Shown here: positions 1 through 53,118 of the stretch, piece after piece
Layout: each line of letters begins with the position of its first letter
Numbering within the stretch: the first letter of the stretch is position 1
DNA from: Acidobacteriaceae bacterium
GTDB taxonomy: Bacteria > Acidobacteriota > Terriglobia > Terriglobales > Acidobacteriaceae
NCBI GenBank assembly: GCA_003171315.1
Contig: PMYE01000200.1
Location: forward strand, 1-53,118
Length of the DNA stretch: 53,118 nt
Direction of reading: 5' to 3'
Position numbers and translations under genes: made by a program
The notes under the pieces: generated by a model
The model's input: only the letters and a program-made list of their open reading frames with translations
What the model was told of the DNA's origin: nothing
Database searches by the model: none

Positions 1-81
1 TAGTTTTTAAACAGGTTCTAAGAGCGGAGATTGAGGCAGCATCCAAGTGATCTTGATTAACGGAATAAGCGAGGCGGAAAC

Positions 82-720
82 ATGGCGCAAGTGAAAGGAT
101 TGTACGACGCGATACTTAACGGAGACGCAAACAAGGCGCACAGCGCTACTGAGGCCGCGATTGCGGCAGGCACTGCGCCGATGGATTTGGTTTCAGAATC
201 GATGGTTCCGGCCATGGACGAAGCAGGTCGGCTGTTCGAGGCTAAAGAATATTTCTTGCCCGAACTTCTTCTGTCAAGCCGCGCCATGAAAAGGGCAATG
301 AAAATCCTGCGCCCGCTGCTGGCTGCGGCAGGGCAAAAGATGTCTACCAGGGTAGTCATTGGATCGGTGATGGGCGATAGGGACGATATTAGCAAGAACG
401 TCGTCGCATCGATGCTCGAAGCCGGAGGATTCGAAGTGATCGATCTCGGCACCAATGTCTCGCCGGAGGCCTTTGTGGCCGCCGTGAAAGAGCAGGACGC
501 GCATCTTGTGTGCATGTCTGCAATGCTGACAGTGACCATACCCGCGATGAAGACGACGATTGACGCGTTGAAGACCGCCGGCGTGCGAACCAAGGTAAAG
601 GTGCTCATTGGCGGAGCGCCAGTGACAATGCAGTACGCCAAAGAGATTGGCGCGGACGGCTATAGCGAGAATGCAATCGGCGCCGTCAGCGTTGCCAGGA
701 ACCTGCTCACCGCAGCATAG
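82..720 (+). CDS. corrinoid (B12-binding) protein of the methyltransferase cognate corrinoid family
   Basis: B12-binding fold motifs ASMLEAGGFEVIDLGTNVSPEAFV, MSAMLTVTIPAMK and IGGAPVTMQYAKEIGADGY; the DxHxxG region reads DRDDIS. Confidence 0.9.
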   Translation: MAQVKGLYDAILNGDANKAHSATEAAIAAGTAPMDLVSESMVPAMDEAGRLFEAKEYFLPELLLSSRAMKRAMKILRPLLAAAGQKMSTRVVIGSVMGDRDDISKNVVASMLEAGGFEVIDLGTNVSPEAFVAAVKEQDAHLVCMSAMLTVTIPAMKTTIDALKTAGVRTKVKVLIGGAPVTMQYAKEIGADGYSENAIGAVSVARNLLTAA

Positions 721-735
721 AAGCCTGAAAGGGCC

Positions 736-975
736 ATGGGCCGTAAATTTTATCTTGTTCTTGCTGCACGCGGGTTGTGCATGCCGATTGGCGCTGACCT
801 GGTGCTGAATGAAGAAGCTGAACCAGAGAAGGCTCGTAACGATAGCACCGCGCTCGGCCGGGTGATTGAACGGGAAGCGCGGCGCTAGAACACGCCCTTG
901 GCGGTGCCGCTGATGGATCTTCGCCTGGAGAAGATTGATCTATTGGCTCTAATTGGAATCTCCGCAGAAGAGGCG
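736..975 (+). pseudogene. N-terminal relic of a uroporphyrinogen-decarboxylase-like (MtaA/CmuA-type) methyltransferase with an in-frame TAG at 886-888
   Basis: One continuous frame: MGRKFYLVLAARGLCMPIGADLVLNEEAEPEKARNDSTALGRVIEREARR-(TAG)-NTPLAVPLMDLRLEKIDLLALIGISAEEAQ; no C-terminal part before the convergent gene. Confidence 0.6.
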
Positions 976-989
976 CAAAGTGCGTGTTG

Positions 990-1640
990 TTACGGCTTGC
1001 GCTGCAAGCCTCGTTCCGTCACGATGAAGTCCATGGGCATGTCGTGGGGTTGCGGATACACCGTATCAAGGCGTGCCAGCTCAAAGCCGACTCCTATGGT
1101 TACGGGCCGCCTCGGCGCCGCTTGCAGCGTGTAATCGTAGTAACCGGCACCATAGCCCAGCCGGAAGCACGTGGCATCGAAACCAACCAGCGGAATCACC
1201 AGCGTCTGCGGTTCGACGCGTGCGCCGTACGCCGGGAAAGGAATACCGAGCACTCCCTTTTGCAACGCTTCGCCCCGTTTCCACTCGCGAAACTCAAGGG
1301 GCTGCCCCTTGGCGACGACTACGGGCAGCGATGTCGATCCTCCCCACGTTCTGACCTGTTCGACAAAAGGCAGAAGATTGATCTCGCCACGAAACGGAAA
1401 ATACAATCCAACCGCGCCGGAGCAATGTTCGCGAAAGTTGTCGATCAAACACTCCAGGACGCGCCGGCTCAATTGCCGATACGCTTCCGGAGCAAGCTCT
1501 AAACGCGCCTTAAGCAACTCGGCGCGCTTCGCCTTGCGCCAGTTCCTGACCTCTGCTGAACTATCCGCAACGCCCAAGGTTACCCAATCCCTCCGATGTA
1601 ATTCGCCTGAGAACGGCTCGTGATGGCCCCTCTCGCATTC
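990..1640 (-). CDS. 5-formyltetrahydrofolate cyclo-ligase
   Basis: VGFDATCFRLGYGAGYYDYTL motif and N-terminal RKAKRAELLKAR; exact start uncertain within ORF 990..1670. Confidence 0.85.
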   Translation of the reverse strand, partial: ECERGHHEPFSGELHRRDWVTLGVADSSAEVRNWRKAKRAELLKARLELAPEAYRQLSRRVLECLIDNFREHCSGAVGLYFPFRGEINLLPFVEQVRTWGGSTSLPVVVAKGQPLEFREWKRGEALQKGVLGIPFPAYGARVEPQTLVIPLVGFDATCFRLGYGAGYYDYTLQAAPRRPVTIGVGFELARLDTVYPQPHDMPMDFIVTERGLQRKP

Positions 1641-1674
1641 TACTCGCGGTGATTGATGCTTAAAAATCACCTCT

Positions 1675-3093
1675 CTACGCGTCGAGCGAGAGCTCGCGCA
1701 TCACGTCGCCAAGCAGGTAGATTGATCCTGTGACCAGTACTACAGACCGCCTGCCGAGCCGATGTGCCTCCTCGAACGCACAGGCCAACGCGCTGCCCGG
1801 ATCCACGATTCCTTTTACCTTGGCAGACGATGGGGTCAATACAGCCAGTTCTGACACCGTAGCCGCACGAGGATTATTCGTCACTTGCGTAAGGAAAACC
1901 TGCTTTGCGACTGGAAAGAGAGTGTCGGCGACTTCGCGGATTGCCTTGTCGCGCATTGCTCCAAATACCAGCAAGATATCTCGCCCGGCATATCGGTCCT
2001 GCAAGGCTGCTTTCAGTGCTGCTGCTCCTGCTGGATTGTGCGCTGCATCGAGTACGATCTCAGGCCGGTGAAGCAGGGGATCCGCGGGAAAGACCTGAAA
2101 GCGCCCCGGCCAGCGCGTATTGACAATACCCTGAATCGCCTGCTGGGAACGAATCGTATATCCGTGTTCTCTCAATTCGTCTGCCGTTGCCAGGGCCAGC
2201 GCCAAATTGCGTAATTGGTGGCGCCCTTGCAGCGGAAGTTCAATCGTCAGTCCGCCGAGCACGGCGTGAAGAAGGTCTCCGGTACCGCACGGCTGGCTCG
2301 CACAACCATCTTCATTCTTTGTCAATGCTGACAGATAGGGCTGCGCTGTGCGCATGATGGCGCCTTTGGCATCAATCTCGGCACGAAGGGTTTCATCCAC
2401 GGGGGACGATTGCGAAAGAAAGATCGCAGGAAGACCTCGCCTTAATATGCCCGCTTTCTCGCTGGTGATTTGCTCAAGCGTGTTGCCGAGCAGATTCTCA
2501 TGGTCCAGACCGATATCGGTGACAATCGAAACGAGTGGCTCAACCACATTGGTTGCATCCAGCCGCCCGCCAAGACCTACTTCCAGGACGGCAATATCCA
2601 CGTGCCGCTCGGCAAAGCAGTCAAAGGCCATTGCCGTAACAGTTTCAAAAAAGCTTGGATGCTGCGCCAGTCTTCCGCAAGCGACCAGTTGCACGGCGCA
2701 ACGGTGGACCCGGTTATACGAGCCCGCGAATTCATCGTCGCCGATGGACTTGCCGTTGATCTGAATCCGCTCGTTAATGCGCAGCAGATGCGGCGAGGTA
2801 TAGAGGCCGGTGCGATAGCCCGTCGCGGTCAGCATTGAAGCTAGCAGCGCGCACGTCGATCCCTTGCCGTTCGTACCGGCGATCAGTACGCATGGGAACT
2901 TCGTCTGGGGAGAGCCTAGCCCGTCGCACAAGTTGCGCATGTGCCCGATGTCGAAGGGCACGGATTGGGCGGCCAGTTCATGGCCCAGTCCATAGAGTCC
3001 GTCTATACAAGTATCGATCGATGGCCGGTCTTCAGCTTGGGGCAGAACAATCGCCGCTGGCGTCGCCGTTTCGAAAAGCACTCCTGCATACAT
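1675..3093 (-). CDS. folC: bifunctional folylpolyglutamate synthase/dihydrofolate synthase
   Basis: VLIAGTNGKGSTCALLASML P-loop, TGLYTSPHLLRINERIQ, AVLEVGLGGRLDATNVV, LDAAHNPAG. Confidence 0.95.
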   Translation of the reverse strand: MYAGVLFETATPAAIVLPQAEDRPSIDTCIDGLYGLGHELAAQSVPFDIGHMRNLCDGLGSPQTKFPCVLIAGTNGKGSTCALLASMLTATGYRTGLYTSPHLLRINERIQINGKSIGDDEFAGSYNRVHRCAVQLVACGRLAQHPSFFETVTAMAFDCFAERHVDIAVLEVGLGGRLDATNVVEPLVSIVTDIGLDHENLLGNTLEQITSEKAGILRRGLPAIFLSQSSPVDETLRAEIDAKGAIMRTAQPYLSALTKNEDGCASQPCGTGDLLHAVLGGLTIELPLQGRHQLRNLALALATADELREHGYTIRSQQAIQGIVNTRWPGRFQVFPADPLLHRPEIVLDAAHNPAGAAALKAALQDRYAGRDILLVFGAMRDKAIREVADTLFPVAKQVFLTQVTNNPRAATVSELAVLTPSSAKVKGIVDPGSALACAFEEAHRLGRRSVVLVTGSIYLLGDVMRELSLDA

Positions 3094-3199
3094 AGCATAA
3101 AGCTCCGCCTCGCCATCGCCAGCAATGTCTACGATTCGGCTTCGACCAGGCCACGCCGCATCTTGGCAGTTTTCACAGTATTTGCCATCAGCATCTCAA

Positions 3200-4069
3200 T
3201 TAACAGCTTGCCGGGACGGGCGCGGTGGCCGCTTTGGTCGGCTTGTTCTTATCCGTTTTTCTTTCTTCCAGCTTGGGACCGATCTTTCCGGCCCGGAAGG
3301 CGCGGCTATATTGTGCGCAAAAGGCGTCGCGTCCAAGGACCGCATTGGTCGCGTACATGGTTTCCATCAATCCGCGATCGGTGGGGTCCATGATCGCCGA
3401 GTCGAGGCCGGCTTCGATCGCCAAGGTCATGAAAGCGCGATTCAAAAGCGTGCGTGCCGGCAGCCCGAACGAAACATTGCTCAGGCCGGCGGTAAGGTGC
3501 GCCTTGGGAAACTCCGCCAGGATGGCGCGCGCGGTCGCTAGCGTGGTGCAGCAGGCTTCGCTGTCTGTTCCCACGGTCATAACGAGCGGGTCCACGTACA
3601 TGTTTTCGTCGGGCACGCCGGCCTTGCGGGTCTCTTCGAAGAGGCGGCGCACGATGGCCATGCGGCCCTCGCAGGTGGAAGGAATCGTGTGCCCATCCAG
3701 CGCCAGAGCCAGAACACGGCACCCACACCGCGCCACAAGAGGCAACGTCTCCCGAATCCGATGTTCTTCCAAGCTGATGGAATTGATCATTGGCGTTTGC
3801 CTGGTTGCCGAGATTCCGGCCAGAAGCGCCGCCGGGTTCGCGCTGTCGAGGCAAAGCGGCTTGTCGACCGCCTCCTGCACCGTGTTGATCAGCCAAACCA
3901 TGTCTTCCGGCTCGCGGTCGGGCATCGTGCCGGCATTGATGTCCAGCGCGTCGGCGCCGGCTTCAACCTGAGAAATGGCAAGATGGCGAATATGGTCCGC
4001 GTCGCGTTCCAAGACCGCTTTATTGACCAGCTTGCGAGTACCGTTGATTTTTTCCCCTATGATCAGCAT
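3200..4069 (-). CDS. methyltetrahydrofolate:corrinoid methyltransferase (AcsE/MtgA-like, DHPS-type pterin-binding fold)
   Basis: LIIGEKINGTRK, ADALDINAG, PLCLDSANPAAL, PMINSIS, GLSNVSFGLPAR. Confidence 0.9.
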   Translation of the reverse strand: MLIIGEKINGTRKLVNKAVLERDADHIRHLAISQVEAGADALDINAGTMPDREPEDMVWLINTVQEAVDKPLCLDSANPAALLAGISATRQTPMINSISLEEHRIRETLPLVARCGCRVLALALDGHTIPSTCEGRMAIVRRLFEETRKAGVPDENMYVDPLVMTVGTDSEACCTTLATARAILAEFPKAHLTAGLSNVSFGLPARTLLNRAFMTLAIEAGLDSAIMDPTDRGLMETMYATNAVLGRDAFCAQYSRAFRAGKIGPKLEERKTDKNKPTKAATAPVPASC

Positions 4070-4081
4070 CCATGATTCCTT

Positions 4082-5690
4082 TCAGACTTGGTGCGGTTTC
4101 TTCTTTTTTTGCTTGCGCGGGATCTTCTCAATCCCCAGCTGCGGCGCCGAATGATCGCGCCCAAGATAAAAGTTGATCCAGGAAGAGGTCTGATTCAGCT
4201 CGTGATTTACAGGCGGGATGGCGCCTTCTCCCAGCGCCGCTTCCGCCGCGTGCGACTTGAGCCTCTCATAGGCGCGCACGTAAATGCACTTGCGCTCGTT
4301 GGGATACATTTCACACCAGCCCTCGTAGCTTCCGCCGCAGGGGCCGTTGCGCTGATTCTTGGGGCACTGGCTCATGGGGCATAGGTAGGCAAGATCCAGA
4401 AGGGCGCAATCGCCGCAGTGCTGGCAGTCGTTGGTGAGACCTTTGATGGCCTGCTCGCACTTGGTATAGGCCTTCTCGCATGCGGAGCCGTCCACACGCT
4501 TGGCGAGGGCGCGCATCGGCCTGAAGAGCGCACCTTCTTTGGTAAAGGCGAGGCCATGAAGCGCACGCATAGCGGCATAGCCGACGCCCGGGGAAGAACC
4601 TTTTGGCCGCGCGGCCGCATCGCCGGCATTCAGACCGGTCTGTTTGTCCGGTTCAAAGAAATACCAGCCGTTGTTTTGGGGATAGTTGAATTCAGGAACG
4701 AGTTCCTGCCAGCGGCGCGACAGCTCATCTCCCCGCTCGATCACCTCCAGCAGGTCGGCAAAGACCATCCCATGGCCGGAGATGTGCGCTCCAGCATATC
4801 CCATTCCCTTGAGCAGGCCGTACATCTTGGCGGCGCGCTCCAGGCGCTTGGCCTTCCCCTTGTCCGGGCCGACCGTTTCCGCCTGGATTTCGCGCAACAG
4901 CTTATCGGGAACGACACAGCCAGGCAGGCCGTTGCTGTTCATCACTCTGGCCGCGCCCAAAGGTAGCACGTAGACATTGCCGACAACCGGGATCTTCTCA
5001 AAGCCCAGTAGCTTGACCACCTGAAGCAACTCGTGAAACTTGCGCGCGTCGAAGCCCAGCTGCGAGACCACGAATCGGGCTCCCGCTGTCAGCTTCTTTT
5101 TCAGCTTGTAGTATTGCCCCATCTGCTCGGCTTCGAGCGCCTTGAAGGGGCTGGCCACAACTCCCGCGAAAAAACCGGCAGCCCGGAGCGTCGTCGTCTT
5201 ACCACCCGGCTTCGGGACCTCCTTGCCTGCGTTGAGCTCGGAGATGAGCCCGAGCAGCGTCACCGGATCCAGGTCAAAGACCGGTTTGGGCGCGCCGCCA
5301 TACCCGCTCTTGGGTAAATCCCCGGTCATTACCAACAGGTTGTGAACACCCGCCCGCTCTAACCCGTAGAGCAAACTCTCCAATTGATTGCGGTTCTTGT
5401 CCTTGCATGTCAGGTGGACGAGCGGCTCGATGCCCAGACGGCCTATCTCGGCGCCCAGCATCTCGGCCGAGAGCGCCGGCTGGCCGCCGGGGTTGTCGGT
5501 GATGGTCAGTGCGTGGACGCGGCCGCTGGCAGCGGCTTTCTGGGCCTCCTCGATCAGGTCCTGCTGCGTCTTTTCAAAGGCTCCGCGCCCGGGAACAAGC
5601 TCCCAAGTAACACTGAAGGTGTTGGCATCGTATAGAGAATGCTCGTACTTACTGGCATGCGCGGATGCCGTCGAAATGCCGTCTTGAGCA
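4082..5690 (-). CDS. methylenetetrahydrofolate reductase with fused C-terminal Cys-rich MetV-like domain
   Basis: MetF-like TFSVTWELVPGRG and HALTITDNPGG; C-terminal CQHCGDCALLDLAYLCPMSQCPKNQRNGPCGGSYEGWCEMYP. ORF extends to 6064 but homology starts near 5640; start approximate. Confidence 0.85.
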
Positions 5691-5747
5691 AGCAACGTAT
5701 ACCCAACCTTGTAAGGGCGACAAAAACACTTAGAGAGCCACCCCCAA

Positions 5748-5763
5748 TATACCGTAATGTATA
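5748..5763. promoter_or_regulatory. candidate operator: inverted repeat TATAC-N6-GTATA in the divergent metVF-like/fhs intergenic region
   Basis: tatac cgtaat gtata read directly from sequence. Confidence 0.3.
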
Positions 5764-5921
5764 CTTTACCCAGGAAAAATTCTCGTTGCGGCGATTTTCC
5801 TTTTGCTCTAAGGCCAGCCACGCTTGTTAAGCGGCTTTTCTCGTCAGGAATGCCACACTGCCAAGGGGTCGGAAATGCCACACGCGAACTGGAAACCGCT
5901 CTAAACGCGGGGGCAAGCAAG

Positions 5922-7883
5922 ATGTCGGAGTTACTGATGGGTGTGCAGACGGAAGAAGAGCCGTCGGCCGGATTGAAAGCAGTTCCGCAAACGAAGGAGA
6001 CGAAGAAGGCGGTTGTCCCCAGCGACATCGAAATTTCGCAAGCCGCCGTGCCCATTGCGATCACCGAAGTTGCTCAAGCGGCGGGCATCCTGCCACATGA
6101 ACTGGAACCGTACGGATACACCAAGGCCAAAGTCCGTCTTTCGATTCTCGATCGCCTGCAGCGCTTCCCGAACGGCAAGTATGTGGTGGTCACCGCCATC
6201 ACGCCCACTCCGCTTGGGGAAGGCAAAACCACCACGACGGTGGGCTTGAGCCAGGCGATGGGGGCGCACCTGGGCAAGAAAGTCTTTACCTGCTTGCGCC
6301 AGCCCAGCCAGGGGCCGACCTTCGGCATCAAGGGCGGCGCGGCCGGTGGCGGATACAGCCAGGTCATCCCCATGGAGGATTTCAACCTGCATCTGACCGG
6401 CGACATTCACGCCATCACGGCGGCGAATAATCTGCTGGCCGCGGCTATTGACGCCCGCATGTTGCATGAGCGCGAAATCGCCAGCGACGAGGTTCTCTTT
6501 GACCGGCTCTGTCCGCCCGCCAAGAATGGCGCGCGCCGCTTCACCCCGGTCATGCTCCGCCGCCTGCGCAAGCTGGGCATCGCCAAGACCGACCCCAACG
6601 AACTCACCCTTGAAGAGCGCTCCCGCTTTGCCCGGCTCGATATCGATCCGGACACCATTACCTGGCGCCGGGTGATGGACACCAACGACCGCTTCCTGCG
6701 CGGGATCACGGTCGGTCAGGGCCCGGAAGAAAAGGGCATGACGCGCGCGACGGGCTTCGATATCACCGTGGCCAGCGAGATCATGGCGGTGCTGGCGCTC
6801 ACCACCAGTCTGGCGGATATGCGCGAGCGGCTGGGCCGTATGGTCATCGGCAGTAACCGAAAGGAAGAACCGGTGACGGTCGACGATCTAGGCGTGGGCG
6901 GAGCGCTGACCGTGCTGATGAAGGACGCCATTATGCCCACCCTCATGCAGACTCTGGAAGGCACGCCGGCTTTTGTCCACGCGGGACCGTTTGCCAACAT
7001 CGCGCACGGCAATTCCTCTATCCTGGCCGACCAGATCGCCTTAAAGCTGGTGGGCAAGGATGGCTATGCGATCACCGAGGCCGGATTCGGCGCCGACATG
7101 GGCTTTGAAAAATTCTGCGACATCAAGTGCCGCGAGAGCGGTCTGGCGCCGGACTGCGCCGTCCTGGTGGCCACCGTGCGCGCCTTGAAGATGCATGGCG
7201 GAGGGCCCAAAGTGGTTGCGGGCAGGCCCCTGGCGAGCGTCTACACCGCTGAAAATCTAGAGCTATTGGAAAGCGGGTGTGCGAACCTCGTCCGGCACAT
7301 TGAAAATGTGCACAAGTCCGGCATTCCGGTGGTGGTGGCGGTGAACCGCTTCAGCACCGACACCGATGCCGAAGTGGCGCTGCTGCGCAAGATCGCCATC
7401 GTCGCTGGGGCCGAAGACGCGGTGGTGTCGGAACATTTTTCCGAGGGTGGTGCGGGCGCCGTGGCGCTCGGAGAAGCCGTGGTGGCCGCTTGCCAACTGC
7501 CGAACGACTTCCATTTTCTTTACTCCGCCGAAGCTTCCATCAAGGAAAAGATCGAATGCATCGCGCGGGAGATATACGGCGCCGCGGGCGTGGAGTACTC
7601 GCCGGAGGCGGAGAAAAAGATCGACCTCTACACCCGGCAGGGATTCGACAAGCTTCCCGTGTGCATGGCCAAGACCCAATACAGCCTGAGTCACGACCCA
7701 GAGCTGAAGGGTGCGCCGACGGGTTTCATCGTGCCCATCCGCGACATTCGCGCCAGCGCCGGTGCGGGATTTGTTTACCCGCTGCTGGGCAAGATGAGCA
7801 CCATGCCCGGCTTATCGCCTCGTCCTGGCTATTACGAGATCGATATCGATACCCGGACGGGGCGCGTGATTGGACTCTCATAG
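5922..7883 (+). CDS. fhs: formate--tetrahydrofolate ligase
   Basis: [75 protein letters not shown]. Confidence 0.97.
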
Positions 7884-7995
7884 AATCTGTCTGAGAACCT
7901 GAAGTCTTGAACGGGCGCACGCTGATTTCGGGCACAAAGAATTTTCGAGGCCAAACCGGCTGTGCAACAGGTGGTGTTGCCAAGGAGTTGCGCCT

Positions 7996-8940
7996 ATGAA
8001 TCGAGATCGAGCGCCGATGCTGGAAAGAATCACACGCGGCGAGGTTCTGATTTCTGACGGAGCCATGGGGACCTACCTGCAGGCTGCGGGCCTGGGCAGC
8101 CAGGAGTGCCCGGAATCCTGGTGCCTCTCGCATCCCGAGGTGGTGAGGGGAATCGCGGCCGCGTATGTCTCGGCTGGGTCGGATATCGTGGAAACCAACT
8201 CCTTCGGCGGCAATTCTTTTCGCCTGGCGTCGTTTCAACTCGCCGGCAAGGTGCGCGAGTTCAACCTGGCGGCGGCGGCGCTGGCGCGTGATGCCATGGG
8301 AGACAAGGGCTATGTCGCCGCTTCGGTCGGCCCAACGGCTCTGCCGGGGAAAGACGAGGGCAGAACGATCTCTGCCGAGCAGCTCTACTTGAGCTTTGTG
8401 GAACAGATGACGGCCCTGGCCGAAGGCGGCGCCGATGCACTGTGCATCGAAACCATGTCTTCGCTCACCGAGGCTACCCAGGCCATTCGCGCCGCCAAAG
8501 AGAACACCCGTCTGCCGGTCATTTGCACCTTCGCGTTCGGCGCTACGCCGCGAGGGTTCTTCACCCAGACGGGAGTTACGCCGGAACAGGCGGCCACCGG
8601 AGCCGCCGAAGCCGGGGCCGACATTGTAGGCGCCAACTGCGGAATTGGCATCGAAGATATGATCCCCATCGTGCGCCGCATGCGCGCCGCCTTGCCCGGA
8701 GTTCCGCTCCTCATTCATGTGAACGCCGGCATGAATACCATCATGTACGGCAAGGTCGTATTCAACGCAACCCCGGAGTATATGGCCTCGCATGTCGAAG
8801 AGCTGATCCGGGCCGGCGCAAATATCATCGGTGGCTGCTGCGGCACGACTCCAGACCACATCACGGCGATGGCGAGAACGGCGCGGAATTTTCTCACGAT
8901 GCCCGGGCATCCCGGGGTTAGCTTCCGCCACCGGGTCTAA
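7996..8940 (+). CDS. homocysteine S-methyltransferase family protein, stand-alone domain
   Basis: SDGAMGTYLQAAGL, VETNSFGGNSFRL, GANCGIG, zinc motif GGCCGTTPDHI. Confidence 0.92.
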   Translation: MNRDRAPMLERITRGEVLISDGAMGTYLQAAGLGSQECPESWCLSHPEVVRGIAAAYVSAGSDIVETNSFGGNSFRLASFQLAGKVREFNLAAAALARDAMGDKGYVAASVGPTALPGKDEGRTISAEQLYLSFVEQMTALAEGGADALCIETMSSLTEATQAIRAAKENTRLPVICTFAFGATPRGFFTQTGVTPEQAATGAAEAGADIVGANCGIGIEDMIPIVRRMRAALPGVPLLIHVNAGMNTIMYGKVVFNATPEYMASHVEELIRAGANIIGGCCGTTPDHITAMARTARNFLTMPGHPGVSFRHRV

Positions 8941-8976
8941 GCCGATACGACTAGAGCGCTGCTCACGTGGACCGGT

Positions 8977-9198
8977 GTGCCGCTCCGTGCCCCACTTCAC
9001 GCACACTCCGCGCCAACGCCGGCCGTCCTCTATTTCTTGGATGGAGAAGCAGAAGCTCAGTTGGGAGAAGGCAAGGTCAGTACCCAGGCAGGCTCATTCG
9101 TCTACATGCCACCGATGTTGCCCCATGCCAATGTGACGATGCGGATCCCGATCATCCGGACGTGCTCTTCCTGTGGGTCTCCAATTCGAATTGAGTGA
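8977..9198 (+). pseudogene. cupin-domain remnant
   Basis: VLYFLDGEAEAQLGEGKVSTQAGSFVYMPPMLPHANV resembles a cupin motif; the C-terminal continuation appears frameshifted. Confidence 0.4.
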
Positions 9199-9413
9199 CA
9201 GATACACGGTTCCCTCGGACTTCGCAACTGAGGCGAATGCACGTATATCCTGCGAGAGTTACTGCAGATTCCTGGACGGTTGAGTCTCATTGAAATGCAA
9301 CTGGAAAACCAGGAGGCGGTGACCGCTACAAATTTGACTACAGTGCTGTAGCGGGAAAAAGCAGATGCGTGACAGGAATCGGCTATATCGCTTGAAATCT
9401 CAATAGCTTGTAA

Positions 9414-9490
9414 TGGTCGGGGCGGAGGGATTCGAACCCCCGACCCTCTGCTCCCAAAGCAGATGCGCTACCAGACTGCGCTACGCCCCG
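9414..9490 (-). tRNA. tRNA-Pro(TGG)
   Basis: Cloverleaf on minus strand CGGGGCG...TCTGC TTTGGGA GCAGA...GGTTCGAATCC...CGCCCCGACCA; anticodon TGG. Confidence 0.95.
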
Positions 9491-9700
9491 ATAACCACTT
9501 TCGATTGTAACCCCAATCCGGCTTCTATCCGGTTCCCATGCGCGGCCTTCACTGGTGTGGCAGCCATGCGATCGGCCACAACACCGGCACACCGGCGAGG
9601 AGGCATTTGCAGAAGTAGCATCTCGATCGCTCGGCGGCCGGTTTGCTTCTTCCGGGCCGGCCCGTGATTCTGTTTCGATGCTACAATCGGACTAGCAGAT

Positions 9701-9776
9701 GGCGGCAGTAGTTCAGTGGCAGAACGCCTGACTGTGGCTCAGGATGTCGTGGGTTCGATCCCCACCCGCCGCCCCA
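9701..9776 (+). tRNA. tRNA-His(GTG)
   Basis: GGCGGCAGTAGTTCAGTGGCAGAACGCCTGACTGTGGCTCAGG...GGTTCGATCC...CCGCCGCCCCA; anticodon GTG. Confidence 0.95.
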
Positions 9777-9794
9777 ATTTCCCCTCATAAATCC

Positions 9795-10907
9795 ATGAAA
9801 AAATGGCGCTTAATGTTCGAATCTGCCGGGTCGAACACCGTGACGCCAGCCAGCTTATCGACACATAGACCCCAGCGGTTCCCGCCGTGGCTTACTGCGT
9901 TTGAGCCCCATCCCTGGCTCTCGAACGGCCACGTTCAAACCATCGTGGGCAACTTTCTTCCTCGGCCCGCATTTCGCCTGGCTACAGTCACAGAGACGGT
10001 TGAAGTCGATCCCGCGGATGGCAGCCGCGTCCTCTGCCATTGCCATTGGCAGCCTGAGAAGGAGCGCGCCCAGCGGCTCATGACAGTGCTGGTGCACGGG
10101 CTGGAGGGCTCGTCGGATTCGCGCTACATCCTGGGCATCGCCGTGCGCGCCTTTGCCGCCGGCATGAACGTCGTCCGCATGAACATGCGCAACTGCGGCG
10201 ACGCCGACGCACTGACGCCCACGCTATATCACTCTGGCCGCTCCTCCGATGTGGATGCCGTGGTTCGCCACTTCGTTGCGCGCTTCGGCCTCGAGCGGGT
10301 GGCGCTGGTTGGCTACTCGATGGGCGGCAATCTTGTGCTCAAGCTCGCAGGCGAGTGGGGTGCGTGCGCGCCTCTTGTTGCTGTCGCAACGGTTTGTCCG
10401 GCTATCGATCTGGCCGCCGGCGCCGATGCCCTTCACGAACCGGCCAATCGCATCTACGAGCGTCATTTCCTTCGCGGGCTGATGCGGCGGTTTCGCCACA
10501 AATCGGAACTGTTTCCGGCTGTTTACCAAGCCCGCGGCATCGGCCCAATCCGCTCCATCCGCGAGTTCGACCAAAAAATCGTCGCCCGCTATTGCGGCTT
10601 CCGTGATGCCGACGACTATTATTACCGCGCCGCCAGCGCCCGAGTCATTGACCGCATCGCCGTTCCCACGCTCATTCTCGGCGCGCAGGACGATCCGTTC
10701 ATCCGTCTCTTTCCCGAAACTCGCGCGCGGATCCTTGGCAATCCAAACATCGACTTCATCGAAGCGCGCCACGGAGGCCACTGCGCCTTCCTCAGCCGCC
10801 GCTCCGCGGATGGCGTCCACTGGGCCGAGGCCACCGTCGTCCGTTACCTTCAAGCTGTCACTGAGGAAACGCCGCCTCGGACCGGCATTTCGAACTTGCC
10901 GAATTAG
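9795..10907 (+). CDS. YheT-family alpha/beta hydrolase
   Basis: PHPWLSNGHVQTI, VLVHGLEGSSDSRY, VVRMNMRNCG, LVGYSMGGNLVLKLAGE nucleophile elbow. Confidence 0.9.
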   Translation: MKKWRLMFESAGSNTVTPASLSTHRPQRFPPWLTAFEPHPWLSNGHVQTIVGNFLPRPAFRLATVTETVEVDPADGSRVLCHCHWQPEKERAQRLMTVLVHGLEGSSDSRYILGIAVRAFAAGMNVVRMNMRNCGDADALTPTLYHSGRSSDVDAVVRHFVARFGLERVALVGYSMGGNLVLKLAGEWGACAPLVAVATVCPAIDLAAGADALHEPANRIYERHFLRGLMRRFRHKSELFPAVYQARGIGPIRSIREFDQKIVARYCGFRDADDYYYRAASARVIDRIAVPTLILGAQDDPFIRLFPETRARILGNPNIDFIEARHGGHCAFLSRRSADGVHWAEATVVRYLQAVTEETPPRTGISNLPN

Positions 10908-10981
10908 CTTTCGGGCAGGCAAATCCATCTGCTACCTTGGAGCGAGGTAGCCTCCTCCCCCGGAACAAACTCTACTGACAG

Positions 10982-12397
10982 GTGACCGCATTGGACTTGA
11001 TTGAGCGGCTTGCGGAGCACAAGACGCTGGGTACAGCGCCCCGGGAGGAACTTGCCTGGCTGGCGGCGCACGGGACGCTGCGAAAGCTGAATGCCGGCGG
11101 GGTGCTGTCTCACAAAGGCGCTCCGGTTGAGGGCCTGTACATTGTGTTGTCGGGCCACGTTTCGCTGTCGGTCGATCGAGGCTCCGGGCCACAGAAGGCG
11201 ATTGATTGGCGGGCTGGCGACGTAACCGGAGTGTTGCCGTATTCGCGATTGGGGAGCCCCCCGGGAGACGCCGTCGCAGAGGAACCGACCGAGATTCTGG
11301 CGCTGCCCCGGGATGAACTTCAAGCGCTGACCCGCGAGTGCTTTGAGGTGACCAGGATCCTGGTGCACATTATGCTCGATCGTGCGCGACTCTTCACCTC
11401 CGGCGACCTGCAGAACGAAAAGATGATTTCGCTGGGCAAGCTCTCGGCAGGCCTGGCTCACGAACTGAATAATCCCGCTTCTGCCATTGAGCGCAGTGCG
11501 GCGCTGCTTGAAGACCGGTTGGGAGAGGCTGAGGAGGCGACGCACGCATTGGGCGTTGCCCGGTTGAGCGATGCGCAACTTGCCGCCGTGGACGCGATTC
11601 GGGCCGCCTGCCTGGCCAAGGCGCCGCTGGGAGTCCGGTCTCCTGTCCAGCAGGCTGAGCGAGAAGAGGCAATTGCCGGATGGCTTGCCGATCATGGGCT
11701 CAACACCGCAGGCGCAGAAGCGCTTGCCGACACCCAGGTCACCTTCGAGGCGCTCGACCAGCTCGCCGCAGCTGTGCAGGGTTCTGCGCTGGACGCGGTG
11801 TTGCGTTGGGCTGCGGCAGGATGCGCAGTGCGCAATCTTGCTTCAGAGATCCAGGAAGCAGCCATGCGCGTCTCTGGCCTCGTCATGGCTATCAAAGGAT
11901 TCACGCACATGGATCAGGCGATGGTGGCCGAGCCGGTCGACCTGGGACTGAGCCTGGGCAACACGGTAGCTGTACTCAAGGCGAAGGCAGGGCAGAAGTC
12001 GGCGGCTGTGACAATCGAACTGGAAGCCGGCTTGCCGCGCGTGCGCGGGTTCGCGGGCGAATTGAACCAAGTGTGGGGAAACCTGATTGACAACGCGCTC
12101 GACGCGATCCCGGATGGCGGTCGCGTGGAGGTCAGAGCGAACCGCGGCGGTCAGGCCGTAGTAGTGCGCGTGACCGACAATGGGCCCGGCATCCCCGCGC
12201 CCATCCGCGAACGCATCTTCGATCCGTTTTTCACGACCAAACCGATGGGACAGGGCACGGGCCTCGGCCTCGATATTGTCCGGCGTCTCGTTCGCCACAA
12301 CGACGGCACGATTGAAGTAGAGTCGCAACCAGGCCGGACGGAGTTTCGGGTTACGCTGCCAATTGCCGAGATCCATAGCGAAGGAGTTCCGCGATGA
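10982..12397 (+). CDS. sensor histidine kinase with N-terminal cyclic-nucleotide-binding domain (GTG start)
   Basis: cNMP-like GGVLSHKGAPVEGLYIVLSGHVSLSVD; H-box SLGKLSAGLAHELNNPASAI; HATPase GTGLGLDIVRRLV. Confidence 0.9.
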   Translation: MTALDLIERLAEHKTLGTAPREELAWLAAHGTLRKLNAGGVLSHKGAPVEGLYIVLSGHVSLSVDRGSGPQKAIDWRAGDVTGVLPYSRLGSPPGDAVAEEPTEILALPRDELQALTRECFEVTRILVHIMLDRARLFTSGDLQNEKMISLGKLSAGLAHELNNPASAIERSAALLEDRLGEAEEATHALGVARLSDAQLAAVDAIRAACLAKAPLGVRSPVQQAEREEAIAGWLADHGLNTAGAEALADTQVTFEALDQLAAAVQGSALDAVLRWAAAGCAVRNLASEIQEAAMRVSGLVMAIKGFTHMDQAMVAEPVDLGLSLGNTVAVLKAKAGQKSAAVTIELEAGLPRVRGFAGELNQVWGNLIDNALDAIPDGGRVEVRANRGGQAVVVRVTDNGPGIPAPIRERIFDPFFTTKPMGQGTGLGLDIVRRLVRHNDGTIEVESQPGRTEFRVTLPIAEIHSEGVPR

Positions 12398-14058
12398 ACA
12401 AGCCTGTTCTGCTCATTGTGGATGACGATCCGCAGGTACTGGCTGCGGTGCGCCGGGATCTTCGTTCCCGTTACAGGGAGAACTACACAGTGATGAGCGC
12501 GGCATCGGGAGAAGAGGCGCTAAATGCCATCCGCGAACTGAAAAGCCGTGGGGATTCGCTGGCCATGGTGGTCTGCGATCAGCGCATGCCGGGCATGATG
12601 GGCAGCGAGGTATTAGCCAAATCCCGCCCTGTGTATCCGCTGGCGCGCAGGGTTCTGTTAACCGCTTACTCCGATATCGACGCAGCGGTGAAGGCGATCA
12701 ACGAAGCACACCTCGACCATTATCTTTCCAAGCCCTGGGAACCGCCCGAGGAACGGCTATTCCCTGCGGTTGACGATCTGCTGGATGCATGGCAGGCCGA
12801 GTCTCTGCCGGAAGCGAAGGGACTGCGGCTGGTCGGTCATCAGTGGTCTCCTCAATCCCACGCCATCAAGGAATTTCTGGCCAGCAACCTGATTCCCTAT
12901 CGCTGGCTTGAGGTGACGCACGATGCCGATGCTCGTGCGCTGCTGGATGCGGCCGGCGTGGGAGCCGACGAACTGCCGGCGCTCTTCTTTGACGACGGAA
13001 CGCCGGTGTTACGCAACCCCGATCCCCGACAGGTGGCCGAGCGCCTGGGCAAACCTATGACGGCCGCGTTTGATGTCTACGATCTCGCGATCGTCGGAGC
13101 CGGCCCCGCCGGCCTTGCCGCCGCTGTTTACGGTGCGTCAGAAGGTTTGAGAACGATTCTGCTTGATCGTCACGCGCCGGGCGGCCAGGCGGGCACAAGT
13201 TCGCGTATCGAGAACTACCTGGGATTCCCGGCAGGTGTGAGCGGTAGTGAGCTGACGCGGCGCGCAATTTCCCAGGCGCAGCGTCTGGGTGCGGAGTTTC
13301 TGGTGCCGCTCGAGGTGACCGGCATGTCGATCGACGGCGGATACAAGCGGCTCACGCTCGCCGACGGTCGCCAGATCGTATCGCGGGCGTTGCTGGCCAG
13401 CTCTGGAATGTCCTATCGCGAACATCCCGCACCGGGCATTGCGGAGCACACGGGCGCGGGAGTGTACTACGGTGCGGCAACCACTGAGGCGGCAGAGTTC
13501 CGCGACCGGCGAGTGCTCGTTGTAGGCGGCGGAAACTCGGCGGGCCAGGGCGCCATGTATCTGGCGCGCTTCGCAAAGGAAGTGGAGATTGTGGTACGCC
13601 GCGATAGCTTGCGCGAAACCATGTCGCAGTACCTGATTGAACAGATCGAGAAGACCCCCAACATCCACCTTCGCCCGCGCACGGAAATCGCGCGCGTCGA
13701 GGGCGAGGGTCACGTCGAGCGCGTCGTTTTTCTATCGCTCGACGATGGATCGACCCAGTCCGAGGAAACCGACGCGCTGTTCATCTTCATCGGTACGCGC
13801 CCCAGAAGTGAATGGCTACCTGCCGAAGTGCTGCGCGACGCCAAGGGGTTTGTGCTCACGGGGCGGGACATGATGGCGGCTGATGGGTACGCGCGCACCT
13901 GGAAGGAGCAGCGCGATCCGCTCATTCTCGAGACCAGCGTTCCCGGCGTGTTTGCCGCGGGAGACCTCCGTGCCGGCGCGATGAACCGCGTAGCATCGGC
14001 TGTCGGAGAGGGGTCGATGGTGGTGCGGCTGGCCCACGAGTACCTGGCCCTGACCTGA
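12394..14058 (+). CDS. response regulator / glutaredoxin-like / thioredoxin-reductase-like FAD oxidoreductase fusion
   Basis: REC: IVDDDPQVLAAV, VVCDQRMPGMMGSEV; linker LRLVGHQWSPQSHAIKEFL; FAD/NAD: IVGAGPAGLAAAVYGASEG, VVGGGNSAGQGAMYLA, GVFAAGDLR; 4-bp overlap with the upstream kinase. Confidence 0.9.
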   Translation: MNKPVLLIVDDDPQVLAAVRRDLRSRYRENYTVMSAASGEEALNAIRELKSRGDSLAMVVCDQRMPGMMGSEVLAKSRPVYPLARRVLLTAYSDIDAAVKAINEAHLDHYLSKPWEPPEERLFPAVDDLLDAWQAESLPEAKGLRLVGHQWSPQSHAIKEFLASNLIPYRWLEVTHDADARALLDAAGVGADELPALFFDDGTPVLRNPDPRQVAERLGKPMTAAFDVYDLAIVGAGPAGLAAAVYGASEGLRTILLDRHAPGGQAGTSSRIENYLGFPAGVSGSELTRRAISQAQRLGAEFLVPLEVTGMSIDGGYKRLTLADGRQIVSRALLASSGMSYREHPAPGIAEHTGAGVYYGAATTEAAEFRDRRVLVVGGGNSAGQGAMYLARFAKEVEIVVRRDSLRETMSQYLIEQIEKTPNIHLRPRTEIARVEGEGHVERVVFLSLDDGSTQSEETDALFIFIGTRPRSEWLPAEVLRDAKGFVLTGRDMMAADGYARTWKEQRDPLILETSVPGVFAAGDLRAGAMNRVASAVGEGSMVVRLAHEYLALT

Positions 14059-14177
14059 GCATCAACCATTGATCTGAGCATCGACCATGACGAGCACTCA
14101 AAACCGCTGTCGCTGCAGGTTCGCCGCCCTGCGCGCGGCTCCCGCATCAGGCACGAAAAAGCTACAATGATTACCGT

Positions 14178-14254
14178 GGGCGAGTAGCTCAATTGGATAG
14201 AGCACCGGCCTTCTAAGCCGGGGGTTGTGGGTTCGATTCCCGCCTCGCCTACCA
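14178..14254 (+). tRNA. tRNA-Arg(TCT)
   Basis: GGGCGAGTAGCTCAATTGGATAGAGCACCGGCCTTCTAAGCCGG...GGTTCGATTCC...CTCGCCTACCA. Confidence 0.95.
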
Positions 14255-14321
14255 TGTGGAGTTGATCGTTTGCCGTCGCAGATCGATCCCTGCCAATCCG
14301 GCAAATGTTCAATCCCGCAAC

Positions 14322-15179
14322 CTACGCGCTTAGCAGTTTCACCAGATTCGCGTAGCTGATTGCGAGGCTCTCAAGCGGCGGCCTGTCCGTCACGTCCTGC
14401 TCCACATACATATTTGCAATATGGTTCTCGGCAGCCAGCCGCAGAATCTTTTTCCAGTCCAGCGTGCCCTCGCCCACCTCGGTAAAATGTGCTGACTCCG
14501 GCCCAGTGTCGAATGAGGTCGGCACGTTCGGCTTGCGATCCTTCAGGTGTAGCGACTGCATTCGCCTGCCATGTTGGCGCAGCATCGCCACCGGGTCGTA
14601 CCCCGCCTGCGCCACCCAATAGCAGTCCATCTCCCACTGCACCAGCGCGGGGTCGGTGTTTTTGAGCAGCACATCCAGACCGGTCACGCCGCCGTAGTCT
14701 CTGAACTCCAGATTGTGGTTGTGAAAGCCGAATCTCAGGCCCATCTTCTGCAACTGCGCGCCCCATTCGTTGTATTGCTCCGCCACGCGCTTGAATCCAT
14801 CGGCTGAATTAGCCAGAGACCTCGGAGGCATGGAGCAAACCATGCACTCCAGACCCAGTTCTTTGGCGTAGCCGAAGCGGCTTGCAAATTCGTCGTAACC
14901 GAAATGCCCGCTCGGCGCAGTCAGCCCCGCGTCGAGGATGACCCGCCGCAGATCTTTCGCGCTCATCGTGTACTGCAATCCAGAGGTCTCCACAGTCTCG
15001 TAGCCGATCTTGCGAATCGCCGCGAGTGTACCCGCCAAATCCCTGCCGGCAAGGCTGCGTACCGTGTAGAGCTGCACGCCCAGTGGCCGGTCCTTCACTT
15101 TGCCAAATGCGCGCGGCGCCAACGCCAGCGCAGCCAGTCCAGCCGCTGCTTCCGTGGCAAACACTCTTCTCGTCAGCAT
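14322..15179 (-). CDS. sugar phosphate isomerase/epimerase (TIM barrel) with Tat-like signal peptide
   Basis: N-term MLTRRVFATEAAAGLAALALAPRAFG; LGVQLYTVRSLAGRD; FGFHNHNLEF; QSLHLKDRK. Confidence 0.85.
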   Translation of the reverse strand: MLTRRVFATEAAAGLAALALAPRAFGKVKDRPLGVQLYTVRSLAGRDLAGTLAAIRKIGYETVETSGLQYTMSAKDLRRVILDAGLTAPSGHFGYDEFASRFGYAKELGLECMVCSMPPRSLANSADGFKRVAEQYNEWGAQLQKMGLRFGFHNHNLEFRDYGGVTGLDVLLKNTDPALVQWEMDCYWVAQAGYDPVAMLRQHGRRMQSLHLKDRKPNVPTSFDTGPESAHFTEVGEGTLDWKKILRLAAENHIANMYVEQDVTDRPPLESLAISYANLVKLLSA

Positions 15180-15307
15180 GGCGAATTCTCCTCACCGGCC
15201 ATTATAGGCGCACTCATCCGGCATCTCGGGCAACGCCTCTGCGCCATGTTCGAGGATTTGGAGGAGTGTATCTGCTTCCCGCACGCGCAGATGGGAAATC
15301 ACCAAGC

Positions 15308-15957
15308 CTAACCGCAGATCATCTCCGCGTCCGGCATCGCTTGCACGGCAGCTTCGTTGTAAGCGTTGGCCTCCGCCTCAAAGCTCTCGTCTGCCTCAAT
15401 TCGCGGCACACAGAATCGCTCCACTCCGCCCAGCACATCGGCCCCGTTCCGCGCCTGATAGATCGCTGCCCGCAGCTTTGCCCCGCCCGGCACGCCGTGC
15501 GTGAACCACGTGGCGAACTGCTTCATCTTTCCCGCCGGATCCCACCCCACGGACATGGACCTGTCCGCGAGGGCCCCGGCATCGCCCATCCGCGCGTCGC
15601 GCGGCAAATCCTTGGTCGCATCGGCCTCGGCCAGCAGCATCTCGAAATACGCGCGGATCATCCGGTAGCGATCCTCGGTCGTCGGCCGCTCGTAGCTGCC
15701 CGTCGCCGTGTACTCGGCAATCTGCCGGAAGATCCACGGATTCGCCGGCGCCGCGCGCCCGATCATCACCGCGTCGCAGCCCGTGTCGGCCACCATCGCC
15801 GCCGCGTCCTCCGGCGTGCGGATGTCGCCGTTGCCCATCACCGGAATCCCAACCGCCTGTTTCACTTGGGCTATCCAATGCCACTGCGCCTGTCCGCTGT
15901 AGCCTTGCTCGCGCGTGCACGCATGCAGCGCCAGCCCGTTCAGCCCCTCGGCCTTGC
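15308..15957 (-). pseudogene. C-terminal half of a tRNA-dihydrouridine synthase; N-terminal half missing and replaced by IS-derived sequence
   Basis: LALHACTREQGYSGQAQWHWIAQVKQAVGIPVMGNGDIRTPEDA...MIGRAAPANPWIFRQI; the N-terminal catalytic Cys region is absent from the ORF. Confidence 0.75.
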
Positions 15958-16033
15958 GGACGTCCTCCCCTAGTTCCCGATAAGCCCCGTCGCCCCACAC
16001 CTTGCGCTCTTCGCCACGCAGCAGGCCGAGCAG
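15958..16033 (-). mobile_element. IS5-family transposase relic
   Basis: LLGLLRGEERKVWGDGAYRELGEDVR resembles IS5-type LLHGEERRVWGDAAYQGQ; in frame with the dus remnant. Confidence 0.5.
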
Positions 16034-16250
16034 TTGGAGCGCCGCACCCACGACTACAAGGGACATGGCCTCACTAGCTTGGTCGCGGCTCTTGAAATCG
16101 CCACAGGCAACGTCCTTGGTAAGCGCTATCGACGCCATCGTATGGTCGAGTTCCTGGATTTCCTGAAGAAGATCGATGCTGCGTTTTCAGCGGGGCTCGA
16201 CATCCACCTGGTGCTGGACAACTACGGCACGCATAAGACGGCTCCGGTCC
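16034..16250 (+). mobile_element. IS630-family transposase relic (internal DDE-domain fragment)
   Basis: ERRTHDYKGHGLTSLVAALEIATGNVLGKRYRRHRMVEFLDFLKKIDAAFSAGLDIHLVLDNYGTHKT. Confidence 0.8.
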
Positions 16251-16300
16251 GCCGCTGTGGTGGTGGCGCCCCGATGTAAAACTTGGCCCATAGTGCCTCC
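16250..16300 (-). mobile_element. IS481-like transposase 5' relic (RBS plus first ~14 codons)
   Basis: ggaaggaggcactATG followed by MGQVLHRGATTTAA, resembling the N-terminus of IS481-type transposases (MGQVLHGSATTT...). Confidence 0.5.
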
Positions 16301-16460
16301 TTCCACCCTTGGGAGCAAGAATGCACCATCAAACGCCGGGACCAAACATTGGGAGTGCGGCGTGCGCAGAGGATTGCCGCGATGTTTGGCGGCGCGTCTT
16401 CGCGCCGGCGCTGATTGTGGTTGGAACGCGGCCATCCGTACCGCCGCAGGAGCTTGACGA

Positions 16461-16536
<76 letters not shown>

Positions 16537-16537
16537 T

Positions 16538-16762
16538 TCAATGACTTACGGCAGCCCTTCCTGCGAGTGTAGCGGATACAGTAGCGGCTGGCAGCCGTTT
16601 CGGCTCATATACAGCAAAATCGCCAGACAGTTGAAGCCGCTCGAAAGCGCGCTCTACAGCTACTGGTGACGGATGAACGTGTCTCTGAGAAACAACCACA
16701 CGGCTGTGACCGGCAATCCGCATGATCGTGAAAGCGTCCACTGCCGATTCCCCAGAGCCTTG
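16538..16762 (-). pseudogene. C-terminal relic of a tyrosine recombinase/integrase
   Basis: ESAVDAFTIMRIAGHSRVVVSQRHVHPSPVAVERAFERLQ matches the GHxxxxxxQRYxHP signature; Tyr replaced by His (SQRHVHP). Confidence 0.7.
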
Positions 16763-17234
16763 TATGCATTGTATGGCGCAGAGAGAGGAGAACAAAATCG
16801 GATGAGAAGATATGGTGCGCCCGGCCTTCACTTCGGGAGCGAAGAGACCCCCGTGCAAGGGATGAGTGGATCTTCCCTGGTGTGGCTTGCCGTCGCCGTT
16901 CGCAGACAACAAGCCAGAGCGCTTGAGACGAGCGGAAATCGTGGCATGATTGTCTGTGGCGGCCGATTCCGAGCCCGGCCAGTTTTAGAACCGGCGTTCT
17001 CTGCAGCAACAGTGCGCTCGCGTCCCGAGCCCTGGGGCGCGGCGCTCCGGCCCTATGCTGTCTTGCTGTCGGGCTACGAATCACGTATAAATGATTCAAA
17101 AGCCCCCGTAGAATTCCTAGCATTTTCGAACTTGTCCAGCCCTAAAGAACGTGGCCAGGTCGAAAGTGCACCTGTATCGTTTGACCTATCGGCCCTGCTG
17201 CCGCGGGAACCTGCTTGAAGAAGAGGGAAAAAGG

Positions 17235-19061
17235 ATGAAACACGGAGAATCCAGCTTAGCCAAGCCGCTGACGACGAACGAGCATCTGATCCGCTGGGTG
17301 GAGAAGATGGCGGAGCTTACGCAACCGGCCGCGATCCACTGGGTGGACGGAAGCCAGCAGGAGTACGACTGGCTGTGCGACGAACTGGTGGCGTCGGGAA
17401 CCTTCATCCGGCTGAACCAGGAGCAGTGGCCGGGGTGCTTCTATGCGCGCTCCGATCCGCGCGACGTGGCACGGGTGGAGGACCGGACGTTTATTTGCTC
17501 GCTCTCAAAGGACAACGCCGGGCCCACCAACAACTGGATCGAGCCGTTCGAGATGCGCAAGAAGCTGAAGGAGCTGTTCGCAGGCTGTATGCGTGGGCGC
17601 ACGATGTACGTGCTGGCCTTCAGCATGGGGCCGGTGGGCTCGCCCATGTCGCGGATCGGCGTGCAGTTGACCGATTCGGCCTATGTCGTGGTGAACATGC
17701 GTATTATGACGCGGATCGGGCTGCCGGTGTTGGCCGAGATTGACCGCGGCAACGCGCGCGTAGTGCCGTGCGTGCACTCGGTGGGCATGCCGTTGGCTCC
17801 TGGGCAGAAGGACGTGCCTTGGCCCTGCAACAACACAAAGTACATCGTGCATTTCCCTGAGACGCGCGAGATCTGGAGCTACGGATCGGGTTACGGCGGC
17901 AATGCGCTACTGGGAAAGAAGTGCCTCGCGCTGCGGATCGCTTCAAACATCGCGCGCGACGAAGGCTGGATGGCCGAGCACATGCTCATCCTGGGAGTGG
18001 AATCGCCGCAGGGCGAGAAAACATATGTGGCTGCGGCGTTCCCCTCGGCGTGCGGCAAAACCAACCTGGCCATGATGGTTCCGCCTGACGCGTTCAAGGG
18101 CTGGAAGATTATGGCCGTCGGCGACGATATTGCGTGGATCAAGCCGGACGCCAATGGGCAACTGCGCGCCATCAATCCTGAGGCGGGGTTCTTTGGCGTG
18201 GCGCCGGGAACGAGCGCGAAGACCAATCCCAATGCGATGGCAACGTTGAGCCGGAACTCGATTTTTACCAACGTGGCGCTGACGCCGGATGGCGGCGTGT
18301 GGTGGGAGGGGATGACGGACGAGCCGCCGGCCGAGTGCCTGGACTGGCGGGGCCAGCGCTGGACACCGGAGATCGCTAAGCAGACCGGAGCCAAGGCGGC
18401 GCATCCCAACGGCCGCTTCACGGCGCCGGCCGCGCAGTGCCCGTCCATCGACGCGAAGTGGGAAGATTCGGAGGGAGTGCCCATCAGCGCGTTCATCTTT
18501 GGCGGGCGGCGCTCGACGACCATCCCGCTGGTGTTTCAGGCCTTCAATTGGAGCGCGGGCGTGTATGTGGGCGCGACGATGGGATCGGAGACCACCGCCG
18601 CGGCAACCGGAGCGGTGGGACTGGTGCGCCGCGATCCCATGGCCATGCTGCCGTTCTGCGGCTACCACATGGGCGACTATTTCCGGCACTGGATCAAGAT
18701 GCAGCGCTCGCTGAGCACGACTCCGCGCATCTTTCAAGTGAACTGGTTCCGCAAGGGCGAGGATGGCAAGTTCCTGTGGCCGGGGTTTAGCGAGAACATG
18801 CGGGTGCTGAAGTGGATTGTGGACCGTGTGCACGGGCGCGCGCAGGGCAAGGAAACGCCGATTGGCTGGACGCCTTACTACGAGGATCTGGAATGGGCCG
18901 GGCTGGACTTCTCGCGGGAGCAGTTTGAGCAGATGCAGGAGGTGAGCGGCAGCGCCTGGCGCAAGGAGCTGATCGCGCACGAAGAGCTCTTTATCGACTT
19001 GCACGACCACCTGCCGCCGGAGATGATCGACCAGCGCGAGCTGCTGATCTGCCGGTTGTGA
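17235..19061 (+). CDS. pckG: phosphoenolpyruvate carboxykinase (GTP)
   Basis: [65 protein letters not shown]. Confidence 0.97.
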
Positions 19062-19098
19062 GCGCGGGAGGGATCGGGGATCGGGCAAAACGGAAATT

Positions 19099-19623
19099 CT
19101 AGGCGAGGCAGCGTTCGACTACCGGGCGGAATCCCAGCCGCGTCCAGAAATCGACGAGAAGTGCGGCGGTTTCGTCGCTGGTGGCCGGGGCGGCGCGCAG
19201 CAGAAGATCGGGTTCTGCGCCGGCCGTGAGAGCCGCAGGCGAGACTGCGATGGCGATACATTTTTCCGGCCGGTACGTGCAGGCGGCCAAGTCCGTGATC
19301 GACAGATGCGTCGTGGGCGTGGCGATCGCAGTGCGCGGCGGAGCCATGCGGTCGAGCAGCCATAGGATCTCCAGCTTGGATTCGAGCTCGTCGGGCACGC
19401 AATCGATGACCAGGTCGGCGTCGCGGACGGCATCTTCGATGGTCGAGACGAACGAGACGGCGGGCAAGGCTTGCGGGCCGAGTTCCTGGCGGATCGACTC
19501 CCGCGCGTGGTGAAGATTGCCGGGCATCACGTCCTCAAGCAGGACGCGAAAACCGGCGCGGGCCGCGCCTAGCGCAATCCAGCGGCCAAGAGGCCCGGCC
19601 CCGATGATGGCGACGGTCTTCAC
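19099..19623 (-). CDS. 3-hydroxyacyl-CoA dehydrogenase NAD-binding domain protein (short)
   Basis: TVAIIGAGPLGRWIALGAARAGFRVLLED Rossmann motif; ADLVIDCVPDELESKLEI. Confidence 0.75.
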   Translation of the reverse strand: MKTVAIIGAGPLGRWIALGAARAGFRVLLEDVMPGNLHHARESIRQELGPQALPAVSFVSTIEDAVRDADLVIDCVPDELESKLEILWLLDRMAPPRTAIATPTTHLSITDLAACTYRPEKCIAIAVSPAALTAGAEPDLLLRAAPATSDETAALLVDFWTRLGFRPVVERCLA

Positions 19624-19629
19624 AAAAGA

Positions 19630-19812
19630 TTACTTGGCGTCGAGGGCCTCGGCCACTTCCTCGGCGCTGGGGCTGGCGTGGCGCAGATGCTCGGCGACTA
19701 TGGCGCGCTCATCGGCGGGGAGCGTGGGAACGGCCGCGAGCACGCGGCGCAGGGTGACGGCGACATCGTCAATGTAGTTCATCAGGCGGATGGCTTCTCC
19801 GGACAGCGGCAT
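19630..19812 (-). CDS. small hypothetical protein (60 aa)
   Basis: ORF in the same orientation, 7 bp downstream-adjacent to the 3HCDH-like gene. Confidence 0.4.
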   Translation of the reverse strand: MPLSGEAIRLMNYIDDVAVTLRRVLAAVPTLPADERAIVAEHLRHASPSAEEVAEALDAK

Positions 19813-20029
19813 GGTGCTCCTCTACGGGTGAGTTCCGCTCCTATTGTAGGGCGTGGGGTTGGGCTGCGCGAAGCCGGCCAGAAGGAAATCCGCGATCGGC
19901 GCTGCAATGCGCGGCCCGCGCCGCAGCTCTTGTGTGCTTGCGGCATTTTCCCAGTAGACGCAGGGCAGGACTCGGGCCTGCGCCCTGACGCCAAATGGGC
20001 GGATGAAAGATACTGTGAGTACTCCCAGG

Positions 20030-22152
20030 GAGGGAACTTTCTGACTCCGGCTGCCGATCGACACTCGCGCAAAGAGCTGGCCAGGGCTTTCCATGCGCAT
20101 CGAGCGGAGCTTGCAGACGCATTCTTTCAGGCCGTGAAGGAGGCGGACCAGTCGGCCGGATTCCTGCCGGATCGTTTCGTGGAGCTCCACGGGTGGTGGC
20201 AGGCGTTGATGGAAACAGCCATCGGCCTTGCAGGCGATTGGCTACGAGCTCCCGATGCGCTGCGGGAGGATCTGTTCTCAGGCTGGATGACCCGATTGAA
20301 TCACCCGTCGATGCGGCCTGAGGGGGCTGGGGTATTCTCGGCGGGCAGAATTCTCGAACGCGCCAAGCCGAAGTGGCTGGGAATCGTGAAAAGGGAAGTT
20401 CCGGCACAGGCGGTGCAGGCGCTGGGCGAGGCTCTGGATCGGTTGATCGAACGGCTCTCGCGGCCCATGCGCAAGAGTCTCCGCGCGCTATTCCTGGGCG
20501 ACTGCCTGATGAGCGAAATCATGGCCGGCGTGGCCGGGCCGTGCGCGCAGGCGCAGATTGCGCTCGAACCCGTGTACCGCTACGACGGCGTGCAGGCGAT
20601 TCTGCGCAACGAGATTCGGGGGCTAGCGCGGGGCGCGTTCGACCTGGTCTTTTTCAGTCCTTTTTCGTACACCTTCGTGCCGGAGTACGACCAGATGCTG
20701 CGCTGGAACGCGGCATTATGGCCGCGGGCGAAGTACTTCGGCGTGCTCGACCGCATGCTGGAGGACGTGGCGCAGACGGTGCGCCTGCTGGCCGTGCAGT
20801 TTGCCTGCCCGGTTTACGTGCACGACTCCGCCGGCGTGGTGCAGACATTCGGCTTCTGGAGCGGGCTGGCGAAGAATGCGTCCTCGCTGAGGAACCGGAT
20901 CCAGGCGCGGCCGTTCATCAGGCAGAGCATCCAGCGCATTGCCGCCGATGCGGCGTTTGAGGGGCGCGTGCGCGTGATGGAGGAAGAGGCGCTGCGGGGG
21001 ACCGCGGGCGATTTTGCGCTTGGAAGAGTTTTGTTCCAGGGCGACGTCTATCATCCTACGCCATTGAGCATGGGGCTGGCTCGCGGCCCCTATATGGATG
21101 CGATTGTAGCGGCGGCGCACCTCGCGGCCAGGAAAGTGGTGGTTTGCGACCTGGACAACACGCTGTGGGATGGCGTGATTGGCGAGGGGCCGGTGAAGCA
21201 TTTCGCCGAACGGCAGATGATTCTGAAAGGGCTGAGAAACAAGGGAGTGCTGCTCTCCATCAACTCCAAGAACGATCCCGCGAATGTGGATTTTTCCGGG
21301 GCGGTGCTCGCCATGCAGGACTTTGTGGCTCCACGCATCAACTGGGAGGCGAAAGTACCGAATATGGCGGGCATCCTGGAGGAGCTGGACCTGAAAGAGA
21401 AGGATTTTGTCTTCCTCGACGACCGGCCCGATGAGCTGGAGCGTGTGCGGAATGCGTTTCCGGCGATGACCGTGCTGGACGCGCGGGATGCGGCGGCCTG
21501 GCGGTGGCTGGCGCACTGGGAGAAGCATCTGCCCGCGGATCAGTTGGAGGACCGTACCCGGCTGTATCACGAGCGCGCCGCGCGAGAGCAGTTTTTGGCG
21601 AGCAGCGGCGGGCAAAAGACGGGCCAGGAAGACGAGGCTGCCGCGCTGGGCAATCTGCAGCTTTCGGTGAAGATTGAGCCGGCGGCGCGGACGGCGGAAT
21701 TGAAGCGCGCGGTGGAGCTGGTGAATCGCACCAGCCAATTCAACCTGTGCGGAAGCCGCGTGACCATGGCCGAGCTGGAGCGGGGATTGGGCGCGGAACA
21801 TTGGGTGTTGACCGCGGCGGCGAACGACAAATTCGGCAGCATGGGCGTGGTGGGCGTAATGGTGGTGAGGCGAACGGCGGAGGGATTGGAGATTCCCGTG
21901 TTCGTGCTGAGCTGCCGGGTGTTTGGATTCGGAATCGAATATGCCCTGCTGAACGCGGTGAGCGCGCTGGCGGCGCGGGAATGCCGGCTGGTGGGGCGCT
22001 ACAAGGAGACGCCGCACAACGAACCGTGCCGAGCATTCTACGCAAAAGCGGGCATGCGCCGGGAAGAGGCCGGATGGGTGGGCACGATCGCCGATCTTGC
22101 GCCGCCGCCGCCGTGGCTAACGGTGGAGAACGCAGCCGTGGCGCGGGAGTGA
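20030..22152 (+). CDS. FkbH-like HAD-IIIC family protein with C-terminal acetyltransferase-like domain
   Basis: VVCDLDNTLWDGVIGEGPV, NKGVLLSINSKNDP, DFVFLDDRPDELERVR, LVNRTSQFNLCG; start approximate (ORF 19678..22152). Confidence 0.85.
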
Positions 22153-22173
22153 TGGACAACCTGACAGAAAACA

Positions 22174-22215
22174 GCAAACGGCAAACGGCAAACGGCAAAC
22201 AGCAAACAGCAAACA
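22174..22215 (+). repeat. tandem heptamer GCAAAC(G/A) x6
   Basis: gcaaacg gcaaacg gcaaacg gcaaaca gcaaaca gcaaaca. Confidence 0.95.
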
Positions 22216-22324
22216 ACGAAGGTTGAGCATAGCCGGCAGGAAACAGGAGCCGGCGTGCGTTCGCGTCGCGCAGCCGCTGATCGCTTTTTCACTTACTACG
22301 GCCTACTGACCACTGACCACTGTC

Positions 22325-25291
22325 TTACGGTTGCTGCTCGATGGCGATGTTGACGGTTGCCGTGGAGCCGGAGGCGGCCAGGCCCAGGAGATTGGTGGCG
22401 ACGCCGGAGAGCGAAGCGGGGACGAAAGTGACCGAGCCATCGACGGCGGAGGTGGCCGTGGAGGACTGGGTGGCGAGAAGCGCGCCCTGCGTGCAGACCG
22501 TGTGCGCGGAGCAGGGCGAGGTCCACGCGTAGAGAGCCTGGTAAAGCGTAATCGTGCCTCCGGCCATGGGGTTGCCGTCCATATCTAGAAGACGGAGGAC
22601 AATCTGGCTGGGCGTCCCCGAAGCGGCCAGGCTCTGGCTGGTTCCCGAGACGGCTTTGAGCAGGGCATACTCCGGCCGCGCGCCATAGGCGGTGTAGGTG
22701 ACGCACTGGCTGGCGCCGTTGACGCAGGCCTTGATCGTGGCCGTCTGCCCCTCGGTAAGCGGGCCGGCGATCAGCGTCTTGGCGGCGATGCCGCTGGAGT
22801 TGGTGGTGACGGAGGCCGAGCCGGAGACAGCGAGGCCGCTGGAAGCCGATTGCCAGGTGACCGTTTGGCCGCTCATGGGAGAACCGTTCGAGAGCACAAG
22901 CGCCTGGACGGTCCAGGAAAAGGTGGCGCCGGCGGCGAGCGAAAGCTCCGAAGTGAGGGAGTCGATGGTTGGAGCGGTTCCGCCGGTAAAATGCGCCTGC
23001 AGGCTGGAGCCGTTGGTGAGCGAGGCGGTGACGATAGACGCTGTGCTGTCCACCGCGGTGAGGTTCATGGTGGCGCGGCCATCGCCCGAGGCCGTGACGG
23101 AACAAACGGAGAGGCCGCAGCCGAGCTTGGCCGTGCCGCTGGTGACTGCGTAGATGACAGTAACGCCGCCGGCCGGTGTAAGGTCCGGCGTCAGCGCTGT
23201 AACGGTAAAGAGAAGAGGCTCGCCAATCGGCACCGTGTTCGAGGGCGCCGTGTCGAGGGTGAGCGCGTCGCCCGTGCCGGAGTCATAGCTGACGCCGCCA
23301 GTGATAATGGCTGCCGCATAGAAAGAGGGTTCGTCGTCGACCGCGACATCCACCGAGCCGGTGACGCCGGAGGCCGCGGCGGGGGCAATCGCCGTGATCT
23401 GGTTGGGCGAGATGCTGGTCACGACCGCGGATTGCCCGCCCACCAGCACCGTATCGGCCAGCCGGAAACCCATCCCCTGAATCGTGATTGAGCCGCCCGA
23501 TGCGGGCAGATGCGTGGGCGAGACCGTATCGGCGTAGAGGACCCAGCCGTTGTAGGCGTAGTCGGGACGGCCGTCGCCGCGCAGGTCGGCGACGCCGATG
23601 CGCACAATGTCGTCGGCGCTGGAGGCGGCGCGGAGCCAGGTTTCGCCCGTGGCCAGGCCGTTCAGGCCGGGCGCTTCGCCGACGGTCGCGGAGCCGGCGG
23701 GATCGAAGGCGTCCCAGACGCCGATGGAGGGCATGGCCTTGGAGTTGGAAGGAGAGCCGGTCTCGTCCAGAGCCTGGGTGACAATGGTGAAGATGCGGTT
23801 GCCGCGCACCGGGAAGGTGAACCAGTCGGTCTGTCCGGCCTGGCTGAGCCGCCCGCACCAGAAGCCGCCCGCGGGCATCGTGCGCGGCTGGGTCGCGCTG
23901 CCGATGGCGTCCGAATAGCCGCCCGCGGCCGAGTCCGCGGCGGTGACGGTGAGAGTTTGCGCGCTGCCGGCCGTGAGGCCGGAGAGAGTGATGGCGTTGA
24001 GTGTGCCCGAAGGCGTGACCTGGCCCTCGGTGTAGGGGCCCACGGAGTCTTCGTGGATGTAAAGCGCGTTGATGGACTCGAAGGTGACCTGGTAGTTGGC
24101 CACGGTAACGCCGGGGGGCAGCGGAATGCCGCTCAAATCGAAGTACCCCTGCAAGCTGGAGTCGTTCGATCCCCACATGGTGAGCAAGTTGCCGCTCGCG
24201 TCGTTCCAGCCTGTGACGGGATTGCCGTGGTTGCCGTTGAAGTAGGCGCCGGAGACAAAGCTGACCGTGTACTGGTAGAGGGGATTGCCGTCCGCGTCGA
24301 GCGGGCGCGCCACCACGTTCACGCCCTGCATCCCGTAGCCGGTGCGGAAGCGGATGGTGCCCTGAATCGAGATGGTGTTGGCGGCGGTCAGCTCCTTGCC
24401 CGGGAAATTGGCGAGGTTCGAGGCGGTGATGGGGTAGATGCGGTTGAGCGCGGCGATGTCGTCGTAGCGCAGCAGGGTGGGGTCGGAGATGCACTCCCCG
24501 CCGCTCGCCCCGCAGACGCCGCTCAGAGGCTGCATCACAGGCCAGCCCTGCGTGCCGCCGGTTTCGCCGTTGGCGAGCGCGCCGGGATTGACCTGGGAAT
24601 AGTCGAGGCCGAGGACGCGGCCGAAGGCGCGCTCGATCTCGTAGCCCATCATCTCGATGAGATTGCCGGTCGAGGTGCAGCGGCCGTTGAGGAGGATGAC
24701 GGCGTGGGCGATGGTGGCGTCGGGTTTCAGGTTGTCCATCCACACGTAGACTCCATTGTCCTGGCAGGTGTCAGGCTCGCTCGTGCCGGAGCCGTAGATG
24801 GCATCGATGACCGAGCCGTCATAGTCGTAGAGGACGGCCAGCGGATAGTTGGCGGCCGAGGGCGTCACGTCGGCGGGCGCGGTGATCGTGCCGGAGGAGT
24901 TGACCTGGATGTTGGAGCCGCTGACGTCTTCGTTCAGAGATCCCTTGTCCGTGAGGGTGACGCCGGCGGTGGAAACGGAGCTCCAGAGGGCGGCGGCGGC
25001 ATCGACCATGGCCGTGGCCTGCTGGTTGGTGACGGTGCTCGAGAGCGGACCCTGGTCGACGTAGTAGTTCACCTGGCCGCCCGCCCAGTGGATGGGCTGG
25101 CCTGCGACGGCGGAGTTGAAGTAGCTGGTTCCGGCCACGTATTTGGGGCCGCCGGCGAAGGCTGAAGTGGAAGTAAGCAGCAGGAGGGGCACGGCGAGGG
25201 GAAGAACCACGCGGCGGCGGAGCGAGCAACGGCAAGGCGGAACGGCGCAAGTCGAGGTGGCGCGGGCGGGCGCGGGTTGAGCGATGGGCAC
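22325..25291 (-). CDS. large secreted protein: metzincin-like N-terminal region without zinc histidines, IPT/TIG and Ig-like domains
   Basis: Signal-like RRRVVLPLAVPLLLLTSTSAFA; PIHWAGGQVNYYVDQGPLSSTVTNQQA; IEMMGYEIERAFGRVLGLDYS; TIG-like SGGSITIQGMGFRLADTVLVGGQSA. Confidence 0.7.
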   Translation of the reverse strand: MPIAQPAPARATSTCAVPPCRCSLRRRVVLPLAVPLLLLTSTSAFAGGPKYVAGTSYFNSAVAGQPIHWAGGQVNYYVDQGPLSSTVTNQQATAMVDAAAALWSSVSTAGVTLTDKGSLNEDVSGSNIQVNSSGTITAPADVTPSAANYPLAVLYDYDGSVIDAIYGSGTSEPDTCQDNGVYVWMDNLKPDATIAHAVILLNGRCTSTGNLIEMMGYEIERAFGRVLGLDYSQVNPGALANGETGGTQGWPVMQPLSGVCGASGGECISDPTLLRYDDIAALNRIYPITASNLANFPGKELTAANTISIQGTIRFRTGYGMQGVNVVARPLDADGNPLYQYTVSFVSGAYFNGNHGNPVTGWNDASGNLLTMWGSNDSSLQGYFDLSGIPLPPGVTVANYQVTFESINALYIHEDSVGPYTEGQVTPSGTLNAITLSGLTAGSAQTLTVTAADSAAGGYSDAIGSATQPRTMPAGGFWCGRLSQAGQTDWFTFPVRGNRIFTIVTQALDETGSPSNSKAMPSIGVWDAFDPAGSATVGEAPGLNGLATGETWLRAASSADDIVRIGVADLRGDGRPDYAYNGWVLYADTVSPTHLPASGGSITIQGMGFRLADTVLVGGQSAVVTSISPNQITAIAPAAASGVTGSVDVAVDDEPSFYAAAIITGGVSYDSGTGDALTLDTAPSNTVPIGEPLLFTVTALTPDLTPAGGVTVIYAVTSGTAKLGCGLSVCSVTASGDGRATMNLTAVDSTASIVTASLTNGSSLQAHFTGGTAPTIDSLTSELSLAAGATFSWTVQALVLSNGSPMSGQTVTWQSASSGLAVSGSASVTTNSSGIAAKTLIAGPLTEGQTATIKACVNGASQCVTYTAYGARPEYALLKAVSGTSQSLAASGTPSQIVLRLLDMDGNPMAGGTITLYQALYAWTSPCSAHTVCTQGALLATQSSTATSAVDGSVTFVPASLSGVATNLLGLAASGSTATVNIAIEQQP

Positions 25292-25809
25292 AGGATCCCC
25301 CAGACGGTGGGAGGGGCGGCATCCGCGTGTCCAGAGGGTGTTGGCGATTCTTAGACAACTCTCATGAGGTTTCCGTGCCCATGGTGAGAGGATTTTGCGC
25401 GATTCCTGGAGCTTGAGAGGACCCGCGAGGAAAATTTCGCCTGCAACGGAACGGGAGGGCGCGAGCGCAGGCCTGCGGATTAGAAATCACTCATAAAAGA
25501 GAGGAGGAAATGAAAACTTTCAACTGCTGAGGGCGCGCCGCGGTTGTCTTGCGGCCATCGGAAGCAGCTTCCTGCTATAGCATTTCTCCCAATGGTATAT
25601 AGGCATTCCAAACAGTCGAGTTGGCGCGAACACCAGTGAGCGGCAACCTTCTCTACGGTTGGCACTCTTGAGGGTTGGGAGAAATGCCTTAAGAGTCGAA
25701 TAGATTCTGCGCGTCATCTCATCTTCAGCGAAGGCAGGGCCTCAACCGCGATGCTCGTTCGAGCGGCGGCGAGGCGGCTCTTCCGTCTACAATCGACACG
25801 GGACGATCC

Positions 25810-26757
25810 ATGACAGAGATACGCGATACGGTGATTCTTGGCTCCGGCTGCGCCGGGCTGACGGCGGCGCTCTACACAGCGCGGGCCGGACTGAAACCGC
25901 TGGTGCTGGAGGGCCACGAGCCCGGAGGCCAGCTTTCCATCACGTCGCTGGTTGAGAACTTTCCCGGCTGGCCGGATGGGATTCAGGGACCGGAGCTGAT
26001 CGAAAACATGAAGAAACAGGCGGCGCGGTTCGGCGCGGAGTACCGGCTTGCGCACTTGGTTTCGGTGGAGGTGGGCGCGCATCCCATCCGGCTGCACGCG
26101 TCGGCCGGCGAGATCCACACGCGCACGCTGATTGTGGCCTCGGGCGCGAGCGCGCGCTGGCTGGGACTGCCCAGCGAACAGGCGCTGATCGGCCACGGGG
26201 TGTCGAGCTGCGCCACGTGCGACGGATTTTTCTTTCGCGATAAGGACATTGCCGTGGTGGGCGGCGGCGACTCGGCCATGGAGGAGGCGATGTTCCTCAC
26301 GCGCTTTGCCTCGAAGGTGACGCTGCTGCACCGGCGCGATGCCTTCCGAGCCTCGAAGATCATGCTGGAGCGCGCCATGGCCCATCCTAAGATCGAGCTG
26401 CGTACGAACACCGTTGTCGAAGAGGTATTGGGCGTGGACGAAAAAGAAGTGAAGGGCCTGCGCCTGCGCGACGTGAAGAGCGGCGAGCGCGGCGAGCTGG
26501 CGGTGAGCGGGCTCTTCCTGGGCATCGGGCACGAGCCGAATACGAAGATGTTTGCCGGGCAGATCGATCTCGACGAGGACGGCTACATCAGGACGGCGAA
26601 CAACGTGTTCGCCACGCGCAACGGCGCGATTGTCCCCGGCGTGTTTGCCTGTGGCGACGTGCAGGACCGGCGCTACCGGCAGGCGATTACCGCGGCGGGC
26701 TCGGGATGCATGGCGGCGCTGGAGGCGGAAAAGTATCTCGAAGAGCGCGGGCGCTGA
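25810..26757 (+). CDS. trxB: thioredoxin-disulfide reductase
   Basis: ILGSGCAGLTAALYTARAGL, SSCATCDGFFFRDKDIAVVGGGDSAMEEA, GVFACGDVQD. Confidence 0.95.
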   Translation: MTEIRDTVILGSGCAGLTAALYTARAGLKPLVLEGHEPGGQLSITSLVENFPGWPDGIQGPELIENMKKQAARFGAEYRLAHLVSVEVGAHPIRLHASAGEIHTRTLIVASGASARWLGLPSEQALIGHGVSSCATCDGFFFRDKDIAVVGGGDSAMEEAMFLTRFASKVTLLHRRDAFRASKIMLERAMAHPKIELRTNTVVEEVLGVDEKEVKGLRLRDVKSGERGELAVSGLFLGIGHEPNTKMFAGQIDLDEDGYIRTANNVFATRNGAIVPGVFACGDVQDRRYRQAITAAGSGCMAALEAEKYLEERGR

Positions 26758-26774
26758 GCGGCGATGGGTGCTCG

Positions 26775-27527
26775 ATGACGGCGCTTAGTGAAAATCTCGA
26801 ACGGCTGGAAGAAGCGATCGGGCAGGCGTGTAGCGCGGCGGGCCGGAAGCGCGGCGAAGTCGAGTTGATGGCCGTGTCGAAGACCTTTCCCGCAGAGGCG
26901 ATTGCCGAGGCCGCGGCGCTGGGGCTTACGCTGTTCGGCGAGAACCGCGTGCAGGAGTTTGCGTCGAAAGCGCCGGAGTTGGCGACGCTGCGCGGGAGCG
27001 CGGGGCAGCCGGCCGAAGTCCACTTGATCGGGCATTTGCAGTCGAACAAGGCGGCGCGTGCGGCGGAACTCTTTGACGGCGTGGATTCGCTGGATTCGGT
27101 GCGGCTGGCCGAGCGGCTGAACGAAGCGGCGGGCAAGTGCGGAAAACGGCTGCCGGTGCTGATCGAGGTGAAGCTGAGCTCCGAGGCGGCAAAGACAGGC
27201 GTGGAGCCGGAGTCGGCTGAAGCGGCAAGCCTGCTGGAACGGCTGCCGGACTGGCCGCATCTGGAGGCGCGCGGACTCATGACGATTGCGCCGTGGGGAG
27301 CGGCGGAGGACGTGACGCGGGCGTGCTTTCGCAGCTTGCGCCTCTTGCGGGACCGTTGGGCGGTGGCGCACAAGAACTTGAAGCTCGATGTGCTGTCGAT
27401 GGGAATGAGCGGAGACTTCGCGCAGGCCATTTCGGAGGGTGCGACGCGCATCCGTATCGGCACGGCGTTGTTTGGCGCGCGCACGCCGCGCGCGGAGCGG
27501 CGAAGCCGGGAATCGGAGCTTGACTGA
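26775..27527 (+). CDS. YggS-family PLP-binding protein
   Basis: ELMAVSKTFPAEAI, FGENRVQEF, HLIGHLQSNKA, LSMGMSGDFAQAISEGATRIRIGTALFG. Confidence 0.95.
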   Translation: MTALSENLERLEEAIGQACSAAGRKRGEVELMAVSKTFPAEAIAEAAALGLTLFGENRVQEFASKAPELATLRGSAGQPAEVHLIGHLQSNKAARAAELFDGVDSLDSVRLAERLNEAAGKCGKRLPVLIEVKLSSEAAKTGVEPESAEAASLLERLPDWPHLEARGLMTIAPWGAAEDVTRACFRSLRLLRDRWAVAHKNLKLDVLSMGMSGDFAQAISEGATRIRIGTALFGARTPRAERRSRESELD

Positions 27528-27832
27528 TGTTGCGCGCGGCGCCGGACGGAGTGACGCTCGCGGTGCGCGCGCAGCCGGGCGCGAAGAAGACGGCGATCGC
27601 GGGCATCTACGGCGAGGGAACGGCGGCCCAACTGAAGGTTGCCGTGCAGGCGCCGCCGCTCGAAGGGCGGGCCAACGAAGCGTTGATTGCGTTTCTCGCC
27701 GGGACGTTTGGCGTGCCGAAGAGCGCGGTGGTGCTGGCCGCAGGCGAGCTGTCGCGCAACAAGGTTTTCCTGCTTCGAGGCATCACTATGGCGCGGGCGA
27801 CGGCAGTTCTGGCGCAGCGCATCGACACCTAG
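27527..27832 (+). CDS. DUF167/YggU family protein
   Basis: LAVRAQPGAKKTAIAGIYG...LKVAVQAPPLEGRANEALIAFLA. Confidence 0.9.
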   Translation: MLRAAPDGVTLAVRAQPGAKKTAIAGIYGEGTAAQLKVAVQAPPLEGRANEALIAFLAGTFGVPKSAVVLAAGELSRNKVFLLRGITMARATAVLAQRIDT

Positions 27833-28037
27833 TGTGGTGCTCTACGGCGGTTCGCCCATTCCCGTGTGAACTTGAAAGGCGCGCCAAGGGGCGTTTCCCT
27901 CTCAGAAAACGCCACTTGAGGATCGCGGTTTCACACTGCGCGAATTGGAGATCCGCTATGCCCCCTGGCTGGCCCGCTGATTGGTTCCGGCGGCCGCTTT
28001 CCTGCAACCGGAAAGCGGCGCCGGTGAGAAAAGGGGG

Positions 28038-31000
28038 CTAGTTCACGGTCAGGGTGAAGGTAGTGCTCTCCACCGTGCTGGCTGGGTCGTTGCCGGTTCC
28101 GTTTACCGTAAAAGTGTACGTTCCGGCCGAAGTGCCGGGGATGGTTGTCGTGCCGCCTCCGCCACCACCGCCGCAACTGGACAGCGCGCCGAGAGCTACC
28201 ATCGCGACGAGGATGCCCAGCATAGAGCGCCAGCTGCGGCGCCGCGCCGGAATCCCGAAGAAGATGAGCAGGGCGAGGACTGCGCCGGAACCCGCACCTA
28301 GCCATCCGCGGCCCTTGCCGGCCGGCTCCGGACGGACCAACCCGGACGTGATGGCCGATGTGGTGAAGACGGTGGCCGTGCCGCTGCCGGTTGGCGTGCC
28401 CGAAGCGTAGGTGATCCGCCCGGTGACCGAACAGGTGGGTGGGGCGTTGGGGTTGGTTACACTCGACGAGGTGAGCGTGCAGGAACTCAGCGTTACCGTT
28501 CCGGTATAGTTTGTGCTGCTCGCGGTTCCGGTGATGGTCGAAGTGCTCGAGAGGCCGGGCGAGACCGCCGCCGGGGTGGAGGCGCTTAAGGAATAGGTGG
28601 ACTGCGTCACGGTTAGGTTCCCGTTGTTGGTGGCAGTGCCGGACAGGTAGACCACATCGCCGGAATAATTCGCCGTGAGGGTTGGTTTTCCGGCCATGAA
28701 GCTGTCGCTGGGGATGGTAAAGCTGGCGGCGCTTCCCGTGAGCACAGTCGAGGAGGAATAGGTGCCCCCGGACAGGGTTACAGTCCCCGTAGGCGGCGCG
28801 CCGCTCCCCGTTACGGTAACCATCACGTTGACGCTCTGGCTGGTATCGATGCTGGTTGGCGACGGAGTCACTGCGATCGAAGGCGCAAGCGGGGCGGTAT
28901 TGACGATGACGATCGTCGCCGTTCCCGAGCTGCTCTCGTAAGTGCTGTTGGTGCTGTTGAAGTTTGCCGTAAGCGTGTCTGTGCCGACGGTCAGAACGTT
29001 GGCGTTGATCGTGAAGTTCGCGGTGCCTGTGCTCGAAAGCGTGACAGCTGTGGAACCATCCAGAGACACAGTTCCGGCCGGAGTAGCCGCTCCCACGGGC
29101 CCGCTCACCGTGACTGTGACATAAACCGGATTTTGGACATTGTCGCTTGCCGGCGCCGAAACCAGAATCGTGGGCGTGATGGCGGCCACGGTTACACTTT
29201 CCGTGGTGTTCGTGGACGCGTAGGTTTGGTCGCCGCTATAGGTCACTGTCAAAGTGTCAGAGCCAACGGCTAGGCTGCTGGGCGGGATGGTGATCGTTAC
29301 CGAGCTGCTTGCCGGGGTGGTTGCCGGGGTGACGGCTGCGAGTGTTCCGGCCGCGCCGTATCCTCCGCCGGAGACCACAACCGAGCCAGTGGGCGCTGCA
29401 AGGCTTCCGGAGCCCGTGACCGTCACTGTAACGGCGAGCGAGGTGTTGGCGGAGATGGTGCCGGTCGGGTTAAGCGTCACGCCCAGGGTGGAGCTGGCGG
29501 TGCCCGCGTCGGAAACCCAGTCTCTCACCACGTTGTAGACGTTGAGGGAGCCGAGTCCCGTGGCCAGGTTGTAGCCGGCGGTTGCGTTATAGGCCGGGGT
29601 GGTGCCGGAACTGACGAGGGTACCCACCGTGTCGCCCGAGTTCAACGCGGTGCAGTTCGGCGAGGTGGTGCCTGCGTACACCGGGGCTTCCGGAGGGAGG
29701 ATCCATCCATAGTCGTAAACGGCGCCGCCGAGACTAGCCCCCAGGTCGCAGGGCATGGCGTTGGTGCCCTCATCGATGCTCTGGAAGTAGCAACTTGGGC
29801 TGGAGGCCTTTACGGTTTCAGCGCTGCAGTTTGCGTAAGTCTGCTGGGAGGCCAGCTTGTACAGCCCAGGGTTGGGCAAACCCTGCGGCGCGCCGGCCTT
29901 TTGGTTGATGAGCGCCATGACGCCGGCCATGGCGGGAGAGCCGAACGATGTCCCTCCAGCCTCCTCCGCTGTGTTCTCTGAGATGCCGCTGTAGGAACAA
30001 GTCCCAGTCGCCGAGACACAGAAGAGGTAGGCGCTGTAGAGCGTGCCGTCGCCGGCGAAGAAGCTCACGTCGGGAATGGCGCGCGTCGTCAAGGAGCTCG
30101 TCCCCGTGACGCCGGAACTGACCTGCCAGGACGGTGAAGGCCACCCGTCGTTGGTGAGGGGGATTGAGCCGTTCGCCGCACCTGTGGTCGTAGCGCCCGT
30201 CGAGCAGACGCCAGCAGTCGTGGAGTCGGGATTGGTAGTGTTGACCACGCAGTTGCTGGCTCCGCCGCCGCCGCCAACGGTATCCACATAGAAGGCGAGC
30301 ATAAACCCGGGAGCTACAACCGAATAAATGTTGTACCAATCGTTCTGGACGAAGTTGCAGGACGCTTCGGCGTTGTTCACGCCGGCAATGCTGAAATAAG
30401 TCGCGGTAGTTTCCAGGTAACCGGCAATAATCGGGCTCAGGCACGTATCGTTCCATGGCGTCTCAGGAACGTAGCCCAGCGCGCTTTCATACGGTTCAGT
30501 GCTGATATTGTTGCTGGCGGACCAGTAAGCCGGCGAGCCCTGGCTGGTGCTAGAGGTTGGGCAGCCTACAAGAAAGCCGCTGGAATTGACGATTGGTTTG
30601 CACCAACTGAAGTCGGTTCCGCCTACGGCTACGTCATAGGGCGTGGATGCGAGGCCGCTTACCGAGAGGCCGTGCTGCGCGGAATAGGGCCAGCCGATGG
30701 AGTCGCCGCCCTGGTCGCAACTGGGCGAGCCGGAGTCGCCCGCGGCCACAAAGACCGAAATGCCCTCGGTTGCCGCGTCCTGCCACAGGTTGTAATATGC
30801 GACGTTCTCCGCCGTACCCTGGTAGAGCTCGCACAGGCCGTAGCTGAGGTTGAGAATCCTTGCCGTCTCGTTCTGGACAATGTACTGACCGGAATCGTAG
30901 ACCGTGTCGACGGTTCCTTCGGAGTTCTGGCCAGTGACGACAAGATCGATCGAAGCGCCCGTGGCCACGGCGCCGGACCATTCGACATCGATGGAGTTCT

Positions 31001-32078
31001 CCTCCAGATCGCCAACGCCGCAGAGCGCGTAAGGACTTGTGCTCGTGCACTCGGTAGCCGCTGGGCCGTACTTGGTGTCGATTTGCTGAAAGCTGGTGAG
31101 AGCCGGAAGACCAAAGATAGAGCGGAAGTTGGCTACGTCGTTGCCGGTTTCGGAAACTCCGGAGCCCTGCCCGATGGGGCTCTGCGCGATCAGGCTGGTT
31201 CCGGCGATGGCGATGGTCTGGTTGGCGCCCGTGTAGCCTGCGTTCCAGGCCGGAATGACGTTATAGATCGTAGCGAAATCCCAGGGAGTCACGTCCTCTA
31301 CGAGGTAGGGGTAGCCTCCGTTGTTGCCGTTGATGCCAAACAGCGGGCGAGGGCCTGAAGAAATGGCAGGCGCGTTGGACGAACCTGACGGAGTGTTCGT
31401 TGTTGTGGAATTTGTGACACGTTGCCACTGACCCGCTTCGCGATTGAACTGTACCTTGCCATTGAGTCTGTGCAGAGGACGCGGCAGGAAGTTATGCAAT
31501 TGCTTGACGCCCACGACCACCGGCGCGAGCGCCGCGGGAATCTGCTGATCGCTCATGTTCGCGTAGTGCGGGGCGCCGTTCACTGAGAGGTTGTGAATCT
31601 CGGTGTGGAAGGCGCTTTCGACCTGTGCGGCAGCGCCGCTGAAGCGGATGGTCATGCGGTCGGGCGCGATGCTCTTGATTGCGAATCCGCGGCTCGTGAG
31701 CCAACCGGTAACGGTCGCAATGTCCGCCTGGGCGGGACCAAACTGCTCGCCGATCTCAGCGGGCGTGAGCCACTGGTGGTAGTCGGGCGAGCTGGAGTCG
31801 TACTGACCGCTGATAAATGCCTCGAACGCGGCCTCTTGCTCCGGACTCCGGCTCAGGACGAGCGTGAGATCGGGCAGAATGAGGCCGGGGCTCACGGAGC
31901 CGCGATCGTTTTTGGCGTTCGCGCGCGGGCTGGTGTTGCCTTTGAGCGTTACAAGTTGACTTTCGTCAATCGGGGTCAAGATGCGGACGGCGGGTGCGGC
32001 TTGCTGGGCCAACGATGCCGCGGAGCAGAGAACGATACTGGCCAGAACGCACAGGGGAAGAGCGCGCGAATTGATCAT
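28038..32078 (-). CDS. S53 family peptidase (sedolisin/kumamolisin) with pro-domain and multiple Ig-like repeats
   Basis: Pro-domain DYHQWLTPAEIGEQFGP; catalytic ENSIDVEW (E-x3-D) and GTSFGSPAMAGVMALINQKAG; repeated VTVTGSG...SVVVSGG blocks; start set at MINSRALPLCVLASIVLCSAASLAQ. Confidence 0.9.
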   Translation of the reverse strand: MINSRALPLCVLASIVLCSAASLAQQAAPAVRILTPIDESQLVTLKGNTSPRANAKNDRGSVSPGLILPDLTLVLSRSPEQEAAFEAFISGQYDSSSPDYHQWLTPAEIGEQFGPAQADIATVTGWLTSRGFAIKSIAPDRMTIRFSGAAAQVESAFHTEIHNLSVNGAPHYANMSDQQIPAALAPVVVGVKQLHNFLPRPLHRLNGKVQFNREAGQWQRVTNSTTTNTPSGSSNAPAISSGPRPLFGINGNNGGYPYLVEDVTPWDFATIYNVIPAWNAGYTGANQTIAIAGTSLIAQSPIGQGSGVSETGNDVANFRSIFGLPALTSFQQIDTKYGPAATECTSTSPYALCGVGDLEENSIDVEWSGAVATGASIDLVVTGQNSEGTVDTVYDSGQYIVQNETARILNLSYGLCELYQGTAENVAYYNLWQDAATEGISVFVAAGDSGSPSCDQGGDSIGWPYSAQHGLSVSGLASTPYDVAVGGTDFSWCKPIVNSSGFLVGCPTSSTSQGSPAYWSASNNISTEPYESALGYVPETPWNDTCLSPIIAGYLETTATYFSIAGVNNAEASCNFVQNDWYNIYSVVAPGFMLAFYVDTVGGGGGASNCVVNTTNPDSTTAGVCSTGATTTGAANGSIPLTNDGWPSPSWQVSSGVTGTSSLTTRAIPDVSFFAGDGTLYSAYLFCVSATGTCSYSGISENTAEEAGGTSFGSPAMAGVMALINQKAGAPQGLPNPGLYKLASQQTYANCSAETVKASSPSCYFQSIDEGTNAMPCDLGASLGGAVYDYGWILPPEAPVYAGTTSPNCTALNSGDTVGTLVSSGTTPAYNATAGYNLATGLGSLNVYNVVRDWVSDAGTASSTLGVTLNPTGTISANTSLAVTVTVTGSGSLAAPTGSVVVSGGGYGAAGTLAAVTPATTPASSSVTITIPPSSLAVGSDTLTVTYSGDQTYASTNTTESVTVAAITPTILVSAPASDNVQNPVYVTVTVSGPVGAATPAGTVSLDGSTAVTLSSTGTANFTINANVLTVGTDTLTANFNSTNSTYESSSGTATIVIVNTAPLAPSIAVTPSPTSIDTSQSVNVMVTVTGSGAPPTGTVTLSGGTYSSSTVLTGSAASFTIPSDSFMAGKPTLTANYSGDVVYLSGTATNNGNLTVTQSTYSLSASTPAAVSPGLSSTSTITGTASSTNYTGTVTLSSCTLTSSSVTNPNAPPTCSVTGRITYASGTPTGSGTATVFTTSAITSGLVRPEPAGKGRGWLGAGSGAVLALLIFFGIPARRRSWRSMLGILVAMVALGALSSCGGGGGGGTTTIPGTSAGTYTFTVNGTGNDPASTVESTTFTLTVN

Positions 32079-32869
32079 TGGGGATGTCCTAAACCCTTTC
32101 TTGAGTGAGATAAACCCTCGAAAACCTGAGGAGTTATCGTTGGCGGCAAAAAAGGCGAATCGCCGAGCCCGTTGAGCAAAGCGGCGGAGGTGGGCGACAA
32201 CACCATCATAATCAGTCAGGCGAAAATCAACTGGAAAACACACGACAAGGCCCAAGGTGCGCCGCCTGCCGTGCTGCTTTGGGGAAAGTGTCCCCCAAAA
32301 TGCACAATGGAACCCGTAATCGGGCAATTCGTGCCAGGCAACGAACGAATGAAGCCGGATGAAGGCAGGAATAAAATACAGGCGCGCCGCGGGATGAACC
32401 CCAAAGGCTCGTTGTAATTAGACGGCGACGAGCGAAGAATGTTGAGAAGAAGGAACAAAGAGAATTGGAACTTAGGGATGCAGAAAGTGGAGCGGAGCGA
32501 CGGCGGCTAGCGCGCGGCTGGGGCAAGACGCCGGCTCGCCGGGTAGGGATGGAAAGGGCCAGTCAGGAGGCCGTCGTTGCAATAGGCAATTGATTTCTTA
32601 AGGGATATTATGCGGTTTCCTGGCTGCTGCCGTCTGTAACGGGTGATTTTACGCCCGCTTCTCTCTTCGTAACCTGTTATAACGACACGCCGTTTCCTGA
32701 GACCGGGCGAGCCGTAGTCCGTTTGCTTGAGCGGCTGGGCGTGGAGGTAGAGTTCCAGCGGGCGCAGACGTGTTGAGGGCAGATGCACGCCAATACGGGG
32801 TTCCGTAGCGAGGCATTCACTCAGGCCAAGCGGCTGTGCCAAAAGTAGCCCCGAGAACACCACAAGGCT

Positions 32870-33130
32870 CCATGGGAGAGGGAATCAGGGGACGGAGGCC
32901 GGTCTTGACGGGACGGCGCCAGAGGCCGTAGCTTGGCCTTACACGGGAAAGGAGGTTGATCCAGCCTATGAGCAAAGATTCTTCGAGTTGGTACTTACGT
33001 GAGGTGACTGAGGCCTAGGGCATCGCGCCCAAGACTCAGATAAGACCAGGCGGAGGGTTCTCCGTCGTGGCTCTGGCTCTCGCGGTAGCGCGATGGCCTT
33101 AGTCCAATCCCAACAGATCACCGGCAGCGG
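32870..33130 (+). ncRNA. candidate structured RNA/leader upstream of nrdR
   Basis: Dense hairpins: ctgag(33008)...ctcag(33039) enclosing gggc-atcgc-gccc; ggcggag-ggtt-ctccgtc at 33049-33066; no long ORF. Confidence 0.3.
32968..33018 (+). CDS. 16-codon candidate leader ORF MSKDSSSWYLREVTEA
   Basis: Preceded by aaaggaggttgatccagcc (32948-32966), a near-exact complement of the 16S rRNA 3' end. Confidence 0.35.
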   Translation: MSKDSSSWYLREVTEA

Positions 33131-33234
33131 CCTGGGAACAGGGGTTCTCAGGCCGTTGTTGCGTTGGGGCAGGAAAGAGATGACGGCGATTGGTGGCCCT
33201 GCCCGCTGTTTGATGCCGTAAAATCGGGCATAGA

Positions 33235-33711
33235 ATGAAGTGTCCCTATTGTGGTTTCGGGCAGGATCGCGTAGTGGACTCGCGCGAGAGCAAAGAGGCC
33301 GACTCGATCCGGCGGCGGCGGGAGTGCGAGCGCTGCAACCGGCGCTTCACCACCTACGAGCGCATCGACGAAATTCCATACATGGTGGTCAAGAAGGACG
33401 GTCGCCGCGAGCGCTTCGACCGGCAAAAAGTGCTCAGCGGCCTGCTGCGCGCCTGCGAGAAACGGCCGGTTTCGTCGGGCCAACTGGAAAAGATCGTCGA
33501 CGCCGCGGAGAGCTTCTTGATTGATGCTCCCGAGCGCGAACGCACCACGGCCGAGGTTGGCGAGCTCATCATGCAGCACCTCAAGGGCCTCGACACCGTA
33601 GCATACATCCGCTTCGCTTCGGTCTATCGCGACTTCAAGGACGTGCGCGAGTTCAAGGAAGAGCTGGAGGGACTGCTCGCGAGCCACGGGAAGAAAAAGG
33701 CAAGCTCTTAG
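33235..33711 (+). CDS. nrdR: transcriptional repressor NrdR
   Basis: MKCPYCGFGQDRVVDSRESKEADSIRRRRECERCNRRFTTYERID zinc ribbon; ATP-cone. Confidence 0.97.
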   Translation: MKCPYCGFGQDRVVDSRESKEADSIRRRRECERCNRRFTTYERIDEIPYMVVKKDGRRERFDRQKVLSGLLRACEKRPVSSGQLEKIVDAAESFLIDAPERERTTAEVGELIMQHLKGLDTVAYIRFASVYRDFKDVREFKEELEGLLASHGKKKASS

Positions 33712-33848
33712 CTATCAGCTTTCAGTTCGTCCAGCTTAGTGCACTGCATTGGCCTCCATGCCAAATGCTTCACTCGCATTGATCGCCAGGATCCATTGCG
33801 CCGCGAGCAGCTGGAGGCTGATAGCTGATAGCTGAAAGCTGAAAGCTA
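33702..33848. repeat. inverted array of short repeats (gctgata/gctgaaa heptamers)
   Basis: Left arm agctcttagctatcagctttcag..ccagct (33702-33735); right arm agctggaggctgatagctgatagctgaaagctgaaagcta (33809-33848). Confidence 0.9.
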
Positions 33849-33859
33849 AAGAGGAGATT

Positions 33860-34879
33860 ATGGCAGAGAAAAAGACACATAAAGTCACGTTGATCCCCGG
33901 TGACGGCATCGGTCCCGAAGTCACGCAGGCGGTGGTGCGCATCCTCGAGGCCACGGGCGCGAAATTCGAGTGGGAGCGGTTTGCCGCCGGGGCTGAAGCC
34001 TTCGAGATTCACGGCGAGTATATTCCCGCGGCGCTCTACGAATCGATCGAGCGCAACCGTGTGGCCCTCAAAGGCCCGGTCACGACGCCCATCGGCGGCG
34101 GCTTCAAGAGCATCAACGTCACGTTGCGCAAAAAGTTCGATCTCTTCGCCAATCTGCGGCCTATTCGCAACCTGCCCGGCCTGGACACGAAATATCCCGG
34201 CGTGGACCTTGTGATCGTCCGCGAAAACACCGAGGGCGAGTACGTGGGCCTGGAGCACGAGGTGGTTCCGGGCGTGGTCGAGAGCATCAAGGTGATCACG
34301 GAGAAGGGATCGACGCGCATCGCCCGCTTCGCCTTCGAGTACGCGCGCAAGCATGGGCGCAAGAAGATCCACGCCATTCACAAAGCCAACATTATGAAGC
34401 TCTCCGATGGGCTTTTCCTGCGCTGTGCGCGGCAGGTGGCCGAAGAGTTTCCCGGCATCGCGTATGGCGAGCACCTGATCGACAACACCTGCATGCAACT
34501 GGTGATGAATCCCTTTCAGTACGACACGCTTCTGCTCGAGAATCTCTACGGCGACATTGTGAGCGACCTCTGCGCTGGCCTGGTGGGCGGGCTGGGCCTG
34601 GCGCCGGGAGCGAATCTGGGCGTGGATTGCGCGATCTTCGAGGCGGTGCACGGTTCGGCGCCCGACATTGCGGGCAAGGATGTGGCCAACCCCACGGCGC
34701 TCTTGCAGTCGGCGATCCTGATGTTGCGGCGCCTGGACGAAGCGGCTGCGGCCGACAAAGCGCAGAAGGCGCTGGAGACGGTGTATGCCGAACGCAAATC
34801 GCTGACCCGCGACGTGGGCGGCACGGCGGGGACAACGCAATTCACCGGCGCGGTGCTGGCGGCGATGGCGCAGAACTAG
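33860..34879 (+). CDS. NAD-dependent isocitrate/isopropylmalate dehydrogenase family (probably NAD-IDH)
   Basis: TLIPGDGIGPEVTQAV, VIVRENTEGEYVGLEHEVVPGVVES, ENLYGDIVSDLCAGLVGGLGLAPGANLG. Confidence 0.9.
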   Translation: MAEKKTHKVTLIPGDGIGPEVTQAVVRILEATGAKFEWERFAAGAEAFEIHGEYIPAALYESIERNRVALKGPVTTPIGGGFKSINVTLRKKFDLFANLRPIRNLPGLDTKYPGVDLVIVRENTEGEYVGLEHEVVPGVVESIKVITEKGSTRIARFAFEYARKHGRKKIHAIHKANIMKLSDGLFLRCARQVAEEFPGIAYGEHLIDNTCMQLVMNPFQYDTLLLENLYGDIVSDLCAGLVGGLGLAPGANLGVDCAIFEAVHGSAPDIAGKDVANPTALLQSAILMLRRLDEAAAADKAQKALETVYAERKSLTRDVGGTAGTTQFTGAVLAAMAQN

Positions 34880-35652
34880 GCCGCGCCGCCGGTCTTTAGC
34901 AACAGCACAGCCACGCCGCTGACGGATCCCGATTCCCTGTCAACGATGGGTGAGGTGCTGATCTCAACCCTCAACTCCTTGCGTTCGCGGGTCAGGACGC
35001 CCGCGGTTCCTCTGCATGCGCCTTCGAGCATGGCGCGATAATCGAGAAGCGTGCTGCCGCCGGGCGGGAACGCCTGAACGGGCAGGAGTTCTTCCATCGC
35101 CATGCCCGTCAGGTCGCACGCGCACCAGCCGGAGAGTTCCTCGGCGGCGCGATTCATGGAACGGATGGTGCCGAGTGCATCCGCGAGAATACAGGCTTCA
35201 GACAGCGATTGCATTGCGCTCACCAGCCATTGGCAGTCGCGGCGGGCGTCTTCCAGAGCCTTCCTCGCACCGGTTACGTCTACGCAGAGCATGCGCATTC
35301 CCGCCGGCTTTCCCTCGGCGTCGCGGATTAGGCCGGCATGGATTTCGTAGACGCGGAAGGTGCCGGAACGATCGAAGAGAGACCGCGAGATGACCGGCAG
35401 CTCTTCGCCCGAGGCCATGTGCGACAGGAAAGTTGCGTAGCTCAGATCTTTTTCGTCGATGGCCATCATATCCCAGCCGCTTTTGCCGATAAGCTCGCCC
35501 TGTTCGGGATGGTGCAAGGCGAGAGCGGCGCGGTTGGCGCGGGTGATGATGCCGCGGGCGTTCATCTCGAGATAGGGCAGCGGCAGGTCGTCGATGTCGA
35601 GCAAGAATGCAGATTCGGCCGTGGCGGGGGCGGTTTCAAGAATCTCGTTCAT
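34876..35652 (-). CDS. PAS-domain signalling protein (two PAS-like modules)
   Basis: PYLEMNARGIITRANRAALALHH and ACILADALGTIRSMNRAAEELSGW patterns. Confidence 0.8.
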   Translation of the reverse strand: MNEILETAPATAESAFLLDIDDLPLPYLEMNARGIITRANRAALALHHPEQGELIGKSGWDMMAIDEKDLSYATFLSHMASGEELPVISRSLFDRSGTFRVYEIHAGLIRDAEGKPAGMRMLCVDVTGARKALEDARRDCQWLVSAMQSLSEACILADALGTIRSMNRAAEELSGWCACDLTGMAMEELLPVQAFPPGGSTLLDYRAMLEGACRGTAGVLTRERKELRVEISTSPIVDRESGSVSGVAVLLLKTGGAA

Positions 35653-36620
35653 CGCGCTCTCCCGCCATTGGTCAGCAAAGTAATTTTGTAGAGATCTTCA
35701 GCAGACTGGAGCCGCTCGATCGGGGTCAGGTCGAAGGTGATGGGGATGCGGAGCATGGTGGAGCGGCCTCCGATGTTGACCGCTGCTTCTCGATTCTGCA
35801 TGGCGATGCGCTCCAGCTCCGCGGTGAGAATCTGTTCGTTGGCGCGGCCCTGCAGAATGGTCAGCAGCGACGAGTCGCTCCAGTGGTAGATGGCGTCGTC
35901 GGAGTGAAGGCTTTGGGTGAGGAAGGCGGCCACGGCCATCAGGCAGTCCTCCACGGCTTCGGGGCCAAAGCGCTGGTTGATCATGTTGAGGCAACTCAGA
36001 CGGAAAAGGACGATGAAGCCTTTGCCTCCACCCTCAAGGATGCGTTTGACGTGCTCGATGGCGCTACCGCCGCCGCGCAGGCCCGCCGCATTGTCGTTGG
36101 CGGTGGTGTGGTCGGCGGTTTGGAATTGCGACGCCTCCGCGGGAGTGGAGTTGGCGCCGTCCGGGTGCAGGAACGACTCCATCTTCTGGCGATAGTCCTC
36201 GATGCTTGCCGACGAGGTGACGCCGGCAATCTTGCGCAGCAGTTGTTCCGCGTTGGCGGCGGAGGGAACGATGCCCAGGCTCTTCAACAACTCCGTGAAG
36301 AGCAACGACACCAACGCGCGCCATTCCGTGGTGCGATTGCGCAATTCCCCGTCGCTCCGGTCGCGATAGTTCTCAAACTCATGCAGAACAGCGCGAATCT
36401 GGGCCAGCTTCTCCTCGTCGGGGATGTGGTCGGGGAGCCGTAGCGCCGACTTGGCCACGCGCTCGCGAAATTCCTTGTACGCTTCGCCGTCGACCTCGGG
36501 AACGCCCAGTGCCGCGCCCTCGACGACAAGCGTAAGGAACCTCTCCGAATTCGGCGTCTCGGCCGCTTTGCCGCCGGAGGAGTGCGACGGGTCCCGGGAA
36601 GTGATCTGGCGAAGGTTCAT
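35649..36620 (-). CDS. degenerate GGDEF-like domain protein
   Basis: GFIVLFRLSCLNMINQRFGPEAVEDCLMAVAAFLTQSLHSDDAIYHWSDSSLLTIL is GGDEF-like around the motif, but GGDEF reads WSDSS; overlaps the downstream PAS gene by 4 bp. Confidence 0.6.
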   Translation of the reverse strand: MNLRQITSRDPSHSSGGKAAETPNSERFLTLVVEGAALGVPEVDGEAYKEFRERVAKSALRLPDHIPDEEKLAQIRAVLHEFENYRDRSDGELRNRTTEWRALVSLLFTELLKSLGIVPSAANAEQLLRKIAGVTSSASIEDYRQKMESFLHPDGANSTPAEASQFQTADHTTANDNAAGLRGGGSAIEHVKRILEGGGKGFIVLFRLSCLNMINQRFGPEAVEDCLMAVAAFLTQSLHSDDAIYHWSDSSLLTILQGRANEQILTAELERIAMQNREAAVNIGGRSTMLRIPITFDLTPIERLQSAEDLYKITLLTNGGRAR

Positions 36621-36818
36621 GCAAAGGCGTTTCTGCCAGCATGTATCGGCCAAGGGCAGCAAAGCTTGAGTTTGCGGGCGGGCCTCTCCGGGCCGGATGA
36701 AGGCTGCTTTGCCGTGTTGCGGCAGCCGGCGATCGGTGCAGAAGCCTCAAGTGGCTGGGGCGGCGTTCCGCGCCGCTGCGGACGCACCAAACCTCCTGTA
36801 CACTGGAAAGTTAAGGAC

Positions 36819-37907
36819 ATGAAAAACAAATACCCAATCGGCATCCTGGGCGCGACTGGAATGGTCGGCCAGCGCTATATTCAACTGCTCGAAAACCATC
36901 CGTGGTTCGAGGTCGCGTGGCTTGCGGCCAGCGACCGCTCCAGCGGCAAACCTTATGGCGAGGCCGCCAAGTGGCGGCTGGATACGCCTCTGCCCGAACG
37001 CATCGCCAGGATGGTCGTGTCGCCGGCCGAGCCCGATGCCGCGCCAAAGATACTCTTCGCCAGCGTGGATGCGGCCATCGCCCGTGAGATGGAGCCGAAA
37101 TTTGCCGCGGCCGGCTGCGCCGTGATCTCGAACTCCAGCGCCTTCCGTATGGCTCCCAATGTGCCGCTGGTGCTGCCCGAAGTGAATGCCGATCACCTGC
37201 GGATGATCGAGGAGCAGCCATGGCGGAAGGCGTCGGGCGGTTTCATCGTCACCAACTCCAATTGTTCGGCGATGGGGCTGGTGCTGGCGCTCAAACCCGT
37301 CGAAGAGCGGTTCGGCATCGAGCAGATCTTCGTGACTACGATGCAGGCTGTCTCGGGCGCGGGGTATCCCGGCGTCGCGTCGATGGACATTCTGGATAAC
37401 GTGATTCCATTCATCGGCGGCGAAGAAGAAAAGATGGAGACTGAGACGCTCAAGCTGCTGGGCAGCCTGGATGGCCATGTGGTGACGCCGCTGGCCGCGA
37501 AGATGACCGCCCACTGCAACCGCGTCGCGGTCGTGGACGGTCACACGGAGTGCGTGTCGATTAAGCTGGGAAAGAAGCTGGGCAGGGAAGTCCGGCGCGA
37601 AGACATTCTCGCCGCCTGGTCGGAGTTCAAGCCGCTTGCCGGACTGGGACTGCCGTTCGCTCCCCAGCAGCCGATCCAGTGGGTGGAGCAGAACGATCGT
37701 CCGCAGCCGCGCCTCGACCGCAATCGCGGCAAGGGCATGACGGTGACCGTGGGCCGCCTGCGCCCGTGCAATGTGCTGGACTGGAAGTTCGTGCTGCTCT
37801 CGCACAACACCGTGCGCGGCGCGGCCGGAGCAACGATTTTGAATGCCGAGATGCTGGCCAGCCTGGGTAAGCTGGAGTCCGCGGCGGTAACGGCTGCGCG
37901 CGGATAA
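36819..37907 (+). CDS. asd: aspartate-semialdehyde dehydrogenase
   Basis: IGILGATGMVGQRYIQLLENHPWFEV, FIVTNSNCSAMGL, QAVSGAGYPGV. Confidence 0.95.
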   Translation: MKNKYPIGILGATGMVGQRYIQLLENHPWFEVAWLAASDRSSGKPYGEAAKWRLDTPLPERIARMVVSPAEPDAAPKILFASVDAAIAREMEPKFAAAGCAVISNSSAFRMAPNVPLVLPEVNADHLRMIEEQPWRKASGGFIVTNSNCSAMGLVLALKPVEERFGIEQIFVTTMQAVSGAGYPGVASMDILDNVIPFIGGEEEKMETETLKLLGSLDGHVVTPLAAKMTAHCNRVAVVDGHTECVSIKLGKKLGREVRREDILAAWSEFKPLAGLGLPFAPQQPIQWVEQNDRPQPRLDRNRGKGMTVTVGRLRPCNVLDWKFVLLSHNTVRGAAGATILNAEMLASLGKLESAAVTAARG

Positions 37908-37996
37908 GCCGGCGCGGCGCGGTGGGCGTGGTCATTCCCAGGTCTTACGATCGAGACCGGGGGCGCCCGGCGGAAAGGAACGATAGGAAGTTTGGC

Positions 37997-39421
37997 ATGA
38001 GTTTAGTCGTGATGAAATTTGGCGGCACGTCGGTGGAGGATTCGGCCGCCATTGAGCGCACCGCGGCGATTGTTGCCGGGCGCGTAGCCACTGGCAAAAG
38101 CCCCGTGGTGGTGGTCAGCGCCATGGCCAAAGTGACCGACCAGTTGCTGCGCGCGGCGGCGGCAGCCTCGCAGGGCGACCGCGCCGGAGCGCTGGCCATC
38201 AGTTCGCGGCTAAGGGCGCGGCATCGCGACACTGCGGCCGAACTGGTGCAAGACAAGACCGCGCGCGCCGCATTGATTCAGCTCATTGACGAACACTTTG
38301 ACGCGCTGGACGAGGTGCTGCGCGGGCTATCGGCGATTCTCGAGCTCACGCCGCGCATCTCCGATTTGATTGTGAGCTACGGCGAGCGCCTCTCCAGCTG
38401 CATCGTGGCCGATGCTTTCCGCGAGCGCGGCATCGACGCGGCGCACGCGGATGCGCGCGAAATCGTCATCACCGATTCGGAGTTTCAGAAGGCCGCGCCG
38501 CTCGATGCAGCCATTGACAAGCGCGCGGCGGAGATACTGGTGCCGCTGGTTGCGCAGGGCAAAGTGCCGGTGATGGGCGGCTTCATCGCCTCCAACGAGG
38601 CGGGCGTGACCACCACCCTCGGCCGCGGAGGCTCCGACTACACCGGCGCGCTGGTGGGCGGCGCACTCAACGCCGAGACCATTGAGATCTGGACCGATGT
38701 AGACGGCATTATGACCGCCGATCCGCGCGTGTGCCGCGACGCTCTGCGTGTGAAGGAGATCAGCTTTGAAGAAGCGGCCGAGCTGGCCTACTTCGGCGCC
38801 AAGGTGCTGCACCCGGCCACCATTTTGCCGGCAGTCAAGAAGAACATTCCCGTCCTTGTGCTGAACAGCCGCAACCCCTCCTGCGAGGGTACGCGTATCA
38901 TCTCGGTGGCGCCGCATTGCAGGAGCCCGTTCAAGTCGATCGCGGTGAAGAAGAAGCTGAGCATCATCGACATTGTAGCCAGCCGCATGTTGATGTCGCA
39001 CGGCTACATGAGCAAGGTCTTCGCCGTTTTCGACAAGCACAAATGCCCGGTCGACATGGTTTCGACCAGCGAGGTTTCGGTTTCGCTGACGGTGGACTCG
39101 AATGCCAGCCTGCCCCAGATCGCCGACGACCTCAGCGCGCTGGCGGATGTGACCTACGAGGGCAAGAAGGCGCTCGTCTGCATGGTGGGCGAGGACATCC
39201 GCGGGCAGAATGGCATTGCCGCGCAGGTGTTCGCCGCCATCCGCCACATCAACGTGCGCATGATTTCGCAGGGGGCGAGCGAGATCAACATGAGCTTCAT
39301 GATCGAGGAGGACGACGCCGACGAGGCGGTGCGGTCGCTGCACGCTGCGTTTTTCCGCGATCCCGACCCCGCGATCTTCGACGTGGAAGCGAGAAAACAG
39401 CTTCTAGCCTCTAGCTCCTAG
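37997..39421 (+). CDS. lysC: aspartate kinase (with ACT domains)
   Basis: VMKFGGTSVEDSAAIERTA, TTLGRGGSDYTGALVGGAL, WTDVDGIMTADPR. Confidence 0.96.
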   Translation: MSLVVMKFGGTSVEDSAAIERTAAIVAGRVATGKSPVVVVSAMAKVTDQLLRAAAAASQGDRAGALAISSRLRARHRDTAAELVQDKTARAALIQLIDEHFDALDEVLRGLSAILELTPRISDLIVSYGERLSSCIVADAFRERGIDAAHADAREIVITDSEFQKAAPLDAAIDKRAAEILVPLVAQGKVPVMGGFIASNEAGVTTTLGRGGSDYTGALVGGALNAETIEIWTDVDGIMTADPRVCRDALRVKEISFEEAAELAYFGAKVLHPATILPAVKKNIPVLVLNSRNPSCEGTRIISVAPHCRSPFKSIAVKKKLSIIDIVASRMLMSHGYMSKVFAVFDKHKCPVDMVSTSEVSVSLTVDSNASLPQIADDLSALADVTYEGKKALVCMVGEDIRGQNGIAAQVFAAIRHINVRMISQGASEINMSFMIEEDDADEAVRSLHAAFFRDPDPAIFDVEARKQLLASSS

Positions 39422-39537
39422 CAATTGGCTGGGTGCCCCATCCTTTCCGCGTTTTGTGCGGAAAGGGTGGGAGACCAAAAATGTTCGTCAACAGTTTTTT
39501 GAGCTAGGGGCTAGTAGCTTGCGGCTAGGAGCTTAGC
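39400..39537. repeat. inverted array of tag/cta-containing short repeats flanking a perfect 9-bp hairpin
   Basis: agcttctagcctctagctcctagc (39400-) and gagctaggggctagtagcttgcggctaggagcttagc (39501-39537); central cctttccgc-gttttgt-gcggaaagg (39442-39466). Confidence 0.9.
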
Positions 39538-39539
39538 AC

Positions 39540-40217
39540 ATGCTGATTCTCGTACTTGGCAAAGGGAAGACCGGTTCGCTCGCCGCGGAGGTGGCCCGCG
39601 AGCGCGGCCACGGCGTGCGCGCGCTCGATATCAACGAGAACGAGCACGCATCGGCACTCACCGCGCCGAACCTGGCCGGCGTGGATGTGGTGGTCGACTT
39701 CACCGCTCCCGAAGCCGCTGTCGAGAACATGCGCGCGGTGCTCGCGCTCGGCGGGCGCATCGTAGTGGGAACGACGGGGTGGTATGAGCATCTCAACGAT
39801 ATGAAGGCGCTGGCCATCCAGCGTGGCGGCGGTTTGCTCTACGGCACAAACTTCTCTATCGGCGTGCAGAAACTCTTCAGGCTGACGGCGGAGCTGGCCA
39901 AACTCGAAGGCTACCGGTTCTCCATCGACGAGACGCACCACACCTCAAAGCTCGACGCGCCCTCGGGCACGGCGATCACGCTCAAGGAGATCGTTATCGC
40001 TGCGCGGCCGGGGGCCGATGTTCCTATTGAGTCGCACCGCGTGGGCGACGCCAAGGGCGAGCACGTTGTCCGCGCCGTCAGCGACTGCGACACGCTGGAA
40101 CTGCGCCACGACGCGAAGAGTCGGCGCGGCTTTGCTCTGGGCGCAGTCCGCGGCGCCGAGTGGCTCTGCGGCAAATCCGGCGCCTTTGACTTCCGCGGGA
40201 TCTTCGATCAGCTGTAA
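39540..40217 (+). CDS. dapB: 4-hydroxy-tetrahydrodipicolinate reductase
   Basis: VVDFTAPEAAVENM, GTTGWYEH, NFSIGVQKLFRL, ETHHTSKLDAPSGTAI. Confidence 0.95.
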   Translation: MLILVLGKGKTGSLAAEVARERGHGVRALDINENEHASALTAPNLAGVDVVVDFTAPEAAVENMRAVLALGGRIVVGTTGWYEHLNDMKALAIQRGGGLLYGTNFSIGVQKLFRLTAELAKLEGYRFSIDETHHTSKLDAPSGTAITLKEIVIAARPGADVPIESHRVGDAKGEHVVRAVSDCDTLELRHDAKSRRGFALGAVRGAEWLCGKSGAFDFRGIFDQL

Positions 40218-40231
40218 TCAGGCCAGAACCG

Positions 40232-40750
40232 ATGCAGAGCACCAAGATTCTTCGCCCCGCCCAGCCCGCGGATATCCCGGGCATCGCCGCGATTGAGCGC
40301 CTGCTCGCAGCTCGTTGCTTTGTCGGCCGGTGGACGGAAGAACACCATCGCCAAACCATGGCCAGCGCGGATGCCCGCTATTTCGTGAGCCAGACAGAAT
40401 CCGGCGAATTGCTGGCCTTCGCCATCCTGCGCGGTCTGGCCGAAAGTAGCCGCGCGATCGAGCTCAAGCGCATCGTAGTCGCAACGCCAAGCCAAGGTCT
40501 GGGCCGGAGAATCATGCAGGAACTGATGCCCATGGTCTTTGAAGAGTTCGGAGCGCACCGGCTGTGGCTCGATGTCTGCGACGACAACACCCGCGCGCGT
40601 CATCTCTACGAGAGCCTCGGATTCGTCTATGAGGGCGTCCTGCGCGAGGCTGAGTACCGCGACGGCGAGTTTGTCTCGTTACGCCTCATGTCCCTGCTCG
40701 ACCGCGAATACGAGGCGCGCGCCAGCGGATCTGCGAGTGCTGCCCATTGA
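40232..40750 (+). CDS. GNAT-family N-acetyltransferase
   Basis: LKRIVVATPSQGLGRRIMQELM acetyl-CoA motif; LWLDVCDDNTRARHLYESLGFVYEGVLREAEY. Confidence 0.9.
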   Translation: MQSTKILRPAQPADIPGIAAIERLLAARCFVGRWTEEHHRQTMASADARYFVSQTESGELLAFAILRGLAESSRAIELKRIVVATPSQGLGRRIMQELMPMVFEEFGAHRLWLDVCDDNTRARHLYESLGFVYEGVLREAEYRDGEFVSLRLMSLLDREYEARASGSASAAH

Positions 40751-40802
40751 GCGGACGCCTCGCCGGGCGAAGGCCCGCCTTTCGATATAAACTTGACCTG
40801 TT

Positions 40803-41732
40803 ATGGAAACGATAGGCTGTGGTACCGCAATTGTGACGCCCTTCCGGGCCGACGGATCGGTGGACGAACCGGCGCTGTGGGCGCTGGTGAATTGGCAGAT
40901 CGAGTCGGGAATCGATTTTCTGGTCGCCTGCGGATCGACGGGCGAGGCGGCGACTCTCGACGAAGAAGAGTGGCTGCGCACGGTGCGTCTGGTCATCGAC
41001 GCCGCAGCGGGACGCGTTCCCGTCTGGGCCGGCTGCACGCACAACTGCACGCGCGTGCTGGTGCGGCTGGCTGCGCAGTTGCGGCGCGTGCCCGGTGTAG
41101 CGGCGGTGCTCTCGGCCAATCCCTACTACAACAAGCCCACGCAGGAGGGGCAGTTCCAGCACTTCCTGGCGCTGGCCCGCGAAGTCGATCCGCTGCCCGT
41201 TTGCGTCTACAACGTGCCGGGCCGCACGGCTGCCAATCTTGAGCCGGAGACGGTGGCGCGGCTGGCTGCGGCAGCCGGCAATATCCAGGCCATCAAGGAA
41301 GCCAGCGGCAAGCTCACGCAGTTTGCCGAGCTGTCGCACATACTGCCGCGTGAATTCAAGATTTTCTCCGGCGACGACAACCTGGCGCTGGCGGCCATCG
41401 CCGTCGGCGCGAACGGACTCATCAGCGTGGCCTCGAACGAGACCCCGGCCGAGGTTGCGCGCATGATCCGCGCCGCGCTCGACAACAACTGGGACGAGGC
41501 GCGCGAGCTGGAGCGCCGGTACTCGCGTCTGTTCGAAGCCAACTTCTGGGAGTCGAATCCGGGGCCGGTGAAGACCGTGCTGAACCTGATGGGGCGGTGC
41601 GGGGATACCGTGCGGCTGCCGCTTGTGCCTCCCGCGGCGGCTACGCGAGCCAAGCTGGAACTTCTGGCCGGAGAGCTGGGCCTGCTGAAGCATGTGCCGA
41701 TTCCCGCGGGTGTGCGCTCGGAAGTGTTCTAA
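40803..41732 (+). CDS. dapA: 4-hydroxy-tetrahydrodipicolinate synthase
   Basis: GTAIVTPFRADGSVDE, VACGSTGEAATLDEEE, NPYYNKPTQEGQFQHF, VYNVPGRTA, AIKEASG. Confidence 0.96.
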   Translation: METIGCGTAIVTPFRADGSVDEPALWALVNWQIESGIDFLVACGSTGEAATLDEEEWLRTVRLVIDAAAGRVPVWAGCTHNCTRVLVRLAAQLRRVPGVAAVLSANPYYNKPTQEGQFQHFLALAREVDPLPVCVYNVPGRTAANLEPETVARLAAAAGNIQAIKEASGKLTQFAELSHILPREFKIFSGDDNLALAAIAVGANGLISVASNETPAEVARMIRAALDNNWDEARELERRYSRLFEANFWESNPGPVKTVLNLMGRCGDTVRLPLVPPAAATRAKLELLAGELGLLKHVPIPAGVRSEVF

Positions 41733-41761
41733 AGCGGTTTCTGACCTGCTGCATCCGGTCA

Positions 41762-41965
41762 AGACGCTAGCCCCAGGCGCGAGGGAACAATGGAAGGTGC
41801 TGGGCTCGTCGAAAATCTCCAGAGCGGTAGTTCCAGGCGCGAGGGAACAATGCAGAAATCCGTGTCCCGAGCCCGCGCAGCGGGCAAAAGACGCTAGCCC
41901 CAGGCGCGAGCCTGGGGGATCGGACGCAGAATCCACACCCCAGCCCGCTTTAGCGGGCGAAAGAC
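41762..41965. repeat. cluster of dispersed intergenic repeat units (ccaggcgcgag core) with two hairpins
   Basis: agacgctagccccaggcgcgag at 41762 and ~41889, ttccaggcgcgagggaacaatg at ~41831; hairpins gcccgcgcagcgggc and gcccgctttagcgggc. Confidence 0.85.
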
Positions 41966-42483
41966 TTCTGTCCTGGATGCAGATACGTTATTCCGAAACC
42001 GCCTTGGTACGTCCGGTCTGAGGCCTGAACCTGCATCGGGAGTACGCCATGTAGAATTGGTTCCCGCAGTGTCGGGTTGATAACCATCGACTGGCGGACG
42101 AGCCGGGACACCGTTTTCAGGTAATGCCCGTACGGTAGAAATCCGCGGAATTTTCAACGATCTTTTTTAATCCACCCACAACTTCTTTGAATCTTTCGGT
42201 GTCTAACCTGATCGACGGCGGTTACTGACTCAAAATACAGCTCCTGCCGTTGTACTTAAATTTAGGCGAACGCTCCGTGCGCGAGCGCGCCCTGGAATGA
42301 TCCATTTCCCTGCCTGGGTCGTCGAGAACCGAAGCAGGTTCACTGTTTGCAACTTGACTGATGGATGTGTTCCAGCTACGGCTCGATACCTCGGCGGCGT
42401 CCCCTGCATAGGGGACGGGAAGAAGATCTACCCGGCGCTCGCTCTCCAAGCCACGCAGACTCGCAGAAGGTGACCAAACTGCT

Positions 42484-43953
42484 ATGAATCTCAACGCACG
42501 TGACAGGCTCTTCAGGCTGGCGCTGATTCCTCTGGCCGCTGTTGTCCTCGTGGCTACGGGCTGCACCAGTTCCATGTCCACCGCAACCCAGTCCAGCGCG
42601 GTTACCGGATCGACCTTCGTGGTCGGAACCGACGCGCCCGCTCCTTTTGCCTCAGTCGTCTCGTTTCAGGTACAGGTCGAAAGCGTTCAATTGGTCCCAG
42701 CCGGCGGCGGAACCCCGGTATCGATGATCAGCGGCACGCCGACCGTCGACTTTGCGCGATACAACGGTCTGCAAACTCTGTTGGACATGAATGACGTTCC
42801 CGTGGGGCAGTACGGCAGCGTGATCATCACGCTCAACTCGACAGGAACCATCGGCTACCTGGTCACCGGCGCCGGCGCGCCGACCATCTCCACCATGCCC
42901 GCAACCATCAGCCCGGCCTCGGTGACGGTCACGTTGAACAGGACCCTGAACGTCGTGAACGGCGGCTCGCCCGTGGGCCTGCGCGTTGACTTCGATTTGG
43001 CCCAGTCCATAGGTGTAACGAACGGCGCCATCAACGGCAATGTCGATCCGGCATTCGATGTAAGAACAGTGGCCCGCACTGACACTGGCGCTTACATCGA
43101 CGAGCTGGCCGGCGGCGTGGTCAGCGTGGACCAGACCGCGCAATCGTTCGTGATTCAGGGACCGCACGGCGAGAACTTCACCATCAACACCAACGGGCAG
43201 ACGGAGTGGGACGGCGCCGCCAGCCTGAGCACCTTGACCACCAGCAGCATCGTGCAGGTTTCAGGTCAGTTGGATCCGGCCGACCAGACTCTGGATGCCG
43301 ACGAAGTGGCAGTTTTTACAGATTCGCGCTTCTACGCCACCGGGCAGATCACCTACGTCAACCCCCCGCCGCCCGCGACCGGCGCGGCCTCCAGCTTCGA
43401 CCTCTACGTGCGCGCTCTTGAACCGGCAGACATTTCTGGATCGACAGGTATGCCCATCTCTCTGGGCCAGATTGCGCAAGTGAATCTGCAGGGCACCGAG
43501 AAGTACGACATCTACTGGATGCACAATCCGCTCACGCAGTTCCTTTTCAACTCCAGCGCGCTGGTGGCGGGGCAAGACGTAGCTATCGGCGGACCGGACA
43601 CCGGGATAACGGCTGGTACACCTGGCCTTACCGTCAATCGCATCCACCTGCGCAACTGGGGCTTTAACGGTACTGTGGTTGCCAGCAGCCGGAGTTCGGC
43701 CAACGGCACCTTCCAGATGACGGTGAACGGCTTTGCCGGGGTGCTGATCCCGGAGACCATCACTGTATATCTGGGTCCGAGGTGCGACTTCCGGTATGGC
43801 TTCGGCGCATTCAACGATCTCGCCAACGCGACCAGCATTCGCGTGGTTGGACTGCTGCTAAGGAACCCGGCCAACGGCAATGTGGTGCTGATTGCCCGTC
43901 ACGTAGACGGGCTTGACTTCACCGACTTTACCACCGCTGCCTGGCAGCAGTAA
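42484..43953 (+). CDS. DUF4382-like surface lipoprotein
   Basis: Lipobox VVLVATGC; GSTFVVGTDAPAPFASVVSFQVQVESVQLV and YNGLQTLLDMNDVPVGQYGSVIITL. Confidence 0.8.
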   Translation: MNLNARDRLFRLALIPLAAVVLVATGCTSSMSTATQSSAVTGSTFVVGTDAPAPFASVVSFQVQVESVQLVPAGGGTPVSMISGTPTVDFARYNGLQTLLDMNDVPVGQYGSVIITLNSTGTIGYLVTGAGAPTISTMPATISPASVTVTLNRTLNVVNGGSPVGLRVDFDLAQSIGVTNGAINGNVDPAFDVRTVARTDTGAYIDELAGGVVSVDQTAQSFVIQGPHGENFTINTNGQTEWDGAASLSTLTTSSIVQVSGQLDPADQTLDADEVAVFTDSRFYATGQITYVNPPPPATGAASSFDLYVRALEPADISGSTGMPISLGQIAQVNLQGTEKYDIYWMHNPLTQFLFNSSALVAGQDVAIGGPDTGITAGTPGLTVNRIHLRNWGFNGTVVASSRSSANGTFQMTVNGFAGVLIPETITVYLGPRCDFRYGFGAFNDLANATSIRVVGLLLRNPANGNVVLIARHVDGLDFTDFTTAAWQQ

Positions 43954-44041
43954 GTCGAACACAGAATCGCTCGCGCGCCGGGGCCGGCATCATGCAGACC
44001 CCGGCGTTTTTTGCGCCCTCGCCGGGCGGGAAGCGCGGCTT

Positions 44042-44390
44042 TCAGAATAGGTCTGCGACTGGCGGAAAGGTGAGCAGCAGGCTAAGCAAGAGCAGTATGA
44101 ACGCAACCGCGCTGACGCGCGCCATCGCCAGATTTCGGTTGCGCCAGCTCGCGTGCAGACCGGCCCAGCTCGCGAGCCAGAGAACCACGGCGCACGTGGT
44201 AACGCCGGAGAGCGGCCCGGTGGGCTTGTAGAAGTTCATCAGGCTCTTGATGCTGGCGGATTGGTCCGCGAGAATCGCGAAGCAGGCGATGAGCAGGGAA
44301 CCGATGCCGGCCGCCAGAACGGCGGCTGCGCCGGCGCCGTTGGGCCGTGCCTCGCGGGCGGCTGAAGCGGAGGGGTTGCGATCGCTCATG
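44042..44390 (-). CDS. small integral membrane protein
   Basis: Several hydrophobic segments in MSDRNPSASAAREARPNGAGAAAVLAAGIGSLLIACFAIL...; overlaps the upstream membrane-protein gene. Confidence 0.7.
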
Positions 44391-44958
44391 GACGCGCTCC
44401 TTTCACCAGATGGATAGTGTGTCCACCCTCGACAGGCGCATTCTTGTTCAGCATGGCGCCGAAGAATCCGGCGATGCCGGCGACAAAAAGCGAAATCCAG
44501 ACGAATCCTAGGACCGCATTCCGAAGCTGGGGATGGAGCTTGAAACTGCGGCCATATTGAAAGGCAACCGCTGCGGCCATGGTGATGCAGATGGGCACAA
44601 GCCAGGCCACGTATTCCTTCCACTCCATGCCGATGGAGTGCCACGCGATTGTGGAAGGGCTCGACATCAGAAGTCGCTGCGGAAATGCGGCCAAACTGGC
44701 AGCGTCCGCGGGCGGTGCCGCACGGTACCAGGGATAAACCAGGTAGGCGCCGGTGAGTACGGCGAGCCAGGCGAGCGCGGCCATCGCGGCGAAATAGACG
44801 CGGAGGAAGGTTTCGTCCCGCGCGGTGACCGGCGCCTGGCTGTGCGAGGAGTAGCGGCGGTGGAGCTCGACGAGCGCGCCCGAACACGCCATCAGATAAA
44901 GCGCGCCGAATCCCATGCCGTGGATCATCGTCCAAAGACTGCGTACGGTGATTTCCAT
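44386..44958 (-). CDS. multi-pass membrane protein of unknown function (190 aa)
   Basis: MEITVRSLWTMIHGMGFGALYLMACSGALVELHRRY with several hydrophobic helices. Confidence 0.75.
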   Translation of the reverse strand: MEITVRSLWTMIHGMGFGALYLMACSGALVELHRRYSSHSQAPVTARDETFLRVYFAAMAALAWLAVLTGAYLVYPWYRAAPPADAASLAAFPQRLLMSSPSTIAWHSIGMEWKEYVAWLVPICITMAAAVAFQYGRSFKLHPQLRNAVLGFVWISLFVAGIAGFFGAMLNKNAPVEGGHTIHLVKGARP

Positions 44959-45047
44959 TCAAACCTTCCTTTCTCTGCGGGTCTCTGCGGGTACCGCGAA
45001 AGCTCGCACAAAACGATCGCATCGATGGAACCGTTTCATTGGAACCG

Positions 45048-45497
45048 TCATCGGTTGCGTGATCGCCGTCTACCCAGGGAGAGATGTTCGTCCAACGAAA
45101 GACTCCCCGCGCCGAGAAGCAGAATCGCAAGCAGTCCAACAAACATGCAGAAGTCCGTGCGTCCCTCGTGCATCGCGGGCCAGAACCCTTGCTTGAGCAA
45201 CATCGGGAACTTCGTAGTGGCAATGGCAACGGAAATGTCGATAAGGAGCGGAACTGCAGCGAGGGCGGTGAAAAAGCCAACAATCAGCAGAGCGCCGCAC
45301 ACGCATTCCACGGCCCCCACAAACGGCCCGGTAAACGCCGGAACCGGGATTCCAATCCTCGCAAACCGGCCCGCGCCGAGAGCTGAAGGATAAAGGAATT
45401 TCTGGATTCCTTCGGACAGAAAAACCCAGCCGACAAGTACGCGAAGGAGCAGGAGCCCCCAGGGAGCTCGCTTGTCGGTTGTAGTCATCGCTGTCAT
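45048..45497 (-). CDS. DoxX-family membrane protein
   Basis: LLRVLVGWVFLSEGIQKFLYPSALGAGRFARIGIPVPAFTGPFVGAVECVCGALLIVGFFTALAAVPLLIDI. Confidence 0.9.
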   Translation of the reverse strand: MTAMTTTDKRAPWGLLLLRVLVGWVFLSEGIQKFLYPSALGAGRFARIGIPVPAFTGPFVGAVECVCGALLIVGFFTALAAVPLLIDISVAIATTKFPMLLKQGFWPAMHEGRTDFCMFVGLLAILLLGAGSLSLDEHLSLGRRRSRNR

Positions 45498-45539
45498 TTG
45501 TTCCTTCCTGTGAATTTGTCGAGCCGCGCAAGTGCTTTC

Positions 45540-46478
45540 TCAGGGGACGTTGCGGTTTGGGGGCGTGGGGAAAAGCGAACTAGTTTGCCCACCTTTCTTG
45601 TCGTCGGTTGAGCCGCCCTTCGCGTCCTTGCCCCACGTCCAGTACAAGCCCAGGTAGGCGTAATTTTCGGTCTGTCCGGCAATCGAGTGGCCGTAGCAGA
45701 AAAGTATCTGCTCGTTGGTGTTGTGCTTGAAGTGGTAGTAGCCACCCACGTCGATCATCGTGGAAGCCTGCGTCTGCGCCGCCGCGAATCCCTCGGCGCC
45801 ATGCGCAAAAACCTCCGCGCCCAGCTCCCACTGCTCGCTCAGCTCGCGCTTGATCAGCCAGCCGGTGTAAGCAAAGTCGCGGTAGCCGGTTTGCGGCACC
45901 ACCTGGTAGCCGCCGCCGCCGTCGAATAACCACTTGCCTTGATTCTTCTGTAGCCAGATAGGCAGCTTGTACCAGACCTTCCCAATGCCGAGCCCTTTGT
46001 CGTAGTTTCCGGTGGGCATCTCGAACATGGTGAAGCTGCCGATCTGCGGCATGTGCTTGCCCTCTTTGATGTACGCGATCTTGGCGCCCAGCTCCATGTC
46101 GGTCAGGCCGAACTCGGTCGGTCCGGCGCCGCCGGGAAGATAAACGGGGTTGTTCGACGGCGCGATGACGCCCCAGGGTAGGATGGCGTGGAGCTGTATC
46201 CTCGGGATCGCGCCCCAGTTGAACTCAAAGGCCGGCCCGGTGGAGTCGATCTCGGCAGTCGTGCCGTCCATGCCGCCGAAGATGTAGAACTCGTAGTGAT
46301 GCAGGTCGACCGGAACCGGGTCGTCGGTCTGATACGGCGGGCCCTGCGCGCCGGCTCGCGGAACGGCAAGCGCGCACAACAGGAGGAACGCCAACCCGAG
46401 GCGATTGCCGCCGCGACGTACCGGTGATTTTATCTGACCAGGGAAGAACTGCCTTGCCGGGAAAGCCATCTGCGGCAA
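45540..46478 (-). CDS. outer-membrane beta-barrel protein
   Basis: Signal-like LGLAFLLLCALAVPRAGAQG; PYQTDDPVPVDLHHYEFYIFGG; alternating aromatic/polar strands. Confidence 0.7.
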   Translation of the reverse strand: MPQMAFPARQFFPGQIKSPVRRGGNRLGLAFLLLCALAVPRAGAQGPPYQTDDPVPVDLHHYEFYIFGGMDGTTAEIDSTGPAFEFNWGAIPRIQLHAILPWGVIAPSNNPVYLPGGAGPTEFGLTDMELGAKIAYIKEGKHMPQIGSFTMFEMPTGNYDKGLGIGKVWYKLPIWLQKNQGKWLFDGGGGYQVVPQTGYRDFAYTGWLIKRELSEQWELGAEVFAHGAEGFAAAQTQASTMIDVGGYYHFKHNTNEQILFCYGHSIAGQTENYAYLGLYWTWGKDAKGGSTDDKKGGQTSSLFPTPPNRNVP

Positions 46479-46483
46479 ACCAT

Positions 46484-46500
46484 ATATCGAATTTCGATAT
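46484..46500. promoter_or_regulatory. candidate PadR operator: palindrome ATATCGA-ATT-TCGATAT
   Basis: 7-bp inverted repeat in the divergent gap between the barrel gene and the padR-like gene. Confidence 0.6.
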
Positions 46501-46533
46501 GAGTCAAGCCAAAATCGTGTAAACCGCGGTATA

Positions 46534-46875
46534 GTGTTTCCTGTGAAGAATCACAGGCGGGAGTTTTTTTACGGCCTGATCCGCATCCACGTGCTGCTGC
46601 ACGCGTGCCACGAGCCGATCTTCGGTCTGGCGATGATGGAGGAGCTCGCGCATCACGGATACCGGATCGGGCCGGGCACGCTCTATCCGCTGCTCCACGG
46701 CATGGAGCGCGCCGGTCTGCTCAAGACGCTTCCCGGGCAGGCTGGCGGGCGCGCGCGGCGGCTTTACCGCATCACGGCTGCAGGGCGGCGCGCCCTCGAC
46801 AGAGCCAAAGCCAAGGTCGATGAGCTATACCGCGAGCTGCACGAAGCGCAGCCGAGGAAACTCAAGCTTCATTAA
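46534..46875 (+). CDS. PadR-family transcriptional regulator (GTG start)
   Basis: EPIFGLAMMEELAHHGYRIGPGTLYPLLHGMERAGLLKTLPGQAGGRARRLYRITAAGRRAL. Confidence 0.93.
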   Translation: MFPVKNHRREFFYGLIRIHVLLHACHEPIFGLAMMEELAHHGYRIGPGTLYPLLHGMERAGLLKTLPGQAGGRARRLYRITAAGRRALDRAKAKVDELYRELHEAQPRKLKLH

Positions 46876-46939
46876 GCGGAATTGGCGCCGGTCAGCGACG
46901 GCTAGCCCGGCGGGTACCCTCCGGCTACAGGCGAAAGAA

Positions 46940-48871
46940 TCAGAAGCGATGATGTCCGCCGCGTCCACCGCTCGAATGGCTCATCTTGGGCGCTCTCTCG
47001 TGCCCGCCACCGAAGCTCCTGGGAGCCTTGTACTTCGGCGCTCGTTCACTGCCGAAAGACCTCGGCGCGCGCTCGCGGCCAAACCCCTTGGGCTCCTTGC
47101 CTCCGCCAAAGGAGTGGTAGCCGCCGGAACGGTCGTTCCGTGCCATCGCGTTGCCGTAGCCCTGAAAGGAGCGTCTGGAGAAAGCGCGCGAGTTGTTGCT
47201 TTCAGGCGCGCGATAGGAACCATAGGCGTTGGCGAATCCGGGGCGCGTCGTGTAGGCCTGTTGTCCGGGGTACGCGTTCCTTGAAAAATTGCCCGTTGAC
47301 CGGTTCGCATATCCATATCCGTAGCCGTAATTGCTGGAGGTCCGCGGCCTGCTGGAATAGCCCGGGCTCGTGTACGTCTGCGCACGGTTCGGGTAGGTCT
47401 GCGGACGATACCCGTAGCTTTGCTGCGGCGCGCCGCGTGAATACGGCTGCTCCGCCGCGCGGTTGTAGCTCTGCGCCGGAAGCGCGGGATGCGTATAGCC
47501 GTAGGACGGCTGCTGGTAGCTGCGATTGGTGGCGTAGCCGGACCGCGGGTCCTGATGGGATGTCTCCGCCGCGCGCCCCTGCCATTGCCCCGGGGCCTGG
47601 TTGTTCGACCAGTTGCCGCGCCCGTTGCCGCCGCGCCCATTGTAGGTCTGCTGCCCGCCGTAGGAACGGTACCCGGAGTCGCGTCCCCGCCCCGGCCCTT
47701 CCCGACCGTAGTAGGCGCGCGGCCCGCCGTGCGGCAAGCCCCAATCGGCCACTGTCGCGCTGTGCGTATAGTAGTCCGAGTGGTCGAAGAGCAGCGCGTG
47801 TCCCAGCCAGTCCAGGCCCCAGGCCAGCCAGCCAAAGGGCATGCGATCGAAAGCCGACAGCGCGAAGCCGAGCCCGTACTGTATGGGAGCGCCGCCGAAA
47901 AAGTTGCCCAGCGCGCCAAAGAGCGAAAAGCCGGGATACGGCGAAATGGGCTGGCCATACACGTCCCACGGATCGTAAGTGGGAACGTACACAACTTGCG
48001 GGTTCGTGGGAGCCAGCTCAACGTAGCCCTGGTCGTTGCTCACGTCTTCCTGCGGCGTAGATTCGAGGTTGCCGGCCTGTTCGGCGCGATCGCGCAGCAC
48101 CTGCACCGTCTGCATCACGTCCTGCGGCTGGTTGTAGTAGGCGTTGCCCAGGTTGGTGGTCCACTCCAGGTTGTGGTTCATCATGTCCAGCACGTCAGGG
48201 AAGGCGGTGAGCGCCTTCACGCTCGGGTCCCACGTGGTCTGCGCCTGGGCGCCGGCGGCGATCTGATCCGGTGCCCCGTAGCCCTGTGCGCGCATCTGCT
48301 CCAGCCACTGGTCGGCGACGGCTACCTGCGCAGGGTAGGTCGAGGCGGCAAGAATCTGCGCCAGCAGCGTGTCCGGGTAAAGCGCGATCGGTGCCAGAAG
48401 CTGCTCCAGATCCTCGGCGCTCAAAGCCTGAACCGGCGCGGCCGGCTGGCTCAAATCCTGCTGCTGGTAAGGGGAAGCCGCGTAAGGTTGCTGCGCGTAA
48501 GGTTGCTGACCCGCGTAGGGCTGCGCTTGGCCGTATCCGTACTGTGGCTGTTGTGCCTGCGGTTGCGCGTACTGCGGCTGTGCGTACTGCTGCGGCGCAT
48601 ACCCGTTCTGCGGCGGCGCGGGCTGCGCGTAAGGGTTCGCATATGGACTGCTGTTATCGCCGTAGGGCGAAGCCGGATACGCCTGCTGAGCCGCGGCGCT
48701 TACGGGTGCCGCGAGCGCCAACACGGCGACGGCGCCGGCGAGCACCGCGAGAATCGGCCGGGATACGCGCAGCGGGGAGTCTTCTCTGAGAACTGGAAGC
48801 AAAGGGACGCCCATCCACAGCCTGGGCGACAACACAGAGGGCGAAACACGCAACTGCGTTCGGGGTTTCAT
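46940..48871 (-). CDS. DUF3300-like secreted protein with low-complexity N- and C-terminal regions
   Basis: DLEQLLAPIALYPDTLLAQILAASTYPAQVAVADQWL, FPDVLDMMNHNLEWTTNLGNAYYNQPQDVMQTVQVLR; P/Q/Y-rich N-term, G/R/S/Y-rich C-term. Confidence 0.88.
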   Translation of the reverse strand: MKPRTQLRVSPSVLSPRLWMGVPLLPVLREDSPLRVSRPILAVLAGAVAVLALAAPVSAAAQQAYPASPYGDNSSPYANPYAQPAPPQNGYAPQQYAQPQYAQPQAQQPQYGYGQAQPYAGQQPYAQQPYAASPYQQQDLSQPAAPVQALSAEDLEQLLAPIALYPDTLLAQILAASTYPAQVAVADQWLEQMRAQGYGAPDQIAAGAQAQTTWDPSVKALTAFPDVLDMMNHNLEWTTNLGNAYYNQPQDVMQTVQVLRDRAEQAGNLESTPQEDVSNDQGYVELAPTNPQVVYVPTYDPWDVYGQPISPYPGFSLFGALGNFFGGAPIQYGLGFALSAFDRMPFGWLAWGLDWLGHALLFDHSDYYTHSATVADWGLPHGGPRAYYGREGPGRGRDSGYRSYGGQQTYNGRGGNGRGNWSNNQAPGQWQGRAAETSHQDPRSGYATNRSYQQPSYGYTHPALPAQSYNRAAEQPYSRGAPQQSYGYRPQTYPNRAQTYTSPGYSSRPRTSSNYGYGYGYANRSTGNFSRNAYPGQQAYTTRPGFANAYGSYRAPESNNSRAFSRRSFQGYGNAMARNDRSGGYHSFGGGKEPKGFGRERAPRSFGSERAPKYKAPRSFGGGHERAPKMSHSSGGRGGHHRF

Positions 48872-49064
48872 CTTCCCTCACAGTCTGCTCCGGCCCGGGC
48901 GTCTGCCAGGTTCCGTCGCACCCGCGCCAGAGCCGTCCTGCCAGCCCCGGAGAGGGCTAGTTAAGCAAACCCTGTGTGTGGGGATTAGTTTCGCCTGCGG
49001 AGGAGTTTTGGGGCCGAAAGGGCAAGGTGCCCTGGCCCCATCGCCGGTTCCGCGCGCAAGGGAG

Positions 49065-49547
49065 TTATCCCTCCAGCCCCTTTTTCACCAACTCGCTCAC
49101 CGCGCGCCCATCGGCCCGCACTCCCGCCGCCTGCAGCTTCGCCTGCACACCCTTCATCGCCGCGCCCATCTCCTTCGGGCCGGGCTTGCGGCCCAGGTTC
49201 GCCTCCAACTCGCCCAGAACCTCCGCGACCAGCTTGGCCATCCCCGCCTCGTCCAGAGCCCTGGACAGGAACTCCTCGATGACCACGATCTCGGCCTGCT
49301 CTTTCGCCACCAGATCGGGCCGGTTGCCCTTCGCGAACTGCTCGATTGAGTCCCGCCGCTGCTTGATCATCGAGGCCAGCGCCTGCTCGCCCTCGGCCTG
49401 CGTCAGCGGAGCTCGCTTCTCAATCGCCTTGTTCTTCAGCGCGTTCTTGATCAGCCGCAGCGTGCCGGTGCGCTCGGCGTCGTGCGCCTTCATGGCAACG
49501 ACAATCTGCTGGCTGATGAGGGCTTCCAGTGCGCCCGGTTCATTCAT
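49065..49547 (-). CDS. GatB/YqeY domain protein
   Basis: ISQQIVVAMKAHDAERTGTLRLIKNALKNKAIEKR...KPGPKEMGAAMKGVQAKL. Confidence 0.93.
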   Translation of the reverse strand: MNEPGALEALISQQIVVAMKAHDAERTGTLRLIKNALKNKAIEKRAPLTQAEGEQALASMIKQRRDSIEQFAKGNRPDLVAKEQAEIVVIEEFLSRALDEAGMAKLVAEVLGELEANLGRKPGPKEMGAAMKGVQAKLQAAGVRADGRAVSELVKKGLEG

Positions 49548-49824
49548 GGATCTGCTCCTTGCTTGGAACGATTGGCCGCTTCCTTCCTGACCGCCCGCCC
49601 TCACGAGCGGTGAGTACAGAAGTTCCGGACCAAAGATGAATTGTATCGATTCGATGCACTTCGCGGGCAAATCATGGCAAACATAAGGAGAAAATCGAAA
49701 AATTCAGATTTCCACAATGAAAATACAACCACAAAAACCACAAAGTTGTGTATTATGTGATTTCACGATCCAAACCGCTATCTCCAGGGTTACAATTCAG
49801 CGCTCCAACCACGAGGAGGAACAA

Positions 49825-51000
49825 GTGATTCGCAAAACCCGTCTTTATACCCCCGGTCCAACGCCCCTCCTCCCGGCGGCCCAGTTCGCCATGGCTGCGG
49901 CTGACATGCATCACCGCACGCCCGAGTTCCGCGCCCTCTTCCAGAAGGTGCTTGCCCAGCTCAAAGTCTTTGTTGGCACAAAAAACGATGTCCTGCTTCT
50001 GGCTTGCTCAGGCACCGGCGCCATGGAGTCATCGGTCTCGAATCTGACCTCGCCGGGCGACAAAGTGCTCGTCCTCACCGCCGGCAAATTCGGCGAGCGC
50101 TGGACGGGCCTTGCCAAGGCCTTCAATCTCGCGCCGGAGGTCGTCAGCGCGCCCTACGGCCAGACCTTCGACCTTGCGGCAGTCCGCGCCGCCCTCAAGC
50201 CCGAGCACAAAGTTGTTTACATGCAGGCCACCGAGACCTCGACGGCTGTGTGCCACGATGTGCAGGCAGTCGCGAGGATCCGCGACGAAGTCGCGCCCGA
50301 TACGCTTCTGGTCGTCGACGGCATCACCGGCCTGGGCACCACATATTTCGACGTCGATGGATGGGGCATCGACGTGCTCATCGGCGGCTCGCAGAAAGCG
50401 GTCATGATTCCGCCCGGCCTCGCCTATCTCAGCATGAGTGACCGCGCTTGGGCGGCCATGGAGACCAGCAGGAATCCGCGCTACTACTTCGACCTGCGCA
50501 AGGAGCGCAAAAATGCCGCGGCGGGCGAAAGCGCCTACACGCCGGCGGTGGCTCTGGTCGCCGGGTTGGGCGCCGCGCTCGACTACATCGCCGGCCAGGC
50601 GGGCGGCGACCTCGAAAAAGGCCGCATCGCGCTCATCGACAACGCGCAGGTAAACGCCGAAGCCACACGCGCCGGCCTCACTGTGCTCGGCTTCAAGCTC
50701 TTCGCGCCCACGGCTCCGGCCGCGGCGGCCACGGCGGTCGCGGTTCCCGAAGGGATGGACTCGGGCGTCGTGGTGAGGGCGCTCAAGGCCAAGTTCGCGC
50801 TCGTCGCGGCCAACGGCCAGGGCGAGATGAAGGGCAAGATCTTCCGCGTCGCGCACCTGGGCTTCTTCGACTACCTAGACACCGTGGCCCTGCTCGGCGC
50901 CATGGAGCACATCGCCAGGGACACGCTCGGCCTGCCGGTCCAGTTCGGCCAGGCCGTCGCCGCGGCCCAGGAAGTGTATGCAAAAGCAGCGAAGGAATAG
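49825..51000 (+). CDS. class V aminotransferase (alanine-glyoxylate/serine-pyruvate type), GTG start after aggagga
   Basis: RLYTPGPTPLLPAAQFAM, HHRTPEFRALF, VVDGITGLGTTYFDVDGWGIDVLIGGSQKAVMIPPGLAYL PLP-lysine motif. Confidence 0.93.
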   Translation: MIRKTRLYTPGPTPLLPAAQFAMAAADMHHRTPEFRALFQKVLAQLKVFVGTKNDVLLLACSGTGAMESSVSNLTSPGDKVLVLTAGKFGERWTGLAKAFNLAPEVVSAPYGQTFDLAAVRAALKPEHKVVYMQATETSTAVCHDVQAVARIRDEVAPDTLLVVDGITGLGTTYFDVDGWGIDVLIGGSQKAVMIPPGLAYLSMSDRAWAAMETSRNPRYYFDLRKERKNAAAGESAYTPAVALVAGLGAALDYIAGQAGGDLEKGRIALIDNAQVNAEATRAGLTVLGFKLFAPTAPAAAATAVAVPEGMDSGVVVRALKAKFALVAANGQGEMKGKIFRVAHLGFFDYLDTVALLGAMEHIARDTLGLPVQFGQAVAAAQEVYAKAAKE

Positions 51001-51126
51001 CGGAGTTAGCGGTGTTAGCCGCGCTTCGCGCGTGTTAGCGGAGTTGGGCAAAGGCACGGGAATGTTTCCTGGCTCCGCTAACTCCGCTAACTCCGCTAGC
51101 TCCGCTAGCTCCGCATGCTCCGCTTC
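50997..51126. repeat. inverted nonamer repeat array ((A/G)CTCCGCTA-type units)
   Basis: Left arm tagcggagttagcggtgttagc...tgttagcggagttg; right arm gctccgcta actccgcta actccgcta gctccgcta gctccgcat gctccgctt. Confidence 0.95.
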
Positions 51127-51143
51127 TACGTGAAAGAGGGTTC

Positions 51144-52988
51144 ATGCCTGAACTGACTTTCGGAGAAAAGCTGCTCATCGCCCGCAAGCAGCTCGATCTC
51201 TTTCAATACGAAATGGCGGAGCGGTTGGGCGTGCATCCCAACTCGCTCACCAAGTACGAGCGCGGCGAGGGCAAGCCGCACGCTGCGGTGGTGCGGATGT
51301 TCGACCTGCTCTGCGAGAGTGAGGGCATCCGCTTTGACGACTATAAGAACGGGTCCGCCGCGGCGGACAAGGGAGCAGCCATGAAGATCGTATTGGCCGA
51401 GAAGGTTTCTCCGGCGACGCTGGCCGTGTTTGCGGGCGAGCCGGGTTGGGAAGTGAAGACGCACGACCAGTTGCCCGACGGCTTACCCGCGGCCCTTGCA
51501 GACGCCGATGCGCTCGTGGTGCGCAGCGCGGTGCAGGTGGGTGACGAGCTAATGGCGCACGCGCCCAAATTGCGCGTGATCGGCCGCGCCGGCGTGGGCG
51601 TCGACAACATCGACGCCGAAGCCGCCACGCGCCGCGGCATCGTGGTGATGAATACGCCAGGCGCCAACGCCGTAGCCGTCGCCGAGCTGACCATCGGCCT
51701 CATGGTCGCGCTGGCGCGCAAAGTGCCGGCGGCCAATGCAACCATGCACGCCGGCAAGTGGGAGAAGAAGAACCTGCAGGGCACGGAGCTGCGCGCCAAG
51801 ACGCTCGGCATTCTGGGCCTGGGCCGCGTCGGCCTGGAAGTGGCCAGGCGCGCGCGCGCATTCGGCATGGAGATCCTTGGAGCCGACCCGTTCGTCTCGA
51901 CGGCCGTCGCGCGTGAGAACGGCATCGCTCTGGTCCCCGTCGAGGAGCTCTTTGCCAAGGCCGACTATCTCACCCTCCATGTCGGCCTCACGCCGCAGAC
52001 CACGGGCATCGTCAACGCCAAAACCATCGCCGCGATGAAGAAGGGCGTGCGCATCGTCAACTGCGCGCGCGGCGAGCTGGTTTGCGATGCCGACCTGTCG
52101 GCCGCGCTCAAGAGCGGGCAAGTGGCCGGTGCGGCGCTGGACGTATTCTCCGTGGAACCGCCCAAGGACTCACCCTACTTCGAGCTCGACAACGTGATTC
52201 TCACGCCGCACATCGCCGGCTCCACAGCCGAAGCGCAGGAAGCCGTGGGTGTGCAGATTGCGCAACAGGTGCGCGAGTACCTGAAGCTCGGCGTGGTGCA
52301 GAACGCAGTGAATATGCCCTCGTTGAGCCACGAAGAGTACACCAAGCTGGCGCCGTACATTGACCTTGCCGGGAGGCTGGGCGCGTTCCTTGCGCAGGCG
52401 GGCAAAAGCGGCATCGAGGCCATTCATCTTGTTTACGGCGGCGCACTGGCCGAGGCCAAGACGGAGCTGATACGCAACGCGGCCATCGCCGGGCTGCTCT
52501 CAGGCTCTGAGAATGTGAACCGCATCAACGCGGCGGCGGTGGCTGAGGAGCGCGGCATCCGCGTGCACGAGGAGAAGGAAGAAAGCCATCGCGGCGGCGC
52601 CGCCACGGAGCTCACGGTTGTGCTGCACACCTCGCAGGGCGAGAGCCGCGCCAGCGCCACCGTCATCCACGGCGAGCAGCCGCGCCTTCTGGCCTTCGAC
52701 GGCATTGACGTCGAAGCGCCGCTCGAGGGCACCCTTGTGGTCTGCCGCAACCTCGATGTCCCCGGCGTCATCGGCCGCATCGGAACCATTCTCGGCCAAC
52801 AGGGCGTCAACATCGCCAACTTCGCGCTGGGCCGCGAACGCCTGGGTGCAACTCCCGCGGGCCAGCCCGTCAAGGCGCTCGCCGTCGTTCAGGTGGACGA
52901 GCCGGTATCCGAGTCGGTGCTCGAAGCGCTCAAGGTGATCGAAGCCCTGCTCGAAGCGCGCCTCGTCAAGCTGCCCGACGGGAAATAG
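51144..52988 (+). CDS. serA: D-3-phosphoglycerate dehydrogenase with in-frame N-terminal XRE-like HTH domain
   Basis: HTH: EKLLIARKQLDLFQYEMAERLGVHPNSLTKYERGEGKP; PGDH: IGRAGVGVDNIDAEAATRRGIVVMNTPGAN, LGILGLGRVGLEVARRA, LTPHIAGSTAEAQE; C-terminal ACT VPGVIGRIGTILGQQGVNIANFALGR. Confidence 0.9.
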   Translation: MPELTFGEKLLIARKQLDLFQYEMAERLGVHPNSLTKYERGEGKPHAAVVRMFDLLCESEGIRFDDYKNGSAAADKGAAMKIVLAEKVSPATLAVFAGEPGWEVKTHDQLPDGLPAALADADALVVRSAVQVGDELMAHAPKLRVIGRAGVGVDNIDAEAATRRGIVVMNTPGANAVAVAELTIGLMVALARKVPAANATMHAGKWEKKNLQGTELRAKTLGILGLGRVGLEVARRARAFGMEILGADPFVSTAVARENGIALVPVEELFAKADYLTLHVGLTPQTTGIVNAKTIAAMKKGVRIVNCARGELVCDADLSAALKSGQVAGAALDVFSVEPPKDSPYFELDNVILTPHIAGSTAEAQEAVGVQIAQQVREYLKLGVVQNAVNMPSLSHEEYTKLAPYIDLAGRLGAFLAQAGKSGIEAIHLVYGGALAEAKTELIRNAAIAGLLSGSENVNRINAAAVAEERGIRVHEEKEESHRGGAATELTVVLHTSQGESRASATVIHGEQPRLLAFDGIDVEAPLEGTLVVCRNLDVPGVIGRIGTILGQQGVNIANFALGRERLGATPAGQPVKALAVVQVDEPVSESVLEALKVIEALLEARLVKLPDGK

Positions 52989-53118
52989 GGCCTTTCGGTC
53001 GCCAAACTTCGTCCAAAATCGGCGAATCAGCGTACCGCGCACTCAAGATGCGACGATTTCACGCGAAATCGGCGACCTGCAGGTCACAAATTCCTCCGAT
53101 TGCTCCACCTGCAGGTCT

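Follow-up and report, generated by a model that had tools for sequence, protein, structure and literature searches.

Natural examples of a biosynthetic enzyme that is still functional and has recently acquired a DNA-binding domain are, to our knowledge, few. The trigger enzymes named for Escherichia coli include PutA, NadR, and BirA (PMC8249747). Nearest in architecture to the protein described here appear to be BzdR, in which an XRE-type helix-turn-helix (HTH) is joined to an inactive shikimate-kinase-like domain and which senses benzoyl-CoA, and the laboratory chimera Q1, an XRE HTH on an active shikimate kinase that represses its promoter and responds to shikimate in vitro (PMC3602430). An HTH joined to phosphoglycerate dehydrogenase was found in none of the open-licence papers searched. 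Such a fusion is present in the genomic stretch of 53,118 nucleotides from an Acidobacteriaceae bacterium that was analyzed here (the window). Comparison with related loci suggests that the locus is probably a natural trigger enzyme, an HTH-SerA autorepressor of the aminotransferase-serA operon, with extra SerA supplied from an internal start.

Domain Structure of the HTH-SerA Fusion

The fusion gene (positions 51144–52988, + strand) encodes a protein of 614 residues, as read from its ORF and profile matches, and the frame contains no stop codon between the HTH and SerA. The XRE/HTH_3 domain occupies residues 1–66 (positions 51144–51341, + strand), with helices at residues 6–17, 21–28, 32–39, and 47–60, and is followed by a linker of variable length and sequence (51342–51380, + strand) that is predicted to be disordered and holds an internal Shine-Dalgarno (SD) sequence. 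The free SerA frame starts at an internal ATG (51381–52988, + strand) and has the substrate and NAD domains, ASB, and ACT of a type I phosphoglycerate dehydrogenase (PGDH). The Pfam HTH_3 profile matched the full protein with E = 5e-7 and the N-terminal 79 residues alone with E = 5e-8, PF01381 scoring 30–33 bits against a curated cut-off of 23. The TIGR01327 phosphoglycerate dehydrogenase profile matched residues 81–610 with 560 bits (cut-off 454), and PF00389, PF02826, PF19304, and PF01842 were each above their cut-offs, completing the type I PGDH domain set. The open frame and these matches bear out the initial annotation, which had read the gene as an XRE-type HTH joined in frame to SerA.

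The AlphaFold model of the whole chain was of moderate confidence (pTM 0.44) and was used for the HTH and linker only, where the HTH helices came out as expected and the linker as disordered. A Foldseek search with the HTH returned P22 c2, controller proteins, and MqsA at a probability of 1.00 with E-values of only ∼0.01, which folds of this small size commonly give; the controller proteins of restriction-modification systems were the top matches. The SerA part appears to be an intact catalytic enzyme domain with its catalytic residues kept; Arg309, Glu338, and His356 are invariant in fused and non-fused SerA relatives. The fusion protein is the sole SerA found in the draft genome (3.29 Mb, 204 contigs, 91% complete).

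A class-V aminotransferase gene (49825–51000, + strand; PF00266, E = 2.5e-19) is the first gene of the operon and lies 5′ of the fusion gene in 76 of 77 loci, which confirms the adjacency claimed earlier. Its product is the only SerC-like match in the genome and a weak one, scoring 21 bits with TIGR01364 (SerC) against a cut-off of 443.6, below what a canonical SerC would reach; the nearest profiles, BhcA and pyridoxamine-pyruvate transaminase, were also below their cut-offs. The genome seems to be without a canonical SerC. The aminotransferase may catalyze the SerC reaction despite its sub-cut-off score and likely acts as the phosphoserine aminotransferase here; as the sole SerC-like protein, it fits a two-gene serine module. 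A divergent YqeY-like gene (49065–49547, − strand) adjoins the operon, and its distance from the aminotransferase gene runs from 162 to over 2000 bp in the fusion clade, so that this junction has often been rearranged.

Conservation and Origin of the Fusion

A scan of the HTH alignment against the genomes of 85,462 species returned 72 loci, each from a record bearing the title Acidobacteria or the name of a genus within the phylum, including Terracidiphilus gabretensis and Occallatibacter savannae; the former has been transferred to Occallatibacter (PMC12935467). An in-frame fusion with a conserved HTH was found in every locus readable through the junction (71/71), and these independent loci rule out an assembly or frameshift artifact. 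The fusion also occurs in two further Acidobacteriaceae genera, g113 and g30, which are sisters of Occallatibacter, so that the conservation in relatives proposed as a check by the initial annotation was found. The other sampled genera mostly carry the aminotransferase gene and serA side by side, with the HTH absent, and their non-fused SerA begins at the homologous MKIVLAEKVSP. All fusions fall on a single branch of the SerA tree with a support of 100/100; on this phylogeny, the fusion arose once within the Acidobacteriaceae.

The dN/dS ratio was 0.093 for the HTH versus 0.098 for the first 200 residues of SerA (575 pairs). These values indicate that the HTH is translated and constrained. Its recognition-helix region is nearly invariant among the fusion loci, and it was never lost in the sampled fusion clade. 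These sequence comparisons point to selection on a DNA-binding domain within the same polypeptide as the enzyme. Another HTH, in a genome of genus g24 (G156), was considered as a relative of the fusion and rejected as an unrelated LexA-like repressor. The SerA frame ends early in three loci from draft genomes (L058, L062, and L099, at 475, 344, and 280 codons, respectively), and these stops are probably assembly or draft errors.

A Putative Operator Upstream of the Operon

The region upstream of the aminotransferase gene holds a putative operator, identified by comparison, in the form of the dyad CACAaaaacCACAaagtTGTGtattaTGTGa (49730–49760), with four CACA/TGTG boxes and an axis at 49744/49745. 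The consensus across the fusion loci is (T)TCACAnAAAnCACA-N4-TGTGTATTmTGTGATT, in which the boxes pair about an axis that precedes the first TGTG by 2.5 nt; complementarity holds in 57–66 of 66 sites. The dyad is whole in 69 of 70 upstream regions of fusion loci, the remaining one (L094) being cut by a contig end, and was absent from all 32 non-fusion upstream regions; PWM scores were at least 42.6 in the former and at most −23.9 in the latter. The flanking positions each carry at most a few tenths of a bit of information, and the distance between the dyad and the start codon ranges over 37–134 nt. With its flanks unconserved and this distance variable, the dyad does not reflect general sequence similarity. 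Its position tracks the operon even though yqeY lies 162–2179 bp away. Covariation between HTH residues and operator positions was looked at briefly, and there was too little variation to judge. Because a single branch accounts for the gain of both the fusion and the operator, their co-occurrence reflects one evolutionary event that many species have retained, as opposed to several independent gains.

Matches to the dyad with 0–1 mismatches numbered one per genome in 23 genomes of the same genus and lay at the operon wherever the context was read; one genome (G007) has the dyad with two mismatches. A wider regulon was sought, and the sampled same-genus genomes held no 0–1-mismatch site other than that of the operon, the two-mismatch matches being scattered. 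Across 201 genomes sampled from the family, perfect matches were confined to the three fusion genera and one non-fusion genome (G442), where the match has no aminotransferase gene or serA nearby, fits chance, and was discarded as an operator. The dyad, which co-occurs with the fusion and is essentially unique per genome, is well supported by comparison as its candidate operator, and this fusion-specific dyad is a new finding. Together with the conserved operon order, it lends comparative support to the autoregulated serine module suggested in the initial annotation. Many genera of the non-fusion relatives (L116–L145) share another element, CCATTATAGAAAG with a TACAAT box, 5′ of the aminotransferase gene; these may be divergent promoters of the ancestor, displaced by the operator.

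A σ70-like promoter is predicted under the dyad (49728–49756, + strand), with a −35-like ACCACA, a 17-nt spacer, and a −10-like TATTAT. The consensus in the clade is TTCACA, 17 nt, TATTCT/TATTAT, and in the −10 hexamer, T, A, and the final T are invariant across 66 of 66 unique sites. A generic consensus promoter scan of the window did not call the promoter at 49728–49756, because the −35 of the window itself (ACCACA) is weak. In g113, the −10 becomes TAAACT/TAAAAT and the dyad is retained. The axis of the dyad falls between the predicted −35 and −10, which is the usual location for a repressor.

The initial annotation had named the repeats at 50.9–51.1 kb, between the two genes, along with the promoter region, as targets for a check of binding by the fusion. 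The array is real, consisting of 9-nt repeats of the TAACTCCGC type with a 27-nt inverted arm (50998–51131), but it belongs to a dispersed genomic family (66 matches across the genome to an 18-nt probe from it) and is unconserved at this site in relatives, and it was therefore ruled out as the operator. Some relatives have other short repeats, of the GCTAGAAGCTAG type, between the aminotransferase and fusion genes.

The Internal Start of SerA

The internal ATG at 51381 and the SD sequence AAGGGAG at 51369–51375 (+ strand) are present as previously described. The linker is variable among the fusion loci except just 5′ of this ATG, where the consensus is AAGGGAG. Codon −3 was analyzed in 69 fusion loci after near-identical ones had been removed. 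This third codon before the ATG encodes Gly in 68 of the 69, as GGA in 56 and GGG in 12, making GGA or GGG the choice in 68/68. By comparison, the share of GGA plus GGG at 50 conserved Gly columns of the gene has a median of 20%, with the next highest at 71%, and Gly sites elsewhere in the fusion gene are mostly GGC; the mean pairwise dS among the loci is near 0.75. The anti-SD duplex has a mean energy of −8.8 kcal/mol for the internal site and −6.4 kcal/mol for the upstream start; in 65 of 69 loci, the internal SD is the stronger of the two. The invariable GGA/GGG at codon −3 shows nucleotide-level selection for initiation inside the gene, and the internal start and its SD are under such selection in Occallatibacter and g113. 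The alternative start proposed by the initial annotation thus holds strictly in these two genera, by the synonymous constraint on the SD, and is weakened in genus g30, where the SD is weak in three of seven loci.

Proposed Mechanism and Alternatives

Taken together, the sequence comparisons suggest that the genes of the fusion enzyme are very probably under its own control. The common ancestor of Occallatibacter and its two sister genera would have acquired an XRE HTH in frame at the 5′ end of serA, and a cognate operator would have become established across the promoter of the aminotransferase-serA operon. The most likely scheme is that full-length HTH-SerA, either dimeric or as part of the SerA tetramer, binds the dyad, blocks RNA polymerase between the −35 and −10, and so represses its own operon; since a protein on the dyad would cover the site of the polymerase, repression is more likely than activation. 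This repression is probably tuned by serine or substrate bound to the protein, with HTH-SerA binding the operator in one of its two states, ligand-bound or ligand-free. Among the serine contacts described for M. tuberculosis SerA (PMC6300728), the equivalents of Asp463 and Asn481 in ACT are invariant and the Tyr461 position is Asn; the contacts are only partly kept, and serine as the effector is consequently uncertain. Translation of the same mRNA from the retained internal start would add SerA that lacks the HTH, so that the supply of enzyme would not be tied one-to-one to the repressor. Here we infer DNA binding, a repressing as opposed to an activating role, the identity of the effector, and the existence of two forms of the protein. 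It is also conceivable, if on balance improbable, that HTH-SerA and free SerA co-assemble and that only tetramers with enough HTHs grip the four-box operator. Repression would then read the amount and the serine-bound state of the assembled enzyme, a metabolic enzyme thereby counting itself.

The single evolutionary event behind the co-occurrence of fusion and dyad would also be compatible with binding of the dyad by some other regulator, and the invariant T, A, and T of the −10 mean that the motif is partly plain promoter sequence and might be merely an unusual promoter, the HTH having another role, such as tethering SerA to DNA or binding elsewhere. We regard this as unlikely: a promoter leaves the outer TCACA/TGTGA boxes and the dyad symmetry unexplained, g113 retains the dyad despite its changed −10, the non-fusion relatives are without the motif, and the near-absence of further genome copies is what is expected of a self-contained local regulator. 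Activation of its own operon by the fusion has a similarly small chance of being correct. XRE proteins can activate, for example the restriction-modification controller proteins that head the Foldseek matches, and the −35 is imperfect; however, the axis of the dyad inside the 17-bp spacer favors occlusion, and no site lies further upstream.

More doubt attaches to the second protein form. If the fusion protein alone were made, the internal SD would be left over from the start of the ancestral serA or would act as a translational pause site, and the non-fused ancestor did have its start and SD exactly at the internal site; the weak SD in three of the seven g30 loci would fit as well. A relic is nevertheless hard to reconcile with GGA/GGG in 68 of 68 loci at a dS near 0.75, with mostly GGC used elsewhere and a freely varying linker around it, and we consider such an account rather doubtful. 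That the HTH is a non-functional fossil of a chance fusion, carried along with the enzyme, is scarcely credible and appears already disfavored by the constraint on the domain: its dN/dS of ∼0.09 is that of the enzyme, it has not been lost in the sampled clade, and its recognition-helix region is nearly invariant.

Comparison with Known Systems

An HTH-SerA autorepressor, and with it a new trigger enzyme, is the best reading of these sequence data. The fusion and its operator predict control of serine synthesis in abundant soil Acidobacteria, a subject on which nothing published was found. Like PutA, NadR, and BirA, the fusion is an enzyme with a DNA-binding domain, and the control predicted for it is likewise local, often single-target control of its own pathway; those proteins differ in their enzymes and DNA-binding domains, with no phosphoglycerate dehydrogenase among them. 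We know of no internal start that makes free enzyme in PutA, NadR, or BirA.

The SerA of M. tuberculosis (1YGY, 3DC2, and 3DDN) has the same order of catalytic, ASB, and ACT domains but is without an N-terminal HTH, whereas the fusion has Asn in place of the Tyr461 serine contact and lacks the triple-glycine hinge. With small XRE autoregulators such as controller proteins, MqsA, and HipB antitoxins, the fusion shares the HTH fold and a dyad over its own promoter, to which its binding is predicted; those are free-standing or antitoxin proteins, unfused to a biosynthetic enzyme. BzdR and Q1 have in common with it an N-terminal XRE HTH, a linker, and a metabolic enzyme fold, and the promoter repression and ligand-modulated binding that they display are proposed for the fusion. 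Unlike BzdR, however, the fusion is the only SerA of its cell, keeps its catalytic residues, is predicted to control its own biosynthetic operon, and contains an internal start.
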